In this document: positions 1 to 64,000 of the stretch, piece by piece
How the letters are laid out: every line of letters starts with the position of its first letter
Position numbering within the stretch: position 1 is the stretch's first letter
Assembly (NCBI GenBank): GCA_021300155.1
Contig: JAJTID010000017.1
Location: forward strand, 62,001 to 126,000
Length of the DNA stretch: 64,000 nucleotides
Reading direction: 5' to 3'
DNA from: Pirellula sp.
GTDB lineage: Bacteria; Planctomycetota; Planctomycetia; Pirellulales; Pirellulaceae
Program-made: the position numbers and the translations under genes
The notes under the pieces: generated by a model
The model's database searches: none
Told to the model about the DNA's origin: nothing
What the model saw: only the letters and a program-made list of their open reading frames with translations

Positions 1-1
1 G

Positions 2-421
2 ATTCGATGTGGTCAGCTTGAGTTTGAGATCGAAATTGAAGTCGGCATCGCTAATTCCAAGCAAGCGGAAGTAGCAAATGTAAAGCAAGCGGCCGAACGA
101 ATCACCGAACAGTCCAGCGGTTTCGATTCGAAGGAAAGTTTCGATATTAGCTCTTGGCTTCTAGAGGCGGATCAAATCAACCGCACTATTCCTACGCAGC
201 AACCTGTTGAACAAGAAACGCGTCAGTTCACCATGGAAGATACTACGAAGATGGAGTCTTCGGTTCTTTCGGAAGAGTCCAACGCAAGTGAAGAGCCTAA
301 ATCGAAGCGTCCAGAGAAGAAGGAGCCCATGAAACTGCCAAAAATGAATGAAGGGCCTTCGACGAAGAACACCAAAGATGCAGCGACAGAGACGCTCAAG
401 AAGTACTTTGGTGGAAGATAA
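2..421 (+). CDS. C-terminal part of a protein, possibly FHA-domain (partial)
   Basis: An open frame enters from before the window and ends at TAA 419-421. The first residues, RCGQLEFEIEIEVG, resemble the last strands of a forkhead-associated (FHA) phosphothreonine-binding domain as found in many planctomycete proteins; this is inference from a short stretch. The rest is low-complexity, rich in Glu, Lys, Ser and Pro, and looks disordered, ending in LKKYFGGR. Internal ATG codons (for example at 233) are not needed as starts because the frame stays open to the window edge. It lies 62 bases ahead of the next gene on the same strand. Function cannot be assigned from this fragment. Confidence 0.55.
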   Translation: MRCGQLEFEIEIEVGIANSKQAEVANVKQAAERITEQSSGFDSKESFDISSWLLEADQINRTIPTQQPVEQETRQFTMEDTTKMESSVLSEESNASEEPKSKRPEKKEPMKLPKMNEGPSTKNTKDAATETLKKYFGGR

Positions 422-483
422 GATCGCGGGTACTTCCTGTGAATTTAACGGACACCATTTTTGCGAGCAACAAGGGTTTAATC

Positions 484-1515
484 ATGGTTCGATACTTGGC
501 CTGTCTACTCGGATTCTGCGTCATGTGGCTCGAGCTGAGCATTTCACAGACCGTTGGAGCGGACCGCTTCCGCGCTGACGTAAAGTCTGATCGCGTCGAT
601 ATTTTCGATGCGGACAAACTAGTCACCACGTATCACTTTCGATCAGGCAGCAAGCCGATTTTATGGCCTTTGATGGGACCAGACGGCATGCGATTTTCCC
701 GCGAGTACCCCATGGTTGCGGACTCGAAAGATGAAAAGCATGATCACCCACATCATCGATCGATGTGGATGACTTTTGGTGAAATCAACCAATACGACTT
801 GTGGGCGGAAGGCAAGGGAAAAGGGACCGTTTGCCAGGTAGGAACGCCCGAGATATCTATATTCTCCGATAGCCTTAAATTATCCGCAAAACACCTTTGG
901 AAAGGTGGAAAAGCGGATGTTTCAAGCGTTTCTAACGAGCTTGGGGCTGGCTGCGATGGTGATGCAGAGCCTTTACTGGAATGTGACGCAATTTTCACTT
1001 TTGGCGGCTCCCACGAACGAAGAACCATTGATTGCCGATACAAGTTGGTTGCGAAAAAGGACATTCACTTCGGAGACACAAAGGAAGGCATGTTCGCTAT
1101 CCGTGTCCCTGAAGCGATGTGCGCAGACAAGCGTGGGGGTCAAATACTCACTAGTGAGGGACGCACGAACAAGGATAGTTGGGGGTTCCCGGCTCGATGG
1201 GTTGATTACTCCGGCAAAGTGAACGTAGAACAGTCTCAGACTTATGGTATCGCCATATTGATTCACCCGACCAGCTACAACGCCGCCGGTCGATGGCATG
1301 TTCGAGATTATGGCTTGTTCGCTCACAACCCGTTCGGAGTGAAAGATTTTCCAAAGATGGAGAAGCCACCTGCCTCGGATCGATTGGGTGGACACGACTT
1401 AAAGGCTGGGGCTTCGATGGAATTCTACTATCGAGTGATTTTGCACAGAAACAGCTTGAGTGCAGATCAAGGCGAGAAACTCTGGCAAGAGTTCTCAGTC
1501 GTAAAAGACAAATAG
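484..1515 (+). CDS. DUF6807 (PmoA-like) secreted protein
   Basis: A protein of 343 residues matching the DUF6807 family, sometimes labelled methane oxygenase PmoA although most members are unrelated to methane oxidation. The hallmark is the His-rich motif HDHPHHRSMWM near residues 85-96, followed by a beta-rich body. The frame is open from ATG 439, but ATG 484 starts a clean signal peptide (MVRYLACLLGFCVMWLELS, cleavage near SQTVGA), so 484 is preferred and export is likely. In planctomycetes this family often sits near sugar-related oxidoreductases; its reaction is not established. It converges on the rex gene downstream. Confidence 0.75.
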   Translation: MVRYLACLLGFCVMWLELSISQTVGADRFRADVKSDRVDIFDADKLVTTYHFRSGSKPILWPLMGPDGMRFSREYPMVADSKDEKHDHPHHRSMWMTFGEINQYDLWAEGKGKGTVCQVGTPEISIFSDSLKLSAKHLWKGGKADVSSVSNELGAGCDGDAEPLLECDAIFTFGGSHERRTIDCRYKLVAKKDIHFGDTKEGMFAIRVPEAMCADKRGGQILTSEGRTNKDSWGFPARWVDYSGKVNVEQSQTYGIAILIHPTSYNAAGRWHVRDYGLFAHNPFGVKDFPKMEKPPASDRLGGHDLKAGASMEFYYRVILHRNSLSADQGEKLWQEFSVVKDK

Positions 1516-1562
1516 TCCAAAACCATTGTGGCCGTGGTGAATTTGATTTCAGCGGTGGACGC

Positions 1563-2186
1563 TTATTCTTTGGACTTCATTACCGCAAAAGCTAATCGCT
1601 GAAGTTCGACAGCCAGGTCGACGTTAACAACGGTAGTACTGCTTTGCGGTTTGCTAACTGTCACAGGAGCAAAGTTAAGGATCCCTGTGATGCCTGCCAT
1701 TTCCAGTCTGTGAGCAACACTCACCGCAGCATTCGCCGGCACCGAAACAATCGCCAGTTCGACGTCTTCGGATTGTACGAGATCATCAATCTCCTCCAAC
1801 GGACGAATCGTTAGCAGGCCAAGTTTCGTTCCAATTTTGCCTGGATCTGAATCAAAAACTCCTACCAGTCGAAACCCTTGTTGTTCAAACCCTCGGTAAC
1901 CCGACAATGCTCTCCCCAAATTACCGACGCCTACCAGAATCACATTCCACGACCTATCACTGCCAAGTGTGTTTTGAATCGTTTGAATAAGCCCTTTGAC
2001 ATCGTACCCCACACCTCTTTGTCCTAAGGAGCCAAATCCAGAGAGATCGCGGCGCACTTGGGAGTCGTTGAGTCCAAGACGTTTGGCCAAAACTCCGCTT
2101 TGGACTCGGGTTTGTCCAGCACGGTGGAGTTGTTGAAGCTCTCGCAAATAGAGTGGCATCCGGCTGATGGTTGCATCCGAAAACAT
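1563..2186 (-). CDS. rex: Redox-sensing transcriptional repressor Rex
   Basis: Rex reads the cytoplasmic NADH/NAD+ ratio and represses fermentative and respiratory genes when NADH is low. The 207-residue product has the family layout: an N-terminal winged helix (about residues 5-75, with LAKRLGLNDSQVRRDLS as the recognition helix region), then a Rossmann fold with GVGNLG at 86-91 and the acidic strand end VFDSDP near 111-116, and a C-terminal helix (VDLAVELQRLAF) that swaps between subunits. ATG 2186 is chosen; a TTG lies one codon upstream. It stands alone, divergent from the NHL-repeat gene. No recognisable Rex operator was seen in the 215-base upstream gap, so its targets are likely elsewhere. 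Confidence 0.93.
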   Translation of the reverse strand: MFSDATISRMPLYLRELQQLHRAGQTRVQSGVLAKRLGLNDSQVRRDLSGFGSLGQRGVGYDVKGLIQTIQNTLGSDRSWNVILVGVGNLGRALSGYRGFEQQGFRLVGVFDSDPGKIGTKLGLLTIRPLEEIDDLVQSEDVELAIVSVPANAAVSVAHRLEMAGITGILNFAPVTVSKPQSSTTVVNVDLAVELQRLAFAVMKSKE

Positions 2187-2401
2187 CAATTACATTCCAA
2201 ATAGGTCAACGTGGGACAGGAACTACTCAGATCATCGCGATCATTTTAGACTTATTGCTAAAGAATCTCGAAGGTTTTCTTCAGACAACAGCAGATTGTT
2301 TCCGCAATCACTCGTTAGAATAAAAGCAAATCATCTGCTCTCTATCGTCGTTTTTAAACGAGCATCAGGAACTGTCCAAACCGAGATTTGATAATTCCTT
2401 C

Positions 2402-3403
2402 ATGAATCCACAAGCTCCCCTGGAAGTACTTGAGAAGACTTCGCGTCGCCGATTTATGTCATTGATGTGCAGGACTGTTAGCGCTGGTTATGCAGCGGTG
2501 ATCTTGGGAGTTTTGGGGTGCAGCACAGATAGGAAAGGTCCATATTTCAAAACGGAACTTGTCGTTGGCCAACGTGGCCTTTCCGAAGGACGATTTCAAA
2601 AGCCGCGAGCGATCGCAATCGATCCTAGTTCTCAGCAACTGTATGTGATCGATAAAACAGCCCGCATCCAAGTGTTCGATGCGGACGGTACGTATCTACG
2701 CGGTTGGGTAACTCCGATGATCGAGCAAGGAAAACCAACGGGCATCTCGATCGACGTCGACGGAACTATTTTAGTCGCTGACACGCATTACTTTCGTTTT
2801 CTTTTTTACACACCTGACGGTGAATTGCTCGAAAGCAAAACGATTGGAGGAATCAATGGCCCTGATCCTGGTCAATTTGCTTTCGTTACAGATATCGTTC
2901 GCGCGAAAACAGGCGAGTATTTTCTCGGTGAATATGGTGAGTTCGACCGAATTTACAAATACTCCTCTGATGGCAAATACATCGCTCGTTTTGGTGTGAG
3001 TGGCGAAGAACCACTTCAGTTTCGACGACCCCAGAGTCTAGCCATCGACGAACAAGGATTCCTATGGGTTGCAGACGATTGCAACCATCGAATCCAGGTT
3101 CTAGATTGGCGGGGGGATCGTCCAGAATTGGTCAAAGTTTTCGGTAGCGAGGGAGCTGACGCGGGTCAATTGAAACATCCGCGTAGCATTGCACTGACCC
3201 CTGGACATGTCATCGTGAGCGAGTACGGAAATCATCGCGTTCAAAAATTTGATCGCGACGGAAATAGCGTTGCAATTTGGGGATCGGTTGGCCGCGGCCT
3301 TGGCGAGTTGATAGATCCGTGGGCTGTCGCTGTCGACTCGCTTGAACGCGTCTATGTAGTGGATTCTGGGAACAATCGGGTCCAGCGTTTTCGCTTCTCT
3401 TAA
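2402..3403 (+). CDS. NHL-repeat lipoprotein with Tat-like signal
   Basis: This 333-residue protein has a twin-arginine stretch (SRRRFM, residues 14-19), a hydrophobic segment, and a lipobox LGVLGC with the acylated Cys at 40, so it is probably exported folded and anchored as a lipoprotein. The rest is a six-bladed NHL beta-propeller: repeated units such as KPRAIAIDP, RPQSLAIDEQGFLWVADDCNHRIQVL, HPRSIALTP and DPWAVAVDSLERVYVVDSGNNRVQRF. NHL propellers are usually binding scaffolds; some act as lyases, but no catalytic assignment is possible here. It stands alone and converges with hisC. Confidence 0.8.
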   Translation: MNPQAPLEVLEKTSRRRFMSLMCRTVSAGYAAVILGVLGCSTDRKGPYFKTELVVGQRGLSEGRFQKPRAIAIDPSSQQLYVIDKTARIQVFDADGTYLRGWVTPMIEQGKPTGISIDVDGTILVADTHYFRFLFYTPDGELLESKTIGGINGPDPGQFAFVTDIVRAKTGEYFLGEYGEFDRIYKYSSDGKYIARFGVSGEEPLQFRRPQSLAIDEQGFLWVADDCNHRIQVLDWRGDRPELVKVFGSEGADAGQLKHPRSIALTPGHVIVSEYGNHRVQKFDRDGNSVAIWGSVGRGLGELIDPWAVAVDSLERVYVVDSGNNRVQRFRFS

Positions 3404-3462
3404 GCGTTCATTGCAATAGCAGTTAGCACCATAGCATGCGAACGCGTCAGTACGGTACAAGG

Positions 3463-4587
3463 CTAAAGAATGTCTTTCAGAACAACCAAGAGTGCATCGA
3501 TTTGCTCGTCGGTCCCGACGCTAATCCGAAGTCCATCACTCCAATTTGGATAGTTCATGTATCGAACGAGAATGCCGCGAGCCTTGAGTTGTTCGTAGAT
3601 TGGTTTGGTTGGCCGATCTGCTCGCGTGCACCAGACAAAATTGGCGTGGGAGTCTAGGACATCGAACCCGAGTCCACGAAGCGACGTTGTCATGCGATCA
3701 CGCGTTTGTCGTATTTTGTCAACGTTATTTCTCAGCCACGCCTGATCCGTGATGGCTGCAGTTGCGCCAGCGAGTGAAAGTGCGTCTGTATTGTACGAGT
3801 CCTTTACTTTGCAGAGCGTGCGAACGATGTCTGGGTGTGCAACCAAAAAACCGAACCGCAATCCAGCCAACGCATACGATTTGCTTAGGGTTCGAGTCAC
3901 GATAATCTTTGGATTGTCCTTGACGAGAGACACAGCGCTCATGGGTGCAAAATCCACATAGGCTTCATCCACCACGATCGGACATGGCATTCGATCTGCG
4001 AGCGATAGGATCGATTCGTGGTCGATGAGCGTGCCCGTCGGGCTATTCGGATTCGGAAGATAAATCAGTTTGACACGTGGGTCTGGAGCCGCAAACGCAT
4101 CGGTCAATTGATACTCGAAAGAGAGCGGTACTTCCTCGAATTGAGCCGCTTGAATCTCTGCCAGCGTACGATACAGAATGTAGCTTGGGTAAGGTAATCG
4201 AAGTCGATCTTGTTGGCCCACGAAAGCACGAGTCAAAATGGTCAAGCAGTCATCGCTTCCATTGCCGCAGAGAATCATCTCGGGCTCGACGTTTAATGCC
4301 GCAGAAGCGGCTATACGAAAGGCAGTGCCTAGCGGGTCCGGATATCGCTCCAGCCGATTCGAAGCAGAAGCGATGGCCTCCACCACACGCGACGATGGTG
4401 GGTACGGGTTTTCATTTGTGTTGAGTTTGATGACCTTGCCCGACTGCGGCTGCTCACCGGGGGTATAGGGGCTCATCGCAATGATCTCAGGCCGAAACCA
4501 AGTCGAGATTAACGACGGATGTAAATTCTTGTCCACTCTGCAATTCTTTTCGATAAGATGGGATTCAACGCCTCTATCGTAGTCCAT
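3463..4587 (-). CDS. hisC: Histidinol-phosphate aminotransferase
   Basis: A class I/II PLP-dependent aminotransferase that moves an amino group from glutamate to imidazole-acetol phosphate in histidine synthesis. The 374-residue product shows the HisC pattern: LNTNENPYPPS near 55-65, the NPNSPTG motif at 179-185, the PLP ring partner in VVDEAYVDF (Asp207), and the Schiff-base lysine in TRTLSKSYALAGLRFG (Lys236), with the substrate Arg in the C-terminal GLRISVGT. The N-terminus is about 30 residues longer than usual, so a later start is possible. It lies 14 bases downstream of the TPR lipoprotein gene on the same strand. No other his genes are in the window. Confidence 0.92.
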   Translation of the reverse strand: MDYDRGVESHLIEKNCRVDKNLHPSLISTWFRPEIIAMSPYTPGEQPQSGKVIKLNTNENPYPPSSRVVEAIASASNRLERYPDPLGTAFRIAASAALNVEPEMILCGNGSDDCLTILTRAFVGQQDRLRLPYPSYILYRTLAEIQAAQFEEVPLSFEYQLTDAFAAPDPRVKLIYLPNPNSPTGTLIDHESILSLADRMPCPIVVDEAYVDFAPMSAVSLVKDNPKIIVTRTLSKSYALAGLRFGFLVAHPDIVRTLCKVKDSYNTDALSLAGATAAITDQAWLRNNVDKIRQTRDRMTTSLRGLGFDVLDSHANFVWCTRADRPTKPIYEQLKARGILVRYMNYPNWSDGLRISVGTDEQIDALLVVLKDIL

Positions 4588-4601
4588 CTGCCAAGGTTCG
4601 T

Positions 4602-5621
4602 CTAACGATGAATCCAGTTCTCTCGGGCGCTAACCATCGCTGCAGGTGGCTCTATGTTTTCCCATCCTCTCTCTTTGATAGGTTTCACTGGGTCGGTGAG
4701 ATGAGCAAAGGACATGTCAAGCATGGATTGCAAGCGCTGGACTTCGGAATTACTCGCGTGGCTTTCTCGAATGCGACCTAATGACACACGAGCCGCAACT
4801 AACTCACCGATACGATGTTGGGCGTGAACGATTTGTAGATGCTTCTGCACTTGGTCGATCGGGAGTCGCTCCGCTGCCATCTGCAATTTCTCGGCGGCTT
4901 CGCTATTCCGATTCAGCGCTGCCATGGCTAGACCTCGAGTTAATAGCGAGTTCGGATCGTGCCTAGCCGTTTCGTCTAGGTCGACCATGTGATCGAGGAC
5001 AGCTAAGGCTCGTTGTGGCTTGCCTATAACACGATAGGCATCCGCTAAAGCTAATTGTACCTTGGGATAATCCGCTTGGATTAAAAGTGCTCGCTGATAA
5101 CACTCGAGCGCAGGTGGCCAATCTTTTTCCGCTGCGTGACTTTCCCCCAAAAGCGCCCAAGCGGCAGCATTGCTTCGATTCTCAGCCAACACAGACTTGG
5201 CATTCTCTCGTGCTTCGAGATGATTTCCAAGTTCCAAATTCATCTCGCCAAGCCGAATTGCATACTCGGGATTCTGGCTGGAGTTGCTGCTGGACAAACG
5301 CAATGCTTCTCGCATGTGTTCTATGGCTTTTGTTTTGTCACCCCGTTTCCAAAGTGTCGATGCATACCCCCAATGCGCTCGCTCATCCGCGGATGATTGC
5401 TTTAAAGCTTCTGAGAATAACAGCTCCGCATCGTAGTCTCGCTTTCTTTGTAACGCGTCCGCACCACGCAGTGAAAGCTGTCTCGCTTGATCGAGCTGTT
5501 TGTGCGATGATCGATCGCGAAATGCCCGACAACCCACCGACATCGAGATCAACACCCCAGCGATCAACCAAACGCCTAGGCGCAGGGAATGAGCCCAGGA
5601 GGTAATTCGCCCCGTGCCCAT
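4602..5621 (-). CDS. TPR-repeat lipoprotein
   Basis: A tetratricopeptide-repeat protein of 339 residues. The longest frame begins at 5756, but ATG 5621 starts a natural lipoprotein signal: MGTGRITSWAHSLRLGVWLIAG, then lipobox MSVGC with Cys31. Helical TPR pairs follow from about residue 45 to 300 (for example AHWGYASTLWKRGDKTKAIEHMREAL and AAWALLGESHAAEKDWPPALECYQRAL). Such proteins scaffold envelope complexes; no specific partner can be read from the context. It precedes hisC by 14 bases, so the two may be co-transcribed although their functions do not obviously connect. Confidence 0.75.
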   Translation of the reverse strand: MGTGRITSWAHSLRLGVWLIAGVLISMSVGCRAFRDRSSHKQLDQARQLSLRGADALQRKRDYDAELLFSEALKQSSADERAHWGYASTLWKRGDKTKAIEHMREALRLSSSNSSQNPEYAIRLGEMNLELGNHLEARENAKSVLAENRSNAAAWALLGESHAAEKDWPPALECYQRALLIQADYPKVQLALADAYRVIGKPQRALAVLDHMVDLDETARHDPNSLLTRGLAMAALNRNSEAAEKLQMAAERLPIDQVQKHLQIVHAQHRIGELVAARVSLGRIRESHASNSEVQRLQSMLDMSFAHLTDPVKPIKERGWENIEPPAAMVSARENWIHR

Positions 5622-5847
5622 CCGTCTTGTTCGAAGGTTGTTGATGATGTTCAAGTAGAAGGCTTCCGTATCTCCGGTGTTCTCCTGAGGATTGTAGAAT
5701 CGAGCCCTCTGGAGTTTATCCAGCGAAAAAGGTTGGTAGCCAGACCGAATTGCCATTCTCGCAAGAACGCTGCCATCGAATCATTTGCTAGCAATGGCAA
5801 AAGTCACTGGGACTGGCAACCCGGGCGAATTGGGCAACTGTGACTGT

Positions 5848-5871
5848 AGCTTGGGACCATTGTCCCGAGCT
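5848..5871 (-). terminator. Hairpin downstream of the Gfo/Idh gene
   Basis: Arms AGCTTGGGAC (5848-5857) and GTCCCGAGCT (5862-5871) pair over 10 positions with one G-T wobble and a CATT loop. It follows the end of the reverse-strand Gfo/Idh gene (stop at 5958) and precedes the TPR gene. No T-run follows on the reverse strand, so intrinsic termination is only possible, not clear. Confidence 0.4.
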
Positions 5872-5957
5872 GATGAGTTTTCCAACGAGTGACTGACGTC
5901 CGGATTATTGGTCGACATTGGTCCCAATCTAATTCGACTATTGTCGGCGGTGTCACA

Positions 5958-7304
5958 TTAGGTTAGCGACCACCCATTGCGAGGCGTACGGCGAATAAAG
6001 GCATCGGCTTGAGAGCAGTTTGTCGCTTTGAGTTGCTTTGCATCCCACTCCAGTTTTTGGCCGCTGCGATATGCGACGTTACCAAGATGGTTGGTGATGG
6101 TCAGCAAGCCTGCATAGCTGAATGGGCTGCCAGTCGGGGTGCCGTTCCTGATGGCGTCCAACCATTCTTGATGCTGGCCTGGAGAATCGGGAATGAAGGG
6201 TTCTGGACGCACAAAGTCTTTGAATTGCTCTTCAGGCAATAGTAGATGCTTCGAGTAATCAGACAGCACCATCCCTTTGTCTCCAACGAAAAGGATACCG
6301 GATCCCCACTGAGGGATCCCATTGTCTTTCCATATCTGTGGTTTATGCGTCCCTTGGTACCAACTTAGTTTGCACGGTCCCATATCGCCTCGTGCGCCGA
6401 ACTCGTAGACCGCTGTCATCGACGCAGGAGCGATCTCGCGATGGGCTGGTATCCCAAATGCCTCGACCGTTTTCGGGGAATCAAGCTTGAGCGCCCAAAA
6501 GGGAAGATCATTCATGTGGCTTCCGAGGTCAGACATCGTACCACTTCCAAAGTCCCACCATCGGTACCACTTTGGACCGGGGAAATAAATCTCGTGGTAT
6601 GGCCGATAAGGAGCGGGCCCGATCCACAGGTCCCAGTCTAGATTCGACGGAGGTGTCATTTCTTCGGAGGGACGTTCCGCGACGTAAAAGTCTTTGTTCG
6701 CAACTGCCTCTTCTTGAGTTTGCAACCCCCAAGCACGCGAGGTCCAAACGTGTGCCTCAAGTACCTGTCCGATCGCCCCAGATTGGATCAGTTCCACGAC
6801 GCGTCGATAGTTCTTCTCGCCGTGAATTTGCGTTCCCATCTGCGTGGGAACATCGGCTTCCTTGGCGGCAAGCATGATACGATCAGCTTCCGCAATGTTG
6901 TGTGTCAAAGGCTTCTCGCAATAGACTGGCTTCTTTAGTTGCAACGCTGGCAATGTCGCAAAGGCATGGGTGTGTTCGGTGGTGCTGACAACGACTGCAT
7001 CAACCTTAGCAAGCTCATCCATCAGTTTCCGAAAATCTGTGTAACGACGTGCCAGCGTGTGTCGCTCTGCGGCTTTGTCGATATGCGATTGATTGACATC
7101 GCACAGCGCTGCGACATGAATGGAACCGCTATCGTACATTTTGTTGAGGTTGGCACCTCCCCGCCCACCAACCCCCACAAAGGCTACGTTGAGTTTGTCG
7201 TTCTGCGACCAGCAACGTTTGCCGGCGCTGAGGGTACTGGCAGCAACAGCAGCCCCACCCACCGCCTGAAGAAACCGCCGCCTGGATTTGTTGGTATCGA
7301 ACAT
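5958..7304 (-). CDS. Gfo/Idh/MocA family oxidoreductase, Tat-exported
   Basis: An NAD(P)-dependent oxidoreductase of the glucose-fructose oxidoreductase type, 448 residues. It opens with a Tat signal (SRRRFL at 7-12, then [15 protein letters not shown]), so it is predicted to act outside the cytoplasm with its cofactor pre-bound. The Rossmann motif is [12 protein letters not shown] (about 42-53) and the family EKP motif is at 130-132 (VYCEKPLTH). The C-terminal domain has [18 protein letters not shown]. The substrate is probably a sugar or sugar alcohol but cannot be named. Many paralogues of this kind are typical of planctomycetes. A hairpin terminator of the upstream DUF1559 gene separates it from that transcript. 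Confidence 0.85.
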
Positions 7305-7335
7305 GATTGTCCCCGGTTCGGAAAATGCGTCATAA

Positions 7336-7371
7336 ATAAAAAACGGTAGGTCAGATGATTCGACCTACCGT
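7336..7371 (-). terminator. Intrinsic terminator of the DUF1559 gene
   Basis: Perfect 10-bp arms ACGGTAGGTC (7343-7352) and GACCTACCGT (7362-7371) with a 9-base loop. Read on the reverse strand, the stem is followed directly by a T-rich tract (TTTTTTATTTAT). It sits 28 bases after the stop of the DUF1559 gene, which is the classic position for a rho-independent terminator. Confidence 0.85.
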
Positions 7372-7398
7372 CCATGTTGAACGCTATTGTAGCAATCT

Positions 7399-8379
7399 TT
7401 ACTCGATGTTTACTACCTCACCACCTTGCGCAGTCCCAAATGCGTTCCAGGCGACAAGATCAATGTTGTTCGAAATGAAGCCAACGCTGCCATCGCATCT
7501 CGCGGTATTAATCCCACCTGTGTGTAGGCTTCGTGCCCCCATCATTCTCGGACGCGTTACTGTGCTTGCAGTTACGCACGGCATTCTAGGTGCTGTTAGC
7601 GGAACACAATTACCACCTGTAACCACATCAGGCAAAGTGCTGTTAGGAGGAAGATACGTTACAAATGCCGTTCCATTTCCCCACCAGCTAAAGCCACGCA
7701 AGTCATTTTGTCTTCCTTGCAAAACTTCTGAGGCTAAGAGTGTGTTACTAGTACCGTCCGAGATCTCACCTAGTTTGACGGGGCGTCCGTAGACCCGAGT
7801 GAAGGTCGCTGCTTCTGCGGCATTGACGGGACCATCATCGCTGATCGAACCCGTATACATTCGAAAAGGCGCGCCAAGGAAGGGGATCCCATTGAGAGTC
7901 GATTGGAAAAAGCTTGTGTTTCCAACGTTGACGGCATAGTTGTGACTGGTGATCGCCGCTAGAGTCGCGCTGGCACCAATCGGAGCATTCGGTGTATCAC
8001 TTGGGCAGGTAAGGGTTGGGATTCGAGCGCCTGCAACGGGACGATTGAGGGCATGACCGTAGCGTGGCCCCGGATCTGAACCGCCATAGTTCTGATAGAT
8101 GCTGAACATGCTGGACTGCTCCATAAACGGAAGCACACCAACCTGCCAAGTTCCCCAGCAACATCCGAACCGGCCTACTGCACCAATAAACCGAGCGTTT
8201 GCACTCTCATAATTGTGCATAGCCAGACCAAGTTGTTTCAAATTGTTTTGGCACTGCATTCTACGTGCCGCTTCGCGAGCAGCTTGGACTGCTGGCAACA
8301 GCAAACCTACGAGTATGCCAATGATTGCGATGACCACTAACAACTCTACCAACGTAAATCCGAAACGACGACGAACCAT
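7399..8379 (-). CDS. DUF1559 pseudopilin-like protein
   Basis: A 326-residue member of the planctomycete DUF1559 family, which is hugely expanded in this phylum. It starts with a type IV prepilin/pseudopilin leader (MVRRRFG, then FTLVELLVVIAIIGILVGLLLPAVQAAREAARR), predicted to be cut after the Gly by a prepilin peptidase. It ends with the H-X9-DG motif: HTGGINTARCDG near residues 287-298. The body is the DUF1559 (SBP_bac_10) domain. The family is thought to work with type II secretion/type IV pilus-like machinery; the cargo or role is unknown. It follows the small lipoprotein gene by 112 bases on the same strand, a pairing common in planctomycetes. Confidence 0.9.
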   Translation of the reverse strand: MVRRRFGFTLVELLVVIAIIGILVGLLLPAVQAAREAARRMQCQNNLKQLGLAMHNYESANARFIGAVGRFGCCWGTWQVGVLPFMEQSSMFSIYQNYGGSDPGPRYGHALNRPVAGARIPTLTCPSDTPNAPIGASATLAAITSHNYAVNVGNTSFFQSTLNGIPFLGAPFRMYTGSISDDGPVNAAEAATFTRVYGRPVKLGEISDGTSNTLLASEVLQGRQNDLRGFSWWGNGTAFVTYLPPNSTLPDVVTGGNCVPLTAPRMPCVTASTVTRPRMMGARSLHTGGINTARCDGSVGFISNNIDLVAWNAFGTAQGGEVVNIE

Positions 8380-8491
8380 GTTATTAACCTTTACTCAAAA
8401 CATTGAAAAAACCTACGTATACATTAAGAGGAGGTAAGCATCGAGGAAAAGGAAGACACTCGGCAATTTTGAATTTGCCTTGACTACTCGA

Positions 8492-8896
8492 TTACGGAAT
8501 TGCGAAGTCGAATTTGTTGGGGGAAGAGCCCTCGACTTTCGCCTCTAGTTTTGTGTTGATGTTGTATTCCTTGGGTATTCTGTCTTTGGAGACAATATTT
8601 GCCCCTGTTGGACCTGGCAAACCGTCCGGGGAATCCGCAGGGGTTCGACCGTCACCCGATGTGATCATCACCTTGTAAGTACCCGCGATTAAGCCTTGAT
8701 CACGAGGAATATCATACTTGCCATTCTGGATGGTGGTTCCTGATTTCATTCCCGTGGAGATGAATTCAATAACACCTTCGTCGAGAGGCTCGCCCTTTAG
8801 GGTGACAGATCCATTTACAGCGACTCGGCCATCGCCTGGACCGCAACCAATTAAGCAACCCACTACTAAAGCAACGCAGCAATAAACATGTCGCAC
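8492..8896 (-). CDS. Small lipoprotein with carboxypeptidase-regulatory-like domain
   Basis: A 134-residue lipoprotein. The GTG start at 8896 is decided by a strong ribosome binding site (CAGGAG, 7 bases upstream on the reverse strand) and by the signal RHVYCCVALVVGCLIGC with the lipidated Cys18; the longer frame to 9109 adds an unlikely 71 residues. The body is one beta-sandwich of the transthyretin/CarboxypepD_reg type (VNGSVTLKGEPLDEGVIEFIS...GTYKVMITSGDGRT). Such genes regularly precede DUF1559 genes in planctomycetes, as here. The role is probably structural or binding at the cell envelope; no enzymatic motif is seen. Confidence 0.8.
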   Translation of the reverse strand: MRHVYCCVALVVGCLIGCGPGDGRVAVNGSVTLKGEPLDEGVIEFISTGMKSGTTIQNGKYDIPRDQGLIAGTYKVMITSGDGRTPADSPDGLPGPTGANIVSKDRIPKEYNINTKLEAKVEGSSPNKFDFAIP

Positions 8897-9321
8897 GGCA
8901 TTCTCCTGAGAATGATTCCATCTATGAACCCACGCATCTGGATTGGAGAGAGGTACAGTTTTATAGAAGTACAAACCTACGAATGCAAGAATATTCTCAA
9001 GAAATGGAGAACTTTTTGTTTCGAAGCCTTGAAGAAGGTCGACGGCGCCAGCCCCCATTGAGTCGTCACAGTTTAACTCGAAGTTCGCGAGGTGGCTTCT
9101 TGTAATCAACTTCTATGCTCTGATTTGGGTTCCAGTGGCCGATGGGGCTTGGCCAGTGTGTCCCAAATGGGCCAGCGTGTCCTAAATGATTTGTTCATGC
9201 GCATTGTAACCTCGGCACGGCAAGGGATTACGGATGGAACATTGGAACAGACCTCGATATCTTTCTGTGTTTCGCGGGCGGATTGTTGTTTCATTTCGCG
9301 TTTTTCCCTCAGTGCATCACG
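8897..9321. other. Intergenic region of 425 bases between divergent genes
   Basis: No gene is supported here. Overlapping frames on both strands lack any family resemblance, signal or ribosome site, and they run into the epimerase gene in other frames. The only clear structure is a pair of 19-bp direct repeats at 9152-9189. The region should hold the promoters of the lipoprotein/DUF1559 unit (leftward) and of the epimerase run (rightward). Confidence 0.6.
9152..9189. repeat. Two 19-bp tandem repeats upstream of the epimerase gene
   Basis: Copies GCCAGTGTGTCCCAAATGG (9152-9170) and GCCAGCGTGTCCTAAATGA (9171-9189) lie head to tail with three mismatches, 132 bases before the chosen start of the epimerase gene. 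The spacing is close to two helical turns, which would suit cooperative binding of a regulator, but this is only a suggestion. Confidence 0.6.
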
Positions 9322-10368
9322 ATGGCCTCCATTCGATTCCAGTCTTTTCAACTTTCCAAAAAGGTCGCGTTGGCCATCAGTCGCGGCAGCTCCGATGGAT
9401 CGAAGAGCTTCATTGTCGAAGTCGAAACAGATGGCATTACCGGGCTCGGCGAAGCTGCCGAATTCGAAATCCCAGTACACGGGGAAGATGCCAAACGCAT
9501 TGCGAACGATCTTGAAGAGTGCGTCTCGCTTCTTCAAGATTTCCACCCCTCGCAGCGGCATCAAATCGAATCGATATTGATAAAGGCGGGCATCGGGTCA
9601 TCGACTCGAGCTGCAATCGACATGGCCCTACACGATTGGGCTGGCAAAGCGACTCGACAGCCGGTTTGGAAGCTTCTCGGTTTGGAACCCACCCCGAGAG
9701 GTCCGATTTCTGTTACCGTGGGGATCAACAGCCCTGCCGGTGCACAAGATCGACTTCGCAAGTGGCAAGAGACTGGAAAAATTCGCGCGATCAAAATCAA
9801 GCTTGGATCACCGGCGGGCCTGGATGCGGATAAAGCGATGCTCGATGCTGTGCGTGAAATGGCCCCCGATGACTCCTACTTGGGCGTCGATGCCAATTGC
9901 GGTTGGAACCTACATCAGGCCATCGAGATGTCCGCTTGGTTGGCTTCGAGAAATGTAGTCCACATTGAACAACCCCTTGCACCCGCAGACGATCATCTGC
10001 TGGGGCAGCTGCACGAGAAGAGTTTGCTGCCGATCTTTATCGACGAGAGTTGTCGATCGAGTTCGGATGTTGCCAGGCTGGGGAGCGTCGTTGATGGAAT
10101 CAATATCAAGATTACAAAGTGTGGTGGATTATCCGAAGCGCTCCGGATGATCGCGACCGCCAATGCCTTTGGGCTAAAGACAATGATCGGTTGCTATGGG
10201 AATACCGCCCTCGGAAACGGGGCAGCGCATCAATTGGCGTCGTTGATCGACTACATTGATCTCGATAGTCATTTGAATTTGATCAATGACCCGTCTGCAG
10301 GTTTGGCTTTTGAAGATGGTTATTTGGTCAATCAAGATTTGCCAGGAATAGGAGTTCGTTATGCCTAA
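9322..10368 (+). CDS. dgcA: Enolase-superfamily epimerase, probable N-acetyl-D-glutamate racemase DgcA
   Basis: A 348-residue member of the muconate-lactonizing/dipeptide-epimerase group of the enolase superfamily. Catalytic features are complete: KIK at 158-160, metal ligands Asp190 (GVDAN), Glu216 (HIEQP) and Asp241 (IDES), and the second lysine in NIKITKCGG (263-266). Taken alone it would be called an L-Ala-D/L-Glu epimerase. The next gene, overlapping by 8 bases, is a DUF1611 protein, and this pair is the DgcA/DgcN arrangement described for D-glutamate catabolism, where DgcA interconverts N-acetyl-D- and N-acetyl-L-glutamate. ATG 9322 is preferred over the upstream start at 9283 because residues from MASIRFQ align with the family; no strong ribosome site is seen for either. 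The pathway role is inference from gene pairing. Confidence 0.8.
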   Translation: MASIRFQSFQLSKKVALAISRGSSDGSKSFIVEVETDGITGLGEAAEFEIPVHGEDAKRIANDLEECVSLLQDFHPSQRHQIESILIKAGIGSSTRAAIDMALHDWAGKATRQPVWKLLGLEPTPRGPISVTVGINSPAGAQDRLRKWQETGKIRAIKIKLGSPAGLDADKAMLDAVREMAPDDSYLGVDANCGWNLHQAIEMSAWLASRNVVHIEQPLAPADDHLLGQLHEKSLLPIFIDESCRSSSDVARLGSVVDGINIKITKCGGLSEALRMIATANAFGLKTMIGCYGNTALGNGAAHQLASLIDYIDLDSHLNLINDPSAGLAFEDGYLVNQDLPGIGVRYA

Positions 10369-11443
10369 GCATCCACTATATCGCCCCAACGATAAGCTCG
10401 TATTGCTCATGCATGACGGGCTTACTTCGGACCGTGGAAAGACTGGGCTCGTACTCCTTCGCTTTGCACCGGAGCGGGTCGTTGCCGTGATTGATCAGAA
10501 ACATCCAGGTGGATCGTTACGAGAGCTCACAGGAATTCCGCTCAAACGCGATATTCCCATTGTCAAATCCACTGTCGATGCGCTGCAATACCAACCTAAC
10601 ACTCTAGCAATTGGTATCGCTCCTGGGGGTGGGAAGCTACCTGAGGAGTGGTTCGTCGATATCGAAGACGCTGTCCGGGGCGGATTGAATGTGCTAAACG
10701 GTCTGCACGTCAAACTCAATGAAGACACAAGAGTGCGACAGTACCTTCGAGACGGACAATGGGTTTGGGACATTCGCCAAGAGCCGCCCAATTTGAGCGT
10801 TGCCAATGGTGCAGCCAGATTGCTTGATTGCAAACGAGTGCTTTTCGTCGGAACCGATATGTCGATTGGAAAGATGTCCGCTGCAGTTATGTTCGATCGA
10901 GCCGCCGCCGCCGCAGGCATTCGCTCCAAATTCATGGCAACCGGGCAAACAGGCATTATGCTCGCCGGAGATGGTATACCATTGGACGCAGTGAGAATTG
11001 ACTTCGCCGGTGGTGCTGTTCAGCAAGAAGTCATCGAGTGTGCCCAAGGCAACGATGTTGTTTGGGTCGAGGGGCAAGGTTCGTTCTTGAATCCCGCATC
11101 AACTGCTACGCTTCCATTGCTTCGCGGCTCACAAGCGACGCATATGGTTCTGGTGCACAAGTCGAATCGAACGCATATTCGATTCACCGAATGGGCCCGT
11201 ATTCCTGCACTTCCCGATGTGATTCATATGTACGAAACCGTTGCTCACGCGGGTGGGACATTTGCTCCAACCAAAGTGGCATGCATCGCTCTCAATACAC
11301 ATGGCCTGTCGGATGCAGAGGTTCGCTACGAAATTGCGAAAACGGAAGCGGAAACAGGGATTCCGACCGATGACGTCGTTCGCCATGGTGCGGAAAAACT
11401 CTTGGATGCGATCATGAGATCGGGGCGAAACAACGGTTCCTAA
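10361..11443 (+). CDS. dgcN: DUF1611 protein, probable D-glutamate N-acetyltransferase DgcN
   Basis: A 360-residue DUF1611 family protein. It has an N-terminal Rossmann-like domain (GKTGLVLLRFAPERVVAVID) and a C-terminal P-loop domain with GTDMSIGKM at 164-172. DUF1611 proteins linked to an enolase-type epimerase have been described as DgcN, which acetylates D-glutamate so that DgcA can racemise it; that is the basis of the call. The start ATG overlaps the last codons of dgcA (GTTATGCCTAA) and has an AGGAG site six bases upstream inside dgcA, so the two are translationally coupled. D-glutamate is abundant in peptidoglycan, a plausible source. The biochemical role has not been tested in planctomycetes to my knowledge. 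Confidence 0.8.
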   Translation: MPKHPLYRPNDKLVLLMHDGLTSDRGKTGLVLLRFAPERVVAVIDQKHPGGSLRELTGIPLKRDIPIVKSTVDALQYQPNTLAIGIAPGGGKLPEEWFVDIEDAVRGGLNVLNGLHVKLNEDTRVRQYLRDGQWVWDIRQEPPNLSVANGAARLLDCKRVLFVGTDMSIGKMSAAVMFDRAAAAAGIRSKFMATGQTGIMLAGDGIPLDAVRIDFAGGAVQQEVIECAQGNDVVWVEGQGSFLNPASTATLPLLRGSQATHMVLVHKSNRTHIRFTEWARIPALPDVIHMYETVAHAGGTFAPTKVACIALNTHGLSDAEVRYEIAKTEAETGIPTDDVVRHGAEKLLDAIMRSGRNNGS

Positions 11444-11533
11444 TCATTCAGGTTATTACTGCCTCCAATCACCAGCCTTTTGCAGTGGAATTCAGGCTAG
11501 CGAAATACAGCCGCAGTAGCCACAATTGGAGCC

Positions 11534-11953
11534 ATGTTAAGAAAGTTTCTGAGATCAAAAATACATCGGGCGACCGTAACGCAAGCTGACCTGCATTACG
11601 AAGGTTCGCTAACCTTACCTCCAGATCTACTGCTGGCCGCAGGTATTTCCCCTTTCGAATCCGTTCACGTCTGGAATGTCACTCGGGGCACCCGATTGGA
11701 AACCTACGCTATTCTAGGAGAGCCAGGTTCAAGCGACGTTTGCATCAATGGAGCGGCAGCCCATTTAGTAAAGCCTGGCGATATCGTTATTATTGCGACG
11801 TTCGGTTTCATTCAGGAAACGGGGCCAGAGATTCGAGTTCCCGAACCGAAAGTCGTTTTCGTCGACGGAGACAATCGCATCACTTACACTGGGCGTGAAA
11901 TCGCTGGTCCGCGGCGACGGGGTGCTCCTGAATCGACTCCTGACTGCTGCTGA
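11534..11953 (+). CDS. panD: Aspartate 1-decarboxylase
   Basis: PanD decarboxylates L-aspartate to beta-alanine for pantothenate and coenzyme A. It is made as a pro-enzyme that cuts itself between Gly24 and Ser25 to form a pyruvoyl cofactor; both are present here in HYEGSLTL. Conserved Lys9 (RSKIHRATVT) and the GAAAHLVKPGDIVII loop are also present. The length of 139 residues is a little longer than the E. coli enzyme (126) owing to a C-terminal tail. It begins 90 bases after dgcN on the same strand. Other pan genes are not in the window. Confidence 0.93.
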   Translation: MLRKFLRSKIHRATVTQADLHYEGSLTLPPDLLLAAGISPFESVHVWNVTRGTRLETYAILGEPGSSDVCINGAAAHLVKPGDIVIIATFGFIQETGPEIRVPEPKVVFVDGDNRITYTGREIAGPRRRGAPESTPDCC

Positions 11954-11986
11954 TCAATCTACACTCCTTAAAGGCAAATTCCTTTC

Positions 11987-12682
11987 ATGCTGGAACGTGT
12001 ACTAGAACCAGAGGTGATGGACGATCGCGAAGAGGCCGTTGCTTACAACGACATGAATCACGACGCCGTCAACGATAAGTTTGCAGAGGATCTATTGTCG
12101 CTAGGAGATATCGGAACGGATTGCCTCGATATTGGGACTGGCACCGCATTGATACCAGTAGCACTTTGCAAAAGACACCCAGAGATTCGTGTCATGGCTT
12201 GTGATGCCTCTTACTGGATGCTAGAGCTGGCTCGATACAACATCGAGGTAGAACAGTGTGCGCATCGCGTTCAACTCCATCTGGCGGACGCCAAAAAGCT
12301 GGTCTTTCAAAAAGACTACTTTGACACCGTATTTTCCAATTCGCTAGTGCATCATCTCCCAGACCATGCAGATTTTTTTATCGAGATGGTGCGTGTGTTG
12401 AGGCCCAACGGCGTGATTTTCCTGCGAGATCTTTTGCGTCCAGAAACATCAGTTCATGTCGAATCGTTGGTCCAACAATACGGTGGTGAAGATGCTCACG
12501 GACAGCAGATGCTGCGACAGAGTCTACATGCGGCACTTCGTGCAGAAGAAGTCCGTACTCTCGCAGCAGCGGTCGGTATTCCTGCAGAATGCGTCCAAGT
12601 GACGAGCGATCGGCATTGGACACTTGCAGCTCGCGCTAACGAATCAAAACAAAGTTTTGTTCCTATTTCCACCGCTCCCTAG
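11987..12682 (+). CDS. Class I SAM-dependent methyltransferase
   Basis: A 231-residue methyltransferase with a UbiE/Methyltransf_25-type Rossmann fold: motif [15 protein letters not shown] (47-60), acidic loop VMACDAS (about 74-80), motif [17 protein letters not shown], and the post-motif [17 protein letters not shown]. The substrate is unknown. It begins 33 bases after panD with a purine-rich leader, so it is probably part of the same transcript. The neighbouring metabolic genes do not identify the substrate. The family call is firm; the specific function is not. Confidence 0.85.
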
Positions 12683-12746
12683 AAGAGCGACCCACACTCC
12701 GTTGCTCATAGCAAGAGCGATGCAACCTAAAGGCACTAGGATCGAC

Positions 12747-13544
12747 ATGGAACAACAATACCTGGATCTCATGCGTCAAATCATGGAACGCGGTGATGAG
12801 AAGAGCGATCGCACCGGCGTTGGCACTCGCAGTCTCTTCGGTGCACAAATGCGGTTTGATCTATCAAAAGGCTTCCCGCTCATCACCACGAAGAAGCTCC
12901 ATTTGCGAAGTATCGTTTACGAATTGCTCTGGTTCCTTCGAGGTGAAACCAATATTTCGTACTTGAAAGAAAATCGAGTTTCCATTTGGGATGAATGGGC
13001 CGACCAGGATGGCGAGTTGGGACCAGTGTATGGAAAACAATGGCGATCCTGGGAATGTCCCGATGGACGAGTCGTAGATCAAATTGCCCAAGTTCAACAG
13101 CAGATCCTCAAGACGCCAGATTCTCGTCGATTGATTGTGAGTGCATGGAACGTGGCGGACATTCAAGACATGGCATTGCCGCCCTGCCATTTGCTATTTC
13201 AGTTTTACGTAGCAAACGATCGACTAAGCTGCCAACTCTATCAGCGAAGCGCGGACTTTTTTCTGGGAGTACCCTTCAACATCGCATCCTATGCATTGTT
13301 GACCATCATGATGGCCGGCTCGACTGGATACAAACCAGGCGAGTTTGTGCATACACTCGGCGATGTACACCTCTACAACAATCACTTGGAGCAAGCCAAA
13401 TTGCAACTGCAGCGAACCCCACGCAATCCGCCCCAGGTACACTTGAAGCAGTTTCGCCCCAGTATATTGGACTACGAATTCGAGGATATCGAATTAACAG
13501 ACTACAATCCACATCCACACATTGCCGCACCTGTCGCTGTATAG
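12747..13544 (+). CDS. thyA: Thymidylate synthase
   Basis: ThyA methylates dUMP to dTMP using methylenetetrahydrofolate. The 265-residue product is the short E. coli-like form (264). The nucleophile is Cys147 in [12 protein letters not shown]; the dUMP phosphate Arg in SDRTGVGT (near 22), LCQ-loop equivalents [20 protein letters not shown], and the C-terminal APVAV, matching APVAI of E. coli, are all present. The frame is open upstream to 12624, overlapping the methyltransferase, but ATG 12747 aligns exactly with the family N-terminus ([12 protein letters not shown]). The last codons and the stop lie inside the first copy of a 20-bp tandem repeat. Confidence 0.95.
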
Positions 13545-13593
13545 CCACGATGATCGCTGTATAGCCACGATGGTCGCTGTATAGCCACGATGA
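13534..13593 (+). repeat. Three 20-bp tandem repeats at the end of thyA
   Basis: Unit TCGCTGTATAGCCACGATG plus a variable last base, at 13534-13553, 13554-13573 and 13574-13593; the copies differ only at the final bases (A, G, A). Copy 1 encodes the final Val-Ala-Val and the TAG stop of thyA, so copies 2 and 3 are duplications of the gene end into the 3' untranslated region and do not change the protein. There are no spacers, so it is not a CRISPR array. Confidence 0.9.
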
Positions 13594-13697
13594 AGACGCA
13601 ATGGCCCACTCGTCCTAAGATCATTGAGACGGTTCACAGCATAGGGTATTGCTACGACCGAGACAGTTTCACTTGACTCTTTGATGATGGCCTTCCA

Positions 13698-14678
13698 ATG
13701 CATTCGCACTCCTATTCGATTTGGACCAATACGGTATTTCCTGATCCTGCGATATCCATGTTGATGGCGGCCACCCGCAATCATCGGTGGTTGGTTGCAG
13801 ACGACACCAGCGCTTCCAACTTGAAGAGTAGTTCGATCGATCCAAAATTAGAACAGGCCACGATCGCGTTCGGTCAGCCAAATGCAGAGCAACTTCTGAG
13901 CTTGAGAAACCTGCGATGGATACATTTGACCAGCGCCGGGTATACGGCCTATGACCGTGAGGATTTGCGTTCGCATTTGAGATCGCTCGAAACGCGACTG
14001 ACTACTAGTTCGGCAGTCTACGCCGAACCATGTGCACAGCATGTCCTTGGAATGATGATGGCGTTTGCTAGGCAGCTTCCGTATGCTCACCAAACACAAA
14101 TGACGGAAAGAGATTGGCCTGCAGCCAAGCGTCGCGAAGAGTCCTTTCTGCTGAATGGGCAAACCGTATTGCTATGCGGTTATGGTGAGATCGCAAAAAG
14201 GCTTGTGGAGTTGCTCGCTCCTTTTCGGATGAAGCTCATCGGAGCGAGACGGAATCCGACGGGAAAGGAATCTATACCGATAATCCCTATACAGCAAATC
14301 GATACGTATTTGCCGATGGCTGACCATGTAATCAATCTGCTGCCGGCAAACGACTCCACCGTCGGTTTCTTTGATGCGTTGAGACTCGGGCGATTGCGAT
14401 CCGATGCCTATTTTTACAATATTGGTCGTGGGGCGACGGTAGACCAATCGGCGTTGTCGGGGCATTTATACGCAGGGCGTATCGCGGGTGCGTATCTGGA
14501 CGTGATGACGCCCGAGCCATTGCCACCGAACGATTTCCTTTGGAATGCTCCAAACTGCTTCTTAACACCACATACCGCTGGCGGTTTTCGTGGCGAGATG
14601 ATCAGGCTCGTCGAGCATTTTTTGGAGAACCTAAGTCGTTTCGCACATGAGCAACCACTGAGGAATCAAGTGATTTAA
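13698..14678 (+). CDS. D-2-hydroxyacid dehydrogenase family protein
   Basis: A 326-residue NAD-binding protein of the D-isomer 2-hydroxyacid dehydrogenase family (PGDH/GhrA-like). The N-terminal substrate domain contains LTSAGYTAYDRE; the NAD domain has GYGEIAKRLVELL (a GxGxxA/G variant) and the active-site set Arg in NIGRGATVD, Glu in VMTPEPLP, and His in LTPHTAGG. All three catalytic residues are therefore present. The acceptor substrate (glyoxylate, hydroxypyruvate, phosphoglycerate or other) cannot be decided. The start at 13698 keeps the early IWTNTVFPDPA strand seen in relatives; 13758 is an alternative. Confidence 0.85.
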   Translation: MHSHSYSIWTNTVFPDPAISMLMAATRNHRWLVADDTSASNLKSSSIDPKLEQATIAFGQPNAEQLLSLRNLRWIHLTSAGYTAYDREDLRSHLRSLETRLTTSSAVYAEPCAQHVLGMMMAFARQLPYAHQTQMTERDWPAAKRREESFLLNGQTVLLCGYGEIAKRLVELLAPFRMKLIGARRNPTGKESIPIIPIQQIDTYLPMADHVINLLPANDSTVGFFDALRLGRLRSDAYFYNIGRGATVDQSALSGHLYAGRIAGAYLDVMTPEPLPPNDFLWNAPNCFLTPHTAGGFRGEMIRLVEHFLENLSRFAHEQPLRNQVI

Positions 14679-14880
14679 GAGCAGGGGTAACCGCTAAGCT
14701 ATCCACTTTTCGCGATAATTCTTTGATTCCATTATCAAATCTTGAATCGTACCCCTGAACGACCGGAAGCTAGCGTCAAGGTTCACTCCTTTGCAATAGA
14801 GACTACTATGCTGCGGAATAGCATCAGTTAGGTTACAATCGAGAGCTTCACCTCGATCATTCCTCTCTTCGATTTTGGCC

Positions 14881-17463
14881 ATGCGATCCTCGTTATCTCA
14901 CGGACTTGCGTTTTGCAAAATCTTTGCCCTGACAGGCCTGCTAGTGTTGCTAGCGTTACACCCGACTTCTTGTGCCGAGGATCGGTCCCGATCGCAACAT
15001 TCGACGGATCTGCAGATTTTGCCACGGTCGATTGATCTAACAGCGCTGAATGCACATCAGACGATAGTACTGCATCCAACGACATCGGAGGGTACTCGTA
15101 GAACTTCTGTTCCATCAGACAAGGCGAAATGGAAACTGCTCGACCCGTCCATCGCGGACATCACTACCGTGGGTGATTCGACAATTCTGATTGCCAAGAA
15201 AGATGGGGAGACAACACTTGAAGCAACCTTCACGAAGGAAGATGGCTCTACCGTTCGTGCTACAGCGAGTGTTCGTTGCCGACTAACCTCGGAGCCGATC
15301 GCGATCGAGTTCAACAACCACATCCAACCCATCTTGGCTCGCAATGGATGCAACATGGGCGCATGCCACGGTGCGCTTGCGGGAAAGGGTGGCTTTCGGC
15401 TTTCATTGCGCGGATACGATCCAACAACCGATCACTTCAATATCACACGCCAAGATCGCGGCAGAAGAATCGATTTGAGTAACCCAGCGGCTTCCCTGTT
15501 GCTTACGAAACCAAGTGGCACGATCGAGCACAAAGGTGGGCTGCGATTGCCATCCGATTCCATCGAATATCAACTTTTGGCCCGCTGGATTTCTTTAGGT
15601 GCCAATGGTCCATCAAAAACAGATCCATCGATCGACCGTATCGAGGTTTTGCCGGAACAAGTGTTGATGTCGACTGGTGAATCGCAACCGCTGATTGTCC
15701 GAGCACACTATTCCAATGGGCGAATTGAAGATGTTACACGATGGTCCAAGTTTACGGCGTCCGACGAATCCGTTGCTTTGGTCAACGAACAAGGCATCGT
15801 CAAAGTGATCGGACCAGGGGAAGGTGCGGTCGCTGTTTGGTTCTCGAGCAAGATAGCATCTGCTAGGATCACTGTCCCCTTTCGATCCGCATCATCATCC
15901 GCGTCGATCGCTAAGGCACCAGGAAATTCAAGTGTTCAAATTATCGATCAGCATGTGGACCGACAGTTGCAGACTCTCGGGCTAGAGTCTTCCTCGCGTT
16001 CTAGCGATAGCGAATTCCTAAGACGAGCTTCACTCGATGCGACCGGAACATTGCCAACCGAGGAGCAGACTCGCGAGTTTCTCGCAGATACCTCTGCTGA
16101 TAAACGAAGTCGATTGGTCGATCGCCTATTGGCGAGCCCTGCGTACGTCGACTACTGGACGTACCGATGGAGCGATTTGCTGATGCTCAATAGCAATCTG
16201 CTTCGAGCGGACGGCATCAAAGCGTACTACGAGTGGATTCGATCAAAAGTAGAAGCCAATACCCCCTGGGATCAATTCGCACGAGAGATTGTGACGGCCC
16301 GAGGTGAGGCCTTAGAAAACGGTGCCACCAACTTTTATGCGATCAATCAAGATCCAGAGGGGATGACCGAGAACATTTGCCAAGCGTTCATGGGGCTATC
16401 GATTGGATGTGCTAAATGCCACAACCATCCCCTGGAGAAATGGACCAATGACCAATACTACGCGATGGCCAACATGTTTGCTCGTGTCCGGTCCAAAGGC
16501 TGGGGGGGTGATACGAGAGATGGGGATTCACGCCGTACCGTGTTTGTAGTGGATCGAGGGGAATTGATTCAGCCGTTGACCGGTAAACCGCAGTTACCCG
16601 CGCCTTTGGACGGGACACCTCTCGATGCAGACGATCCGAGCGACCGTCGTATCGCATTGGCCGATTGGCTTTGCTCGCCCGACAATCCATACTTCACACG
16701 CGCGATCGTCAATCGTGTTTGGGCGGCTTATTTCGGTATGGGGATTGTGAATGCGGTCGACGATTTGCGAGCGAGCAACCCTCCGAGCAATCCACAACTG
16801 ATGGATAGTTTGTGTACAGAGTTAGTTTCGAACACATACGATCTAAAGCACTTGATGAAAGTCATTCTCAATTCTGAGACTTACCAGCGAAGTAGCCTAA
16901 CCAACGATACAAACCAGAAGGACAAAAAGTATTTTTCGCATTACTATCCTCGAAGACTCATGGCCGAGGTGATCCATGATGCAATCGCGGACGTCACCTC
17001 CGTCTCGACAGTCTTTGACAAGATTGAATTCCTGGGTGGCGATAAAAAGCCAACCAAGTTTTACAATAAAGGAACCAAGGCAATTCAACTCTACGACTCT
17101 AGCGTAGAAAGCAGTTTCTTGAAAACGTTCGGTCGCAATCAGCGTAGAATCACGTGCGAATGTGAGCGAAGTGACGAACCTAGCATTATCCAAGTGCTCA
17201 ATCTCAATAACGGCGACTTGCTCAATAGCAAACTTGCCGCGAAAGACGGCATCGTGGATCAGTGGCTTGCGAAGTTTTCTGACGATCCCAATAGTCTGGT
17301 CGAGTCGGCGTTCCTTCGATGCCTTTGCAGATTGCCATCTGACGACGAGAAAGCCGCGCTTAGCAAAGAGCTCGCGGAGGCAACGCCCGAGGATCGCCGT
17401 GTTGTTGTAGAAGATTTGCTTTGGAGTTTGCTGACATCCCGAGAGTTTCTGTTCAATCATTAA
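14881..17463 (+). CDS. DUF1549/DUF1553 protein with Big_2 domains and heme-like motifs
   Basis: An exported planctomycete protein of 860 residues. After a signal peptide (FALTGLLVLLALHPTSCAED) come a bacterial Ig-like (Big_2) domain near 40-135, a cytochrome-like segment with C157-NMGA-C-H (a CX4CH variant of the heme c motif), a second Big_2 domain near 250-335, DUF1549 (about 350-550, including CAKCH at 510-514) and DUF1553 (about 590-840). These proteins are found with DUF1501 partners, as here, and are thought to be surface or periplasmic factors of polysaccharide degradation; the reaction is unknown. ATG 14881 is used; a TTG lies two codons upstream. It is the first gene of a four-gene same-strand set. 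Confidence 0.85.
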   Translation: MRSSLSHGLAFCKIFALTGLLVLLALHPTSCAEDRSRSQHSTDLQILPRSIDLTALNAHQTIVLHPTTSEGTRRTSVPSDKAKWKLLDPSIADITTVGDSTILIAKKDGETTLEATFTKEDGSTVRATASVRCRLTSEPIAIEFNNHIQPILARNGCNMGACHGALAGKGGFRLSLRGYDPTTDHFNITRQDRGRRIDLSNPAASLLLTKPSGTIEHKGGLRLPSDSIEYQLLARWISLGANGPSKTDPSIDRIEVLPEQVLMSTGESQPLIVRAHYSNGRIEDVTRWSKFTASDESVALVNEQGIVKVIGPGEGAVAVWFSSKIASARITVPFRSASSSASIAKAPGNSSVQIIDQHVDRQLQTLGLESSSRSSDSEFLRRASLDATGTLPTEEQTREFLADTSADKRSRLVDRLLASPAYVDYWTYRWSDLLMLNSNLLRADGIKAYYEWIRSKVEANTPWDQFAREIVTARGEALENGATNFYAINQDPEGMTENICQAFMGLSIGCAKCHNHPLEKWTNDQYYAMANMFARVRSKGWGGDTRDGDSRRTVFVVDRGELIQPLTGKPQLPAPLDGTPLDADDPSDRRIALADWLCSPDNPYFTRAIVNRVWAAYFGMGIVNAVDDLRASNPPSNPQLMDSLCTELVSNTYDLKHLMKVILNSETYQRSSLTNDTNQKDKKYFSHYYPRRLMAEVIHDAIADVTSVSTVFDKIEFLGGDKKPTKFYNKGTKAIQLYDSSVESSFLKTFGRNQRRITCECERSDEPSIIQVLNLNNGDLLNSKLAAKDGIVDQWLAKFSDDPNSLVESAFLRCLCRLPSDDEKAALSKELAEATPEDRRVVVEDLLWSLLTSREFLFNH

Positions 17464-17473
17464 GGAACGGTTG

Positions 17474-19900
17474 ATGATGAAATCGATCTATTCCTTGTTC
17501 GCTGTTGTACTCCTTCAATCCGAACTGCATGCTATCGCGTTAGGTGATGAGCCTGTTGCAAAAGAGAAGTCCGACGAAGCGGCCGTGTCGTTCTTCGAAA
17601 AGCGAATTCGCCCCGTTTTAGTGGAGCAGTGTTATAGCTGTCATGCAGAGTCAGAAAAAACGATCGAAGGGGGGCTTCGACTCGACAACGCACTGGGCTT
17701 GCGAAAAGGAGGCAACAGCGGCCCTGCATTGATTGCTGGCGATCCTGCTCATAGCTTGATCATGCTGGCGATTTCTCATAAAGATGAAAAGCTCCGCATG
17801 CCACCGGACAAGCGGCTGGCGGACGATATCATCCGCGATTTCGAGCAATGGATCGCCATGGGGGCCGCTGATCCGAGAACGGATGCTAATTCTCCAACCA
17901 TGACGCAATCGATGGAGTTGGACGAGAAGCAGAAATGGGCCTTCGCGGTTCCGACGGATCCAGAAGTTCCCAAAGTCCGCAATACTCATTGGCCGCGAAA
18001 CGACATCGATCGCTTTCTTCTCGCAAAAATCGAAGCTGCGGAACTTGCACCACTTACCGAAGCGGACAAACCAACGTGGCTAAGACGTGTTTCGTTTGAT
18101 TTGATCGGACTACCGCCGAGTGTCGCTGAGTTGAATGATTTTTTGTTAGACAATTCGGAGGTCGCATACGAACGCGTGGTCGATCGGCTTTTATCGAGTC
18201 CGCATTACGGAGAGCGATGGGCTAGGCATTGGTTCGATGTGATTCATTACGCTGACACAACAGGTTGCAATTCCGACTTCCCTGTGCCGCAAATGGTTCG
18301 ATACCGCAACTGGGTAATCGATGCATTGAATCGAGATATGCCTTACGATACGTTTGTGCGTCAGCAAATTGCTGGTGACATTCTGGCCGATCGTCTGCCC
18401 GAGACTTCTCCTCAAGAGGAACGCAACGCGTTGGTGATCGCGACGGGTTTCATTGCGAATGCGCGGCGTTTTGGTTCACGTCATGAAGACTATCCGCAAC
18501 ACTTGACGATTGAAGACTCGATCGACATGGTCGGGCGATCGTTTCTCGGAGTCTCGTTGGCATGTGCACGTTGTCACGATCACAAATTTGATCCGATCTC
18601 GAATAAAGACTACTACAGCCTCTACAGCTACTTTCATAACACGCAGTATCCGTGGCCTGGCATTGAGACCGAGGGAATACAACGAGACTTTGTGCCCTTG
18701 ATTCCAAAAGACCGATATGAGGCAGCCGTCAAAGCCAAGGCCGAGCGTAAGAAGCGTTTGAGAGATGAAGTCAAGCGATTGGAGAACGAGCTGAAATCGG
18801 CAATGGACGAAGCCAAAGCGGAACTCACCAAACAACTTGCTGAAGCGAAACAGCAGTCCGATAGTTTTTCAAAACGCCCGCTTGAAATTGAGACGGCGTA
18901 TGCGGTTACCGATAAACCGAAACGTGAATCGGTTCGGGTCCAATACAAAGGAGATCCGACGAAACTCGGCCCGGAAGTCGTGCCTCAAACGCCAGCCACA
19001 CTCGGAGGGAAGCCGTTGGAGGCAAGCACCGATGGAAGCGGTCGATTAGCACTCGCAGACTGGTTAGCTTCGCCTGCCAATCCATTGACGGCACGCGTCA
19101 TGATGAATCGTCTGTGGAAACATCATTTCGGAATCGGGATCGTATCGACACCCAACGACTTTGGCCGACAAGGAAAAGCTCCTTCGCATCCAGAGTTGTT
19201 GGATCACTTGTCGCATCGATTCATTCAGTCAGGTTGGTCCCTGAAAGCCATACATCGCTACATGGTCCTGTCGCAAGCGTATCGATCCCTATCTGTCGGT
19301 GATCCGGCTCAAGAAGCGAAAGACCCGAGCAATCTTTTGTTGCGAGGTTATCGCCGCCAACGATTGGATGCGGAGTCGATTCGCGATGCCATCCTCAGCG
19401 TTGCGGATTCGATCGACCGAAAGCCAGGGGACCAACACCCCTTCCCAAAGCAGCAAGATTGGAAATTCACACAGCACAATCCCTTCAAAGCGATCTATGA
19501 CACGAACAAGCGAAGTGTCTATGTCATGACGCAGCGCATCCAACGCCATCCATACTTAGCCGTGTTCGATGGTGCCGATCCGTCAACGAGTACGGCCGCG
19601 CGCAATGTGAGCACGACGCCATTGCAAGCGCTCTATTTGCTCAACGATGAATTCATTCACGTCCAAGCGGAGAAACTGGCAAAGCGATTGTTAGCTCATA
19701 GTCAATCGATCGATGAACGAATTCGGTTCGCCTTTTCGCTATGCTTGGGACGTTCTGCTTCTGAAGAAGAGGTTCATTTCGCGCGTGAGTTTGTTTCCAA
19801 GGTGCAGAATAACGATACAAAAACGGAAGCTGAGCTTGCTGCTTGGTCTGCTTTGGCTCGATCCATGTTCCGACTGAATGAGTTTGTCTATGTCGATTAA
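17474..19900 (+). CDS. PSCyt1/DUF1549/DUF1553 protein
   Basis: The second DUF1549/DUF1553 protein in the cluster, 808 residues, without Big_2 domains. It has a signal peptide, then a planctomycete cytochrome-C-like segment (PSCyt1) with CYSCH at 53-57 and the downstream RMPPDKRL typical of this domain. DUF1549 follows (about 170-375, including CARCHDHKFDP), then a charged coiled-coil stretch rich in Lys, Glu and Ala (about 415-460), and DUF1553 (about 520-790). Starts 10 bases after the previous stop with AAGGA seven bases upstream. Two CXXCH sites suggest heme c, but attachment is not proven. Its end overlaps the DUF1501 start, so the two are translationally coupled. Confidence 0.85.
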   Translation: MMKSIYSLFAVVLLQSELHAIALGDEPVAKEKSDEAAVSFFEKRIRPVLVEQCYSCHAESEKTIEGGLRLDNALGLRKGGNSGPALIAGDPAHSLIMLAISHKDEKLRMPPDKRLADDIIRDFEQWIAMGAADPRTDANSPTMTQSMELDEKQKWAFAVPTDPEVPKVRNTHWPRNDIDRFLLAKIEAAELAPLTEADKPTWLRRVSFDLIGLPPSVAELNDFLLDNSEVAYERVVDRLLSSPHYGERWARHWFDVIHYADTTGCNSDFPVPQMVRYRNWVIDALNRDMPYDTFVRQQIAGDILADRLPETSPQEERNALVIATGFIANARRFGSRHEDYPQHLTIEDSIDMVGRSFLGVSLACARCHDHKFDPISNKDYYSLYSYFHNTQYPWPGIETEGIQRDFVPLIPKDRYEAAVKAKAERKKRLRDEVKRLENELKSAMDEAKAELTKQLAEAKQQSDSFSKRPLEIETAYAVTDKPKRESVRVQYKGDPTKLGPEVVPQTPATLGGKPLEASTDGSGRLALADWLASPANPLTARVMMNRLWKHHFGIGIVSTPNDFGRQGKAPSHPELLDHLSHRFIQSGWSLKAIHRYMVLSQAYRSLSVGDPAQEAKDPSNLLLRGYRRQRLDAESIRDAILSVADSIDRKPGDQHPFPKQQDWKFTQHNPFKAIYDTNKRSVYVMTQRIQRHPYLAVFDGADPSTSTAARNVSTTPLQALYLLNDEFIHVQAEKLAKRLLAHSQSIDERIRFAFSLCLGRSASEEEVHFAREFVSKVQNNDTKTEAELAAWSALARSMFRLNEFVYVD

Positions 19901-21272
19901 TCCAATGGGAAGACGATCCGTTCTTCAATCGTTTGTTGCCGGCAGTCTTTTGATGCCTGCGATCCTTTCGGAGTTGATGGCGGATGACAAGACCGATTCA
20001 GGGCCACTCGCGCCAAAGACGCCTCACTTTCCTTCCAAAGCCAAGCGAGTCATTTTCATTTTCTCCAACGGTGGCGTGTCGCATATGGACACGTTCGATC
20101 CGAAGCCCAAACTTTTCGAAGCGGACGGCAAGACGTTGGGAGTGGGCGGTGGACTTTCGAATCAACAAAGAAAGTTACTTAAGCCGTTTTGGGATTACAA
20201 ACCGGGCGGCAAATGCGGGACAATGGTCAGCGATTTGTTTCCGCATATTCGAGATCGCATGGACGACATTTGTTTGATACGGTCGATGAAGTCGGATGAT
20301 AACGAGCATGCGAATGCAACATTGGCAATGCATACTGGATCGTTGTTTTTCTCACGGCCTAGTATTGGAGCTTGGGTGAGTTATGGACTGGGGACCATGA
20401 ATCAAAATTTGCCGTCTTTCATGGTATTGGCGTCACAGCTCCCGTATGCGGGCACCCAAGTTTACGCGAACGATTTTCTACCCGCGTATCATCAAGGGAC
20501 CCGAGTTGTTCCTGGCAAAGAGCCCATTCCGAATCTTGCGGCAAGAAGTGCGAGTGCGAGCCAGCAACGAAGCGAATTAGACTTTATAGGGCAGCTCAAT
20601 GAACGTCATCTTCTGGCGCGCGATCAATCGCCAGACTTGGCCGCTCGTATCCGCTCTTTTGAAACCGCGTTCCGTATGCAATCCGAAGCACCAGTGGCGT
20701 TCGATGTTTCGACTGAAACCAAAGAGACACTTGCTCTCTATGGTATCGATGGGAAGGAAACAGAAAGTTTCGGATGGCAATGCCTTGTAGCCCGACGATT
20801 GGCCGAGCGTGGAGTTCGGTTTGTTGAGATACTCGATGGTAGTTCCAGCAGCAATTGGGATCAGCATTCCAACATGCCGGAACATGCCAAGCGAGCCAAG
20901 GTTATCGATCAACCGATAGCGGGCTTACTTGCTGACCTGAAACGTTTAGGCATGCTCGACGATACCTTGGTTGTCTGGACCACCGAGTTCGGGCGAACCC
21001 CAGGTGTGGACGGTGAGAATGGACGTGGGCACCATAGTGCATGCTTCAGCAGTTGGATGGCGGGTGGAGGCGTAAAGTCGGGGATCGCCTATGGGCAAAC
21101 CGACGAGATCGCTGCAACCGTCGCTGAGAATCCAGTCCACTTTCATGATTTCCATGCGACGATACTGCATTTGCTCGGGATCGATCACGAGCGATTGACC
21201 TATCGATTTGCTGGTCGTGATTTTCGATTAACCGACGTGCATGGCCGAGTCATGCATGATCTTTTGGCGTAG
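19878..21272 (+). CDS. DUF1501 protein, Tat-exported
   Basis: A 464-residue DUF1501 protein, a member of the alkaline phosphatase/sulfatase superfamily fold found beside DUF1549/DUF1553 genes in planctomycetes. The N-terminus has a twin-arginine signal (MGRRSVLQSFVAGSLLMPAI). Family motifs include VIFIFSNGGVSHMDTFDPKPKL, LVARRLAERGVRFVEIL, WDQHSN, VWTTEFGRTPGVDGENGRGHHSACFS and the final DFHATILHLLGIDH. Starts at 19878, 19890 and 19905 are all possible; the first two overlap the previous gene. The biochemical activity is unproven. Confidence 0.88.
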   Translation: MSLSMSINPMGRRSVLQSFVAGSLLMPAILSELMADDKTDSGPLAPKTPHFPSKAKRVIFIFSNGGVSHMDTFDPKPKLFEADGKTLGVGGGLSNQQRKLLKPFWDYKPGGKCGTMVSDLFPHIRDRMDDICLIRSMKSDDNEHANATLAMHTGSLFFSRPSIGAWVSYGLGTMNQNLPSFMVLASQLPYAGTQVYANDFLPAYHQGTRVVPGKEPIPNLAARSASASQQRSELDFIGQLNERHLLARDQSPDLAARIRSFETAFRMQSEAPVAFDVSTETKETLALYGIDGKETESFGWQCLVARRLAERGVRFVEILDGSSSSNWDQHSNMPEHAKRAKVIDQPIAGLLADLKRLGMLDDTLVVWTTEFGRTPGVDGENGRGHHSACFSSWMAGGGVKSGIAYGQTDEIAATVAENPVHFHDFHATILHLLGIDHERLTYRFAGRDFRLTDVHGRVMHDLLA

Positions 21273-21300
21273 CCGCGCTGGCTTGCGGCGTCTTTTGTTT
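21272..21300 (+). terminator. Possible intrinsic terminator after the DUF1501 gene
   Basis: Stem GCCGC (21272-21276)/GCGGC (21285-21289) with an 8-base loop, followed by TCTTTTGTTTT. It starts at the last base of the DUF1501 stop codon. The stem is short, so termination may be partial, and the sulfatase 61 bases on could still be co-expressed. Confidence 0.45.
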
Positions 21301-21333
21301 TACATTCTTCTTGAGTTTAGCGTATAGACCGAT

Positions 21334-22827
21334 ATGAACACACGAACAATTATCGCGTTTTGCCAAATCGCATTTGGATGCCTTTTGTGGTTGGCTAACC
21401 ATGCGAGTGCGTTTAGCGATAGCAAGCCGAATGTCGTTGTCTTTTTAGTCGACGATCTTGGGCAACGGGACATTGGTTGTTATGGAAGTACTTTTTACGA
21501 AACACCCAATGTCGATCGACTTGCCAAAGAAGGTGCCAAGTTCACCAGTGGTTACGCTGCTTGTCCGGTTTGCTCGCCAACGCGCGCGAGTTTGATGACA
21601 GGCATGTGGCCGCAACGAACGGGCATCACGGATTACATCGGTGCACCGCTCAAACCAGAGGGGTGGAAACGCAATACGAAACTGTTGCCTGCTCCATACA
21701 CAGATCGACTCAGTTTAGAAGCGCCGACGTTAGCCAAGGCGATGAAGTCTGCGGGCTACGCCACGTTCTTTGCGGGCAAATGGCACTTGGGCCCAGAAGG
21801 ATGGTGGCCAGAGAATCAAGGCTTTGACATCAATCGAGGTGGAATCGACAAGGGCGGACCCTATGGTGGCAACAAGTACTTTTCACCGTATGGCAATCCT
21901 CGGCTCAAAGACGGTCCAGATGGTGAACACCTTCCTGACCGACTCGCATCGGAGACCTCTGCATTTATTCGGGAGAACAAAGACAAACCGTTCTTTGCGT
22001 ATTTGTCGTTCTATTCCGTGCACACACCTTTGATGGCACGTGAAGATCTACGACTGAAGTATGAAGCGAAACGAAAACGACTTGGGCTAGAAGCGAAATG
22101 GGGCCGCGAAGAACCGCGAGATGTGCGGCTAGTGCAGGAGCATGCGGTATATGCAGCGATGGTTGAAGCGATGGACCAAGCGGTAGGGAAAGTGCTCAAC
22201 ACTCTGGACGAACTTGGATTGGCCGAAGACACATTGGTGATCTTTACTAGTGACAATGGTGGACTTTCGACGAGCGAAGGATGGCCAACGTCCAATTTGC
22301 CTTTGCGTGGTGGCAAGGGATGGCTTTACGAAGGAGGGATTCGGGAGCCTTTTCTCGTGCGATGGCCTAAAGTGTTAGCGGCCAGTCGCGAGATCGATAC
22401 TCCTATCTCGAGTCCTGATGTTTTCGCAACGATGCTCGACATCACCAGCTCTAAACCGATAGCAAACCAGATTGTCGATGGCCAAAGTTTGGTGCCGTTG
22501 CTCAAGGGAACGCCATTTCCGGAAAGAGCATTATTCTGGCACTATCCTCATTATGGAAACCAGGGTGGTGCTCCAGGTGCAGCGATTCGTAAAGGAAAAT
22601 GGAAACTGATTGAGTGGTTCGAGGACGCAAAAGTGGAGCTGTACAATTTGGACGAAGATCTCTCCGAGAAAAAAAACGTCGCGTCGTCAGAGACGGCTGT
22701 CGCAGATAGCATGTTAGAGGAGCTTCACGCATGGCAGAAATCCGTAGGAGCTCAGTTTCCAGTGGTGAACGCATCGTACGATGCGAACAAGCAAGACGGC
22801 CGCTTCGCCGCGAGGAAAGCGAATTAA
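21334..22827 (+). CDS. Type I sulfatase
   Basis: A formylglycine-dependent sulfatase of 497 residues. The modification motif is C80-SPTR (in CPVCSPTRASLMTG), so Cys80 should be oxidised to formylglycine by a separate maturase. Metal ligands are in FLVDDLGQRDIG (Asp40, Asp41) and FTSDNGG later; the catalytic Lys/His set is in AGKWHLG. A signal peptide (residues 1-26, cleavage after ANHASA) directs it out of the cytoplasm. It probably removes sulfate esters from polysaccharides, in line with the many sulfatases of marine planctomycetes; the substrate is unknown. It ends the DUF1549/DUF1553/DUF1501 set. Confidence 0.92.
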   Translation: MNTRTIIAFCQIAFGCLLWLANHASAFSDSKPNVVVFLVDDLGQRDIGCYGSTFYETPNVDRLAKEGAKFTSGYAACPVCSPTRASLMTGMWPQRTGITDYIGAPLKPEGWKRNTKLLPAPYTDRLSLEAPTLAKAMKSAGYATFFAGKWHLGPEGWWPENQGFDINRGGIDKGGPYGGNKYFSPYGNPRLKDGPDGEHLPDRLASETSAFIRENKDKPFFAYLSFYSVHTPLMAREDLRLKYEAKRKRLGLEAKWGREEPRDVRLVQEHAVYAAMVEAMDQAVGKVLNTLDELGLAEDTLVIFTSDNGGLSTSEGWPTSNLPLRGGKGWLYEGGIREPFLVRWPKVLAASREIDTPISSPDVFATMLDITSSKPIANQIVDGQSLVPLLKGTPFPERALFWHYPHYGNQGGAPGAAIRKGKWKLIEWFEDAKVELYNLDEDLSEKKNVASSETAVADSMLEELHAWQKSVGAQFPVVNASYDANKQDGRFAARKAN

Positions 22828-23027
22828 CGCATTTGTTTTACCATTGGACGGCAGAATTAAATCAACAGGCCTGGTTCTATGGGCCTTCGAAGTAACTCTA
22901 CGCATGCAGGTAAATGTCGAATAATCGGAATTCTTGCCCTGCAAAACTGTGCAATCGGTGCAAACTGCCCTATCAAACAGGCTAATAGGTTGTAGGGTTC
23001 TTGACTGTCTCTTTTACCGCCCCGATT

Positions 23028-26000
23028 ATGAAATCCCCGCAGGCAGCAGGCGGCCGAGCGAAACCAAACGATCGATGGCCAACTGACATAGTGAACCAGC
23101 CACTTGAATCTGAAACAATGATGCAACCAGCTTCGAAAATCACGCAAGTCAGTCCAATCCATGTCGTAGAGTGCAGCGTTTCAAGTCGAGGATTCTCTTC
23201 CTCGCTTTATGGACGAGAGGACTCGATTTCTCAGGTCCAAGCCTTATTTGATGTCGTCTGCCGTGGACAAGGCCAAACCTTACTTTTGCCTGGACCTTCA
23301 GGAATCGGAAAGACTTCGTTAGCACGAGTCCTCAGAGAACCTGTGATTGCGTCGAATGGGCTGTTTCTCGAGGGTAAGTTTGATCAGTTTGGCAGAAACG
23401 TACCCTTCGTGGCCTTTCGACAGGTACTCTCGCAGTTTTGCCAGACGATTCAAAAAGACACACCAGTTGTCGTTGAGCAATGGAAGGCGCGTATCATCGG
23501 AGCACTCGGTGATTTTGCGCAACTATTGATCGATTTGGAACCTGCATTCGAATCCATCCTCGGCCCCCAAAAACCGATTGCCAGAATTAGTCCGACGGAA
23601 TCCAAACACCGTTTGGCAAACGTTATCCGTTCCTTTTTTGAAGCAATATGCAAGCCCGAACATCCCGTTGTACTTTTTCTAGACGACTGGCAATGGGCCG
23701 ACCCTGCTTCCCAAGAATTGCTCTCCATACTTCATGACGAAGCCCCCCTTCGCTACTTGCTCATTATCGCCGCCTATCGTGAAGATGAGATAGACAACGA
23801 TCATCTCTTTGCAACGATACTAACCCAATTACATTCGAAACATGATCACGTTGCAACGATAGAACTCACCAATCTTACCTCTCAAGATCTTAGCCGACTC
23901 ATTGAAGAAAAGCTCGATGGTAAAATCGAGTCTGTCTCTGATATCGTCCAATGGGTTTTGGATCGAACATCTGGCAATGCCTTCTTTAGTTTGGCTTTTC
24001 TTGATTATCTGCTGGAGTCTCAACAACTTTATCTTCACGATGGCGATCGTTGCTGGCGACTCGACTTACATCGCATTCCGACGGACTATTGTGCGGACGT
24101 TGTCGCTTGGTTCGGGAAGAGGTTGGAGGCACTCGACGAAGGCAGTCGTGAGTTATTGTCCTTGTCGGCTTGTTTAGGGCATCGTTTCGATGTCGAGACA
24201 TTATCGATCATCAGCGGACGCAGCGTCGACGATTGCATTGAAATCCTGACATCCGACTCAATGTCGAAGTTTGTCGTCGCAGATACATCGAGATCTAACG
24301 GTAGCGATTGGCGATTTCTCCATGATCGAATTCAGCAGGCTTCCTACAAGTCCATCAGCACTTCTATTATTGCATCAGTCCGCTTCGACATTGCAAAGCT
24401 TTTGCTTGGTCGATTAAGCGAAAACAGTCTTTCCGAGAGATTGTTTGAAGTCGTTGAACACCTAAACTACGGACTGGACCTTATCGATTCGTACACAGAA
24501 GCCGTTGAGGCGATCGAGCTTAATTTACTCGCAGCAGAAAAATCGCGAGGAGCCGCCGCCTACCGAACTGAATTGCAGTTTTTGCATTGTGCCAAACGTT
24601 TACTGAACGATGATAGATTTTCGTCGATGATTTGGCAATGCAATTCGAAAATGGCTATCCAATTGCTGAAAGAACTTGGCGAAAGCGAGTTTCTGGATGG
24701 GAATCATGAGGTCGCACTGGGGTACGTTCGCGAAGCTGTAAACCGCTCGGAATCGGCCATTGAAAAAGCAGAATTGTTAACTATTGCGATTGTCCAGTAC
24801 ACACTACTTGCAAAATATCCACAGGCAATAGCGACCGGCCGAGAAGCGCTTGCTATCCTTGGGGTCTATCTACCCCTGGATGATTACACGAATGCACGTG
24901 ATCACGAGTTAGCGGAAGTACGACTTGCTGTTCAAGAGAGAACATTCGAAGACTTGAGTTCCATGCCGATCATGGCGGATCCGCGTTGGTGTACGGTGAG
25001 CAAAATCCTGATTACCATGGGTCCTCCGTGTTACCGTTCAGACCAGAGTCTTTGGAGCGTCATTGTTCCCAAAGTAGTGAACTTGACATTGACTCACGGC
25101 CCTATTCCGCAAGTTGGATATAGCCACACAGCCATTGCGGGATTGCTCATGTGGGTTGAGGATGATGTCGCGACGGCCTTGGGATTTAGTGATCTGGCGA
25201 CTCGTTTGATGACAGAAAGATTCACTTCCTCGTCAGACCAAACGGTGTTTCATTTGATGGCTGGTAGCTCGGCATGTCATTGGTTCGGTCACTGTATGCG
25301 AAGTTCTGAACACTACGAACTCGCATACAAGATTGGGTCGAACGCGGGCAACCTTCAGTACGCTGCATATGCCTTCGGCCACAATATGTACTGCCAGTTC
25401 TTCCAAGGAACCAATCTCAGGATTCTCGCTCAAGAGACAAAGAAATGGTTAGCGTTTAGCCGGTCTCGTCGCAATCAGTGGGCCGTCGATCTACTCGATG
25501 CTGGCGCAAGAATAGTGGAGCAAATCTCGTCTATAGATTTGAATCCCGGAACGCAACCCAGCTCAGAGTCGGATTTTATTCATCGTGTGGAAACGAATCA
25601 GAACCAACAAGTGCTTTGTATCTATCATGTGATGCAGTCTTTCACCAGATTGGTTATGGAGGACTTTGAAAGTGCGCTAAGGTACTCGGACAAGGCAGAT
25701 GCGAACATCAGTACGGTTGGTACGCAGGGACTGTTAGCATGGTCGGAACATGTCGCGATTCGAAACATTATTCGAGCATGCCTTTTCAACCAAGTGGACT
25801 TGGAAATCCAGGGTCAGTGGCGTACGGAATTCGAAGCTTCTATGCAGCGATTGACCATTTGGTCGAAGCATGCTCCAGAGAGCTTTGACCACAAGCGTCT
25901 TTTTCTCATGGCCGAACTAGCACGACTCGACGGCCATCCGCTAGAGGCAGGGCGTCTTTACGACGAGGCGATTACGGCCGCGAAAGTTGGAGGTTTTCTA

Positions 26001-28445
26001 CAATGGGAAGCCTTGGCGAACGAACGATCTCAACGACTTTGGCAATCTGTGCAAATGCCAGATCTCGCTAGTTCATATCGCCATTATGCCTATCAGGCCT
26101 ACAGTCGATGGGGAGCTGTTTCCAAGATTGAAGCACTGGAATATCAGCTGCGCCAAACACTTGAACAACAGTTGCGACTGATTGAGCATAACGCAGGCGT
26201 TGAGGACGAAGAGAGAGCTCTGACCTCAAACCAAATCATTGCTCGACAGATTGATCGACTTCGCAATGAAAACTTGGAACTACAAGGAGCAAAGCAACAA
26301 GCCCAAATGCGTGCACACGCAGAAGAGTTAGCTCAAGCGACGGATAGACTCCGCACGGAAGTTGTGAAGCGAAAGGAAGCGGAAAAGGCACTTCGGGTTC
26401 AGAACGACATGTTGGAGGAAAAAATCTCCGAACGAACCCTAGAACTGAAGACAAGCCGTGACAAACTGGTCGTCCTGGCCGAGCGATTGGAATTGGCGAC
26501 GCGTGCTAGTGATATGGGGATTTGGGATTGGGATATACGTACGAATCAACTTCTCTGCGATGATTCGCTGTGCAAGTTGTATGGTATGGAGAAAAACCCA
26601 TTCGGTTTAACTGTGGAGGGCTGGTTAGGCTATATCCATCCATCCGATCGAAATCGTATCCAACTCGCTCTAGAGCGTTCGCGGCAGTTAGCTGTTCCGT
26701 TCGTCGAAGAGTTTAGGGTTCGAAAACCCAATGGCAAGATACGAACCATCAAAGCCGAAAGGCAGGTTATCTGCGATTCGGCTGGCGTTCCAATTCGAAT
26801 GATTGGTATCAGTTATGATATTACAGAGAAAAAACGTCAAGCAATGCTTCAGCATCTGCGTCAAGAGGTAGCGGAACGCGCCGCACGCGGGCGACCGCTT
26901 GACGAGGTTCTTTATTTTCTAACGAAAGCGGTCGATGAACTTGAGCTCGGAATGAGCTGTGCTTTCACCAATAATTCTCTAGACAGTCAGCCGACCAACC
27001 GAATAACGTTCCCTCATATTGGCTTTAATGGACAATGGCATGGTCCACGTCATCAATGGTCGGTCGAAATCTATTCGTCGACACGTTCAGTTCTTGGCTG
27101 TTTGGAGTTCTTTAGTGAGCGTGAAGAGAAGCCCGATCAAGCAGACGTGGACTTCGCAACTGCCCTTGCCGAAATCGCTGCCATCGCGATCGAGCATACG
27201 GTCTACATTGAAACACTCGAACGTGCACGAGAGAATGCTCATGTTGCCAATCAAGCGAAGAGCGAGTTTCTAGCGAACATGAGCCACGAAATCCGCACAC
27301 CGATGACGGCGATTCTAGGGTACACGGATCTTCTGCTCGATGCAGGAAACTCCGACTTCGATCCTGAACAACGCATTCGGTCGGTCAAAACGATCCAACG
27401 GAATGGTGAACATCTTCTGGCAATCATCGATGACATTCTCGATTTGTCGAAGATAGAATCCGGGAAGCTGGTCGTCGAATCAATTGTCTACTCGCCAATC
27501 ACGATTGTCGAGGAAGTATTAACGTTGATGACAATACGAGCTGCGGAGAAGGGGATTGTTTTGGACTCGGTCTTTGAAACGAGTCTACCTGCGATGATTC
27601 AAACCGACCCAACTCGACTGCGCCAAATCATTCTGAACTTGGTTAGCAACGCAATCAAGTTCACGGAACAAGGAAGCGTTCGAGTGGTCGTTCGCTTTGT
27701 TGCCGGTGATGCACCGACGTTAGTGTTTGATGTCATCGATACCGGACGTGGGATGAGCCAAGATCAAAAGGAACGACTGTTCCGCCCGTTCGTTCAAGCT
27801 GACACGTCGACGACACGAGAGTTTGGTGGCACGGGGCTTGGACTGACGATTAGCAAGAGATTGGCCGAAATGATGGGTGGTAACATTTTCATCGTGGATT
27901 CCACTCCAGGTGTCGGGTCACGATTCAGAGCGACTGTTTCGATCGGGAACATTGCTGGAGTGGAAATGGTCTATCCATCTTGTCCCATTTCGACTCCAGA
28001 AAAAGAAAAGCGGACTGTCGTATCGGCTCCATTGGAAAAGCCGCTCGCTGGCTATCGAATTCTGTTGGCAGAAGACGGACCTGACAATCAGCGCCTCATC
28101 GCTTTCATCCTCAAGAAGGCTGGCGCGCAGGTCACTGTAGTCGAGAATGGCAAGCTGGCTGTAGATGCATGCTTTGAATCCGTTAATCGCGAAGAACCGT
28201 ATGATGTAGTCCTTATGGATATGCAAATGCCTGTTATGGATGGTTACGATGCAACCTCTTACCTGCGAGACCACGGCTATCACCGTCCGATCATCGCCTT
28301 AACAGCTCATGCGATGGATGGTGATGAAGCGAAATGCCTCGACGCGGGTTGTTCGGCCTACACAACGAAACCGATCAACCGCGAGCTTTTGATCGCAAAG
28401 ATAACATCCATCGTATGCAACGGCCGCCCCGAACTTTGTTCTTAA
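23028..28445 (+). CDS. Giant ATPase-PAS-GAF hybrid histidine kinase
   Basis: A predicted cytoplasmic signalling protein of about 1800 residues with no clear membrane segment. Order: AAA/ORC-type ATPase with GRED box, Walker A GPSGIGKTS (about 89-97) and Walker B VVLFLDDWQWAD (about 214-225); a long helical, TPR-like region (about 430-1060); a coiled coil; PAS (about 1150-1270); GAF-like region (about 1275-1400); HisKA with SHEIRTPM (His near 1420); HATPase with N box NLVSNAIKF and GTGLGLTI; and a C-terminal receiver with phospho-Asp in VLMDMQMPVMDG (near 1730). Relatives often carry a protein kinase ahead of the ATPase; that part is absent here. TTG 23001, ATG 23028 and ATG 23118 are possible starts. 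The stimulus and output are unknown, and no DNA-binding partner is adjacent. Confidence 0.88.
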   Translation: MKSPQAAGGRAKPNDRWPTDIVNQPLESETMMQPASKITQVSPIHVVECSVSSRGFSSSLYGREDSISQVQALFDVVCRGQGQTLLLPGPSGIGKTSLARVLREPVIASNGLFLEGKFDQFGRNVPFVAFRQVLSQFCQTIQKDTPVVVEQWKARIIGALGDFAQLLIDLEPAFESILGPQKPIARISPTESKHRLANVIRSFFEAICKPEHPVVLFLDDWQWADPASQELLSILHDEAPLRYLLIIAAYREDEIDNDHLFATILTQLHSKHDHVATIELTNLTSQDLSRLIEEKLDGKIESVSDIVQWVLDRTSGNAFFSLAFLDYLLESQQLYLHDGDRCWRLDLHRIPTDYCADVVAWFGKRLEALDEGSRELLSLSACLGHRFDVETLSIISGRSVDDCIEILTSDSMSKFVVADTSRSNGSDWRFLHDRIQQASYKSISTSIIASVRFDIAKLLLGRLSENSLSERLFEVVEHLNYGLDLIDSYTEAVEAIELNLLAAEKSRGAAAYRTELQFLHCAKRLLNDDRFSSMIWQCNSKMAIQLLKELGESEFLDGNHEVALGYVREAVNRSESAIEKAELLTIAIVQYTLLAKYPQAIATGREALAILGVYLPLDDYTNARDHELAEVRLAVQERTFEDLSSMPIMADPRWCTVSKILITMGPPCYRSDQSLWSVIVPKVVNLTLTHGPIPQVGYSHTAIAGLLMWVEDDVATALGFSDLATRLMTERFTSSSDQTVFHLMAGSSACHWFGHCMRSSEHYELAYKIGSNAGNLQYAAYAFGHNMYCQFFQGTNLRILAQETKKWLAFSRSRRNQWAVDLLDAGARIVEQISSIDLNPGTQPSSESDFIHRVETNQNQQVLCIYHVMQSFTRLVMEDFESALRYSDKADANISTVGTQGLLAWSEHVAIRNIIRACLFNQVDLEIQGQWRTEFEASMQRLTIWSKHAPESFDHKRLFLMAELARLDGHPLEAGRLYDEAITAAKVGGFLQWEALANERSQRLWQSVQMPDLASSYRHYAYQAYSRWGAVSKIEALEYQLRQTLEQQLRLIEHNAGVEDEERALTSNQIIARQIDRLRNENLELQGAKQQAQMRAHAEELAQATDRLRTEVVKRKEAEKALRVQNDMLEEKISERTLELKTSRDKLVVLAERLELATRASDMGIWDWDIRTNQLLCDDSLCKLYGMEKNPFGLTVEGWLGYIHPSDRNRIQLALERSRQLAVPFVEEFRVRKPNGKIRTIKAERQVICDSAGVPIRMIGISYDITEKKRQAMLQHLRQEVAERAARGRPLDEVLYFLTKAVDELELGMSCAFTNNSLDSQPTNRITFPHIGFNGQWHGPRHQWSVEIYSSTRSVLGCLEFFSEREEKPDQADVDFATALAEIAAIAIEHTVYIETLERARENAHVANQAKSEFLANMSHEIRTPMTAILGYTDLLLDAGNSDFDPEQRIRSVKTIQRNGEHLLAIIDDILDLSKIESGKLVVESIVYSPITIVEEVLTLMTIRAAEKGIVLDSVFETSLPAMIQTDPTRLRQIILNLVSNAIKFTEQGSVRVVVRFVAGDAPTLVFDVIDTGRGMSQDQKERLFRPFVQADTSTTREFGGTGLGLTISKRLAEMMGGNIFIVDSTPGVGSRFRATVSIGNIAGVEMVYPSCPISTPEKEKRTVVSAPLEKPLAGYRILLAEDGPDNQRLIAFILKKAGAQVTVVENGKLAVDACFESVNREEPYDVVLMDMQMPVMDGYDATSYLRDHGYHRPIIALTAHAMDGDEAKCLDAGCSAYTTKPINRELLIAKITSIVCNGRPELCS

Positions 28446-28491
28446 GTAACTTAGGTAACTAGAGCCCTAACTTGCAAACCAAGACACAGCG

Positions 28492-29089
28492 CTAGCTCGG
28501 TTCACTTTCCGTGGTCAAGAGTTGTTGCACCAACTCGCAGAAGTGTTTTGCCGAAAAAGGTTTGGGAAGCAACGCACTTACTCCCACTCCTTCAGCCTGG
28601 TCTAGAAGCTCTTCGTCAATAAATCCAGAAGTGATAACCACGGGTAAGTCGGCTCGAATTTCACGGACTTGCCTCGCTACTTCCAGCCCAGAAAATCCCG
28701 GCATATTGTAGTCCGTCACGACTATTTCGAAGTCGTTGGGAGCTTCGCGAAGAGACTTTAAAGCTTTAGATTGGTCCGAGTATCCATATACCTGAAACCC
28801 CAAATGGCCGAGTAAGTAGACGATCGACTGCAGGACCTTTTCGTCATCATCCAAATACAGGATCCGACACTTTGTCGCTGCCTGCGATACGGGCGTCGCA
28901 ACGTTAGGCGATTTTTCTACATCCTCGGATCCAACCATCTGTCTTGATGCGATGTCAAAGTCCTGTATGGTTGTGGGAGGAAGATAAATTGTAAATGTTG
29001 AACCCTGGCCGGGTTGGCTCTCGACAACGATCTCGCCCTGGTGAGCGAGAATGATGCCATAGACGACGGCTAGCCCAAGCCCCCAAGCC
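28492..29089 (-). pseudogene. Receiver-domain end of a frameshifted hybrid histidine kinase
   Basis: This is the 3' part of the kinase gene that begins at 30353. Past an 8-bp duplication the original frame resumes as LAVVYGIILAHQGEIVVES, finishes the HATPase domain, passes a linker and enters a receiver domain (CRILYLDDDEKVLQ, phospho-Asp in VVTDYNMPG, Lys in LLPKPF). Frame continuity across 28939-29070 was checked by hand: the codons run unbroken into MVGSEDVEK. An ATG at 28938 could give a free 148-residue receiver protein, so a stand-alone response regulator may still be made, but no clear ribosome site precedes it. Confidence 0.8.
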
Positions 29090-30353
29090 CGGTTCCTTCG
29101 CCTACAGGTTTGGTGGTAAAAAACGGTTCGAAGATGCGTTCCATTACATCAGCGTTCATTCCAACACCATTGTCGGAAAATGTTAGCCGCACCAGTTTGA
29201 TAGGATGCTGTGTCGTAGAAGATTGGTCTTGGCTGGATCGCGAATGCAATCCAGCATTTGAAGGCTCTGCAGGATTTATAACCGTGTCGAGATGAATTCG
29301 TATAGAACCGGGCTTGCCTTGCATCGATTGCACAGCGTTGTTGACAAGGTTGATGACAACTTGTTCGATCTGCATAACATCTGCAAGAACCTTTGGTACT
29401 GCTGGCGCGTAGGTAAACGAAAGTTCAATGCGGGCAGGGATCGTTGATCGCAGAAAGCGGATACTGTCTGCAAGGACGGGAGCCAATGAAATCGACTTTC
29501 GGACTGTCGCTTGCCGACGGCAAAAAGAGAGTAGTTGCTTTACCAATTCGCGAGCCCGCTCACCCGCAGCTTGGATTTCCTCGACGCAATGAGACAACTT
29601 TGGGTTTGTTTGACTGCTAAAACTTCGAGCCAGCTCCGAATTGCTCAGGATAACAGTCAGAATGTTGTTGAAGTCGTGTGCGATGCCACTAGCGAGCCTG
29701 CCTATGGCTTCCATCTTCTGAGCTTCACGCAGTTGGGCCTCAAGGGAGTTTTTTGCGGTCTCGGCCCGAATTCGAGCATCGATATCCACTAAAACGACAC
29801 GGTGGGGCGCCGAATCAGCATCTCCTGCAGCGAGCGAGGCTGACAATTGGACCCATTTGTAGGTTCCATCGCATCGCTGCAATCTTAATTCACAGGTCTG
29901 GGGCTGGGAGGTCGAGATCAGTCGGTTTCGTAACTGGTAAAATGCAGGATTGTCTTTGTTGACGATATACATACTAAAGCGCTGATGAATTAAAGAACGT
30001 GGGGTAGTACCCAACATTTCCGCCAAGGTGCAGTTGGCCTCTTGAATCAGTCCACCTGCGTTGACGAGGCTGTAACCGACAGGCGCACGATCGTATAGGT
30101 CGAGATAGCGTTCGCGGCTTTCTTCCAATTCCAATTGGGACTGGCGAAGTTCTTCGTTTTGGATTTCCAGTTCGATCTGGTGAACCTTTAACTCACGAAT
30201 GACGTGCAGACCTTCTTCGGGCGAGATAGGCATTTCATCAGCGGCTGGTTCATTTTCCTTCTTTTGATACGCAGCTATTGCTCGCTCGCGCAAAGACGGA
30301 CTGGTGGATTGCGAAGCCCAATCACTGGCGGCAGGCAATTTACGATGGGTCAT
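29070..30353 (-). pseudogene. PAS-histidine kinase, truncated by frameshift
   Basis: The 5' part of a PAS-type hybrid histidine kinase, 427 residues before a premature stop. It has a charged N-terminal helix (LKVHQIELEIQNEELRQSQLELEES), a PAS domain (about 85-205), HisKA with GIAHDFNNILTVI, and most of HATPase (N box VINLVNNAVQSM, DNGVGM, GEGTGLG). The frame breaks inside the G2 ATP-lid motif: after GTGLG it reads GLG and stop, instead of GTGLGLAVVYG. The cause is a duplicated GGGCTTGG at 29075-29090. Loss of the end of the ATP-binding domain should abolish kinase activity. The ATG overlaps the stop of the gene upstream (ATGA), so the two formed an operon. A sequencing error is possible but an exact 8-bp duplication is unlikely as one. 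Confidence 0.8.
29075..29090 (-). repeat. Exact 8-bp tandem duplication causing the frameshift
   Basis: CCAAGCCC at 29075-29082 and again at 29083-29090 (GGGCTTGG twice on the coding strand). Removing one copy restores GTGLGLAVVYG and one frame from 30353 to 28492. The pattern fits replication slippage. Confidence 0.9.
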
Positions 30354-31084
30354 GATTGCGGCTCAAGTCTCTCTGTAGTGGCGATCGCATAAACTTGACC
30401 CGATTTACTCCTCAATGCAGTAGCGGTGATACGGACGCTGAGAACATCGCCACTCTTGGTAAGTCTTTGTGTTTCATAGGGTTCCAGCACCTCTGTACTG
30501 AGTTTGGCTACGATAGCCAAACTCTCGTTCTGGAGCGCTGGGGGAATCCGATCGCGAACATTCATTTGAAGCGCTTCCTCTTCGCTCCACCCGTAGATCC
30601 TGGTGGCGCTGGGGTTCCAAGCGATAATGCGACCTTCGAGATCATGAACGGTAATCGCATCGTAGGCATCGCGAACTACAACGGCCAATCGCAATTGCCT
30701 ATTCGCAATCTCTAGTGATTCTTCGGTACGCTTCATATCCGTTATATTAACAAAGACGATAACGACTCCTTCAATGACGTTCTCAATGGTGCGATATGGT
30801 TTTATTCGCATTTGAAACCAATTACCGTCGGTGGTTTGAACTCTTCTATCTTGAGACTCGAGAGTGTCGAGCACCTTTTTCGCATCTGCGACCAAACTGT
30901 CGTAGCCGACAAGATTCGAGACAATTTGCCCCACTGGTCTTCCAACATCGCTGCCGATCAAATTGATGATCTGAGCCATTTTAGGTGTGAATCGAAGAAT
31001 ACACAGTTTTCGATCGACGAAGATGGTGGCAATACCAGTACCTGCAAGCAGATTGTTCATGTCGTTGTTCAAACGCGACAGATA
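30350..31084 (-). pseudogene. PAS-domain end of a broken CheB-CheR-PAS gene
   Basis: The C-terminal part of a CheB-CheR-PAS signalling protein. Recognisable sequence starts at LSRLNNDMNNLLAGTGIATIF (from about 31081), gives a first PAS (PAS_10-like, to VNITDMKRTEES) and a second PAS (LAVVVRDAYDAITVHDLEGRIIAWNPSATRIYGWSEEEAL...ATTERLEPQS). The ATG nearest upstream (31105) lies at the scrambled junction, and the frame beyond it (to 31252) is antisense to an inverted piece of the same gene, so the longer open frame is an artefact. The stop overlaps the start of the downstream histidine kinase (ATGA). The fragment probably makes no functional protein. Confidence 0.75.
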
Positions 31085-31401
31085 TTCCGCTATTTCATTT
31101 TGCATTGAATCCGAATGGCTTGCTATTTCTGGGATCTTCCGAAGGCATTGGGGATTTTCATCAGCTTTTTGATGTCCTGGACCGCAAGGCAAAACTCTAT
31201 CGTCGCAAACCGGACTTTGAAGGGATGCCACGCACAAAACTGCCACGCTCATCGGCCATCGCTCCCGCGCCGATCGATACTACCGTGTACAGGACAAAAT
31301 CATCCATGCCGATCAGATTGCCACTGCGAGAACTAGCCGAACAAACGGTTCTATCATTGCTTTCACCCGCAGCAGCTCTGGTTAATGACAAAGGAGATAT
31401 T
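31081..31401 (+). pseudogene. Inverted internal segment of the CheB-CheR-PAS gene
   Basis: Read on the forward strand, this piece encodes IPLFHFALNPNGLLFLGSSE, then IGDFHQLFDVLDRKAKLYRRK, and later LPLRELAEQTVLSLLSPAAAL and VNDKGDI. That is the end of a CheR methyltransferase domain plus the linker that normally follows it in CheB-CheR-PAS proteins. The flanking pieces (CheB to the right, PAS to the left) are on the reverse strand, so the segment is inverted within its own gene. GATATT occurs at both ends (31081-31086 and 31396-31401). There is no stop inside the inverted reading frame, so the event appears recent. Confidence 0.75.
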
Positions 31402-32239
31402 TCAAGTACTCTTCATGCGAATCAACTTGATTCACCGCCATTCGGCGTTCGATGCGTCGATCAATGGTATTTGGCTTGTAGAAAGAAAAGTCGTGCCCAG
31501 CGCGTGTTTTGAGTAGGACAAAAATCTTCTGAATTGTATTCTCAATTTCAACAGTTCTCTTAACAGGAAGTTGAGCTTGAGTACTGGCAACTCGAGATGT
31601 AAACGCTAGCAGTTGGGCAGGCATATCGCCGATGTCCGAGACAAAATCGACGGCACCGGATTGAATCGCGCTACGCGGCATACCGTCAAACTCCGTCGAC
31701 TCCGTCGACTGCACCATCACCAACCCACCCTCGTTCTTGATCGCACGCACACCTTGGCTACCATCGCTGCCCGTGCCTGACAAGATAATGCCGACTGCGA
31801 ACTGACATTGATCCTGAGCAAGGGAACAAAAGAAATAGTCAATAGGCAATCGCTGACCACGGGGTTCCGCTGGATGCAGCAATTGAAACGTACCATTCAA
31901 GATAGCCATATCATGAGTGGGCGGTTTGATGTAGACGCAGTTGGGACGAACCGACATTCCATCTTCAACTTCATACACCGGCATGGGAGTGTAATTACGG
32001 ATCAGATCGGCCAAAATACTCGTGTGGTTGGGTGCAAGATGCTGCACGAGAACAAATGCCATATCCGGATTCACGTCCGGTGGGAAACTGCGAAAGAAGC
32101 GTTCAAACGCGACTAGCCCTCCCGCAGAGGCACCGATCCCCACGATTGGGAATCTAGTTTTCGTCGACTCCTGATGACTCGGCCCCGATGGTTGCGGCGG
32201 ATTAGCGGATAGCCCGCCATTCGGAGGTTCAGTTGGCAT
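31394..32239 (-). pseudogene. CheB methylesterase part of the broken CheB-CheR-PAS gene
   Basis: The N-terminal part of the gene. The CheB domain is complete, with the catalytic triad Ser in GIGASAGG, His in LVQHLAPNH and Asp in LSGTGSDGSQG. It continues to the beginning of the CheR N-terminal domain (AGHDFSFYKPNTIDRRIERRM...DSHEEYLKYL), where homology stops and the inverted segment begins; the frame then ends at 31382. ATG 32239 (MPTEPPNGG) is preferred over 32290. Intact relatives demethylate and methylate receptor-like partners; here most of CheR is missing. A truncated CheB-only protein could still be made, with unknown value. Confidence 0.75.
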
Positions 32240-32350
32240 GATTTGGTAATTGCGAAGAGTCGAGCTAGGACGGTAAGCACACGACAGCACCCATGGTCCA
32301 CCCGCTTGTGAATTCGGTCAATATATCCCAATTCGTCGTGTACGTCTCGC

Positions 32351-32390
32351 CGCCACAATAAAGGACACGCACATCCTTTTGAGCCAATCC
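32351..32390. repeat. 40-bp dispersed repeat, copy 1
   Basis: Matches 38165-38204 in the same orientation with one mismatch (C versus A). It lies 89 bases beyond the end of the transposase remnant, between it and the broken CheB gene. It could be an insertion sequence end. Confidence 0.8.
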
Positions 32391-32478
32391 GACACATCCG
32401 ACAAAAGTGCGTTCATTACAAGCATTTTCGATTGCTGTTTTGTAGAAGCGATGAGTTTTTGAGCTATTTGTTTGCAGT

Positions 32479-33398
32479 CTATCGTGGCAACATCGCCATC
32501 ATTGGTTGATGGCTCGTTAGGTTGCTGAACCATCCGATCAAGGCTGCGAGAATCGCCCTTAAGCTCGACATCAGGCGATTGGAGCTTGCGGCCCGCAGGA
32601 TGTTCCAACCAGCGACCTTAAGTAGTAACGACTGGAATACTGACGCTTTGCCTCGGACCGGCAGGCGTCCGAGACCGGTCACCCGTTTCAATAAACTGTT
32701 GGTCGATTCTATGCCACTTCGTCGGCGGTAGTTGATCTTGAATTCTTCTGTCTCTTGTTTCTTGCGTCGCTGGCTCAGTCGTAATGGCTTAGCGTGGATC
32801 GTCACAACCTTCCAACCATTGGAGTAACGTACTGGGCATTTCGATTGCAAGGAGCATTCATCGCACGTCTCTGGAAAGTGCAGTATCTCCATCTTGCCAA
32901 TACCATGATGATAGTGTGAGCGATGAGGCGTTTTCCCCGCTGGGCAAGATGTAATGAACGGATTGATGTGCTTCTTTCCGTAGCCGTCGATCACTTCACG
33001 TTCTTCGAATGGAAAATCTGTTTCAGTGCAGACTTTTGACAAAGCTTTTTGTTCGGAGCATTTACCCGGCGCGGGTGCCTCAAGATCTACACCATACCGT
33101 TTGCAAAGACAGAAATTGTCATCGCCCCCATAGGACTTCAGGAGGCTCAAGGTAAGCGGCTGCATCTAAGCGTCTAAGCGGGATAAAGAAGCTTTTGATG
33201 GCGACTCCCATTAATCGTGTCCGGCCGATCGTAGCCATGTTGCTTTGCACATGCGTTGAATCGAGTCGCTGCCGAGAAACGTCGAGTTCCAATCGTTCGA
33301 CAAGCTTGACCGTTACCTGCTGCATAATCTGGCTGGCCAGTTCGTCTTCACGAAAGAGGGCCGCGAATAGCTCGCGATGGATGGCTGGCACCGATTGA
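32479..33398 (-). pseudogene. Transposase remnant, DDE (IS1182/IS5-like)
   Basis: A decayed transposase on the reverse strand. From about 33398 the reading frame gives LFAALFREDELASQIMQQVTVKLVERLELDVSRQRLDSTHVQSNMA, then breaks near 33165. A second frame continues as MQPLTLSLLKSYGGDDNF, then ITSCPAGKT, CDECSLQSKCPV and the DDE C-terminal signature INYRRRSGIESTNSLLKRVTGLGRLPVRGK, ending at 32479. The expected stretch between the two parts looks shortened, so there is a frameshift and probably a deletion. The 5' end is lost against another element remnant. No intact terminal repeats were identified. Confidence 0.75.
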
Positions 33399-33423
33399 GT
33401 TGAATCCGAGGGTGACGGGGCCG

Positions 33424-33729
33424 GCGGTGAATAAGAATGGAGTGCAGGCAAGCGATAAGAGGTTCTTGGATATGAGCTTAGAAGACTATCTCGCGCTGCT
33501 GTACTGGACCGGCAGGCAAGGGCGTGATGACAAGAAGGGCAAGATTGCGGCCGACCATGCTCCGATTTTGGCAAAGCTGGGGATCGCGTAGGGGATGTGG
33601 TGCGATCTGGTCTGGAACTTTAAGCAGTACTTTGGCAGGAGTCGCGGGCAGGGCTCACCGGATCGGATGCGAGAGGAGTCGATTCTAGGACTACACAAGT
33701 TTCAACCAGGTCAGAAGAAAGTTCGTTAG
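33424..33729 (+). pseudogene. C-terminal remnant of a second transposase-type protein
   Basis: The forward frame gives MSLEDYLALLYWTGRQGRDDKKGKIAADHAPILAKLGIA, a stop at 33589-33591, and then continues in the same frame as GMWCDLVWNFKQYFGR...MREESILGLHKFQPG to 33729. From memory of planctomycete proteins, the DYL-LL-WTGRQ-R-K-G-I pattern belongs to the C-terminus of Y1/REP-associated transposase-like proteins. The N-terminal catalytic part is absent and the nonsense codon confirms decay. The family assignment is from recollection and should be treated as tentative; that it is a remnant is clearer. Confidence 0.5.
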
Positions 33730-33861
33730 TGCTTTGTTTGATCGCTTCCGATTCGTTTTGGTTTCGTTGCTATGGCGCGGATGCAATCGCGCACCACGAG
33801 TGATGCAATGTCAGCCTTTGCTACACAACCGCTCGCATGAAGCTTGAGATTTGGCGGGCGA

Positions 33862-36800
33862 TCAGCGCTGTCGTGGAAAAGTTGGAACATTGAATTGAGG
33901 GACAGATTGCGGGATGCCTTTTGCCATCGAGTGCTCAAGAAACTCGTCTTTCGATAGTTGTTCATCGCCATTTACGTCTATTGTGTCAAAATTCGCAAAT
34001 GGGGCTTCGTCTTTACTAAGGAAGCCATCGGCGTTTTTGTCGAATGAAACGACTAAATCGAGGATCCCTTGAATTCGCAGTTGCTTCTGTTGTTCGCCTT
34101 GAATGGCAACACGTTCGACGATCGGCAATAAACTTTCAGCACGGCCACAGATAGCTATTGCTAGTATCTCTTGCTTAGAAACGACTTGCACTCCATTTGA
34201 AGTCAATACTGCTGAGGGCCAAGAGATCTTGATCTGAAGAGGATTCGGCTGAGCTCTTGGGTTTGTGGGCTGGCCTTTTGTTAATTTTCTCATGGCGTCT
34301 ATAGCTTTGGCTTCCGTCGCTTTTTGAATCAAACGAATGTCGTCCATACAAGCGTCTGTTGCTTGAAGGCGCTCTGTTAAGTCAAGCAGCTCAAGTACGA
34401 GAATACACTTCGCTGGATTGGGCGAGGACACGGTTACCGATGTGCCAAGCTGCGTTGGAATGAATTGTGGAAGTTTGAACGCTGGCACGGTCAACTCACC
34501 GAAGACTTGGTCGACGTCAATCATATCGTGAAGGAGTTGCGGCGTTTTTGCCAGTTCATGCAACCGCTTGGCAAGTACTGGAATGAGTTCGGCAGATCGA
34601 TCGAACCGTTCGCGTCCCTTGCTATCGCTATCACTTAACAAACTGGTCAGCAGCATGGCAGATTGAGCGACATGCTTTTCGGAACTAGTCATGTCAAGAA
34701 AGTAGGTTGTCGCCTTGGACTCGGAGAGGCTTACGAGTCTAGGATTCCATGGAAAATCACCTCTAACCGCATAAGCAAAAGGATGAGGAAGGGGAGTAAA
34801 TTGAAGCCAAAAACCGGGCCCCAATTGAGAGTGTGTGCTTATGAGATTGATGTATTCCGTTTCAAGGGATTGCTCCAAAACCATCTCGGTCAAGGTGCGC
34901 CAAACATATACGCCAGCCGATTCTACAATCTCACGACTCGTGGAGCTATTCGCGGACAGAGTGTTTTTTGCGATCCAATCCATGATTGGAAGTTGCTCTA
35001 CGCTAAGCACACGTTCACGTCGATCTCCTGGCCTCGTGCTGGATTGAAGTACTCTTTGGGTCCACGTTTCTTTGTTTGCGTCTAGCGTTTTCACCAAATG
35101 ACGTTCGTAGTTTTCGCGAACGTCAATAATCTTTCGAATGCAAGTAAATGCCTCATAGTCATTTGCGGGTGAGTGAGAGGGAAGTGACGCTAGAATCGCT
35201 TCGGCGATTCGATCTCGATTGGAAGCCGTAGCGAGTGCTTGAATAGCTTCGAGCGAACTCTGTATGGCTTTCTCACTGCGTTCGCGATCGAATTCGTCCA
35301 ACCACATCGAAAGAGTCTTGCCGTCATACAGTGCCTCACTTGCGGCAGGGAGCTTAGCTTCCGTGGAAGCGATTTCATTCGTCGGAACAGGTGGCGATGT
35401 CGTTGAATGTTTACTAGTCGATAACACTCTGGCGATTACCGTTTCGCCACGTTTGATCTCGATCGTGTCTCGGTCCAATTGAAATCGATCGCTACCGGTT
35501 CCGATCGAAACTTCGTAGTTACCTGCGTAGAGTCGCGTCGTATTCGCGCCGGGAAGAAGCTGAACGGAATCGTAAATCTTTCCTGCTTTCGAAACTTTGA
35601 TTTCAACATTAGCATCGATCGACTCAATAACCAGTTGGCCTTTCTGTGTCTCGAGGGTGATGAACACACCTGCCGCGAAGAGAAACGCGAACGCGGCTGC
35701 CGTTGCTGCCCAGGGAAGGAATGGTCCTCTACCGCCTCTCGATGCGGTCTTTGCAGGAGTGGCTGTTTCTCGTGTTGCGAGACTCGTCAAAGGTGGCGCG
35801 ATGCGCATCGGTTCCTTCACGGCGCGTTCATCAGCCTCTCGCATTAGCGACGACAAATCGGCCTCCGATGTGAACTTAGCCAGCATCTCAGCCGCATGTG
35901 CCGCACTTGCAGGTCGAATCGCGGGATCGCGAGCCAGGAATCTGCCAACCAATTCGACCAACTCCTCTGGAGCATCGGGCCGTAGCGTTGCCAGACTTGG
36001 CGGTTCCGTTGTTGCCAATAATCGCAACTTCGCGAGTGGAGACAAATCAGGAGTTGCCGCCAACGGAGCGCGTCCACAGAGTAGTTTGAACAATGTTGCA
36101 CCCAGTGAATACAAATCGGCTCGATAGTCGACGGAGTCGGCGCGTTCCGCTTGTTCGGGAGCCATATAGTCAATCGTTCCCATCAATTGACCGACAGTCG
36201 TTAGTTCAGCGGAGGCTTCGTCCCATAGGCTGATTTGTGCGAGGCCGAAGTCCAAGATCTTGACCTGGCCGCTTCGACTGAGCATGAGATTCGATGGCTT
36301 GATATCGCGATGCACGATCCCGGCAGCGTGCGCGTGCGAAAGGCCGAGGGCTACCGAGTGCATCAAGCTGCAAGCGTTCGCGATCGAGAACGGACCTGTC
36401 AAGCGAGCCAATCGGCTGAGGTCCATACCATCAATGTACTCCATGACTAAAAAATGTACGTTGTCGGATTGGCCAGCGTCTGTCGCGCTGATGATCGACG
36501 GATGGTTGAGTGCGCCGGCGGCTCGAATCTCGCGCTGGAATCTCGCGGTGAATTGATCGTTGCGAAAGGGTCGAGGGGAGAGGAGCTTGATGGCAACTTG
36601 CTTTCCCAATTGCCGATGCCGCGCCAGGTAGACGGCACCCATGCTTCCATATCCTAACGATTCGATCAATTCGTAGGGACCCACGAACTTGGGCGGCTTT
36701 TCAGGAACGGATACCGATGGAGGTGCATCGGGTTGATGTCCTATAGATTTTGATTTCGCGAGTGCATATTGAATCACAGCGTCATTGGCCCCACCTTGCT

Positions 36801-37002
36801 CAAGGTCCGAAGGGAGGGAGTCAGACTCAGGGCGTAAAAAGTTAACGAGGGTATCGGGATCGCTTTCTAAGCCGCTGATTGTCTGTTCACATGCTACGCA
36901 CGATAGGACATGCGCTTCGATCTTGTCGCATTCGTCCTGCTCAATCCAACCGGCCAAATATCTTTTGAGGGTTTCGCGTGTACGACAATGGGATGATTGC
37001 AT
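33862..37002 (-). CDS. Serine/threonine protein kinase with C-terminal EF-hands
   Basis: A membrane-anchored Hanks-type kinase of 1046 residues. N-terminus: a short zinc-finger-like segment (HCRTRETL...CVAC, about residues 5-40) like those of anti-sigma factors. Kinase domain near 97-365, with GYGSMGAVY loop, VAIKLL lysine, HRDIKPSN catalytic loop and DFG. A single membrane helix lies near 422-445 (FLPWAATAAAFAFLFAAGVF), followed by a large extracytoplasmic region of unknown fold and, near 986-1025, two EF-hand loops (DKNADGFLSKDE and DVNGDEQLSKDE) that should bind calcium. The open frame extends to 37110, but ATG 37002 (MQSSHCRTRETL), with GGAGC upstream, fits better. It is divergent from the sigma factor gene, a pairing typical of planctomycete ECF/kinase modules. 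Confidence 0.88.
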   Translation of the reverse strand: MQSSHCRTRETLKRYLAGWIEQDECDKIEAHVLSCVACEQTISGLESDPDTLVNFLRPESDSLPSDLEQGGANDAVIQYALAKSKSIGHQPDAPPSVSVPEKPPKFVGPYELIESLGYGSMGAVYLARHRQLGKQVAIKLLSPRPFRNDQFTARFQREIRAAGALNHPSIISATDAGQSDNVHFLVMEYIDGMDLSRLARLTGPFSIANACSLMHSVALGLSHAHAAGIVHRDIKPSNLMLSRSGQVKILDFGLAQISLWDEASAELTTVGQLMGTIDYMAPEQAERADSVDYRADLYSLGATLFKLLCGRAPLAATPDLSPLAKLRLLATTEPPSLATLRPDAPEELVELVGRFLARDPAIRPASAAHAAEMLAKFTSEADLSSLMREADERAVKEPMRIAPPLTSLATRETATPAKTASRGGRGPFLPWAATAAAFAFLFAAGVFITLETQKGQLVIESIDANVEIKVSKAGKIYDSVQLLPGANTTRLYAGNYEVSIGTGSDRFQLDRDTIEIKRGETVIARVLSTSKHSTTSPPVPTNEIASTEAKLPAASEALYDGKTLSMWLDEFDRERSEKAIQSSLEAIQALATASNRDRIAEAILASLPSHSPANDYEAFTCIRKIIDVRENYERHLVKTLDANKETWTQRVLQSSTRPGDRRERVLSVEQLPIMDWIAKNTLSANSSTSREIVESAGVYVWRTLTEMVLEQSLETEYINLISTHSQLGPGFWLQFTPLPHPFAYAVRGDFPWNPRLVSLSESKATTYFLDMTSSEKHVAQSAMLLTSLLSDSDSKGRERFDRSAELIPVLAKRLHELAKTPQLLHDMIDVDQVFGELTVPAFKLPQFIPTQLGTSVTVSSPNPAKCILVLELLDLTERLQATDACMDDIRLIQKATEAKAIDAMRKLTKGQPTNPRAQPNPLQIKISWPSAVLTSNGVQVVSKQEILAIAICGRAESLLPIVERVAIQGEQQKQLRIQGILDLVVSFDKNADGFLSKDEAPFANFDTIDVNGDEQLSKDEFLEHSMAKGIPQSVPQFNVPTFPRQR

Positions 37003-37113
37003 TTCTAGTGCTCCAGTGTTTATAGTTATAACTCGAACGGCGTCGAAAGGTGTGCGATATTCGTTCGAGTCAATCTGCCGACCTTTACTAAAACGTTTGG
37101 AGCGTGACACGAC

Positions 37114-37737
37114 ATGGATTTTGTCGAAGAGGCAAGCCAGTCCAAGGAATCCAGCAACAACGCGACGCGAGCCAGTTTGATTTCGCGAGTCCGTTGCCAG
37201 GACTCGATAGCTTGGGAAGAATTGGTAGAGCTATATGGGCCGTTGATTGCACACTGGTGCTATCGATTCGAGCTAGACTCGCACTCGGCAGCAGACTGTA
37301 TTCAGGATGTGTTCGCGGCGGTTAGCAGAGCACTGCCATCGTATGAAGCGAAAAAGAGCCACGGCGCGTTTCGCAGTTGGTTGTGGACGATCGCGCGAAA
37401 TAAGATCTATGATCAACTCCGTCGCGATCGTTTGCACTCGCAGCCACGCGGTGGTACATCCGCGATGGAAATGCTAAACGAGATTCCCGATCTTCAAGAT
37501 AGCGATGCTGAACCAAGTTCTGCTTCGGAGTTAAAGAGCTTGGTCTCGCGAGCATTGGATCAGATCCGCTGCGAGTTCGAGCCTCGCTCTCTCGAAATCT
37601 TTATGCGAAGCGTCATCGATCAAGTCGCTACAGACTTAGTCGCGACTGAGTTCAAGATTCAACCGGCAACCGTACGTCAAGTGCGAAGCCGGATCCTTCG
37701 CCGGCTTCGTCAGCAACTCGGCGATATAGAGCATTGA
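37114..37737 (+). CDS. ECF-type RNA polymerase sigma factor
   Basis: A 207-residue extracytoplasmic-function sigma factor. Region 2 is visible as ELYGPLIAHWCYRFELDSHSAADCIQDVFAAVSRAL...FRSWLWTIARNKIYDQLRR, and region 4 as the C-terminal helix-turn-helix (VATDLVATEFKIQPATVRQVRSRILRRLRQQL). It is transcribed away from the kinase gene with about 110 bases between the starts. No classical anti-sigma gene adjoins it; the kinase, whose N-terminus has an anti-sigma-like zinc motif, is the likely regulator. That link is inference based on similar pairs in Planctomycetota. Confidence 0.9.
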   Translation: MDFVEEASQSKESSNNATRASLISRVRCQDSIAWEELVELYGPLIAHWCYRFELDSHSAADCIQDVFAAVSRALPSYEAKKSHGAFRSWLWTIARNKIYDQLRRDRLHSQPRGGTSAMEMLNEIPDLQDSDAEPSSASELKSLVSRALDQIRCEFEPRSLEIFMRSVIDQVATDLVATEFKIQPATVRQVRSRILRRLRQQLGDIEH

Positions 37738-37777
37738 GTAAGCAACCAACCTAAATCGGCTCGAAGGAATGCGGACC

Positions 37778-38164
37778 CTACTTCTTGTTCTTTGGATCGA
37801 GATTTTTGGCCATGTCTTCGTCGGTGAGTTTGGACTCGACACCTGTTGATGGGACCTCGTGTTTGCAAATCCATAGCAATGCATTGAGCACGAGTTTACG
37901 GAAATTGTCGTCGGCCCAATTCTTGTGGAAGTGTCCGCCCGTGAAGCCAACTCCGCGTCCGTTGTCCGCGCGTTCTGTGCACCAGATCAAATGCTCCATA
38001 CATCCCTTGGCTTCTTGAATGTGAGAGTAAGGGCCTTTCGGATAAACGTATGGGCCGTTGCGAGTTTCGTCGGAAGGCGTTGCCGAAAGAATCGGATTCA
38101 CCCCTTTCATTGCATCGCGAAATCGCATGTTGAAGTACCATTCGTCGTGAATCGAAAAACTCGA
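37778..38164 (-). pseudogene. ThuA-like protein, N-terminus lost
   Basis: This C-terminal piece of about 125 residues reads SIHDEWYFNMRFRDAMKGVNPILSATPS, later HLIWCTERADNGRGVGFTGGHFHKNWADDNFRKLVLNALLW, which is characteristic of planctomycete ThuA-like (trehalose utilisation, glutamine-amidotransferase fold) proteins. Intact members are roughly twice as long and begin with a signal peptide. Homology stops exactly where the second copy of the 40-bp dispersed repeat begins (38165), so the gene was cut by an insertion or recombination event. The open frame upstream of the junction has no family resemblance. Probably non-functional. Confidence 0.7.
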
Positions 38165-38204
38165 CGCCACAATAAAGGACACGCACATACTTTTGAGCCA
38201 ATCC
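38165..38204. repeat. 40-bp dispersed repeat, copy 2
   Basis: The same sequence as 32351-32390 with one mismatch, same orientation. It abuts the truncated ThuA-like gene on its left; to the right is the promoter region of the GntR/ABC operon. Confidence 0.8.
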
Positions 38205-38275
38205 ATCAATGTGCAACATGCAATGTCTGTCCTTTAGATTGCGGAAGGGAATGCACTTGACTTCGCTTCCCCAGA

Positions 38276-38307
38276 CTGTACTATTCATAGCAGTACAGGC
38301 AGTACAG
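38276..38307 (+). promoter_or_regulatory. Inverted repeat ahead of the GntR gene, probable autoregulatory operator
   Basis: CTGTACT (38276-38282) and AGTACAG (38292-38298) form a perfect 7-bp inverted repeat with a 9-base centre; a further AGTACAG follows at 38301-38307. The element ends just before the GGAGG ribosome site (38308-38312) of the GntR-type gene at 38318. YtrA-group regulators usually control their own ABC operon through such dyads, so binding by the product of this gene is a reasonable inference. Confidence 0.6.
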
Positions 38308-38317
38308 GAGGTGACGG

Positions 38318-38710
38318 GTGCGATATCGAATTGTGGCAGGTAGCAATGTTCCAATCTTTCGGCAGATTGCGGATCAGATCGCGCGAGCAGTAGCGACCGG
38401 TGAATTGAAGATCGGAGATTCCGTTCCTAGCGTTCGGCAACTCGCCCGCGATCTGGTGATCAATCCCAATACCGTTGCCAAAGCTTATAGCGATCTGGTT
38501 GCATCCGGTATCTTGGAAACGCAACCTGGACGCGGCTATTTCATTAGCAAACGTCGCCAGGTATTTACCAAGACCGAACGCTTGCGGCGTCTCGATGAGA
38601 CGATCGATTTATTGATCAGCCAATCGGTATCGCTTGATTTCTCAGCGTCCGAAGTACTGGAGCGAGTGAAAGAACTTTTCGCTCAAAAGCTTTGTGTTGT
38701 ACCGGAGTAG
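38318..38710 (+). CDS. GntR family regulator, YtrA type
   Basis: A 130-residue repressor-type protein with an N-terminal GntR winged helix (PIFRQIADQIARAVATGELKIGDSVPSVRQLARDLVINPNTVAKAYSDLVASGILETQPGRGYFIS) and only a short C-terminal helical tail for dimerisation, as in the YtrA subfamily. It starts with GTG 38318, preceded by GGAGG six bases upstream. The ABC ATPase begins 24 bases after its stop. YtrA-type regulators normally repress an adjacent ABC transporter operon and respond to cell-envelope stress or antibiotics; the inducer here is unknown. Confidence 0.9.
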   Translation: MRYRIVAGSNVPIFRQIADQIARAVATGELKIGDSVPSVRQLARDLVINPNTVAKAYSDLVASGILETQPGRGYFISKRRQVFTKTERLRRLDETIDLLISQSVSLDFSASEVLERVKELFAQKLCVVPE

Positions 38711-38734
38711 CGTTACCAGAACAGGAGAATAATC

Positions 38735-39643
38735 ATGTCTAAGTTAGCGATCGAAGCAAAAGGTTTGACTCGATACTTCGGAACCAAACCTGTTGTTCAG
38801 CAGGTGAACTTTGCAATCCCAGTGGGATCCGTGGTCGGTTTGCTTGGTCTGAATGGAGCCGGCAAATCCACGATCATTAAGATGCTAATGGGTTTGCTGG
38901 AGCCGACACGGGGCTCATGCTCACTGCTTGGCGTTGAGAGTATGAGTCTCGGCCCCGACGAGCGATCTCGCATCGGGTACACCATCGAAGGGCACTTTCT
39001 GTATTCAGGCATGACCGTCCGAGCGGCTGAGGCGCTCCAAGCAGATTGTTTTCCCAAATGGGATTCGCTGCTCTATCAAGCAACGCTTCAACGCTTCGGC
39101 ATCAGCCCGAACGAACGCATTCGCCATTTGAGCCGTGGACAGCGCGCGGGCATTTCGATCGCGCTGACATTGAGTAGCCAACCGGAGTTGCTCATTCTCG
39201 ACGATCCATCGTTAGGTCTGGATCCTGTTTCGCGCCGAGCGCTCAACGAAACGATACTGAGCTTTATGGAGCCAGGAGGTCGAACCGTTCTTATCAGCAG
39301 CCATATGCTCGACGATATCGAACGTGTCACGGATCGCGTGATGATCATGACCGAAGGGCGAATCGTCGTGGACAGCAGCCTATCCCATTTTGTTTCGCGA
39401 CTCTCCATCTGGACGTGCGAGTGCTCTGAACCGTTGGATCGCGTTCAAATTCCAGGTTTGGTGTCGCGACGACAAGTGGGTCGTCAGTCGAGTTTTGTCG
39501 TTGTTGACGTCGATGAGGACGCTCAGCAGGTGATGTACCGACTGGGAGGGAACACGGTCCGCCAAGAGGAATCCACGTTTGATGAAGGTGTGATGGCATA
39601 TATGTCACGGAGTCGCAGCGCTTCGTCACTGATACCGACTTAG
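38735..39643 (+). CDS. ABC transporter ATP-binding protein
   Basis: A 302-residue ABC ATPase of the drug/antibiotic-export type. Walker A GLNGAGKST (38-46), signature LSRGQRAGI (132-140), Walker B LLILDDPS (152-159), and switch His in LISSHMLDD are all present. The residue after the Walker B aspartate, usually the catalytic Glu, is Asp here, which could slow ATP hydrolysis. The C-terminal 75 residues form an accessory domain. It is preceded by ACAGGAG and lies between the YtrA-type regulator and the permease, so it is the middle gene of a three-gene operon. Confidence 0.92.
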   Translation: MSKLAIEAKGLTRYFGTKPVVQQVNFAIPVGSVVGLLGLNGAGKSTIIKMLMGLLEPTRGSCSLLGVESMSLGPDERSRIGYTIEGHFLYSGMTVRAAEALQADCFPKWDSLLYQATLQRFGISPNERIRHLSRGQRAGISIALTLSSQPELLILDDPSLGLDPVSRRALNETILSFMEPGGRTVLISSHMLDDIERVTDRVMIMTEGRIVVDSSLSHFVSRLSIWTCECSEPLDRVQIPGLVSRRQVGRQSSFVVVDVDEDAQQVMYRLGGNTVRQEESTFDEGVMAYMSRSRSASSLIPT

Positions 39644-39723
39644 TGGATAGCCGAGTATTGTCCGTAGATAACAGGATTGTTCGCAACCGATTCAAAGCTT
39701 TCGATAACCAGGAAAGATCTAAC

Positions 39724-41874
39724 ATGAACGCATGGGTTCGAAAAGAAATCAAGGATTCCATCCGCTGGCTACCAATCGGTATGGTGCTGATGGTAGCGTT
39801 GATTTGGTATCTGCTTGCATCGCAATCGCCGAATTTCTTCGCTTGGCGTGCCGAGTCCCTTTTCACGTTAGCTTGGTTCGTGTCGGCAATATTTGCGACA
39901 TTTCTAGGGCTCGCCAACTATTTGCCGGAAACGTGGGGATCTGCGCGTGGGTTCCTTGTCCAACGAGGGCTCTCGCTTCATCGAATTTTCGTGATTCGCG
40001 CCGTAGTGAACCTGGCAGTCTATTTGATTGCCATGTTGGTCCCCCTAGGAGCACTCGCCGTTTTTCGCTTTGTGATCGGTACGACCACGGCGCCCGTCAG
40101 CCCGATCCAGGTCGTTCCTTCGGTCGTGGTGGTCTTGTTTTCTTTCTCGTTTTATTTTGGCGCGATCGCGGTCGCGTGTCGACCATGTCGCTGGTACGGT
40201 TCACGTCTCTTTCCGTTGTTGGCATCGCTTGCTGTACCCCTTGCGGCCGTACCGATATTGTCCTTGCCAAAGATGCTGATCGTGTGTGTTTTTGCGTTTT
40301 CGCTTGGGATCATCGGCATGTTGCTATTGGCGGCATCGAGTCGGGTAGCATTTCTGCGAGGCCCAAGCCAGCCAGCGCCGTCGCGAACTCGAAACATCTC
40401 GCTTTACGAAAAGTGCATGATGTTAGCCGCAGTGTTGGTCGCTACAGTTCTCGTTGCAGTGTTCTTTGCCTCAATCTTTAATAATTCCTACTCTCGTGTG
40501 TATCACTCTGTTGGGTTCACAAAAGAAGGGATGCCCTGGTTAATTGAAACACGCTATATCGTCAAGAATGGTTCTGGTGAACAACTTCATGAAGCGAAGT
40601 TCGCTATATCTGAATCAAGCGAAGATGTTGATTCAAAGCCTGATGTACAAGCCCTCATGCAGGGAATTGGTTTTAGTTATCCATGGAACTACTCGGAAAA
40701 CTTTTGGGACATGAAATATGTGGGGAGTTTCACGTCGGCGGACGGATATCCTCTGCACGTAATGGGTTTTCGAGGCCTTCTATATGTCTATCAATTGGAT
40801 GCCTTGCAGCATAGCCGATTAATTGCCGTCGTTGTAAAAGAACTTGTGGGTGACGCAGGAATGCAGCAAGCTCCATTTGAACAAACCCCAAGGCTCTTAA
40901 CGAACGGATCTAACTATCCTCCCGTGTTAACTGGCTTGGCCTTTTCTGACAGAAATCCGAGCAGTACGAGAAAACCACTGGGGGCAGGCTCCTTTACGAT
41001 CGCGGCCACCGACGGGATCTACTACGTCGATTTGGATACTTCAAAAATCAAGCGTCTCTTGGACTCGAATGTCCGAGCGTATTCCTATTCAAGTGTAGCG
41101 AATGGAACGTCCGATTCGAATAAGCTTGCTGTCTGGGATGGAAGCTCGATCTCGATGTTCCAATGCGAAGGATCAGCATTGAATGGACCGTTTCAAATAG
41201 GCGAACGAATAACAACATTGTCGACCCCTACGGATTTTGGAAGCAAACTACAAAGTGGGGATGTCCAATTCGACTACCGCGACCCAGACAATTGGGCGAT
41301 CGCGATTGGGTATTCGAGGCGAAACATGGTCAAGCAAAAGGTTGAAGTCGCCCGTTCAATTCAAAAAGAGATCCAGCACTACACTACCACGATCCCAGAG
41401 TCTTTGTCCGTTGTGAATTTGAACGCGATGAAGCGGGAGGTGCTCATCGCAGGGTCGTCGATTCCACCGATTGTTTTGGCTACCACTGGAACCATAGCGT
41501 ATTTACTTGGTGACGAGATACCCGAGTTATTCTCTTATCTAAGGTTCCTTGTTGCTCAAGCGTTGCTATCGGGAATCATGGCGACGTTGGCAGCGCGGTG
41601 GCGAGGTCTTTCGGCAAGGCAAGTTGCAAGTTGGTGCGCCGGGGGATTTCTGATCGGGCTCGGTACGTGGTTCTTGGTTCTCTCGATCTATCCTCGTGCG
41701 GTATATACGAAGTGCCCGGCGTGCAACCGCAATCGGCGGATCGAGGGTGAGAAGTGCGAGTCATGCGGTGCAGATTGGGAGCCACTAACACCTCTTGGCA
41801 TAGAAGTGTTCGAACAAAAAAACCTGGATGCAGAAGCAATCGAGGATCGGATTGTCCTTTCCCAATCCACATAA
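39724..41874 (+). CDS. Unusual ABC permease with large soluble domain and zinc ribbon
   Basis: A membrane protein of 716 residues, the probable permease partner of the ATPase upstream. About six hydrophobic segments cover residues 15-270 (for example WLPIGMVLMVALIWYLLA, FVIRAVVNLAVYLIAMLVPLGAL). A soluble region of roughly 300 residues follows (about 275-570), including TIAATDGIYYVDLDTSKIKRL, which resembles propeller-type repeats. Two or three more membrane segments come next. The C-terminus is a four-Cys zinc ribbon (CPACNRNRRIEGEKCESCG). The frame is open to GTG 39643, but ATG 39724 has AGGAAAG upstream and begins MNAWVRKEIKD like other ABC-2 permeases. I do not recognise a named family with this full layout. 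Confidence 0.8.
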   Translation: MNAWVRKEIKDSIRWLPIGMVLMVALIWYLLASQSPNFFAWRAESLFTLAWFVSAIFATFLGLANYLPETWGSARGFLVQRGLSLHRIFVIRAVVNLAVYLIAMLVPLGALAVFRFVIGTTTAPVSPIQVVPSVVVVLFSFSFYFGAIAVACRPCRWYGSRLFPLLASLAVPLAAVPILSLPKMLIVCVFAFSLGIIGMLLLAASSRVAFLRGPSQPAPSRTRNISLYEKCMMLAAVLVATVLVAVFFASIFNNSYSRVYHSVGFTKEGMPWLIETRYIVKNGSGEQLHEAKFAISESSEDVDSKPDVQALMQGIGFSYPWNYSENFWDMKYVGSFTSADGYPLHVMGFRGLLYVYQLDALQHSRLIAVVVKELVGDAGMQQAPFEQTPRLLTNGSNYPPVLTGLAFSDRNPSSTRKPLGAGSFTIAATDGIYYVDLDTSKIKRLLDSNVRAYSYSSVANGTSDSNKLAVWDGSSISMFQCEGSALNGPFQIGERITTLSTPTDFGSKLQSGDVQFDYRDPDNWAIAIGYSRRNMVKQKVEVARSIQKEIQHYTTTIPESLSVVNLNAMKREVLIAGSSIPPIVLATTGTIAYLLGDEIPELFSYLRFLVAQALLSGIMATLAARWRGLSARQVASWCAGGFLIGLGTWFLVLSIYPRAVYTKCPACNRNRRIEGEKCESCGADWEPLTPLGIEVFEQKNLDAEAIEDRIVLSQST

Positions 41875-42009
41875 AGTAGCTGACTGAGTCCTTGACTCGC
41901 GAAATGTGCGAACTGCAAGCCAGAATGTCGGTGATGGCCTTGGACGTACCAGACAAGTCTAGGCACGTGCAATTTGGACCTCTAGGATTGGGCTAATCCA
42001 CTCATCGCG

Positions 42010-42672
42010 TTAACTGCCCATAGCGTTAGTCTTTTTGGGTTCTGTTACTGCAAAGTAAAGTAGAAGTATTCCTACGGAACCCATCTGTTCGACTGTGAAC
42101 CGAAGAATGTTAAAGAATGGGCTTGTGCCGCTATCGACCCCACCCAATTTATCGATCCAGAATAATGCAAACGGAAAGACGATCTGAATCGCAAGTATAG
42201 TGAAAGCGGCAATCTTCAACCACGACTTTTCACTTCGTGGCAAATAAAGAAATCGAAGCAGCATCAGGCAATTTGCAATCAGCCAGGGCCAATTGCACCA
42301 TTGCACCGCAGGTACCCAATATCGCTGGAAAAACATTTCTGGCTCAACGTCCTCAAAACTCATCGAGGTTAGCCAGAGTGTGACGCTGAGCAAAATACCA
42401 ACGAAGACGAATAGAGAAAGTATCCAACCAATCCGATTCCCTTTCTCGATCTTAACGTCTATCTCTTCCCTCGTTAGTTCTGTACCGCGAACTTTCGGCT
42501 GGAAAGCAAGAATGATCGCAGCGAGCAGAATGGATCCACCTGTACCGAACCAGGCCAAGAAACTATAACCCTTGAGTTTTGCGAGTAGGCCAATAAGCGT
42601 TCCGAAAAAACAACAAACAGCCGTCAACGCAACTCCAACGAGAAGCGTTCGTTCCATTTCAAAAGAGTTCAT
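42010..42672 (-). CDS. Hypothetical membrane protein
   Basis: A 220-residue protein not recognised as a named family. Six hydrophobic segments can be seen: LLVGVALTAVCCFFGTLIGLLA, SFLAWFGTGGSILLAAIILAF, IGWILSLFVFVGILLSVTLWL, WPWLIANCLMLLRFLYL, IAAFTILAIQIVFPFALFWI and SVGILLLYFAVT. A short charged loop (LTREEIDVKIEKGNRIG) lies between the second and third. The segment pattern supports a real coding gene. ATG 42672 or the Met five codons in can serve as start. It stands alone, between the ABC operon and the DUF1501 pair, and context gives no function. Confidence 0.65.
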   Translation of the reverse strand: MNSFEMERTLLVGVALTAVCCFFGTLIGLLAKLKGYSFLAWFGTGGSILLAAIILAFQPKVRGTELTREEIDVKIEKGNRIGWILSLFVFVGILLSVTLWLTSMSFEDVEPEMFFQRYWVPAVQWCNWPWLIANCLMLLRFLYLPRSEKSWLKIAAFTILAIQIVFPFALFWIDKLGGVDSGTSPFFNILRFTVEQMGSVGILLLYFAVTEPKKTNAMGS

Positions 42673-42754
42673 TACTAGTATTCCGAAAGACTAAAAACGT
42701 TTCAAGGTTTTCGTTCGCCAATGTAACTTGACCAAGCTACAGTTTACCGGAAAC

Positions 42755-44185
42755 CTACGTCAGAATGTCAGTGATTACCTTGGCACCTTCGACGCCGCTG
42801 AGTTTTGCATTCAAGCCTTGGAATTTGAAACTGAATGCATTGTGATCGATGCCCAATTGCTGCAGCATCGTCGCGTGTAGATCGTGCACGGTGGTCAAGT
42901 TCTCGACTACTCCATACCCTAGCTCGTCGGTTGCTCCGTATACGAGGCCGCCTTTGATACCCGCACCTGCAAGCCAAACGGTCATGGCTTTATTATGGTG
43001 GTCGCGGCCGTTACTGCCTTGGGACATCGGAGTTCGCCCGAATTCGCCAGCCCATACAATCAAGGTGTCTTGCAACATCCCACGTTGTTTGAGATCGTTG
43101 ATCAGTGCCATGCACGGTCGATCGATCTCGTTCGCTTTTTGTTCGACCCCTTCCTTCACACCTGAATGATGGTCCCAATCTTTGTGATAAAGCTGGATAA
43201 ATCGAACACCGCGTTCCGCAAGTCGTCTAGCCAATAGGCAATTCGAGCCGAACGATCCATCGCCTGGCGTACAACCATACAATTCCAGCATCTTTGCATC
43301 TTCGTTTCGCATATCCATGAGCTCGGGGACGCTGGACTGCAATCGGAATGCCATTTCGTATTGCGCGATTCGTGTCGCGATCTCAGGATCATGGACGGTC
43401 GATTCGTAGTGTTGGTTCAGAGCATTGATTGCCGCGACGTCCCCTTGTTGTCGGTCCTGAACGATGCCGGGGGGATTGTTCAAGTAGAGAACCGAATCCC
43501 CTTTGGACCTCAATTGGACTCCTTGATACTTCGACGGCAAAAAGCCACTGCTCCATTGCCGCCCGGCGATCGGTTGATTTTGCCCACCCTTTCCTAGTGA
43601 TGTCAGAACAACAAAACCAGGCAAATCTTCGGCCTCTGAACCGAGCCCATACGTAACCCATGCACCCATACTCGGGCGACCTGCGATCTGCGAGCCTGTG
43701 TTCATGAACATGTGGGCGGGATCATGATTGATGGCGTCTGTCGTCATCGACCGAACTAGGCAGATATCATCGATTACTGAACCGATGTGTGGGAAAAGCG
43801 AACAAATCTCGGTACCGTTCTTTCCAAACTTGGAGAACGGATGTTGAGGTGCAAAGCACTTGAGCTTCTGGCCCTGCAATTGCGCCAACTGTTGCCCTTT
43901 GGTCATCGACTCGGGCATGGGTTGGTCATGCATCTCGGTTAGTTTTGGTTTCGGGTCAAACGTTTCGAGTTGCGAAGGTCCACCCGCCATCGACAACCAG
44001 ATCACACGTTTCGCTCGTTGAGGCAGAGTGAGCTTCTCCAAGACGCCACGCGGAGGAGCCGCGCTCGCTGTTTGGATCGAACCCGTTGACTGAATCAACG
44101 ATGCCAACGCGACCGCCCCGAGCCCCTGCGAAGTACGACCGAGGAAAAGTCTTCTCGCCTGCAAATCATCGGGAGTCATGGTCAT
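42755..44185 (-). CDS. DUF1501 protein (second of a tandem pair)
   Basis: A 476-residue DUF1501 protein with a twin-arginine-like signal (ARRLFLGRTSQGLGAVALASLIQ). Family motifs are present: VIWLSMAGGPSQLETFDPKPKL, CLVRSMTTDAINHDPAHMFMNTG, LLARRLAERGVRFIQLYHKDWDHHSG, VWAGEFGRTPMSQGSNGRDHHN and VHDLHATMLQQLGIDH. Its start overlaps the stop of the paralogue upstream by four bases (ATGA), so translation is coupled. The two proteins are obviously similar along their whole length and arose by tandem duplication. Their activity is unknown; they go with the DUF1549/DUF1553 gene ahead of them. Confidence 0.88.
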   Translation of the reverse strand: MTMTPDDLQARRLFLGRTSQGLGAVALASLIQSTGSIQTASAAPPRGVLEKLTLPQRAKRVIWLSMAGGPSQLETFDPKPKLTEMHDQPMPESMTKGQQLAQLQGQKLKCFAPQHPFSKFGKNGTEICSLFPHIGSVIDDICLVRSMTTDAINHDPAHMFMNTGSQIAGRPSMGAWVTYGLGSEAEDLPGFVVLTSLGKGGQNQPIAGRQWSSGFLPSKYQGVQLRSKGDSVLYLNNPPGIVQDRQQGDVAAINALNQHYESTVHDPEIATRIAQYEMAFRLQSSVPELMDMRNEDAKMLELYGCTPGDGSFGSNCLLARRLAERGVRFIQLYHKDWDHHSGVKEGVEQKANEIDRPCMALINDLKQRGMLQDTLIVWAGEFGRTPMSQGSNGRDHHNKAMTVWLAGAGIKGGLVYGATDELGYGVVENLTTVHDLHATMLQQLGIDHNAFSFKFQGLNAKLSGVEGAKVITDILT

Positions 44186-45594
44186 AGTAAGATATCTTTC
44201 ACAATACGCGCTGCTTCGACACCCGTTAATCGAGCATCGAGCCCTTGGAATTTGTAACTAAAGGAGGTGTGCTCGATTCCGAGCAAATACAACATCGTGG
44301 CATGTAAATCGTGAACCGTCATCACGTTCTCGTTGGCTGCATATCCGAGTTCATCCGTTGCCCCATAGACAAAACCGGGCCGCACTCCTGCACCAGCAAG
44401 CCAAATGGACATCGCTTTGTTGTGATGATCGCGGCCTGCAGGACCTTTGTTCGATTGCTTCATCGGCGTTCGGCCGAACTCTCCCGCCCAAACAACCAAT
44501 GTATCGTCGAGCATTCCACGTTGTTTGAGATCCGTAATGAGTGCGGCACAAGCGCGGTCTACTTCTTTAGCTCGCAGAGGCAACTCTTCTCGCAACAAAC
44601 TGTGATGATCCCAGTCGCGATGATACAACTGGATGAATCGAGTCCCCCGTTCCGCAAGGCGTCGAGCTAATAAACAATTCGAAGCAAAGGAACCGTCTCC
44701 TGGCTGACAACCATACGACTCAAGTGTCTTCGATGATTCGTTTCGAATATCCACCAAGTCGGGTACGCTGGTCTGCATTTGAAATGCCATTTCGTATTGG
44801 GCGATACGCGTGGCAATCTCTGGGTCGCGAGCGGTCATGTCATGGAAGCGATTGAGCGAGGCAATCGCTTCCACATCGCGAGACTGGATTTCTGTACTGA
44901 TACCAGGTGGACTCTGAAGATAAAGGACCGGATCTCCTTTGCTTCGCAGCAATACACCTTGATGCTTGGACGGCAAGAAACCATTGTTCCATTGACGAGC
45001 CGCAATCGGTTGCGGCGTGCGTCCCTCGCCTGTCGAGATCATGACCACGAAACCAGGCAAATCTTCCGTTTCTGCCCCCAGTCCATACGTGAGCCACGAA
45101 CCCATACTCGGACGTCCTGCAATCTGAGAGCCTGTATTCATGAACATGTGAGCTGGATCATGATTGATGGCTTCGGTCGTCATGGATTTGACGATACAAA
45201 TCTCGTCCACCATGGATCCAATGTGAGGCAGCAGCTCCGATAGTTCTGTCTGATTTTTGCCAAAGCGCTGGAATCGAAATTGCGGTCCCTGGCAAACAAG
45301 AGCTTGTCCCTGGAGTTGTGCTAGTTGTTGTCCACGCGTGAAGGATTCTGGCATCGGTTTGCCATCCATCGACGCAAGCTTCGGTTTGTAATCAAAGAGC
45401 TCTAATTGCGATGGGCCGCCTGCCATCGTCAACCAAATAACTCGCTTCGCTTTCGGGGCGTAGGGAAGTGACCGTAGCACACCCCGCGTGCGATCCTCCA
45501 AAGTTCGAACCCCGAGAGACGGTTGAGCCAACCACGCAAAAGCAATGGATCCGAGAACGCTGGACGATCGTCGCAGGAACGATTGTCTATTCAT
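44182..45594 (-). CDS. DUF1501 protein (first of a tandem pair)
   Basis: The 470-residue paralogue of the following gene. ATG 45594 (MNRQSFLRRSSSVLGSIAFAWLA) is preferred to 45624 because it places the RR signal close to the N-terminus. Shared motifs include VIWLTMAGGPSQLELFDYKPKL, MTTEAINHDPAHMFMNTGSQIAGRPSMGSWLTYGLG, LYHRDWDHHS and VWAGEFGRTPMKQSNKGPAGRDHHN. It begins 54 bases downstream of the DUF1549/DUF1553 gene and overlaps its successor by four bases, so the three form an operon. This set has two DUF1501 proteins for one DUF1549/DUF1553, the reverse of the set at 14.9-21.3 kb. Confidence 0.88.
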   Translation of the reverse strand: MNRQSFLRRSSSVLGSIAFAWLAQPSLGVRTLEDRTRGVLRSLPYAPKAKRVIWLTMAGGPSQLELFDYKPKLASMDGKPMPESFTRGQQLAQLQGQALVCQGPQFRFQRFGKNQTELSELLPHIGSMVDEICIVKSMTTEAINHDPAHMFMNTGSQIAGRPSMGSWLTYGLGAETEDLPGFVVMISTGEGRTPQPIAARQWNNGFLPSKHQGVLLRSKGDPVLYLQSPPGISTEIQSRDVEAIASLNRFHDMTARDPEIATRIAQYEMAFQMQTSVPDLVDIRNESSKTLESYGCQPGDGSFASNCLLARRLAERGTRFIQLYHRDWDHHSLLREELPLRAKEVDRACAALITDLKQRGMLDDTLVVWAGEFGRTPMKQSNKGPAGRDHHNKAMSIWLAGAGVRPGFVYGATDELGYAANENVMTVHDLHATMLYLLGIEHTSFSYKFQGLDARLTGVEAARIVKDILL

Positions 45595-45648
45595 GGCTTG
45601 GGTCGATTGGGTTGCGAATTGCATGATCGTGCCGATGGGATGCTTTGC

Positions 45649-48204
45649 TTAAGATCTCGTTATCGTCTCATGTAAATTGAGCAAGACGCGAGTTACGTGC
45701 GTCCAAGCTGCCAGTTCTGTGAGTTCGATTCCCTCAAGAATCGGTGCAATTCCGACCTTGAGCAATTGAGCAGCGGATTTCGGGTCGTCGCGGTAAGCGG
45801 CTCGACGATCGATCAAGAGTTTCTGAATGGTCGCGAATTCGCTAGTCGTCGGCTCACGTTGTAAAGCACGTTGCCATGCGCGACGCAGCAACTCATCATC
45901 GCTACCCGATTTTTCACGTAGTACATTTGCTGCAAAGACACGGGCAGCTTCCACATACGTTGGATCATTCAACAGGACGAGGGCTTGCTGAGGGATATTC
46001 GAGCGATTGCGTTCAGCACAGCACTCTTCGCGTGTTGGTGCATCAAAGGCGAGCATGCTGGGATGCAAGAAGCTGCGTTGCCACCACGTGTATAGACCTC
46101 GTCGATACTGCGATTCTCCAGCATCGGCGGGATATGTCCGGCGTGGAAAATTAAGATTGTCCCAGTAGTCTTCTGGTTGATACGGCTTCGCGCTGGGGCC
46201 ACCCACCTTTGCGACCAACAAGCCAGAGATCGCGAGGGCATTGTCACGCACAAGCTCTGCTTCTAATCGATAAGTGCTTTGGCGAGCCAGTTCTCGATTG
46301 TACGGATCGGCCGCCAAAGCTTCTGGCGATGCAACAGAACTCTGTTGATACGTGGCGCTTGTTACAATCACACGCACCATGTGTTTCATATCCCATCCGC
46401 TATCCATAAACTCACAAGCGAGCCAATCGAGCAGTTCCGGATTAACAGGAGGTTCACCTTGTGCACCGAGATCGTCGAGTACTTTGCTCAGCCCCATTCC
46501 GAAGAACTGTTTCCAAAGTCGGTTCATCACGGTACGACTGGTGAGAGGATTGTCGCGAGAGACAATCCATCGTGCTAAGTCGTGTCGCGTCAATTCTGTT
46601 TCACCGCTCGAAGACTGCATTTTCGATTGAACCAAGTACTGAGGCAGTGCTGGTTTCATCACTTCGCCGCTTTCATCCATCCAGTCTCCGCGCGGAAGAA
46701 TCCTTACTGTGCGTTTGTCTTTTGTGCTTGTGCTGACCAAGCATTTTGGAAGAGCATTGTAGAGAGAGTCCTTTGCCGATTGCGCTTTTGCGAGTGCGTC
46801 ACGTTGCTCTTGGAATAAAGTGGTCCCTTGCGACAAGAAATAGTCTCGGATGGTATCGGTCTCATTCTTTTTGCGATCCTTAGCGGATTTTTCTAATGCC
46901 TTGGAGACGTTCTTGGCTCTGTCTTTGGCTTCTTTGCTGGCCTTGGAATCTTCTTTGAGTTCGGGGAGTGTGATCGAGTAACGAGCGATGTCCGATTCCC
47001 ACTGTTGTTGTGCGGATTCGAGTTGCTTTCGAATCGCGTCGTATTCTTTCTGAGCCTTGGCAAGCGAAGCTTCCAAATCAGCCAGACTTTTCTCTTGGTC
47101 CGGAGTTTTGATCGCCATTCCGTCTTCGCGTTTGCCAATAATCGGCTCTTGGATATCGGCGAAGAATGCGCCGAGAGCATAAAAGTCCCGCATAGTGAAC
47201 GGATCAAACTTATGATCATGGCATTGGGCGCAGCCAGTGGTTTGTCCAAGCCACGCGGCTCCTACCGCTCGTACTCGATCGGTAAGCATGCGTTGTTCGT
47301 AATCTTTTGGTTGGGCGCCGCCTTCTTCGGTGCTTAGCAACAATCGATTGAAGGCTGATCCGATGAGAGTCGACTGATTCTTGTCAGGAAGCAAATCACC
47401 GGCGATCTGCTCGATCGTAAATCGGTCGAAGGGCTTGTTCTCATTGAAGGATTGGATCACCCAGTCTCGATAAGGCCAGACATTGCGAGGATTGTCACTG
47501 TGATAACCAATGGTGTCTGCAAATCGTACGACATCCAACCATCCGATGGCCATTCGCTCGCCGTAATGCGGGTTCTGCAGCAACTGCTCGACGAGCTTGT
47601 CATATGCGTTTGCAGACGTATCGTTCACAAACGCTGCAACTTGCTCAGGCGTTGGGGGCAAACCAATAAGGTCTGCATAGAGGCGGCGGATCAAGACCCT
47701 TCGATCCGCCGGAGCGGACGGTTTGAGGCCGATTTTTTCAAGGCGACTTTGAACGAGCGTATCGATGGCGTTCTTGCCGGCTGGAATCGACGCCTTGATA
47801 GGTTTTTCATAGGACCAATGCAATTGGTACTCGGCACCTTGTTCGATCCATAGCCGGAGTGTTTCCTTTTGTTGGTCGGTAAGTTTCTTGTGAGACTCGG
47901 GAGGTGGCATCACTTCGGATGCATCCTTCGACAAGATTCGATCGAGCAGCTTGCTTTCCGCGGGCTTAGAGGGAACGATCGCCTTGAGATGGATCGCTTC
48001 TTCGCGAACGTCTAATCGTAGATCCGCTTCGCGATGATTCTTGTCAGGACCATGACAGTAGAAACAATTGTCCGAGAGTATTGGCCGAATGTCCCGATTG
48101 AACTCGAGCTTCTCTGCAGCAAATGTAACACTCGCACATGGTGTGAAACCAATGGCTGCGTAAACGAACGAAAGGACAACACGAAATACGGATGGGTTGG
48201 TCAT
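45649..48204 (-). CDS. PSCyt1/DUF1549/DUF1553 protein
   Basis: An exported protein of 851 residues. The start at 48204 (MTNPSVFRVVLSFVYAAIGFTPCASVTFAA) gives a signal peptide; the frame is open to 48255. PSCyt1 with C47-FYC-H51 is followed by the usual GPD and by SEVMPPPESHKKLT. DUF1549 covers about 130-330 and contains CAQCHDHKFDPF; a long Lys/Glu/Ala coiled coil lies around 375-475; DUF1553 covers about 545-820 and contains RDNPLTSRTVMNRLWKQFFGMGL. It heads the operon with the two DUF1501 genes. The two CXXCH sites suggest heme c. As with the other family members, the reaction is unknown. Confidence 0.87.
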   Translation of the reverse strand: MTNPSVFRVVLSFVYAAIGFTPCASVTFAAEKLEFNRDIRPILSDNCFYCHGPDKNHREADLRLDVREEAIHLKAIVPSKPAESKLLDRILSKDASEVMPPPESHKKLTDQQKETLRLWIEQGAEYQLHWSYEKPIKASIPAGKNAIDTLVQSRLEKIGLKPSAPADRRVLIRRLYADLIGLPPTPEQVAAFVNDTSANAYDKLVEQLLQNPHYGERMAIGWLDVVRFADTIGYHSDNPRNVWPYRDWVIQSFNENKPFDRFTIEQIAGDLLPDKNQSTLIGSAFNRLLLSTEEGGAQPKDYEQRMLTDRVRAVGAAWLGQTTGCAQCHDHKFDPFTMRDFYALGAFFADIQEPIIGKREDGMAIKTPDQEKSLADLEASLAKAQKEYDAIRKQLESAQQQWESDIARYSITLPELKEDSKASKEAKDRAKNVSKALEKSAKDRKKNETDTIRDYFLSQGTTLFQEQRDALAKAQSAKDSLYNALPKCLVSTSTKDKRTVRILPRGDWMDESGEVMKPALPQYLVQSKMQSSSGETELTRHDLARWIVSRDNPLTSRTVMNRLWKQFFGMGLSKVLDDLGAQGEPPVNPELLDWLACEFMDSGWDMKHMVRVIVTSATYQQSSVASPEALAADPYNRELARQSTYRLEAELVRDNALAISGLLVAKVGGPSAKPYQPEDYWDNLNFPRRTYPADAGESQYRRGLYTWWQRSFLHPSMLAFDAPTREECCAERNRSNIPQQALVLLNDPTYVEAARVFAANVLREKSGSDDELLRRAWQRALQREPTTSEFATIQKLLIDRRAAYRDDPKSAAQLLKVGIAPILEGIELTELAAWTHVTRVLLNLHETITRS

Positions 48205-48239
48205 AGTTGGCAGGATTGGTATTCTGGCTCGGCAACGGG

Positions 48240-48947
48240 CTAGGAAAACTTCCAACCCGCGCCGAGAGTCTCTTTTTGAATTTGAGTAAGGTCTCGGATC
48301 CCTTGCTTGGCAAGCTGAATCAAAGAAGCAAGTTCCGCGTCGTCAAAGGTAGCTTCTTCGCCGGTCCCTTGGAGTTCGATGAATCGACCTCCGCCGGTCA
48401 TCACAACATTCATATCGACATCTGCTTTCACATCGCGAGCATAGTCTAGGTCTAATGTCGGCGCTCCATCGACAATGCCTACACTGATGGCTGCAACGCT
48501 GGCACGCAGAGGATAGGCATCCGATGTTGCGTCTTGGAATACGGTGTTGACTGCATCGACGAGAGCAATAAAGCCACCCGTGATTGCAGCCGTTCGCGTT
48601 CCACCGTCCGCTTGAAGTACATCGCAATCGATTGTGAGCGAACGTTCACCGAGTTTAGACAAATCGGCAACGGCTCGAAAGGATCTGCCGATCAAGCGCT
48701 GAATCTCGGTCGTACGTCCGTCTACCTTTCCGGACCTCTCTCGCGATTTACGAGGAGAAGTGCTTCCCGGTAGCATATTGTACTCCGCCGTGATCCAACC
48801 TTTTCCGCGGCCGACCATCCAATCCGGCACACGATCTTCTAGGCTCGCCGTGCATAGAACGACGGTATCGCCGCAGCGGTACAGTACGCTACCAGGAGTT
48901 GTTTTCGTAAAGTGCCGTTGGATCGATACCGGTCGAAGAGATTGCAT
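48240..48947 (-). CDS. rph: Ribonuclease PH
   Basis: A 3'-to-5' phosphorolytic exonuclease that trims tRNA precursors, 235 residues. Motifs: LRPVSIQRHFTKTTPGSVLYRCGDTVVLCTAS, GWITAEYNMLPGST, the phosphate-binding stretch GRTTEIQRLIGRSFRAV, and DCDVLQADGGTRTAAITGG. The product starts at MQSLRPVSIQ and lacks the eight or so residues (M-R-P-x-G-R) that usually precede this, with no in-frame start further upstream, so the N-terminus is slightly short. It ends 35 bases before the DUF1549/DUF1553 gene on the same strand; read-through is possible but the functions are unrelated. Confidence 0.93.
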   Translation of the reverse strand: MQSLRPVSIQRHFTKTTPGSVLYRCGDTVVLCTASLEDRVPDWMVGRGKGWITAEYNMLPGSTSPRKSRERSGKVDGRTTEIQRLIGRSFRAVADLSKLGERSLTIDCDVLQADGGTRTAAITGGFIALVDAVNTVFQDATSDAYPLRASVAAISVGIVDGAPTLDLDYARDVKADVDMNVVMTGGGRFIELQGTGEEATFDDAELASLIQLAKQGIRDLTQIQKETLGAGWKFS

Positions 48948-48972
48948 AAATGGTTGGTGGGAGTTTTGAGAA

Positions 48973-48998
48973 GAGCACAGGCAAGGCCGCCTGTGCTC
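48973..48998 (-). terminator. Hairpin terminator between the Gfo/Idh gene and rph
   Basis: Perfect 10-bp GC-rich arms GAGCACAGGC (48973-48982) and GCCTGTGCTC (48989-48998), with a 6-base loop. On the reverse strand the stem is followed by TTCTCAAAACTC, a weak T-tract. It lies 58 bases after the Gfo/Idh stop and 26 bases before the rph start, so it probably insulates rph from the upstream transcript. Confidence 0.65.
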
Positions 48999-49055
48999 GT
49001 GAAGTAGCAGGGAACACGCTAGCAGCCTGTTCTACGATTAGCCAAGCCGAGGATA

Positions 49056-50396
49056 CTAACCGAGCTTTGGAATTTCGAAGCCGGCGCGGCGTGTTCGCGA
49101 TTGCATTGCTGCCGCTTGTGCATCGCCAACGATTTGTTCCGTCTTCGGATCCCATTTGATCTTTCGATTCAATCGGGCTGCGATGGCTGACAAGTGGCAC
49201 ATGTTCATCGTTTGAAGGTGGGAGTAGACGTCCGAAACGGGGAGTCCACCTTCACGAACGCAAGTGTAGAAGTTCTCTTTGTGACCTTCGAACTTTTTGT
49301 TCTTATAGAGCGCCATGACTTCCGCGTCGGTGTAAACGTCTTTATCCCAATTTTGCTCGATCGGTTCGCCCGTGATCTTGCCACGGTTCACAAAGATCTT
49401 CCCCTTGGTACCTTCAATCAAAAGTCCATTGTCGCCACGGCTGGTAACATGGATTTCGAGGCCGTTTGCCAATCGATGAATGACGTTGAAGTCATGCGAA
49501 GTGTTATAGTGGTTGTTGACGGTTGGGTTGCCGTCCTTGTATTCCACTGGGTGTTTGGCATCAGTACCGTCGACTTCGACCGGGCCTGTTCCTTGTTCGG
49601 TCAATCCGGCAGCCCAAAGTGCAATGTCGATGTGGTGAGCGCCCCAATCGGTGAACTTGCCACCCGAGTATTCGTACCACCAACGGAATTGGTAATGGCA
49701 TCGTTCTTTGATGAAATCGACAGGCTGCGTTTGGCCTTGCCACATGTTCCAGTCAAGGTTCTCTGGAGGCGTGCTGGTATTGAACGGACCGCCAACGTCT
49801 CCACCATTGATGCCGCAAGTGATCTTCTTGAGATCTCCGAGGAGCCCCTTCTGTGCCATGTTCACCGCACGCATGAAGCGACCTTTATCCGAACGTTGTT
49901 GTGTACCTACGACGAACACGAGTTTCGGATTGGCTTTGCAAGCCGCGCGGATGAGGAGGTTCTCTTCTAACGTGAGTGTCAGTGGTTTTTGGCAGAAGAC
50001 ATGCTTGCCAGCTTGAAGTGCTTCGACAGCAATCTTGGTATGCCAATGGTCTGGGGTCACGATGCTTACAACATCGATGTCTTTTCGATCGAGTACTTTT
50101 CGGTAATCGCGATAGGCTGCCGCTTTCCCCTTACCAATTTTTGGATCGTACTTGGCTCGATACATATGGTCGAAGTCGACATCGCAGACAGCGACGATAT
50201 CTCCGAAGTTTGCATGCCCATGAGCATCGCCGGTCCCCATGCTACCGGTACCGATGCAACCGATTTTGAACTTATCGTTCGCGGAGGTCGTCTTGTCTTG
50301 TGCGGAAGAAGATGTCGTAAAGTAAGGAGTGGTGGTGGCTGCAGCGGTTGCAACTGCGGTGGTAGTTAGAAAACTGCGGCGGGTCTGCTGAGTCAT
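49056..50396 (-). CDS. Gfo/Idh/MocA family oxidoreductase, Tat-exported, with QKP motif
   Basis: A 446-residue oxidoreductase of the glucose-fructose oxidoreductase type. ATG 50396 opens a Tat signal (MTQQTRRSFLTTTAVATAAA); the longer frame to 50435 puts this signal too far in. The NAD-binding motif is IGCIGTGSMGTGDAHGH. The usual EKP motif reads QKP here (VFCQKPLTLTLEEN), keeping the lysine that is the functional residue. Downstream, YSGGKFTDWGAHHIDIALWAAGL carries the family His pair. The substrate is unknown. It is only broadly similar to the protein at 5958-7304. It is divergent from the antiporter gene. Confidence 0.87.
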   Translation of the reverse strand: MTQQTRRSFLTTTAVATAAATTTPYFTTSSSAQDKTTSANDKFKIGCIGTGSMGTGDAHGHANFGDIVAVCDVDFDHMYRAKYDPKIGKGKAAAYRDYRKVLDRKDIDVVSIVTPDHWHTKIAVEALQAGKHVFCQKPLTLTLEENLLIRAACKANPKLVFVVGTQQRSDKGRFMRAVNMAQKGLLGDLKKITCGINGGDVGGPFNTSTPPENLDWNMWQGQTQPVDFIKERCHYQFRWWYEYSGGKFTDWGAHHIDIALWAAGLTEQGTGPVEVDGTDAKHPVEYKDGNPTVNNHYNTSHDFNVIHRLANGLEIHVTSRGDNGLLIEGTKGKIFVNRGKITGEPIEQNWDKDVYTDAEVMALYKNKKFEGHKENFYTCVREGGLPVSDVYSHLQTMNMCHLSAIAARLNRKIKWDPKTEQIVGDAQAAAMQSRTRRAGFEIPKLG

Positions 50397-50633
50397 GCGG
50401 AAAGCTCCAGGAGGGAAAAACGGATACAGGGGCATTTTTGGTGTGAAGTTCCATTGTGGCTTGGAATTCGCCCAAAAGGAAGGGCAAGGGCAACAGGATT
50501 GAATGTTTGTTTGGATAGCCAGCTCAATGCTTGTTGTTTCGGGTTACGCCAAACTCTGCAACTCGATAGATTCGACGAAAAAATGAGATTACGGGAGGGA
50601 GCGAATCCCAGCGATGAAGAAAGGAACGAAAAC

Positions 50634-52370
50634 ATGCACGATATGGAGTTGTTGATAACGCTAGGTGGCGGATTGGGTGCAGCGTTGGTTTTGGGGTACG
50701 TAACGCATCGCCTAGGATTGTCTCCGATCGTTGGTTACTTATTGGCAGGAATTGTCGTCGGCCCAAACTCGCCTGGTTTTGTTGCGAACTCGGAAATTGC
50801 AAAGCAATTAGCTGAGCTTGGCGTCATTCTCTTGATGTTTGGTGTGGGGCTGCATTTTGATCTAGGGGAATTGTCACGCGTAAAACGAGTCGCCATACCG
50901 GGCGCATCGGTTCAATGTTTCATTTCGTTTTTGGCGGGATTGGTTGCAGCCAACTTCTTTGGCTGGTCATTTTCAGCCTCCGTTGTTTTTGGGATTTCGA
51001 TCGCATTTGCGAGCACGGTCGTCGTGATGCGAGTATTGGCGGACGCGAACGAGGTTCAATCGTTGATAGGAAGCGTGGCCATCGGATGGCTCATCGTGCA
51101 AGACGTACTAGCGGTGCTTGTGTTGGTGCTGCTGCCGTCGATGGGTGGTGAGCAGCAGTTAACCGCGCCCGAGATCGGAGGTGCTATTGCGATGACGGTA
51201 CTGAAGATTGCCATTGCTATTGCTGCCATTGTAGTCATTGGAGGTCGAGCCATTCCAACTATCCTCAAGCATGTTGCTGCAACCCATTCACGCGAGTTGT
51301 TCACGCTTACGGTGTTGGTGATTGTACTCGGGATTGCTATCGGCTCGTCGGAATTGTTCGGTGTATCCGTTGCATTAGGAGCGTTCATGGCGGGAGTTGT
51401 GGTAGGGCAATCTGATTTCGCAGTGCGTGCAGCTACGGAAGCTCTTCCGATGCGAGATGCATTCGCAGTCCTTTTCTTTGTCTCGATTGGAATGTTGCTT
51501 GATCCAAACGTGCTCGTAGAATCGCGTGGCAAGCTATTGGCGACGCTTGGAATAGTTATGTTGATTACGCCATTCGTGTGCATGACTCTGTCGCTAGCGT
51601 TAGGCTATCCACTCGAGCTTAGTTTGCGGGTGGCTTTTTCATTGGCACAGATTGGCGAGTTCTCTTTTATCATCTCCAGTCTCGCTCAGGAGATTCAATT
51701 GATTCCAGCCGAAGTGATGCAGGTCTTGGTAGCCGTATCGATCGCATCGATATCGATCTCACCGATCTTGCAACAGTTCGTCGACCCGATGGTAGGAGTC
51801 GCCAAGCGATCAACGATGCTCCAACCGTTGTTGGTTATGCGCGAACCCTTTAGCAGAAGGGTAAAACTGAATAACCCAACGGATACCGTGTATGCGGATG
51901 AATTGCATCGCGCGGTTATCGTGGGCTATGGTCCAGTTGGCAAGACGGTCGCAAGATTGCTATCCGAAAATGGAGTTCAGCCCTCGATCATTGAAATGAA
52001 TCATGCGACACTCGAATCCGTACGGCAAGCAGGCTTTCCGGTCACGTTGGGGGACGCAACACATGCAGATACGCTCAAAATGGCTGGGATCGAGACCAGT
52101 TCGAGTTTGATACTCGGCGCTTCGGCGATACGTGGAGCAGAAGAGGTGATTCGCGTCGCTCGACTATTGAATCCTGAAATCAAGGTGATCGTTCGAGCTG
52201 CATCGTTGCGAGAACGAGCATCGTTGTTAAAATCGGGAGCCAATACCGTCTTTTCAGGGGAGAGCGAGGTGGCGATGGCATTGGCGGAATACTTGTTACG
52301 CGATCTCGGAGCAACTCCGGAGCAGATTGATCGTGAGCGAGACAGGGTGCGTACGGAGATACTTGGCTGA
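50634..52370 (+). CDS. Cation:proton antiporter, YbaL/KefB type (CPA2)
   Basis: A 578-residue monovalent cation/proton antiporter. The N-terminal membrane domain has about 12 helices and aligns well with E. coli YbaL (LGVILLMFGVGLHF, STVVVMRVL, AIGWLIVQDVLAVLVLVLLP, LFTLTVLVIVLGIAIGSSELFGVSVALGAFMAGVVVGQS, LPMRDAFAVLFFVSIGMLLDP). The C-terminal TrkA-N domain binds a nucleotide (VIVGYGPVGKTVARLLSENG, about 427-446). ATG 50634 is chosen because AAGGA lies 9-10 bases upstream and the sequence aligns from MHDMELLITLGGG; the frame extends 60 residues further without resemblance. The role is probably potassium or sodium efflux and pH balance. It converges on the porin gene through a shared terminator. 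Confidence 0.9.
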   Translation: MHDMELLITLGGGLGAALVLGYVTHRLGLSPIVGYLLAGIVVGPNSPGFVANSEIAKQLAELGVILLMFGVGLHFDLGELSRVKRVAIPGASVQCFISFLAGLVAANFFGWSFSASVVFGISIAFASTVVVMRVLADANEVQSLIGSVAIGWLIVQDVLAVLVLVLLPSMGGEQQLTAPEIGGAIAMTVLKIAIAIAAIVVIGGRAIPTILKHVAATHSRELFTLTVLVIVLGIAIGSSELFGVSVALGAFMAGVVVGQSDFAVRAATEALPMRDAFAVLFFVSIGMLLDPNVLVESRGKLLATLGIVMLITPFVCMTLSLALGYPLELSLRVAFSLAQIGEFSFIISSLAQEIQLIPAEVMQVLVAVSIASISISPILQQFVDPMVGVAKRSTMLQPLLVMREPFSRRVKLNNPTDTVYADELHRAVIVGYGPVGKTVARLLSENGVQPSIIEMNHATLESVRQAGFPVTLGDATHADTLKMAGIETSSSLILGASAIRGAEEVIRVARLLNPEIKVIVRAASLRERASLLKSGANTVFSGESEVAMALAEYLLRDLGATPEQIDRERDRVRTEILG

Positions 52371-52415
52371 TACGGAACAGAAATCTAACATCGACATCTA
52401 CTGTGCGCAAACAAA

Positions 52416-52441
52416 AACACCTCGCCGGGCAGCGAGGTGTT
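52416..52441 (-). terminator. Strong intrinsic terminator between the antiporter and porin genes
   Basis: Arms AACACCTCGC (52416-52425) and GCGAGGTGTT (52432-52441), 10 bp perfect, 6-base loop. On the reverse strand it is followed by TTTTTGTTTG, making a classic terminator for the porin gene; on the forward strand TTATAA follows, so it may also stop transcription from the antiporter gene. Confidence 0.88.
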
Positions 52442-52470
52442 TATAATTGATTGAAGTCGATCGGCTTTCA

Positions 52471-53835
52471 TTAAAACGTGAAGACCATGTCGCCGCCGAA
52501 AGCAGCTTGGCTGCCAGCGTTATCTTCGTTGAATCCGAATCGATCTTTGTCCCAAACCCAACGAACTTCAGGTCGGAACATCAAGTTTGCACTTTGCTTG
52601 TAGTTGACACCCAAGGTGTAGTTGTACAAGTCGTTGTTCTCGGCACCGCCGAAACCTGCGCCACCGTAGTTGAACCACTCGAATCGTTGCCCCAAGGAAA
52701 CGCAATCGTTTACCTTGTACAACAGATAGGAGATGTTGCCAAACGTATTACGTTGAGCAGCACCGGTGAGATCTCGTGAAAAGAGAACGTCGGATTGGTT
52801 GATGAACGTTAGGTTATCGGTCAAGTTCGCCGTGAGGATAGCGCTGTGTACGCCCCCTCGCTCACGAGCTGCAGTACGATCGCCGAACCGGCCCAATGCC
52901 GATGTGTACAGGAAGGACACATCGTCGCTTAGCTTACGCTTGAAGCCACTTAGGTAGGTATCGCCGTTGTCATCGAACGCACTGTCCCAGCCCATAACAT
53001 AGCCAGCATACAATTGGGTCTCATCATCCAAATTGTAGGTTGCCAATGCACCTGAGTGAGTGAATGGTTCAGCATTGTAGAATGTGAACTGACGGCTGTA
53101 GAAGAAGTTGCCAGTAGACTGAACAACTTCGTTTCCAACGATCGTGAAGAAGTGGCCAAGCTTTACGCTTAAGTCACCCGATGCCACTTCACCGTACAAT
53201 TGTGGGATCGCATGGCCGTACTGCGTTCCGTTATCCCAACCGGTATCCCAGAATCCTGGTGTACCGAAAGCTTGGGTGTCAGGAGCGTCTGTACCGTAGA
53301 CGTAATCGATACGTCCACCGAGGCCCAACCCTTCGCTACCATCTGCAATCTTTTCGGCAAAAAGCCATTGCTGGCCTAACTGAACTCGGCTGTCATAGGT
53401 GTTGAAGCTGTTTGGGTTTCGTGCGGAATGATATCCAACACTAGTCCAACCGCCGATGTTGAAGCCAGCGACTGGGCATGGAAACAATTTCCATGGGTCG
53501 CCAAGGCAACAATCTCCGAACAGACCGCCTGCACCAAGACCACATCCCACCGAAGTGGAACCACAGCCCAAGCTGTCGCAACTCGATTTGCCATCGCAAA
53601 TCGCTGCCACATCGCAGGCTGGAGTATTATCGCAGCTAACCGACGCAGTAGTTCCTGTCGTCGAGTCGCTCGCAGAAGTGATAGGAGCTGGAGCTTGTGT
53701 GCTCGCTCCGTCCTGGTAGCTGTAATAAGACGCTGGGTAATAGCGGGGAGCAGTTCGGTTGCTTTGACCGAAGGCCGTTCCCCCTAAGCATGCGCTTGCA
53801 ATCATTGCTGTGAGCGCGAATTTGCTTATTTTCAT
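52471..53835 (-). CDS. Outer-membrane beta-barrel porin with Cys-rich N-terminus
   Basis: A predicted outer-membrane porin of 454 residues (BBP2-like family common in planctomycetes). ATG 53835 starts the signal peptide MKISKFALTAMIASACLGGTAFG; the frame to 53889 is not needed. After a Ser/Thr/Pro stretch comes a Cys-rich segment (about residues 65-120) with roughly a dozen cysteines, such as CDNTPACDVAAICDGKSSCDS and GDCCLGDPW. The remainder is amphipathic strands with aromatic belts, ending in the canonical terminal aromatic (DMVFTF) recognised by the BAM complex. The substrate is unknown. A strong terminator follows, and a long palindrome lies upstream. Confidence 0.85.
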   Translation of the reverse strand: MKISKFALTAMIASACLGGTAFGQSNRTAPRYYPASYYSYQDGASTQAPAPITSASDSTTGTTASVSCDNTPACDVAAICDGKSSCDSLGCGSTSVGCGLGAGGLFGDCCLGDPWKLFPCPVAGFNIGGWTSVGYHSARNPNSFNTYDSRVQLGQQWLFAEKIADGSEGLGLGGRIDYVYGTDAPDTQAFGTPGFWDTGWDNGTQYGHAIPQLYGEVASGDLSVKLGHFFTIVGNEVVQSTGNFFYSRQFTFYNAEPFTHSGALATYNLDDETQLYAGYVMGWDSAFDDNGDTYLSGFKRKLSDDVSFLYTSALGRFGDRTAARERGGVHSAILTANLTDNLTFINQSDVLFSRDLTGAAQRNTFGNISYLLYKVNDCVSLGQRFEWFNYGGAGFGGAENNDLYNYTLGVNYKQSANLMFRPEVRWVWDKDRFGFNEDNAGSQAAFGGDMVFTF

Positions 53836-54069
53836 AGTTCTGGAACTCCTATCCTGAACGAATGGAACGCTGGCTCTGGAAACGGCCAAACCTGGGCCAA
53901 TCTCCGACAGTGTTCACGGCCGAACAGTCAGGGTCCTTCCCGCCAAAGTAGGAACCGTTTGTTCTTCCATGAACTGGTACTCAACAAGGGTATCGGTAGA
54001 GCTGACGCCAAGAATTCATAATTAGGCAGGCCGACATCATGACTATTACAACCAGAAACATTCCGATCT

Positions 54070-54100
54070 GGTAAACTGTAGCGGTCCGCGAAAGTTTACC
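54070..54100. promoter_or_regulatory. 31-bp palindrome, probable operator
   Basis: Outer arms GGTAAACT (54070-54077) and AGTTTACC (54093-54100) are perfectly complementary, and inner arms GCGG (54081-54084) and CCGC (54086-54089) share the same centre at 54085. There is no T-run on either side, so it is not a typical terminator. It lies 235 bases upstream of the porin start and 278 bases upstream of the alcohol dehydrogenase start. A dimeric or tetrameric regulator is the natural reading; its identity is unknown. Confidence 0.65.
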
Positions 54101-54242
54101 TGCCGCAGCTTCAACCCCTGCAATTAACCTCGCGATTGCTTAGAAGTGCTAGCATTGGCTAAAAACAGGAAAATGGTACTGGCTACTTGGGACGGAGGAT
54201 CGATGGAGATAGCCTTATGGACTTTGCTCCAGACGGCTCCTT

Positions 54243-54291
54243 TGCCGCAGCAGGGTGCTATTGCCTCGGCGGGGCGGCCATTGCTGCGGCA
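54243..54291 (+). promoter_or_regulatory. Inverted repeat in the leader of the alcohol dehydrogenase gene
   Basis: TGCCGCAGCA (54243-54252) and TGCTGCGGCA (54282-54291) are perfectly complementary with a 29-base GC-rich loop; a smaller pair ATTGCC/GGCAAT follows within 25 bases. If transcribed, this would give a structured 5' leader ending about 65 bases before the ATG. No known riboswitch class was recognised. Confidence 0.4.
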
Positions 54292-54377
54292 GGACAATTG
54301 CCATGGAAAGGCAATGGCCATAAGACGACAATGGAACAGCAAAGAACTAAGGATGAATACTCGAATCACAATATTGT

Positions 54378-55541
54378 ATGCAGGAATTTGACTTTAGGCT
54401 CAGGCCGCGAATCGTTTTCGGTGCAGGCTCCGTTCAGCGATTGGGGGAATTAGCCCGCGAACTTGGAGCCAGGAAGATACTGGTCGTCAGTGACCAAGGA
54501 GTCGTGAACGCGGGTCTCTTTGAACGCGGCAAAAGAAGCCTGGAACAATTCCAATTGATTGTCGAGGGGTTTCATGAGTTTGCAGAAAACCCAAACACCA
54601 ACAACGTGAATCTGGGTTTGATTGCAGCGCAAAAGTTTAAGCCTGATCTGATCGTTGGTCTCGGTGGGGGATCGAGCATGGATTGCGCCAAAGGAATTAA
54701 TTTCCTTTATTCATGTGGCGGTCGCATGCAAGATTATTGGGGGATTGGAAAAGCGACGGGTCCCATGTTGCCCATGATCGCTGTTCCAACGACTTCCGGC
54801 ACAGGAAGCGAAACGCAGTCATTCGCGCTCATCAGCGATGCTGACACACACGTTAAAATGGCCTGCGGAGATCCGGGCGCAGCGTGCATGGTGGCGGTCC
54901 TAGATCCTGAACTTACTGTAACGCAACCGAACCGCGTGACGTCGTTGACGGGTATTGATGCGATCACACATGCGTTGGAAACGTACGTGTGCAATAAGCG
55001 GACTCCGATGTCGGAATGCTTTTCTTTGGAAGCGTGGGAGCGCCTGATCGTCGGCTTCCCCGCAGTTCTTCAGAACCCCAACGACCTTCAGGGGCGATCC
55101 GAAATGCAGCTCGGTGCATGCTTTGCAGGAATGGCCATTGAGGCCTCTATGCTTGGAGCGGCTCATGCATTAGCAAACCCTTTGACTGCATATCTGGGAA
55201 CACCGCATGGACAAGCCGTCGGACTGATGATGCCCCATGTCATTCGTTTCAACGCGCAGGTTGTAGGAGATCGATATGCTCGATTGGTACGGAGCTGTTC
55301 CATGGCAGCAAACACACACTCAGATGCCTCGACCATTCTCTCCGAGCTCGTTACTAATTGGTTAACACAAGCGGGTTTATCAACGAATCTCCGTACATTA
55401 AACGGTTGGCCGCCTCATCAAGAATCAGCTTCCTTTATTGAAAAACTTGCAGACATGGCCGCGAAGCAATGGACCGCGAGCTTCAACCCTCGCTCTCTTT
55501 CGAAAACGGACTTTATGGAACTCTACTCTGCGGCAATTTGA
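54378..55541 (+). CDS. Iron-containing alcohol dehydrogenase
   Basis: A group III (Fe-type) NAD-dependent alcohol dehydrogenase of 387 residues. NAD-binding motif GLGGGSSMDCAKGINF, the PTTSGTGSETQSFA loop, and metal-ligand motifs (Asp in TGIDAITHALETYV, His in GAAHALANPLTAYLGTPHGQAVG) are present. Candidate substrates include 1,3-propanediol, lactaldehyde, butanol and hydroxybutyrate; sequence alone does not decide. ATG 54378 lies before the FDFRLRPRIVFGAGSV strand that begins the family fold. It stands alone, about 105 bases ahead of the Uma2 gene. Confidence 0.9.
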   Translation: MQEFDFRLRPRIVFGAGSVQRLGELARELGARKILVVSDQGVVNAGLFERGKRSLEQFQLIVEGFHEFAENPNTNNVNLGLIAAQKFKPDLIVGLGGGSSMDCAKGINFLYSCGGRMQDYWGIGKATGPMLPMIAVPTTSGTGSETQSFALISDADTHVKMACGDPGAACMVAVLDPELTVTQPNRVTSLTGIDAITHALETYVCNKRTPMSECFSLEAWERLIVGFPAVLQNPNDLQGRSEMQLGACFAGMAIEASMLGAAHALANPLTAYLGTPHGQAVGLMMPHVIRFNAQVVGDRYARLVRSCSMAANTHSDASTILSELVTNWLTQAGLSTNLRTLNGWPPHQESASFIEKLADMAAKQWTASFNPRSLSKTDFMELYSAAI

Positions 55542-55646
55542 TACGATGAACTGTTCGCGGAAGAGCGAAACGCATGGCACAGCGGCTCAGACCCGTTCTA
55601 TTACGATCAGTTTTCGATATCCTCTATTTTCAACTTGTGATCGCTC

Positions 55647-56234
55647 ATGGCAAATGTCCCGAAGCCTTATTTGACACCTCAACAATATCTAGCTATCGAA
55701 CGCCGTGCTGAATTCAAAAGCCAGTACTTCCAAGGCGAAATGTTTGCGATGGCCGGCGCAAGCCGCGAACATAATCTTATTGTTGCAAACCTAATCGGCG
55801 AAGTTCGCAACTCGCTGAAGAATCGTCCCTGCGAAGTTTACCCTAGCGATATGCGAGTGAAGTGCTCCATGTCAGGCCTGTACACGTATCCGGATGCCGT
55901 TGTGGTTTGTGGCAAGGCGGAGTTCGAAGATGATGAATTCGACACGCTGACGAACCCTTTGGTCCTTTTCGAAGTCCTGTCTGATTCGACGGAGTCCTAT
56001 GACAGGGGCAGCAAGTTTCAAAGGTATCGTCAGATTGATTCCCTCCAAGAATACGTCATGATCTCTCAAGATCGAGCCAATGTCGAATGCTATGTTCGTC
56101 AAGCGGACGACAGATGGCTGTTACGGGAAACGCAGCAACTGGAGGAATCTGCACTCTTCGAGTCGATTCAGGTTGCGATTCCTCTCGCGGAAATCTATCG
56201 CAACATCAGCTTCGAGACTCCACCCGCTGCATAG
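55647..56234 (+). CDS. Uma2 family putative nuclease
   Basis: A 195-residue protein of the Uma2 family (PD-(D/E)XK fold, DUF820), common in cyanobacteria and planctomycetes. The likely catalytic residues are the Asp in TYPDAVVVCG, the Glu in LVLFEVLSDSTE and the Lys in GSKFQRYRQI. The N-terminal YLTPQQYLAIERRAEFKSQYFQGEMFAMAGASREHN is typical. Members are predicted endonucleases, often linked to mobile DNA, but no function is established. It follows the alcohol dehydrogenase gene and converges with the fusion hydrolase gene 34 bases away. Confidence 0.88.
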   Translation: MANVPKPYLTPQQYLAIERRAEFKSQYFQGEMFAMAGASREHNLIVANLIGEVRNSLKNRPCEVYPSDMRVKCSMSGLYTYPDAVVVCGKAEFEDDEFDTLTNPLVLFEVLSDSTESYDRGSKFQRYRQIDSLQEYVMISQDRANVECYVRQADDRWLLRETQQLEESALFESIQVAIPLAEIYRNISFETPPAA

Positions 56235-56267
56235 ATGTTCAGCATACTCGATTGCATAGAGAACAGC

Positions 56268-58259
56268 CTATTCTGGATCATTCACCAGAAAGTGGATGAT
56301 CCGAATCGCATTTCCCTTGCTACGATTGTCAGACGTTGGGCTCACTCGCAACTCGAGTTGATGCTCTCCGTCCTGGAGCTCCGAGGCAAGCATCTTTGCC
56401 CATGGGAGATGGAGCCCTGAACTCCACTGGGTGAAAAGCTCTTGCGTCTTCCATTCCCCTTGATCAATACGATACTCGATGTTGCCGGTATCGGGACCAG
56501 CTGCAATAAAGAGACCGATGCCTGTTCCCGCAAAGGAGTATTGCATCGTAGCACCCGCTTCCTCAGCGATTAGTGCCGGGCACTGAACGAAACCAGGCCG
56601 AGTGCCGGCTTTGTCGTTCGGAGTCCACGGATTGGCAAGACTCCAACCCTTTACTAGCTTGGCTTTCCCCGAGTCAGTCGCTTCTGCAGCTCCAACCAGT
56701 CGTCCAAAAAAGTAGCTCGCGGAATCCACTGGCACAGGAAGTTCGCGTGCGGGGACATTCACGTTGGTAGGAACCTCTTTCCAAGCATGGTTTAGCAGTC
56801 GGCCGATCGAGCGTGCGTAAAGTTCGTGTCCGAATGGCGCCGGGTGTAACCCCTTAAAGTCTTTCTCCCATGTGAACTCACCGGCATCGATTCGATCGGT
56901 AACTTCGCGAGCAAGATCGATGGAGGGAATTCCATAGCGATCCGCTACTTTCTCATGATTGGCGATCACCGCAGGAGTTTTTCCCGCGCGAATCTCTTCC
57001 ATTTTTCCCGGGTCCACAAAGTGCAACAAAACCACGTCCATCCTCGGATTGGATCGCAGTGCATGTCTAACGATTCCTTCCATACCGCGAATTTGTTCGA
57101 CATCCGAGAAGCCATTCGTATCATCATTGACGGCTGCCTCTTCGAATAATAAGTCTACGGGCCCATTCGCCAAAACGTCGCGTTGAAATCGAAAAGCGCC
57201 AGGGGTGGACCCGAGTGAAGCTATCCCTGCAGCGATAAAGTCAAATTTGGTTTCGGGAAAACGCTTCTGCAAATCCTCGCAAACCAAGTCACGCCAACCT
57301 TTGGACTGAGTGATCGAACCACCAAGAAACGCGACACGCCCCACTTTCTCGTTTTGGAATTTGACAAAACTCCGATGCAGTCCACCGCGCAATTGAAAGT
57401 AGTCATATCCGAACGGTGTAAGTGCTTCGGTAACTTGATCTGCATGCCAAGTATGGGTCAAAATGAAGTTCACGATGCGCGTTGGATCTTTCATACTATG
57501 CGGATGATGGTTGCAGTTGGGTTTGGAGATGAGAGTGAAGGAGCCCCCGTGTGCAACCATTTGCTTCTGCACAATCAGTGAGTTCTCGGCAACAGGAACC
57601 ACGTCGTCGGTCGCTCCGCAGACATGTAACAGCGGTATTTTGGCCTTTGCGATAGTTTCGATTTGGTTGATCGGATTCCATGGGCTGCTGGCGGCCTCTT
57701 CATCGCGCAGCCCATAGACTTTTTTGAGACGCTCCCAGTCGGCCGGTGAGCCTTTGCCTCGACCTTTACCGCCGGGCCAACTCGTAAAGTCGCAAACAGG
57801 AGCATCATTGTAAATGCATACAACTTTGGTAGGGTTTCTCGCGGCCCAGTTCAACGCAAAGAGTCCACCTCGGCTGAATCCTTCGAGGACTACTTTTTCG
57901 GATAGCGAATGCTTGCCGATCGCGGTCGAATACATTTCGTCCATGATGCTCATCGCCAATGGGCTTCCGTACAGATTCATCATGTCCACGTACGCGAGGA
58001 AGAAACCTTTATCTAGCAATGCGATATCGGCTTGAGGTTCATGACCGAAAAATTCGGTTCGCCAAATCCATGGCTTACCCAATGCCGGATGGGTGGGCTC
58101 GATCAAAAATGCTTTGCGCCCTTGGATCTGAAAATCAATCCTGTTTCGACCTTGCCATTCCTCGGCGTTCGCTATTGCTGGGATCGATAGGGCGAGAGCC
58201 AACGCCGCCAAGAGAGAAGCCAGCGAGACGAATTGGTTTCGATGATAGGTTGGGAACAT
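56268..58259 (-). CDS. Fusion of alpha/beta-hydrolase and SGNH/GDSL hydrolase
   Basis: A secreted two-enzyme protein of 663 residues. After a signal peptide (about 1-32) the first half is an alpha/beta-hydrolase with nucleophile motif LEGFSRGGLFALNW, an acid in HVCGATDDVVPV, and His in NCNHHPHSM. The second half is an SGNH hydrolase: block I GRVAFLGGSITQSKGW, block III near FEEAAVNDDTNGF, and the Asp/His pair in DFKGLHPAPFGHELY. A beta-rich C-terminal module follows. Such pairings point to removal of acyl groups from complex carbohydrates; the substrate is unknown. The two catalytic sites appear complete. Confidence 0.85.
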   Translation of the reverse strand: MFPTYHRNQFVSLASLLAALALALSIPAIANAEEWQGRNRIDFQIQGRKAFLIEPTHPALGKPWIWRTEFFGHEPQADIALLDKGFFLAYVDMMNLYGSPLAMSIMDEMYSTAIGKHSLSEKVVLEGFSRGGLFALNWAARNPTKVVCIYNDAPVCDFTSWPGGKGRGKGSPADWERLKKVYGLRDEEAASSPWNPINQIETIAKAKIPLLHVCGATDDVVPVAENSLIVQKQMVAHGGSFTLISKPNCNHHPHSMKDPTRIVNFILTHTWHADQVTEALTPFGYDYFQLRGGLHRSFVKFQNEKVGRVAFLGGSITQSKGWRDLVCEDLQKRFPETKFDFIAAGIASLGSTPGAFRFQRDVLANGPVDLLFEEAAVNDDTNGFSDVEQIRGMEGIVRHALRSNPRMDVVLLHFVDPGKMEEIRAGKTPAVIANHEKVADRYGIPSIDLAREVTDRIDAGEFTWEKDFKGLHPAPFGHELYARSIGRLLNHAWKEVPTNVNVPARELPVPVDSASYFFGRLVGAAEATDSGKAKLVKGWSLANPWTPNDKAGTRPGFVQCPALIAEEAGATMQYSFAGTGIGLFIAAGPDTGNIEYRIDQGEWKTQELFTQWSSGLHLPWAKMLASELQDGEHQLELRVSPTSDNRSKGNAIRIIHFLVNDPE

Positions 58260-58593
58260 CGCGATCTGATTTTCAAGTTATCGGAGAGGATTCAAGGCGG
58301 GTGTGAGCCTATATTACTATAACAGTTCTTGCATTGCATCTTATCCGGCACAAACCCAATTTTCGACACGGGATGGCATGACCTTCTCATGATTGTGTTT
58401 AGGCTGTCGAATAATATTTGTCGAACATGCAGGGAACCGAATGTTGGTTCCAGGATTTTTCGACCCACATCTTGCGACAGTTCCCTTCTTTTTACGAATA
58501 GGTCATGATAGACTTGTGTGTCCCGGAATCTGCGCGAAGTTATCATGGATTAGCAGTTTTCAGATCACGATTTTGGAGCATTAAGTTGAACGG
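58260..58593. other. 334-base divergent intergenic region
   Basis: No gene is supported. A short hairpin (GGAACC 58433-58438 / GGTTCC 58446-58451) followed by AGGATTTTT is the only clear structure. The region should contain promoters for the fusion hydrolase (leftward) and RNase HI (rightward). Confidence 0.5.
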
Positions 58594-59088
58594 ATGAACG
58601 CCCAGCACGAGTCGACAGCTTTGCGCCACGTTCAGCTTTATACGGATGGAGCTTGTAGTGGAAACCCAGGTCCTGGCGGGTGGGCTTACGTATTGCGAGA
58701 TATACAGTCCAAAAAAGAAAAAGAAGGGTGTGGGGCGGAGCCAGAGACGACGAACAATCAAATGGAATTGCGGGCAGTGATTGAGGGACTCAAGATTCTA
58801 ACACGCCCATGCCATGTCGCACTCTATGCGGACAGCCAATATGTTCTTAAAGGACTCAAGGAGTGGATGGTAAATTGGAAAAAGTACAACTGGCGACGCA
58901 AAGAAGGTAATAAATTTGCAGAAGTCAAGAATGTCGATCTGTGGCAAGAGCTTGATCGTCTTCAATCGATTCACAAAATTTCGCTTCATCATGTCAAAGG
59001 ACACAGCGGCCACGCGGAAAACGAACGTTGCGACCAGTTGGCTGTGAATGCCTATCAAAGCTTGGGATTGAATGCGAACAACTCGTAA
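58594..59088 (+). CDS. rnhA: Ribonuclease HI
   Basis: RNase HI cuts the RNA strand of RNA-DNA hybrids. The 164-residue product has the full active site: Asp in LYTDGACSGNPGPGGWAYVL, Glu in NNQMELRAVIEGL, Asp in LYADSQYVLKGL, and the final Asp in HAENERCDQLA, with the catalytic-loop His in HHVKGHSG. The basic handle region (WKKYNWRRKEGNKFAEVKN) is present as in E. coli. ATG 58594 leaves about a dozen residues ahead of the first strand. Gene remnants follow immediately. Confidence 0.95.
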   Translation: MNAQHESTALRHVQLYTDGACSGNPGPGGWAYVLRDIQSKKEKEGCGAEPETTNNQMELRAVIEGLKILTRPCHVALYADSQYVLKGLKEWMVNWKKYNWRRKEGNKFAEVKNVDLWQELDRLQSIHKISLHHVKGHSGHAENERCDQLAVNAYQSLGLNANNS

Positions 59089-59090
59089 CA

Positions 59091-59640
59091 ATGATGAGCA
59101 ACGCGTCCATCTTTCGTTCGGATTGGCCTCAGTTTCGTGGTCCTGACGCGGTGGGTTTCTGTTGGAAGCGGGCTGCCTGAGAAGTGGTCTGCTACGGAGA
59201 ACGTCGAATGGAAAACGGACATTACGGGGCGAGGGTGGTCTTCTCCGATCGTCTCGGGGAATCGCGTCTTTCTTACGACTGTGATCAATAAGGGAAAATC
59301 GGAAGAACCCAAGAAGGGGCTCTATTTCGGCGGTGATCGCCCGCAGCCCCCTGCTTCGATTCATCCATAGCACGTCCTTTGTCTCCATTTGCAATCGGGA
59401 AAAGTGCTTTGGGAGAAGACGGTTCACGAAACCCGGTTCGAATGTGGGACAGCTGCATCGCCAGTTCTTCACGAAGGCCGGCTCGATCTAGTCAATGACA
59501 ACGAAGCGGACTCGTATCTGGTTTCGCTCGATGCGAAGACCGGAAGCGAACTCTGGCGTGCAAAGCGTGATGAGAAGAGCAATTGGGCAACGCCGGCGAT
59601 CGCAGGAGATCGATTGTTGATTCGTACGGCTGCTCGATTT
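59091..59640 (+). pseudogene. PQQ-like beta-propeller gene, degraded
   Basis: A remnant of an outer-membrane/periplasmic PQQ-like propeller protein. It starts as DWPQFRGPDAVG, shifts frame near 59150, then reads LPEKWSATENVEWKTDITGRGWSSPIVSGNRVFLTTVINKGKSEEPKKGLYFGGDRPQPPASIHP to a TAG at 59368-59370. Continuing in frame it reads LQSGKVLWEKTVHE, then jumps to RFECGTAASPVLHEGRLDLVNDNEADSYLV and KSNWATPAIAGDRLLIRTAARF, ending at a TAG. Two blades' worth of sequence appears to be deleted in frame. At least one frameshift, two stops and two deletions are visible. The intact relative at 60198 is a different member of the family. Confidence 0.8.
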
Positions 59641-59711
59641 TAGTGCATACGCGAGGCTAAGCCTCCACAACCGAAACCTTTGTCAACGCAAGTGACGCAG
59701 AATGACAAGGC

Positions 59712-60104
59712 TATGAGTACGCTCGACTCTTTCAGTCCGCAGAGGCGGCATCGCAGGTGAAAGCCGAATCGCTTCCGGATTGGGTGAAGGACCCGGCAGC
59801 AAAAGACGCGTATCGTCAGGCGATGTATCGATCCTCTGTAGATGGGATGTTGAACTATTGCAAAGCCAACTATCCGCGAGAACCTTACGTAGCTCCGACC
59901 GGCGATGGACCGAAGGTCAAGTGTACAGTCTTGATGATTCATGGCCTGAAGGACAATTACTTTTTGGCGGATGGCTTGAACGACAATTGGAAATGGATCG
60001 AGAAGGATTTGACATTAGTTACAGTTCCAGAAGCGGACCATATCGTTCAACAAGATGCGGCAGATTTCGTGACAAAAAACATCGCCCGATGGCTGGATCG
60101 CTAG
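59712..60104 (+). pseudogene. C-terminal half of an alpha/beta-hydrolase
   Basis: From about 59712 the frame reads YEYARLFQSAEAASQVKAESLPDWVKDP...MYRSSVDGMLNYCKANYPREPY, then VLMIHGLKDNYFLADGLNDNW and VPEADHIVQQDAADFVTKNIARWL. This is the cap region and C-terminal Asp/His part of an epoxide-hydrolase-like alpha/beta-hydrolase. The N-terminal half with the nucleophile is missing; the sequence before it belongs to the decayed propeller gene, so a deletion has joined the two. An ATG at 59757 could start a 115-residue protein, but it could not be catalytic. Confidence 0.75.
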
Positions 60105-60197
60105 TAGATCGGTAGAGAATTTCAAAGATAGTAGATTTCGCAGTCCATTTCGAATACAACGAGGGCGAGCGCCCCAAGAAAAGGAAAACAAATCAAG

Positions 60198-61460
60198 ATG
60201 CGTGCCAGAATACTGACAATTGCAATAAGCGGACTAGTTTATTGTTGTACCAACACTACCGTGATGGCGGAAAACTGGGGGCACTGGCGTGGAGCGAACG
60301 GCAATGGTGTCGCGGTGGCAGCCAAGCCTCCTACGAAGTTCGGGGCAACAGAAAACGTGAAATGGAAAGTCGAGATTCCAGGTCGCAGTTCGGGTTCTCC
60401 TGTGATTTGGAACAATCAAGTGTTTGTCGTCACGGCTGCCCCGACTGGCGCGACGCGCGGACCATTGGCGTTCAAGGTGTTGTGCTTTGATCGATCAACC
60501 GGTAAAGAACTTTGGTCAAAGACGGCAGTAGAAACATCTCCTCATGCGTTAACTCAGGAGACAAATGGTTATGCATCAGCATCTCCATGTACGGATGGAG
60601 AGTTTGTTTATGCACACTTTGGTTCGCAAGGTCTGTATTGCTACACCATGAGAGGGGAACCGGTTTGGAATAGAGACTTCGGTGACATGGCGATTCGCAA
60701 CAACTTCGGAGAAGGAAGTTCGCCGACCCTCACGGGCGACATGTTGATTGTCCCTTGGGATCATGAGTCGAGTTCCAAGTTGTTCGCACTCGACAAGCGG
60801 ACTGGAAAGAACATTTGGGAAGTTTCTCGCGATGAACCGACTTGCTGGGCAACTCCCTTGATTGCAAAAGACGCAACCGGCCGAGCACAGATCGTCATGA
60901 ATGGTCAGACTGCAGCTCGCGGATACGATCTTAAGACAGGGAAAGAGCTTTGGCATTGCTCCGGGCAAACCGAGCGACCTTGCGCATCGGCAGTTTCTCA
61001 AGATGGTATTGCGTTTGTGGGAAGCGGCTTTCGAGGGGCCTTCATGGGGGCTTTTGATATGACCGGCGAAGGGAACTTGGCTGGTACGAAGAAAGTCCTT
61101 TGGTCGATGAAACAAGATACGCCCGATGTTGCATCTCCGTTGCTATCGAACGGTCGATTGTATTATTACAAAGGTAAAACGGGTCAACTCACTTGCGTGG
61201 ACGCGAAAACCGGAAAGGTTCATTATGCAGCTAGTCGCATTGAAGGAATGCGCAGCACTTACGCATCTCCCGTGGCCGCTGGCGGGTATGTTTTCTTGAC
61301 AGATCGAGATGGTACCATCGTCGTAATAGAAGATAGCGATCAATTGAATATTGTCGCTACGAACCGTTTTGGCGAGGGAATCGATGCGACGCCCGCGATT
61401 GTCGATGGCGAGATGTTTATACGTAGCGAAGGGCATTTGTTCTGTATCGCCCAAAAGTAG
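60198..61460 (+). CDS. PQQ-like beta-propeller repeat protein
   Basis: An intact 420-residue exported protein with a signal peptide (residues 1-24, cleavage after TTVMA) and a seven- to eight-bladed PQQ-like propeller (NWGHWRGANGNGV, VLCFDRSTGKELWSKT, LFALDKRTGKNIWEVSRDEP, GYDLKTGKELWHCSG, TCVDAKTGKVHYAASR). These resemble BamB-type scaffolds and are plentiful in planctomycetes, usually of unknown function; PQQ binding is not implied. A purine-rich AAAAGGAAAAC precedes the ATG. The adjacent pseudogene belongs to the same superfamily. Confidence 0.85.
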   Translation: MRARILTIAISGLVYCCTNTTVMAENWGHWRGANGNGVAVAAKPPTKFGATENVKWKVEIPGRSSGSPVIWNNQVFVVTAAPTGATRGPLAFKVLCFDRSTGKELWSKTAVETSPHALTQETNGYASASPCTDGEFVYAHFGSQGLYCYTMRGEPVWNRDFGDMAIRNNFGEGSSPTLTGDMLIVPWDHESSSKLFALDKRTGKNIWEVSRDEPTCWATPLIAKDATGRAQIVMNGQTAARGYDLKTGKELWHCSGQTERPCASAVSQDGIAFVGSGFRGAFMGAFDMTGEGNLAGTKKVLWSMKQDTPDVASPLLSNGRLYYYKGKTGQLTCVDAKTGKVHYAASRIEGMRSTYASPVAAGGYVFLTDRDGTIVVIEDSDQLNIVATNRFGEGIDATPAIVDGEMFIRSEGHLFCIAQK

Positions 61461-61492
61461 CATACGCATAAACGAAAGGGACGATGCGTTCC

Positions 61493-62029
61493 ATGGGAAC
61501 GAAATCGACGATCTACAAAGCAGAGCTGACGATCACGGATATCGATCGTCAGTATTACGAGACTCACCCGTTAGTCATCGCCCAGCATCCTTCTGAACCC
61601 GACCGACGGGTGATGGCAAGATTGATTGTGTTTGCCATCTTCGCGCATGAGAGGCTGGAGTTTGGACGTGGAATCAGCTCTGATCAAGACCCCGATCTAT
61701 GGCGTCGAGACTTAACGGGAGTCATAGAGCAATGGATCGAACTGGGCCAACCCGAAGAATCCGACATTCGCAAAGCATGCGGACTTTCGAAGGAAGTCAT
61801 TATCGTTACGTATAGCGGAAACTCCGCAGACGTTTGGTGGTCGAAGAACGTATCATCATTAACCAAGCAAAAGAATCTGAAAGTGTTGAATATTGATGCA
61901 GAGTCTTTGGACCAAGCGACACGACTACTCGATCGACGTATGACGCTGACTGCATTGATTCAGGATGGTGAATTTCAATTGAGCAATAGCATCGACAACG
62001 TTACAGTCATTTCTAATCTTCGTAAATAA
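61493..62029 (+). CDS. yaeQ: YaeQ family protein
   Basis: A 178-residue protein very close in length and pattern to E. coli YaeQ (181): STIYKAELTITDIDRQYY, VIAQHPSEPDRRVMARLIVFAIFAHERLEFGRGI, WIELGQPEESDIRKACG, NSADVWWSKN and RMTLTALIQDGEFQLS. YaeQ has a PD-(D/E)XK nuclease-like fold and is of uncertain function; a link to haemolysin expression was once proposed for homologues. ATG 61493 (MGTKSTIYKAEL) aligns with E. coli; an ATG three codons upstream is also open. It follows the propeller gene by 32 bases and precedes the deacetylase gene by 3. Confidence 0.9.
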   Translation: MGTKSTIYKAELTITDIDRQYYETHPLVIAQHPSEPDRRVMARLIVFAIFAHERLEFGRGISSDQDPDLWRRDLTGVIEQWIELGQPEESDIRKACGLSKEVIIVTYSGNSADVWWSKNVSSLTKQKNLKVLNIDAESLDQATRLLDRRMTLTALIQDGEFQLSNSIDNVTVISNLRK

Positions 62030-62032
62030 ATC

Positions 62033-62968
62033 ATGTCCTTTACTAATGCACTTTCGGTTTGGTTTTCAGCACTGGTATGTTTCTGCTCAGGTGTTGTCTT
62101 TTCCCAAGACACGACTCGTTACTTGATCATTCATTCCGATGATGCCGGTATGTCACATTCGGTAAACGTCGCTACACAATCAGGGCTGGAGAGTGGGATT
62201 GTAACCTCTGCGAGCATTATAGTTCCGTGTCCGTGGTTCAAGGAGTTTGCCAACTTTGCCAAGGCGAATCCGCAGTATGATTACGGCGTTCACTTGACCT
62301 TGAATTCGGAATGGGATAACTACCGATGGGGTCCGGTTGCATCGCGAGATCGCGTACCTAGTCTTGTCGATCCGACAGGCTGTTTGTGGGACAACGTAGG
62401 GCAAGTTGCTGCAAATGCAAAGGCGGATGAAGTCAAGATCGAGCTCAAGGCGCAGATAGATCGCGCGTTGCAGTTTGGTGTCCCATTAAGTCATCTCGAT
62501 ACACACATGGGGGCTGTGCTATGCCGTCCGGACATCGTTGACGTGTATGTCGATCTGGCAGTGGAATACAATCTGCCAATATTGTTCTTCAGTCGATTGC
62601 CGCCAGAGATTGGGAGAGAGTATACCGCGCTGACATCTCAATTTCAGAAGTCGATTGCGAAGTTGTCGGAAAAAAAGTTGCCTTTACTCGACAGCTTGCT
62701 TCAATTTTACGGTGGGAATAATGCTGAAAAGCGCAAGCAACTTTACCTGGATGAGATCGCCAAGATTGGACCGGGAGTAACTCAGTTAATCATCCATTGT
62801 GGACAAGACAATGAAGAGTTGCGTGCTATCACCGATAGTGCAAAGCGGCGAGACCAAGATCGCGATCTCTTCACCGATCCAGCGATGAAAGAATTCTTGA
62901 AGACACAGAAGATTCAGTTGTTGACGTGGAAACAGTTTCACGAATGGTCAAAACGACGGATTGAGTGA
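62033..62968 (+). CDS. YdjC/ChbG-type carbohydrate deacetylase, secreted
   Basis: A 311-residue member of the YdjC-like family, TIM-barrel carbohydrate deacetylases related to ChbG, which deacetylates chitooligosaccharides. Metal and catalytic residues are recognisable: Asp pair in IIHSDDAGMSHSVN, His in DYGVHLTLNSEW, His in LSHLDTHMGAVL, and a late His in TQLIIHCGQDNEEL. Unlike the cytoplasmic E. coli ChbG it carries a signal peptide (about residues 1-24), so it acts outside the cytoplasm. It starts 3 bases after the yaeQ stop. The substrate is an N-acetylated sugar by family inference only. Confidence 0.87.
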   Translation: MSFTNALSVWFSALVCFCSGVVFSQDTTRYLIIHSDDAGMSHSVNVATQSGLESGIVTSASIIVPCPWFKEFANFAKANPQYDYGVHLTLNSEWDNYRWGPVASRDRVPSLVDPTGCLWDNVGQVAANAKADEVKIELKAQIDRALQFGVPLSHLDTHMGAVLCRPDIVDVYVDLAVEYNLPILFFSRLPPEIGREYTALTSQFQKSIAKLSEKKLPLLDSLLQFYGGNNAEKRKQLYLDEIAKIGPGVTQLIIHCGQDNEELRAITDSAKRRDQDRDLFTDPAMKEFLKTQKIQLLTWKQFHEWSKRRIE

Positions 62969-62983
62969 CAATTCACTGTCACA

Positions 62984-64000
62984 TTATCGTCGATTGCGAT
63001 CTTGCGAGACAGCGATCGTCAGAGGGCGACTCTTTCGAATCAAATAATACTTGACGCTCGACGCTGTTTGAAAGCTGTTGTTTGCCATAATCCAAGCCAG
63101 AGTCTTGAGCGTTGGAGTTTGCCAATCCATGACTCCGACGATTACATCGCCAGGGCTCAAGTGTTCTCGAGAAGCGAGACTACCAGGTCGGACCTCAGTG
63201 ATCTTGAGACCACCTTTGTAGTCATCCGATATCCCAGCAATGGAGGAAGCTGGGACTGGGGTAACGCGAACGCCGAGCCGCTCCCAGGCTGCTCGTTGGA
63301 TTTCGCTTTCTTCCGAAGCGATCGTAGGCTTTTGCAAGACAACACTTTGAACGAGCGATTCGCCGTTTCTCTCAAGTTCGATGTCAATCGTTTCACCAGC
63401 ACTCACATCTAGCAAAGCAAGTTCGAGTTCCAATGGATTGTCGACGGAGTGTCCAGCGACAGTCCGAATCCCATCCCCTGTCCGGATGTCTCTCGCAGAT
63501 TTGTTTCCGTTTCCTCGAAACTCTTGAACGATGAGCTGAAAGCCATTTTCTGTTGGGATACGATTGCAAAACAGTCCGTGCGAACCGGATGTTCGGTATT
63601 GAGCAACGAGATCCGCCATGACTTCCAAGGCGTTATCGATGGGGATCGCAAAGCCAATTCCCTGCGCACCCACTCGGACGGCCACATTGATACCGATGAC
63701 TTCTCCGTCGATATTCAACAAAGGGCCGCCCGAGTTTCCCGGGTTGATATCTGCGTTCGTTTGAATGAGGTCCGTGTATTGTTGAGATCCATTGACTGGA
63801 ATGTCACGGTGAAGAGCGCTGATGATGCCAACTGTTACCGTGTTTTGATAGCCGAAGGGATTACCGATAGCGACGACGGTTTCCCCACGAAGCAGATCAT
63901 CGCTTCGTCCAATGTGAATTACAGGTAGTTCGCGACCGACATTGATCTTGATCATCGCAAGATCGGTTTCAGGGTCATAGTTGATCAGTTTGGCGATTGC
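62984..64000 (-). CDS. DegP/HtrA-type serine protease (partial, runs off the window)
   Basis: A trypsin-like periplasmic protease with PDZ domains; the start lies beyond the window. The visible part opens at the catalytic Asp (NYDPETDLAMIKI), contains VVAIGNPFGYQNTVTVGIISAL, the catalytic Ser in NADINPGNSGGPLLN, and GFAIPIDNALEVM. Two PDZ-like domains follow (the first around TSGSHGLFCNR...LDVSAGETIDIELERNG, the second around DDYKGGLKITEVRPGSLASREHLSPGDVIVGVM). The catalytic His must be upstream of the window. HtrA proteins degrade or refold damaged envelope proteins. The stop at 62984 is 16 bases from the convergent deacetylase gene. Confidence 0.92.
   Translation of the reverse strand, partial: AIAKLINYDPETDLAMIKINVGRELPVIHIGRSDDLLRGETVVAIGNPFGYQNTVTVGIISALHRDIPVNGSQQYTDLIQTNADINPGNSGGPLLNIDGEVIGINVAVRVGAQGIGFAIPIDNALEVMADLVAQYRTSGSHGLFCNRIPTENGFQLIVQEFRGNGNKSARDIRTGDGIRTVAGHSVDNPLELELALLDVSAGETIDIELERNGESLVQSVVLQKPTIASEESEIQRAAWERLGVRVTPVPASSIAGISDDYKGGLKITEVRPGSLASREHLSPGDVIVGVMDWQTPTLKTLAWIMANNSFQTASSVKYYLIRKSRPLTIAVSQDRNRR

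Follow-up and report, generated by a model that had tools for sequence, protein, structure and literature searches.

The window analysed here is the whole 64,000-nucleotide stretch of DNA, and the locus of interest within it contains the remains of a gene for a CheB-CheR-PAS signalling protein, flanked by a histidine kinase gene downstream and a transposase relic upstream. As the intact comparator, we used the protein of a same-genus genome (G002), which is encoded in a single frame of 1022 amino acids (locus L038, 7492–10557) and in which a Pfam search identifies the CheB_methylest, CheR_N, CheR and PAS_10 domains and a second PAS domain. A tblastn search with this protein against window positions 27001–35000 yielded three separate matches, which underlie the central features of the following list, given in the direction of the gene:

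32482–33574, minus strand: relic of a DDE transposase in two overlapping ORFs, upstream, single copy in the genome (DDE_Tnp_1_6 in 32482–33165)
31394–32239, minus strand: CheB methylesterase domain and the first part of CheR_N (tblastn to G002 residues 23–293, 57%, E = 5e-96; Pfam CheB_methylest 1–174 of 174, CheR_N 3–49 of 53)
31084–31401, plus strand: inverted piece with the end of CheR and the linker (tblastn to G002 residues 468–578, 43%, E = 9e-21; same-genus matches of 45–53% in four orthologues)
30350–31081, minus strand: PAS_10 and the second PAS domain with the original C-terminus (66% to G002 residues 777–1015; Pfam)
29073–30353, minus strand: PAS-HisKA-HATPase kinase, the frame of which ends early (ORF, Pfam)
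29074–29090, minus strand: 8-bp tandem duplication at the kinase frame shift (sequence)
28495–29148, minus strand: rest of the HATPase (HATPase_c 62–110) and receiver (Response_reg), in the other frame (Pfam)

The third tblastn match extends from G002 residue 762 to 1015 (31129–30368, minus strand, 63%, E = 2e-91); its first 15 residues, however, look like a chance extension, and homology becomes clear only from the Leu-Ser-Arg codons near 31081 onwards. All six intact queries (G002, G024, G012, G016, G023 and the C116 paralogue from the same genome) recovered three pieces, of which the middle one lies on the plus strand; with G012 as the query, the middle match ended at 31368. This arrangement is the one proposed in the preliminary description of the locus, which placed CheB and PAS on the reverse strand and the CheR end with the linker on the forward strand, and the alignment to intact relatives identifies the forward piece as CheR-related; no Pfam family was detected in it at a threshold of 0.001. 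Two of the six queries (G016 and C116) additionally gave a weak coiled-coil match (E = 4e-4) at about 30003–30356, within the downstream kinase, a protein that itself contains a coiled coil.

Compared to G002, the stretch between CheB and the inverted piece is short of 174 amino acids, comprising most of CheR, and 198 amino acids, comprising the post-linker region and the long coiled coil, are missing between the inverted piece and PAS, as the preliminary description had also maintained. Across 11 relatives, the corresponding gaps amount to 172–175 amino acids on the CheB side and 180–232 on the PAS side, where the value for G012 is off because the end of its linker is misplaced. Thus, an internal segment is inverted and the sequences on both sides of it are absent relative to the intact relatives, which is the anatomy of a deletion-inversion-deletion. 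The same architecture, from which all three pieces derive, is intact in G002 and G024 and occupies one long frame each in G012 and G016, the G012 gene being cut by a contig end. In contrast, the gene in the window has lost the CheR SAM-binding domain and the coiled coil, and its middle piece lies on the other strand, so that it does not form one frame. It is a broken derivative of a CheB-CheR-PAS fusion, not a member of that group.

The two junctions of the inverted piece differ:

31393–31402: right junction, at which the bases fit the codons expected from both parents, with an estimated microhomology of 6–10 bp (codon comparison with relatives; chance test)
31083–31084: left junction, with an overlap of 0–1 bp (codon comparison with 11 relatives)

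Read on the gene strand, the right junction leads from Lys-Tyr-Leu (AAA TAT CTC) into the reverse complement of Gly-Asp-Ile (GGA GAT ATT). On the linker side, the expectation is firm, Gly-Asp-Ile being present in 8 of 10 usable relatives (G012 was set aside here because of its misplaced linker end). On the CheB side, it is softer: among 11 relatives, Tyr is found in 7, Leu in 8 and Lys in 3, and the next base is C in 10. Because these CheB-side residues vary, the overlap of 6–10 bp that could have been available for pairing is an estimate. Of 40,000 random inverted joins generated for each of G002 and G024, 0.17% and 0.19%, respectively, had at least 6 shared bases; given two junctions, the probability of one such overlap is roughly doubled. 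At the left junction, the codon of the residue preceding Leu-Ser-Arg starts with T in the window, whereas 10 of the 11 relatives have G there, and the codon that precedes the middle piece has T as its second base in all 11 relatives and A in the window. These mismatches limit the overlap to 0–1 bp.

The hexamer GATATT, to which the preliminary description drew attention at both junctions, is indeed found at 31081 and at 31396, but only the right junction shows signs of bases common to both parents. The window has no excess of the hexamer (22 occurrences against 27.4 expected). Since the left overlap is at most a single base, the copy at 31081 appears to have been created largely by the join, and the occurrence of the hexamer at both junctions is, on this comparison, mostly coincidence. 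Similarly, the proposal of template switching at microhomology has support at the right junction, with its estimated 6–10 bp, but not at the left one, with 1 bp or less.

An inverted segment next to the self-complementary ATAT might also be viewed as an invertible on/off switch (inverton). Among the 10 inverted pairs of at least 8 nt detected in 30800–31700, none bounds the segment, and the flanking coding sequence that a switch would have to retain is missing. Furthermore, re-inversion at GATATT/ATAT leaves the frames unrestored: the coordinate sum, 62482, equals 1 modulo 3, whereas the flanking frames need 2 modulo 3, which agrees with an earlier check by hand that re-inversion restores neither frame. 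Even with the frames restored, most of CheR would still be absent. On the combined evidence of absent bounding repeats, frame arithmetic and absent flanks, we rejected the switch as highly improbable, in line with the original reading of the locus as decaying.

We consider it probable that the locus is a recent pseudogene of a CheB-CheR-PAS-PAS signalling protein that arose through one complex deletion-inversion-deletion, most likely a replication error. Under this model, a single mutation would have flipped a piece of about 318 bp, with the loss of about 520 bp and about 590 bp on either side. The growing strand would have left CheR_N at its Lys-Tyr-Leu codons, annealed over an estimated 6–10 bases to the Gly-Asp-Ile codons on the opposite strand and been extended in reverse for about 318 bp, before it switched back to the original strand immediately ahead of PAS, where hardly any base pairing, or none, would have been involved. 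Such a pair of strand switches in the course of DNA synthesis would account for the inversion, both deletions and the microhomology on the right with one event; the lack of microhomology at the left junction speaks against this mechanism. The more specific claim, that one replication event, in which the strand switched twice at points about 318 bp apart, left its scar in the natural chromosome of a bacterium with no detectable Ku, is put forward tentatively, with chances somewhat short of even. The variation of the CheB-side residues at the right junction is the reason why we go no further than this in either case.

Alternatively, the structure could have been assembled in several separate events, either an end-joining inversion following two double-strand breaks and resection, or a short inversion that preceded or followed independent deletions. 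The left overlap of 0–1 bp resembles a blunt join, as such a scenario would have it. However, more steps are required than with one event, and the genome has no match to the Ku profile PF02735, which is evidence against classical end joining; in the control search, a match was found in Bacillus subtilis, 1 of 14 controls. We regard a sequence of separate events as unlikely.

Evidence of a different kind comes from the neighbouring genes. Directly downstream of the scrambled gene, and on its strand, the histidine kinase gene is broken by a shift in frame at the 8-bp tandem duplication, with positions 2–76 of the HATPase profile in the first frame and 62–110 in the second. In G002 and G024, the CheB-CheR-PAS gene is followed on the same strand by a one-frame kinase-receiver gene; these kinases are only 28% and 21–39% identical, respectively, to the window kinase and hence are architectural rather than close comparators. 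Among the independent signs that the locus is decaying, the broken kinase is the best. Within the upstream transposase relic, the ORF at 33122–33574 has no Pfam match; same-genus relatives of the relic are present in G009 (74%), G012 and G015 (80–81%, partial) and G017 and G013 (40–43%). A 23-nt inverted pair with 74% identity (32280–32302/33853–33875) is only suggestive of its ends. Elsewhere in the window, 23001–28445 is occupied by a large open plus-strand ORF of 1814 amino acids that, by eye, appears to combine an AAA-type ATPase with PAS, histidine kinase and receiver ends; its last 400 or so residues are 48–49% identical to the neighbour kinases of G002 and G024, compared to 28% and 21–39% for the broken kinase.

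The second lesion bears on the possibility that a chimeric molecule or a misassembly produced the inverted piece and that the cell keeps an intact gene. The draft assembly comprises 260 contigs and has 3.96% contamination, and chimeras formed during MDA are reported to be mostly inverted, with a deletion in between and short complementary stretches (PMC1855051), a pattern that the window resembles. However, the chimeras of that account are laboratory artefacts in single molecules, whereas both joins discussed here stand in an assembled contig, and an artefact would have had to enter the consensus of that 179-kb contig twice. Moreover, the assembly contains neither an intact allele nor a loose copy of the lost CheR, and the neighbouring gene bears a different, unrelated lesion. 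Two different lesions in adjacent same-strand genes are expected under relaxed selection, which makes a pure artefact less likely; we consider an assembly or amplification artefact unlikely.

Several observations pertain to the age of the event. None of the three homologous stretches contains a stop, as the preliminary description had pointed out. Under neutral substitution, the chance of finding no stop is 0.31 at 0.02 substitutions per site and 0.047 at 0.05. Of 70 residues that are invariant in 13 relatives, the window retains 68 (2.9% lost); when the same test was applied to the 13 relatives, the losses ranged from 0 to 9.3%, except for 15.0% in G012, where 9 of the 12 losses are gaps caused by the contig end that cuts the gene. 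The retention of invariant residues and the absence of stops support the earlier impression of a recent event, and taken by themselves would indicate either that the event is recent or that the CheB and PAS pieces are still under selection. The latter would amount to domain fission with retention of function, in which a smaller, still working protein would be made from the CheB piece and perhaps also from the PAS piece: both pieces are open, nearly all residues invariant among the relatives are kept, and the full CheB_methylest profile is covered. This open, conserved state would also be compatible with residual function. However, recency explains the conservation equally well and the partner kinase is broken too, so that fission appears improbable to us.

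Among 26 other same-genus genomes, only 4 have matches of at least 54% to the CheB piece, and the genome itself retains a CheB-CheR-PAS-kinase fusion on contig C116 along with three further CheB genes. That the gene is accessory in the genus and its neighbour is broken implies that its loss is tolerated. Judging from these patterns, the locus is a recently decaying one and accessory in its genus, and the biological meaning of the event would be the loss of an accessory signalling locus.

The middle piece appears to share its ancestry with the other two. In a search of 27 same-genus genomes, including its own, matches were found in 14; the best non-self ones were in G024 (53%), G002 (45%), G016 (46%) and G012 (46%), and the same four genomes lead the same-genus matches for the CheB and PAS pieces. 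The lower identity of the middle piece is normal for this region because G002 and G024 are 55% identical to each other there, compared to 61% in CheB and 67% in PAS. Among 35 intact sequences ranked by score against the middle piece, the four same-genus orthologues took places 2, 3, 4 and 6; a sequence from a Verrucomicrobia-titled MAG (L060) came first for this piece, second for CheB and third for PAS. The genome's own C116 paralogue, 34th for the middle piece and no higher than 34th of the 35 for CheB or PAS, was rejected as the source of the middle piece. Relocation of the lost CheR to another place in the genome was likewise rejected, a search of the assembly for it having returned only paralogues (4 matches, the best with 53% on C116).

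Short inversions and multinucleotide mutations have been ascribed to polymerase template switching in the human/chimpanzee comparison (PMC8755829) and in yeast (PMC8604942), as have quasipalindrome mutations in E. coli (PMC7202029). With the mutations described in these reports, the window shares a short inversion and shared bases at a junction; it differs from them in the loss of both flanks, in one junction with essentially no shared bases and in the absence of a bounding quasipalindrome. A listings-level literature search brought up no comparable event in a bacterial pseudogene from nature, although this is only weak evidence that there is none. Neither the kind of mutation nor the kind of gene is new, and the case looks like ordinary decay with an unusually clear anatomy. 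Nevertheless, it offers a clean, apparently fresh case of a multi-domain signalling gene dying by what seems to be one complex rearrangement, with both breakpoints readable to within a few bases, and, if confirmed, would give surveys of template-switch mutations a useful example from bacteria. If the single-replication-event reading is correct, complex template-switch mutations of the type known from eukaryotes are a natural cause of gene inactivation in bacteria, too.

An inverted internal piece was found in none of 86 related loci, a biased sample that consists of 80 loci kept from 106 relatives and 6 fetched loci; in 85 of the 86, a single match spans the region from CheB to the linker. In 28 loci there is an opposite-strand match, but it lies outside the gene and covers CheB, starting at about G002 residue 30. 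In these 28 Hymenobacter-titled loci (L072, L079, L082 and 25 others), a second CheB-like gene lies in the opposite orientation directly before the CheB-CheR-PAS gene.
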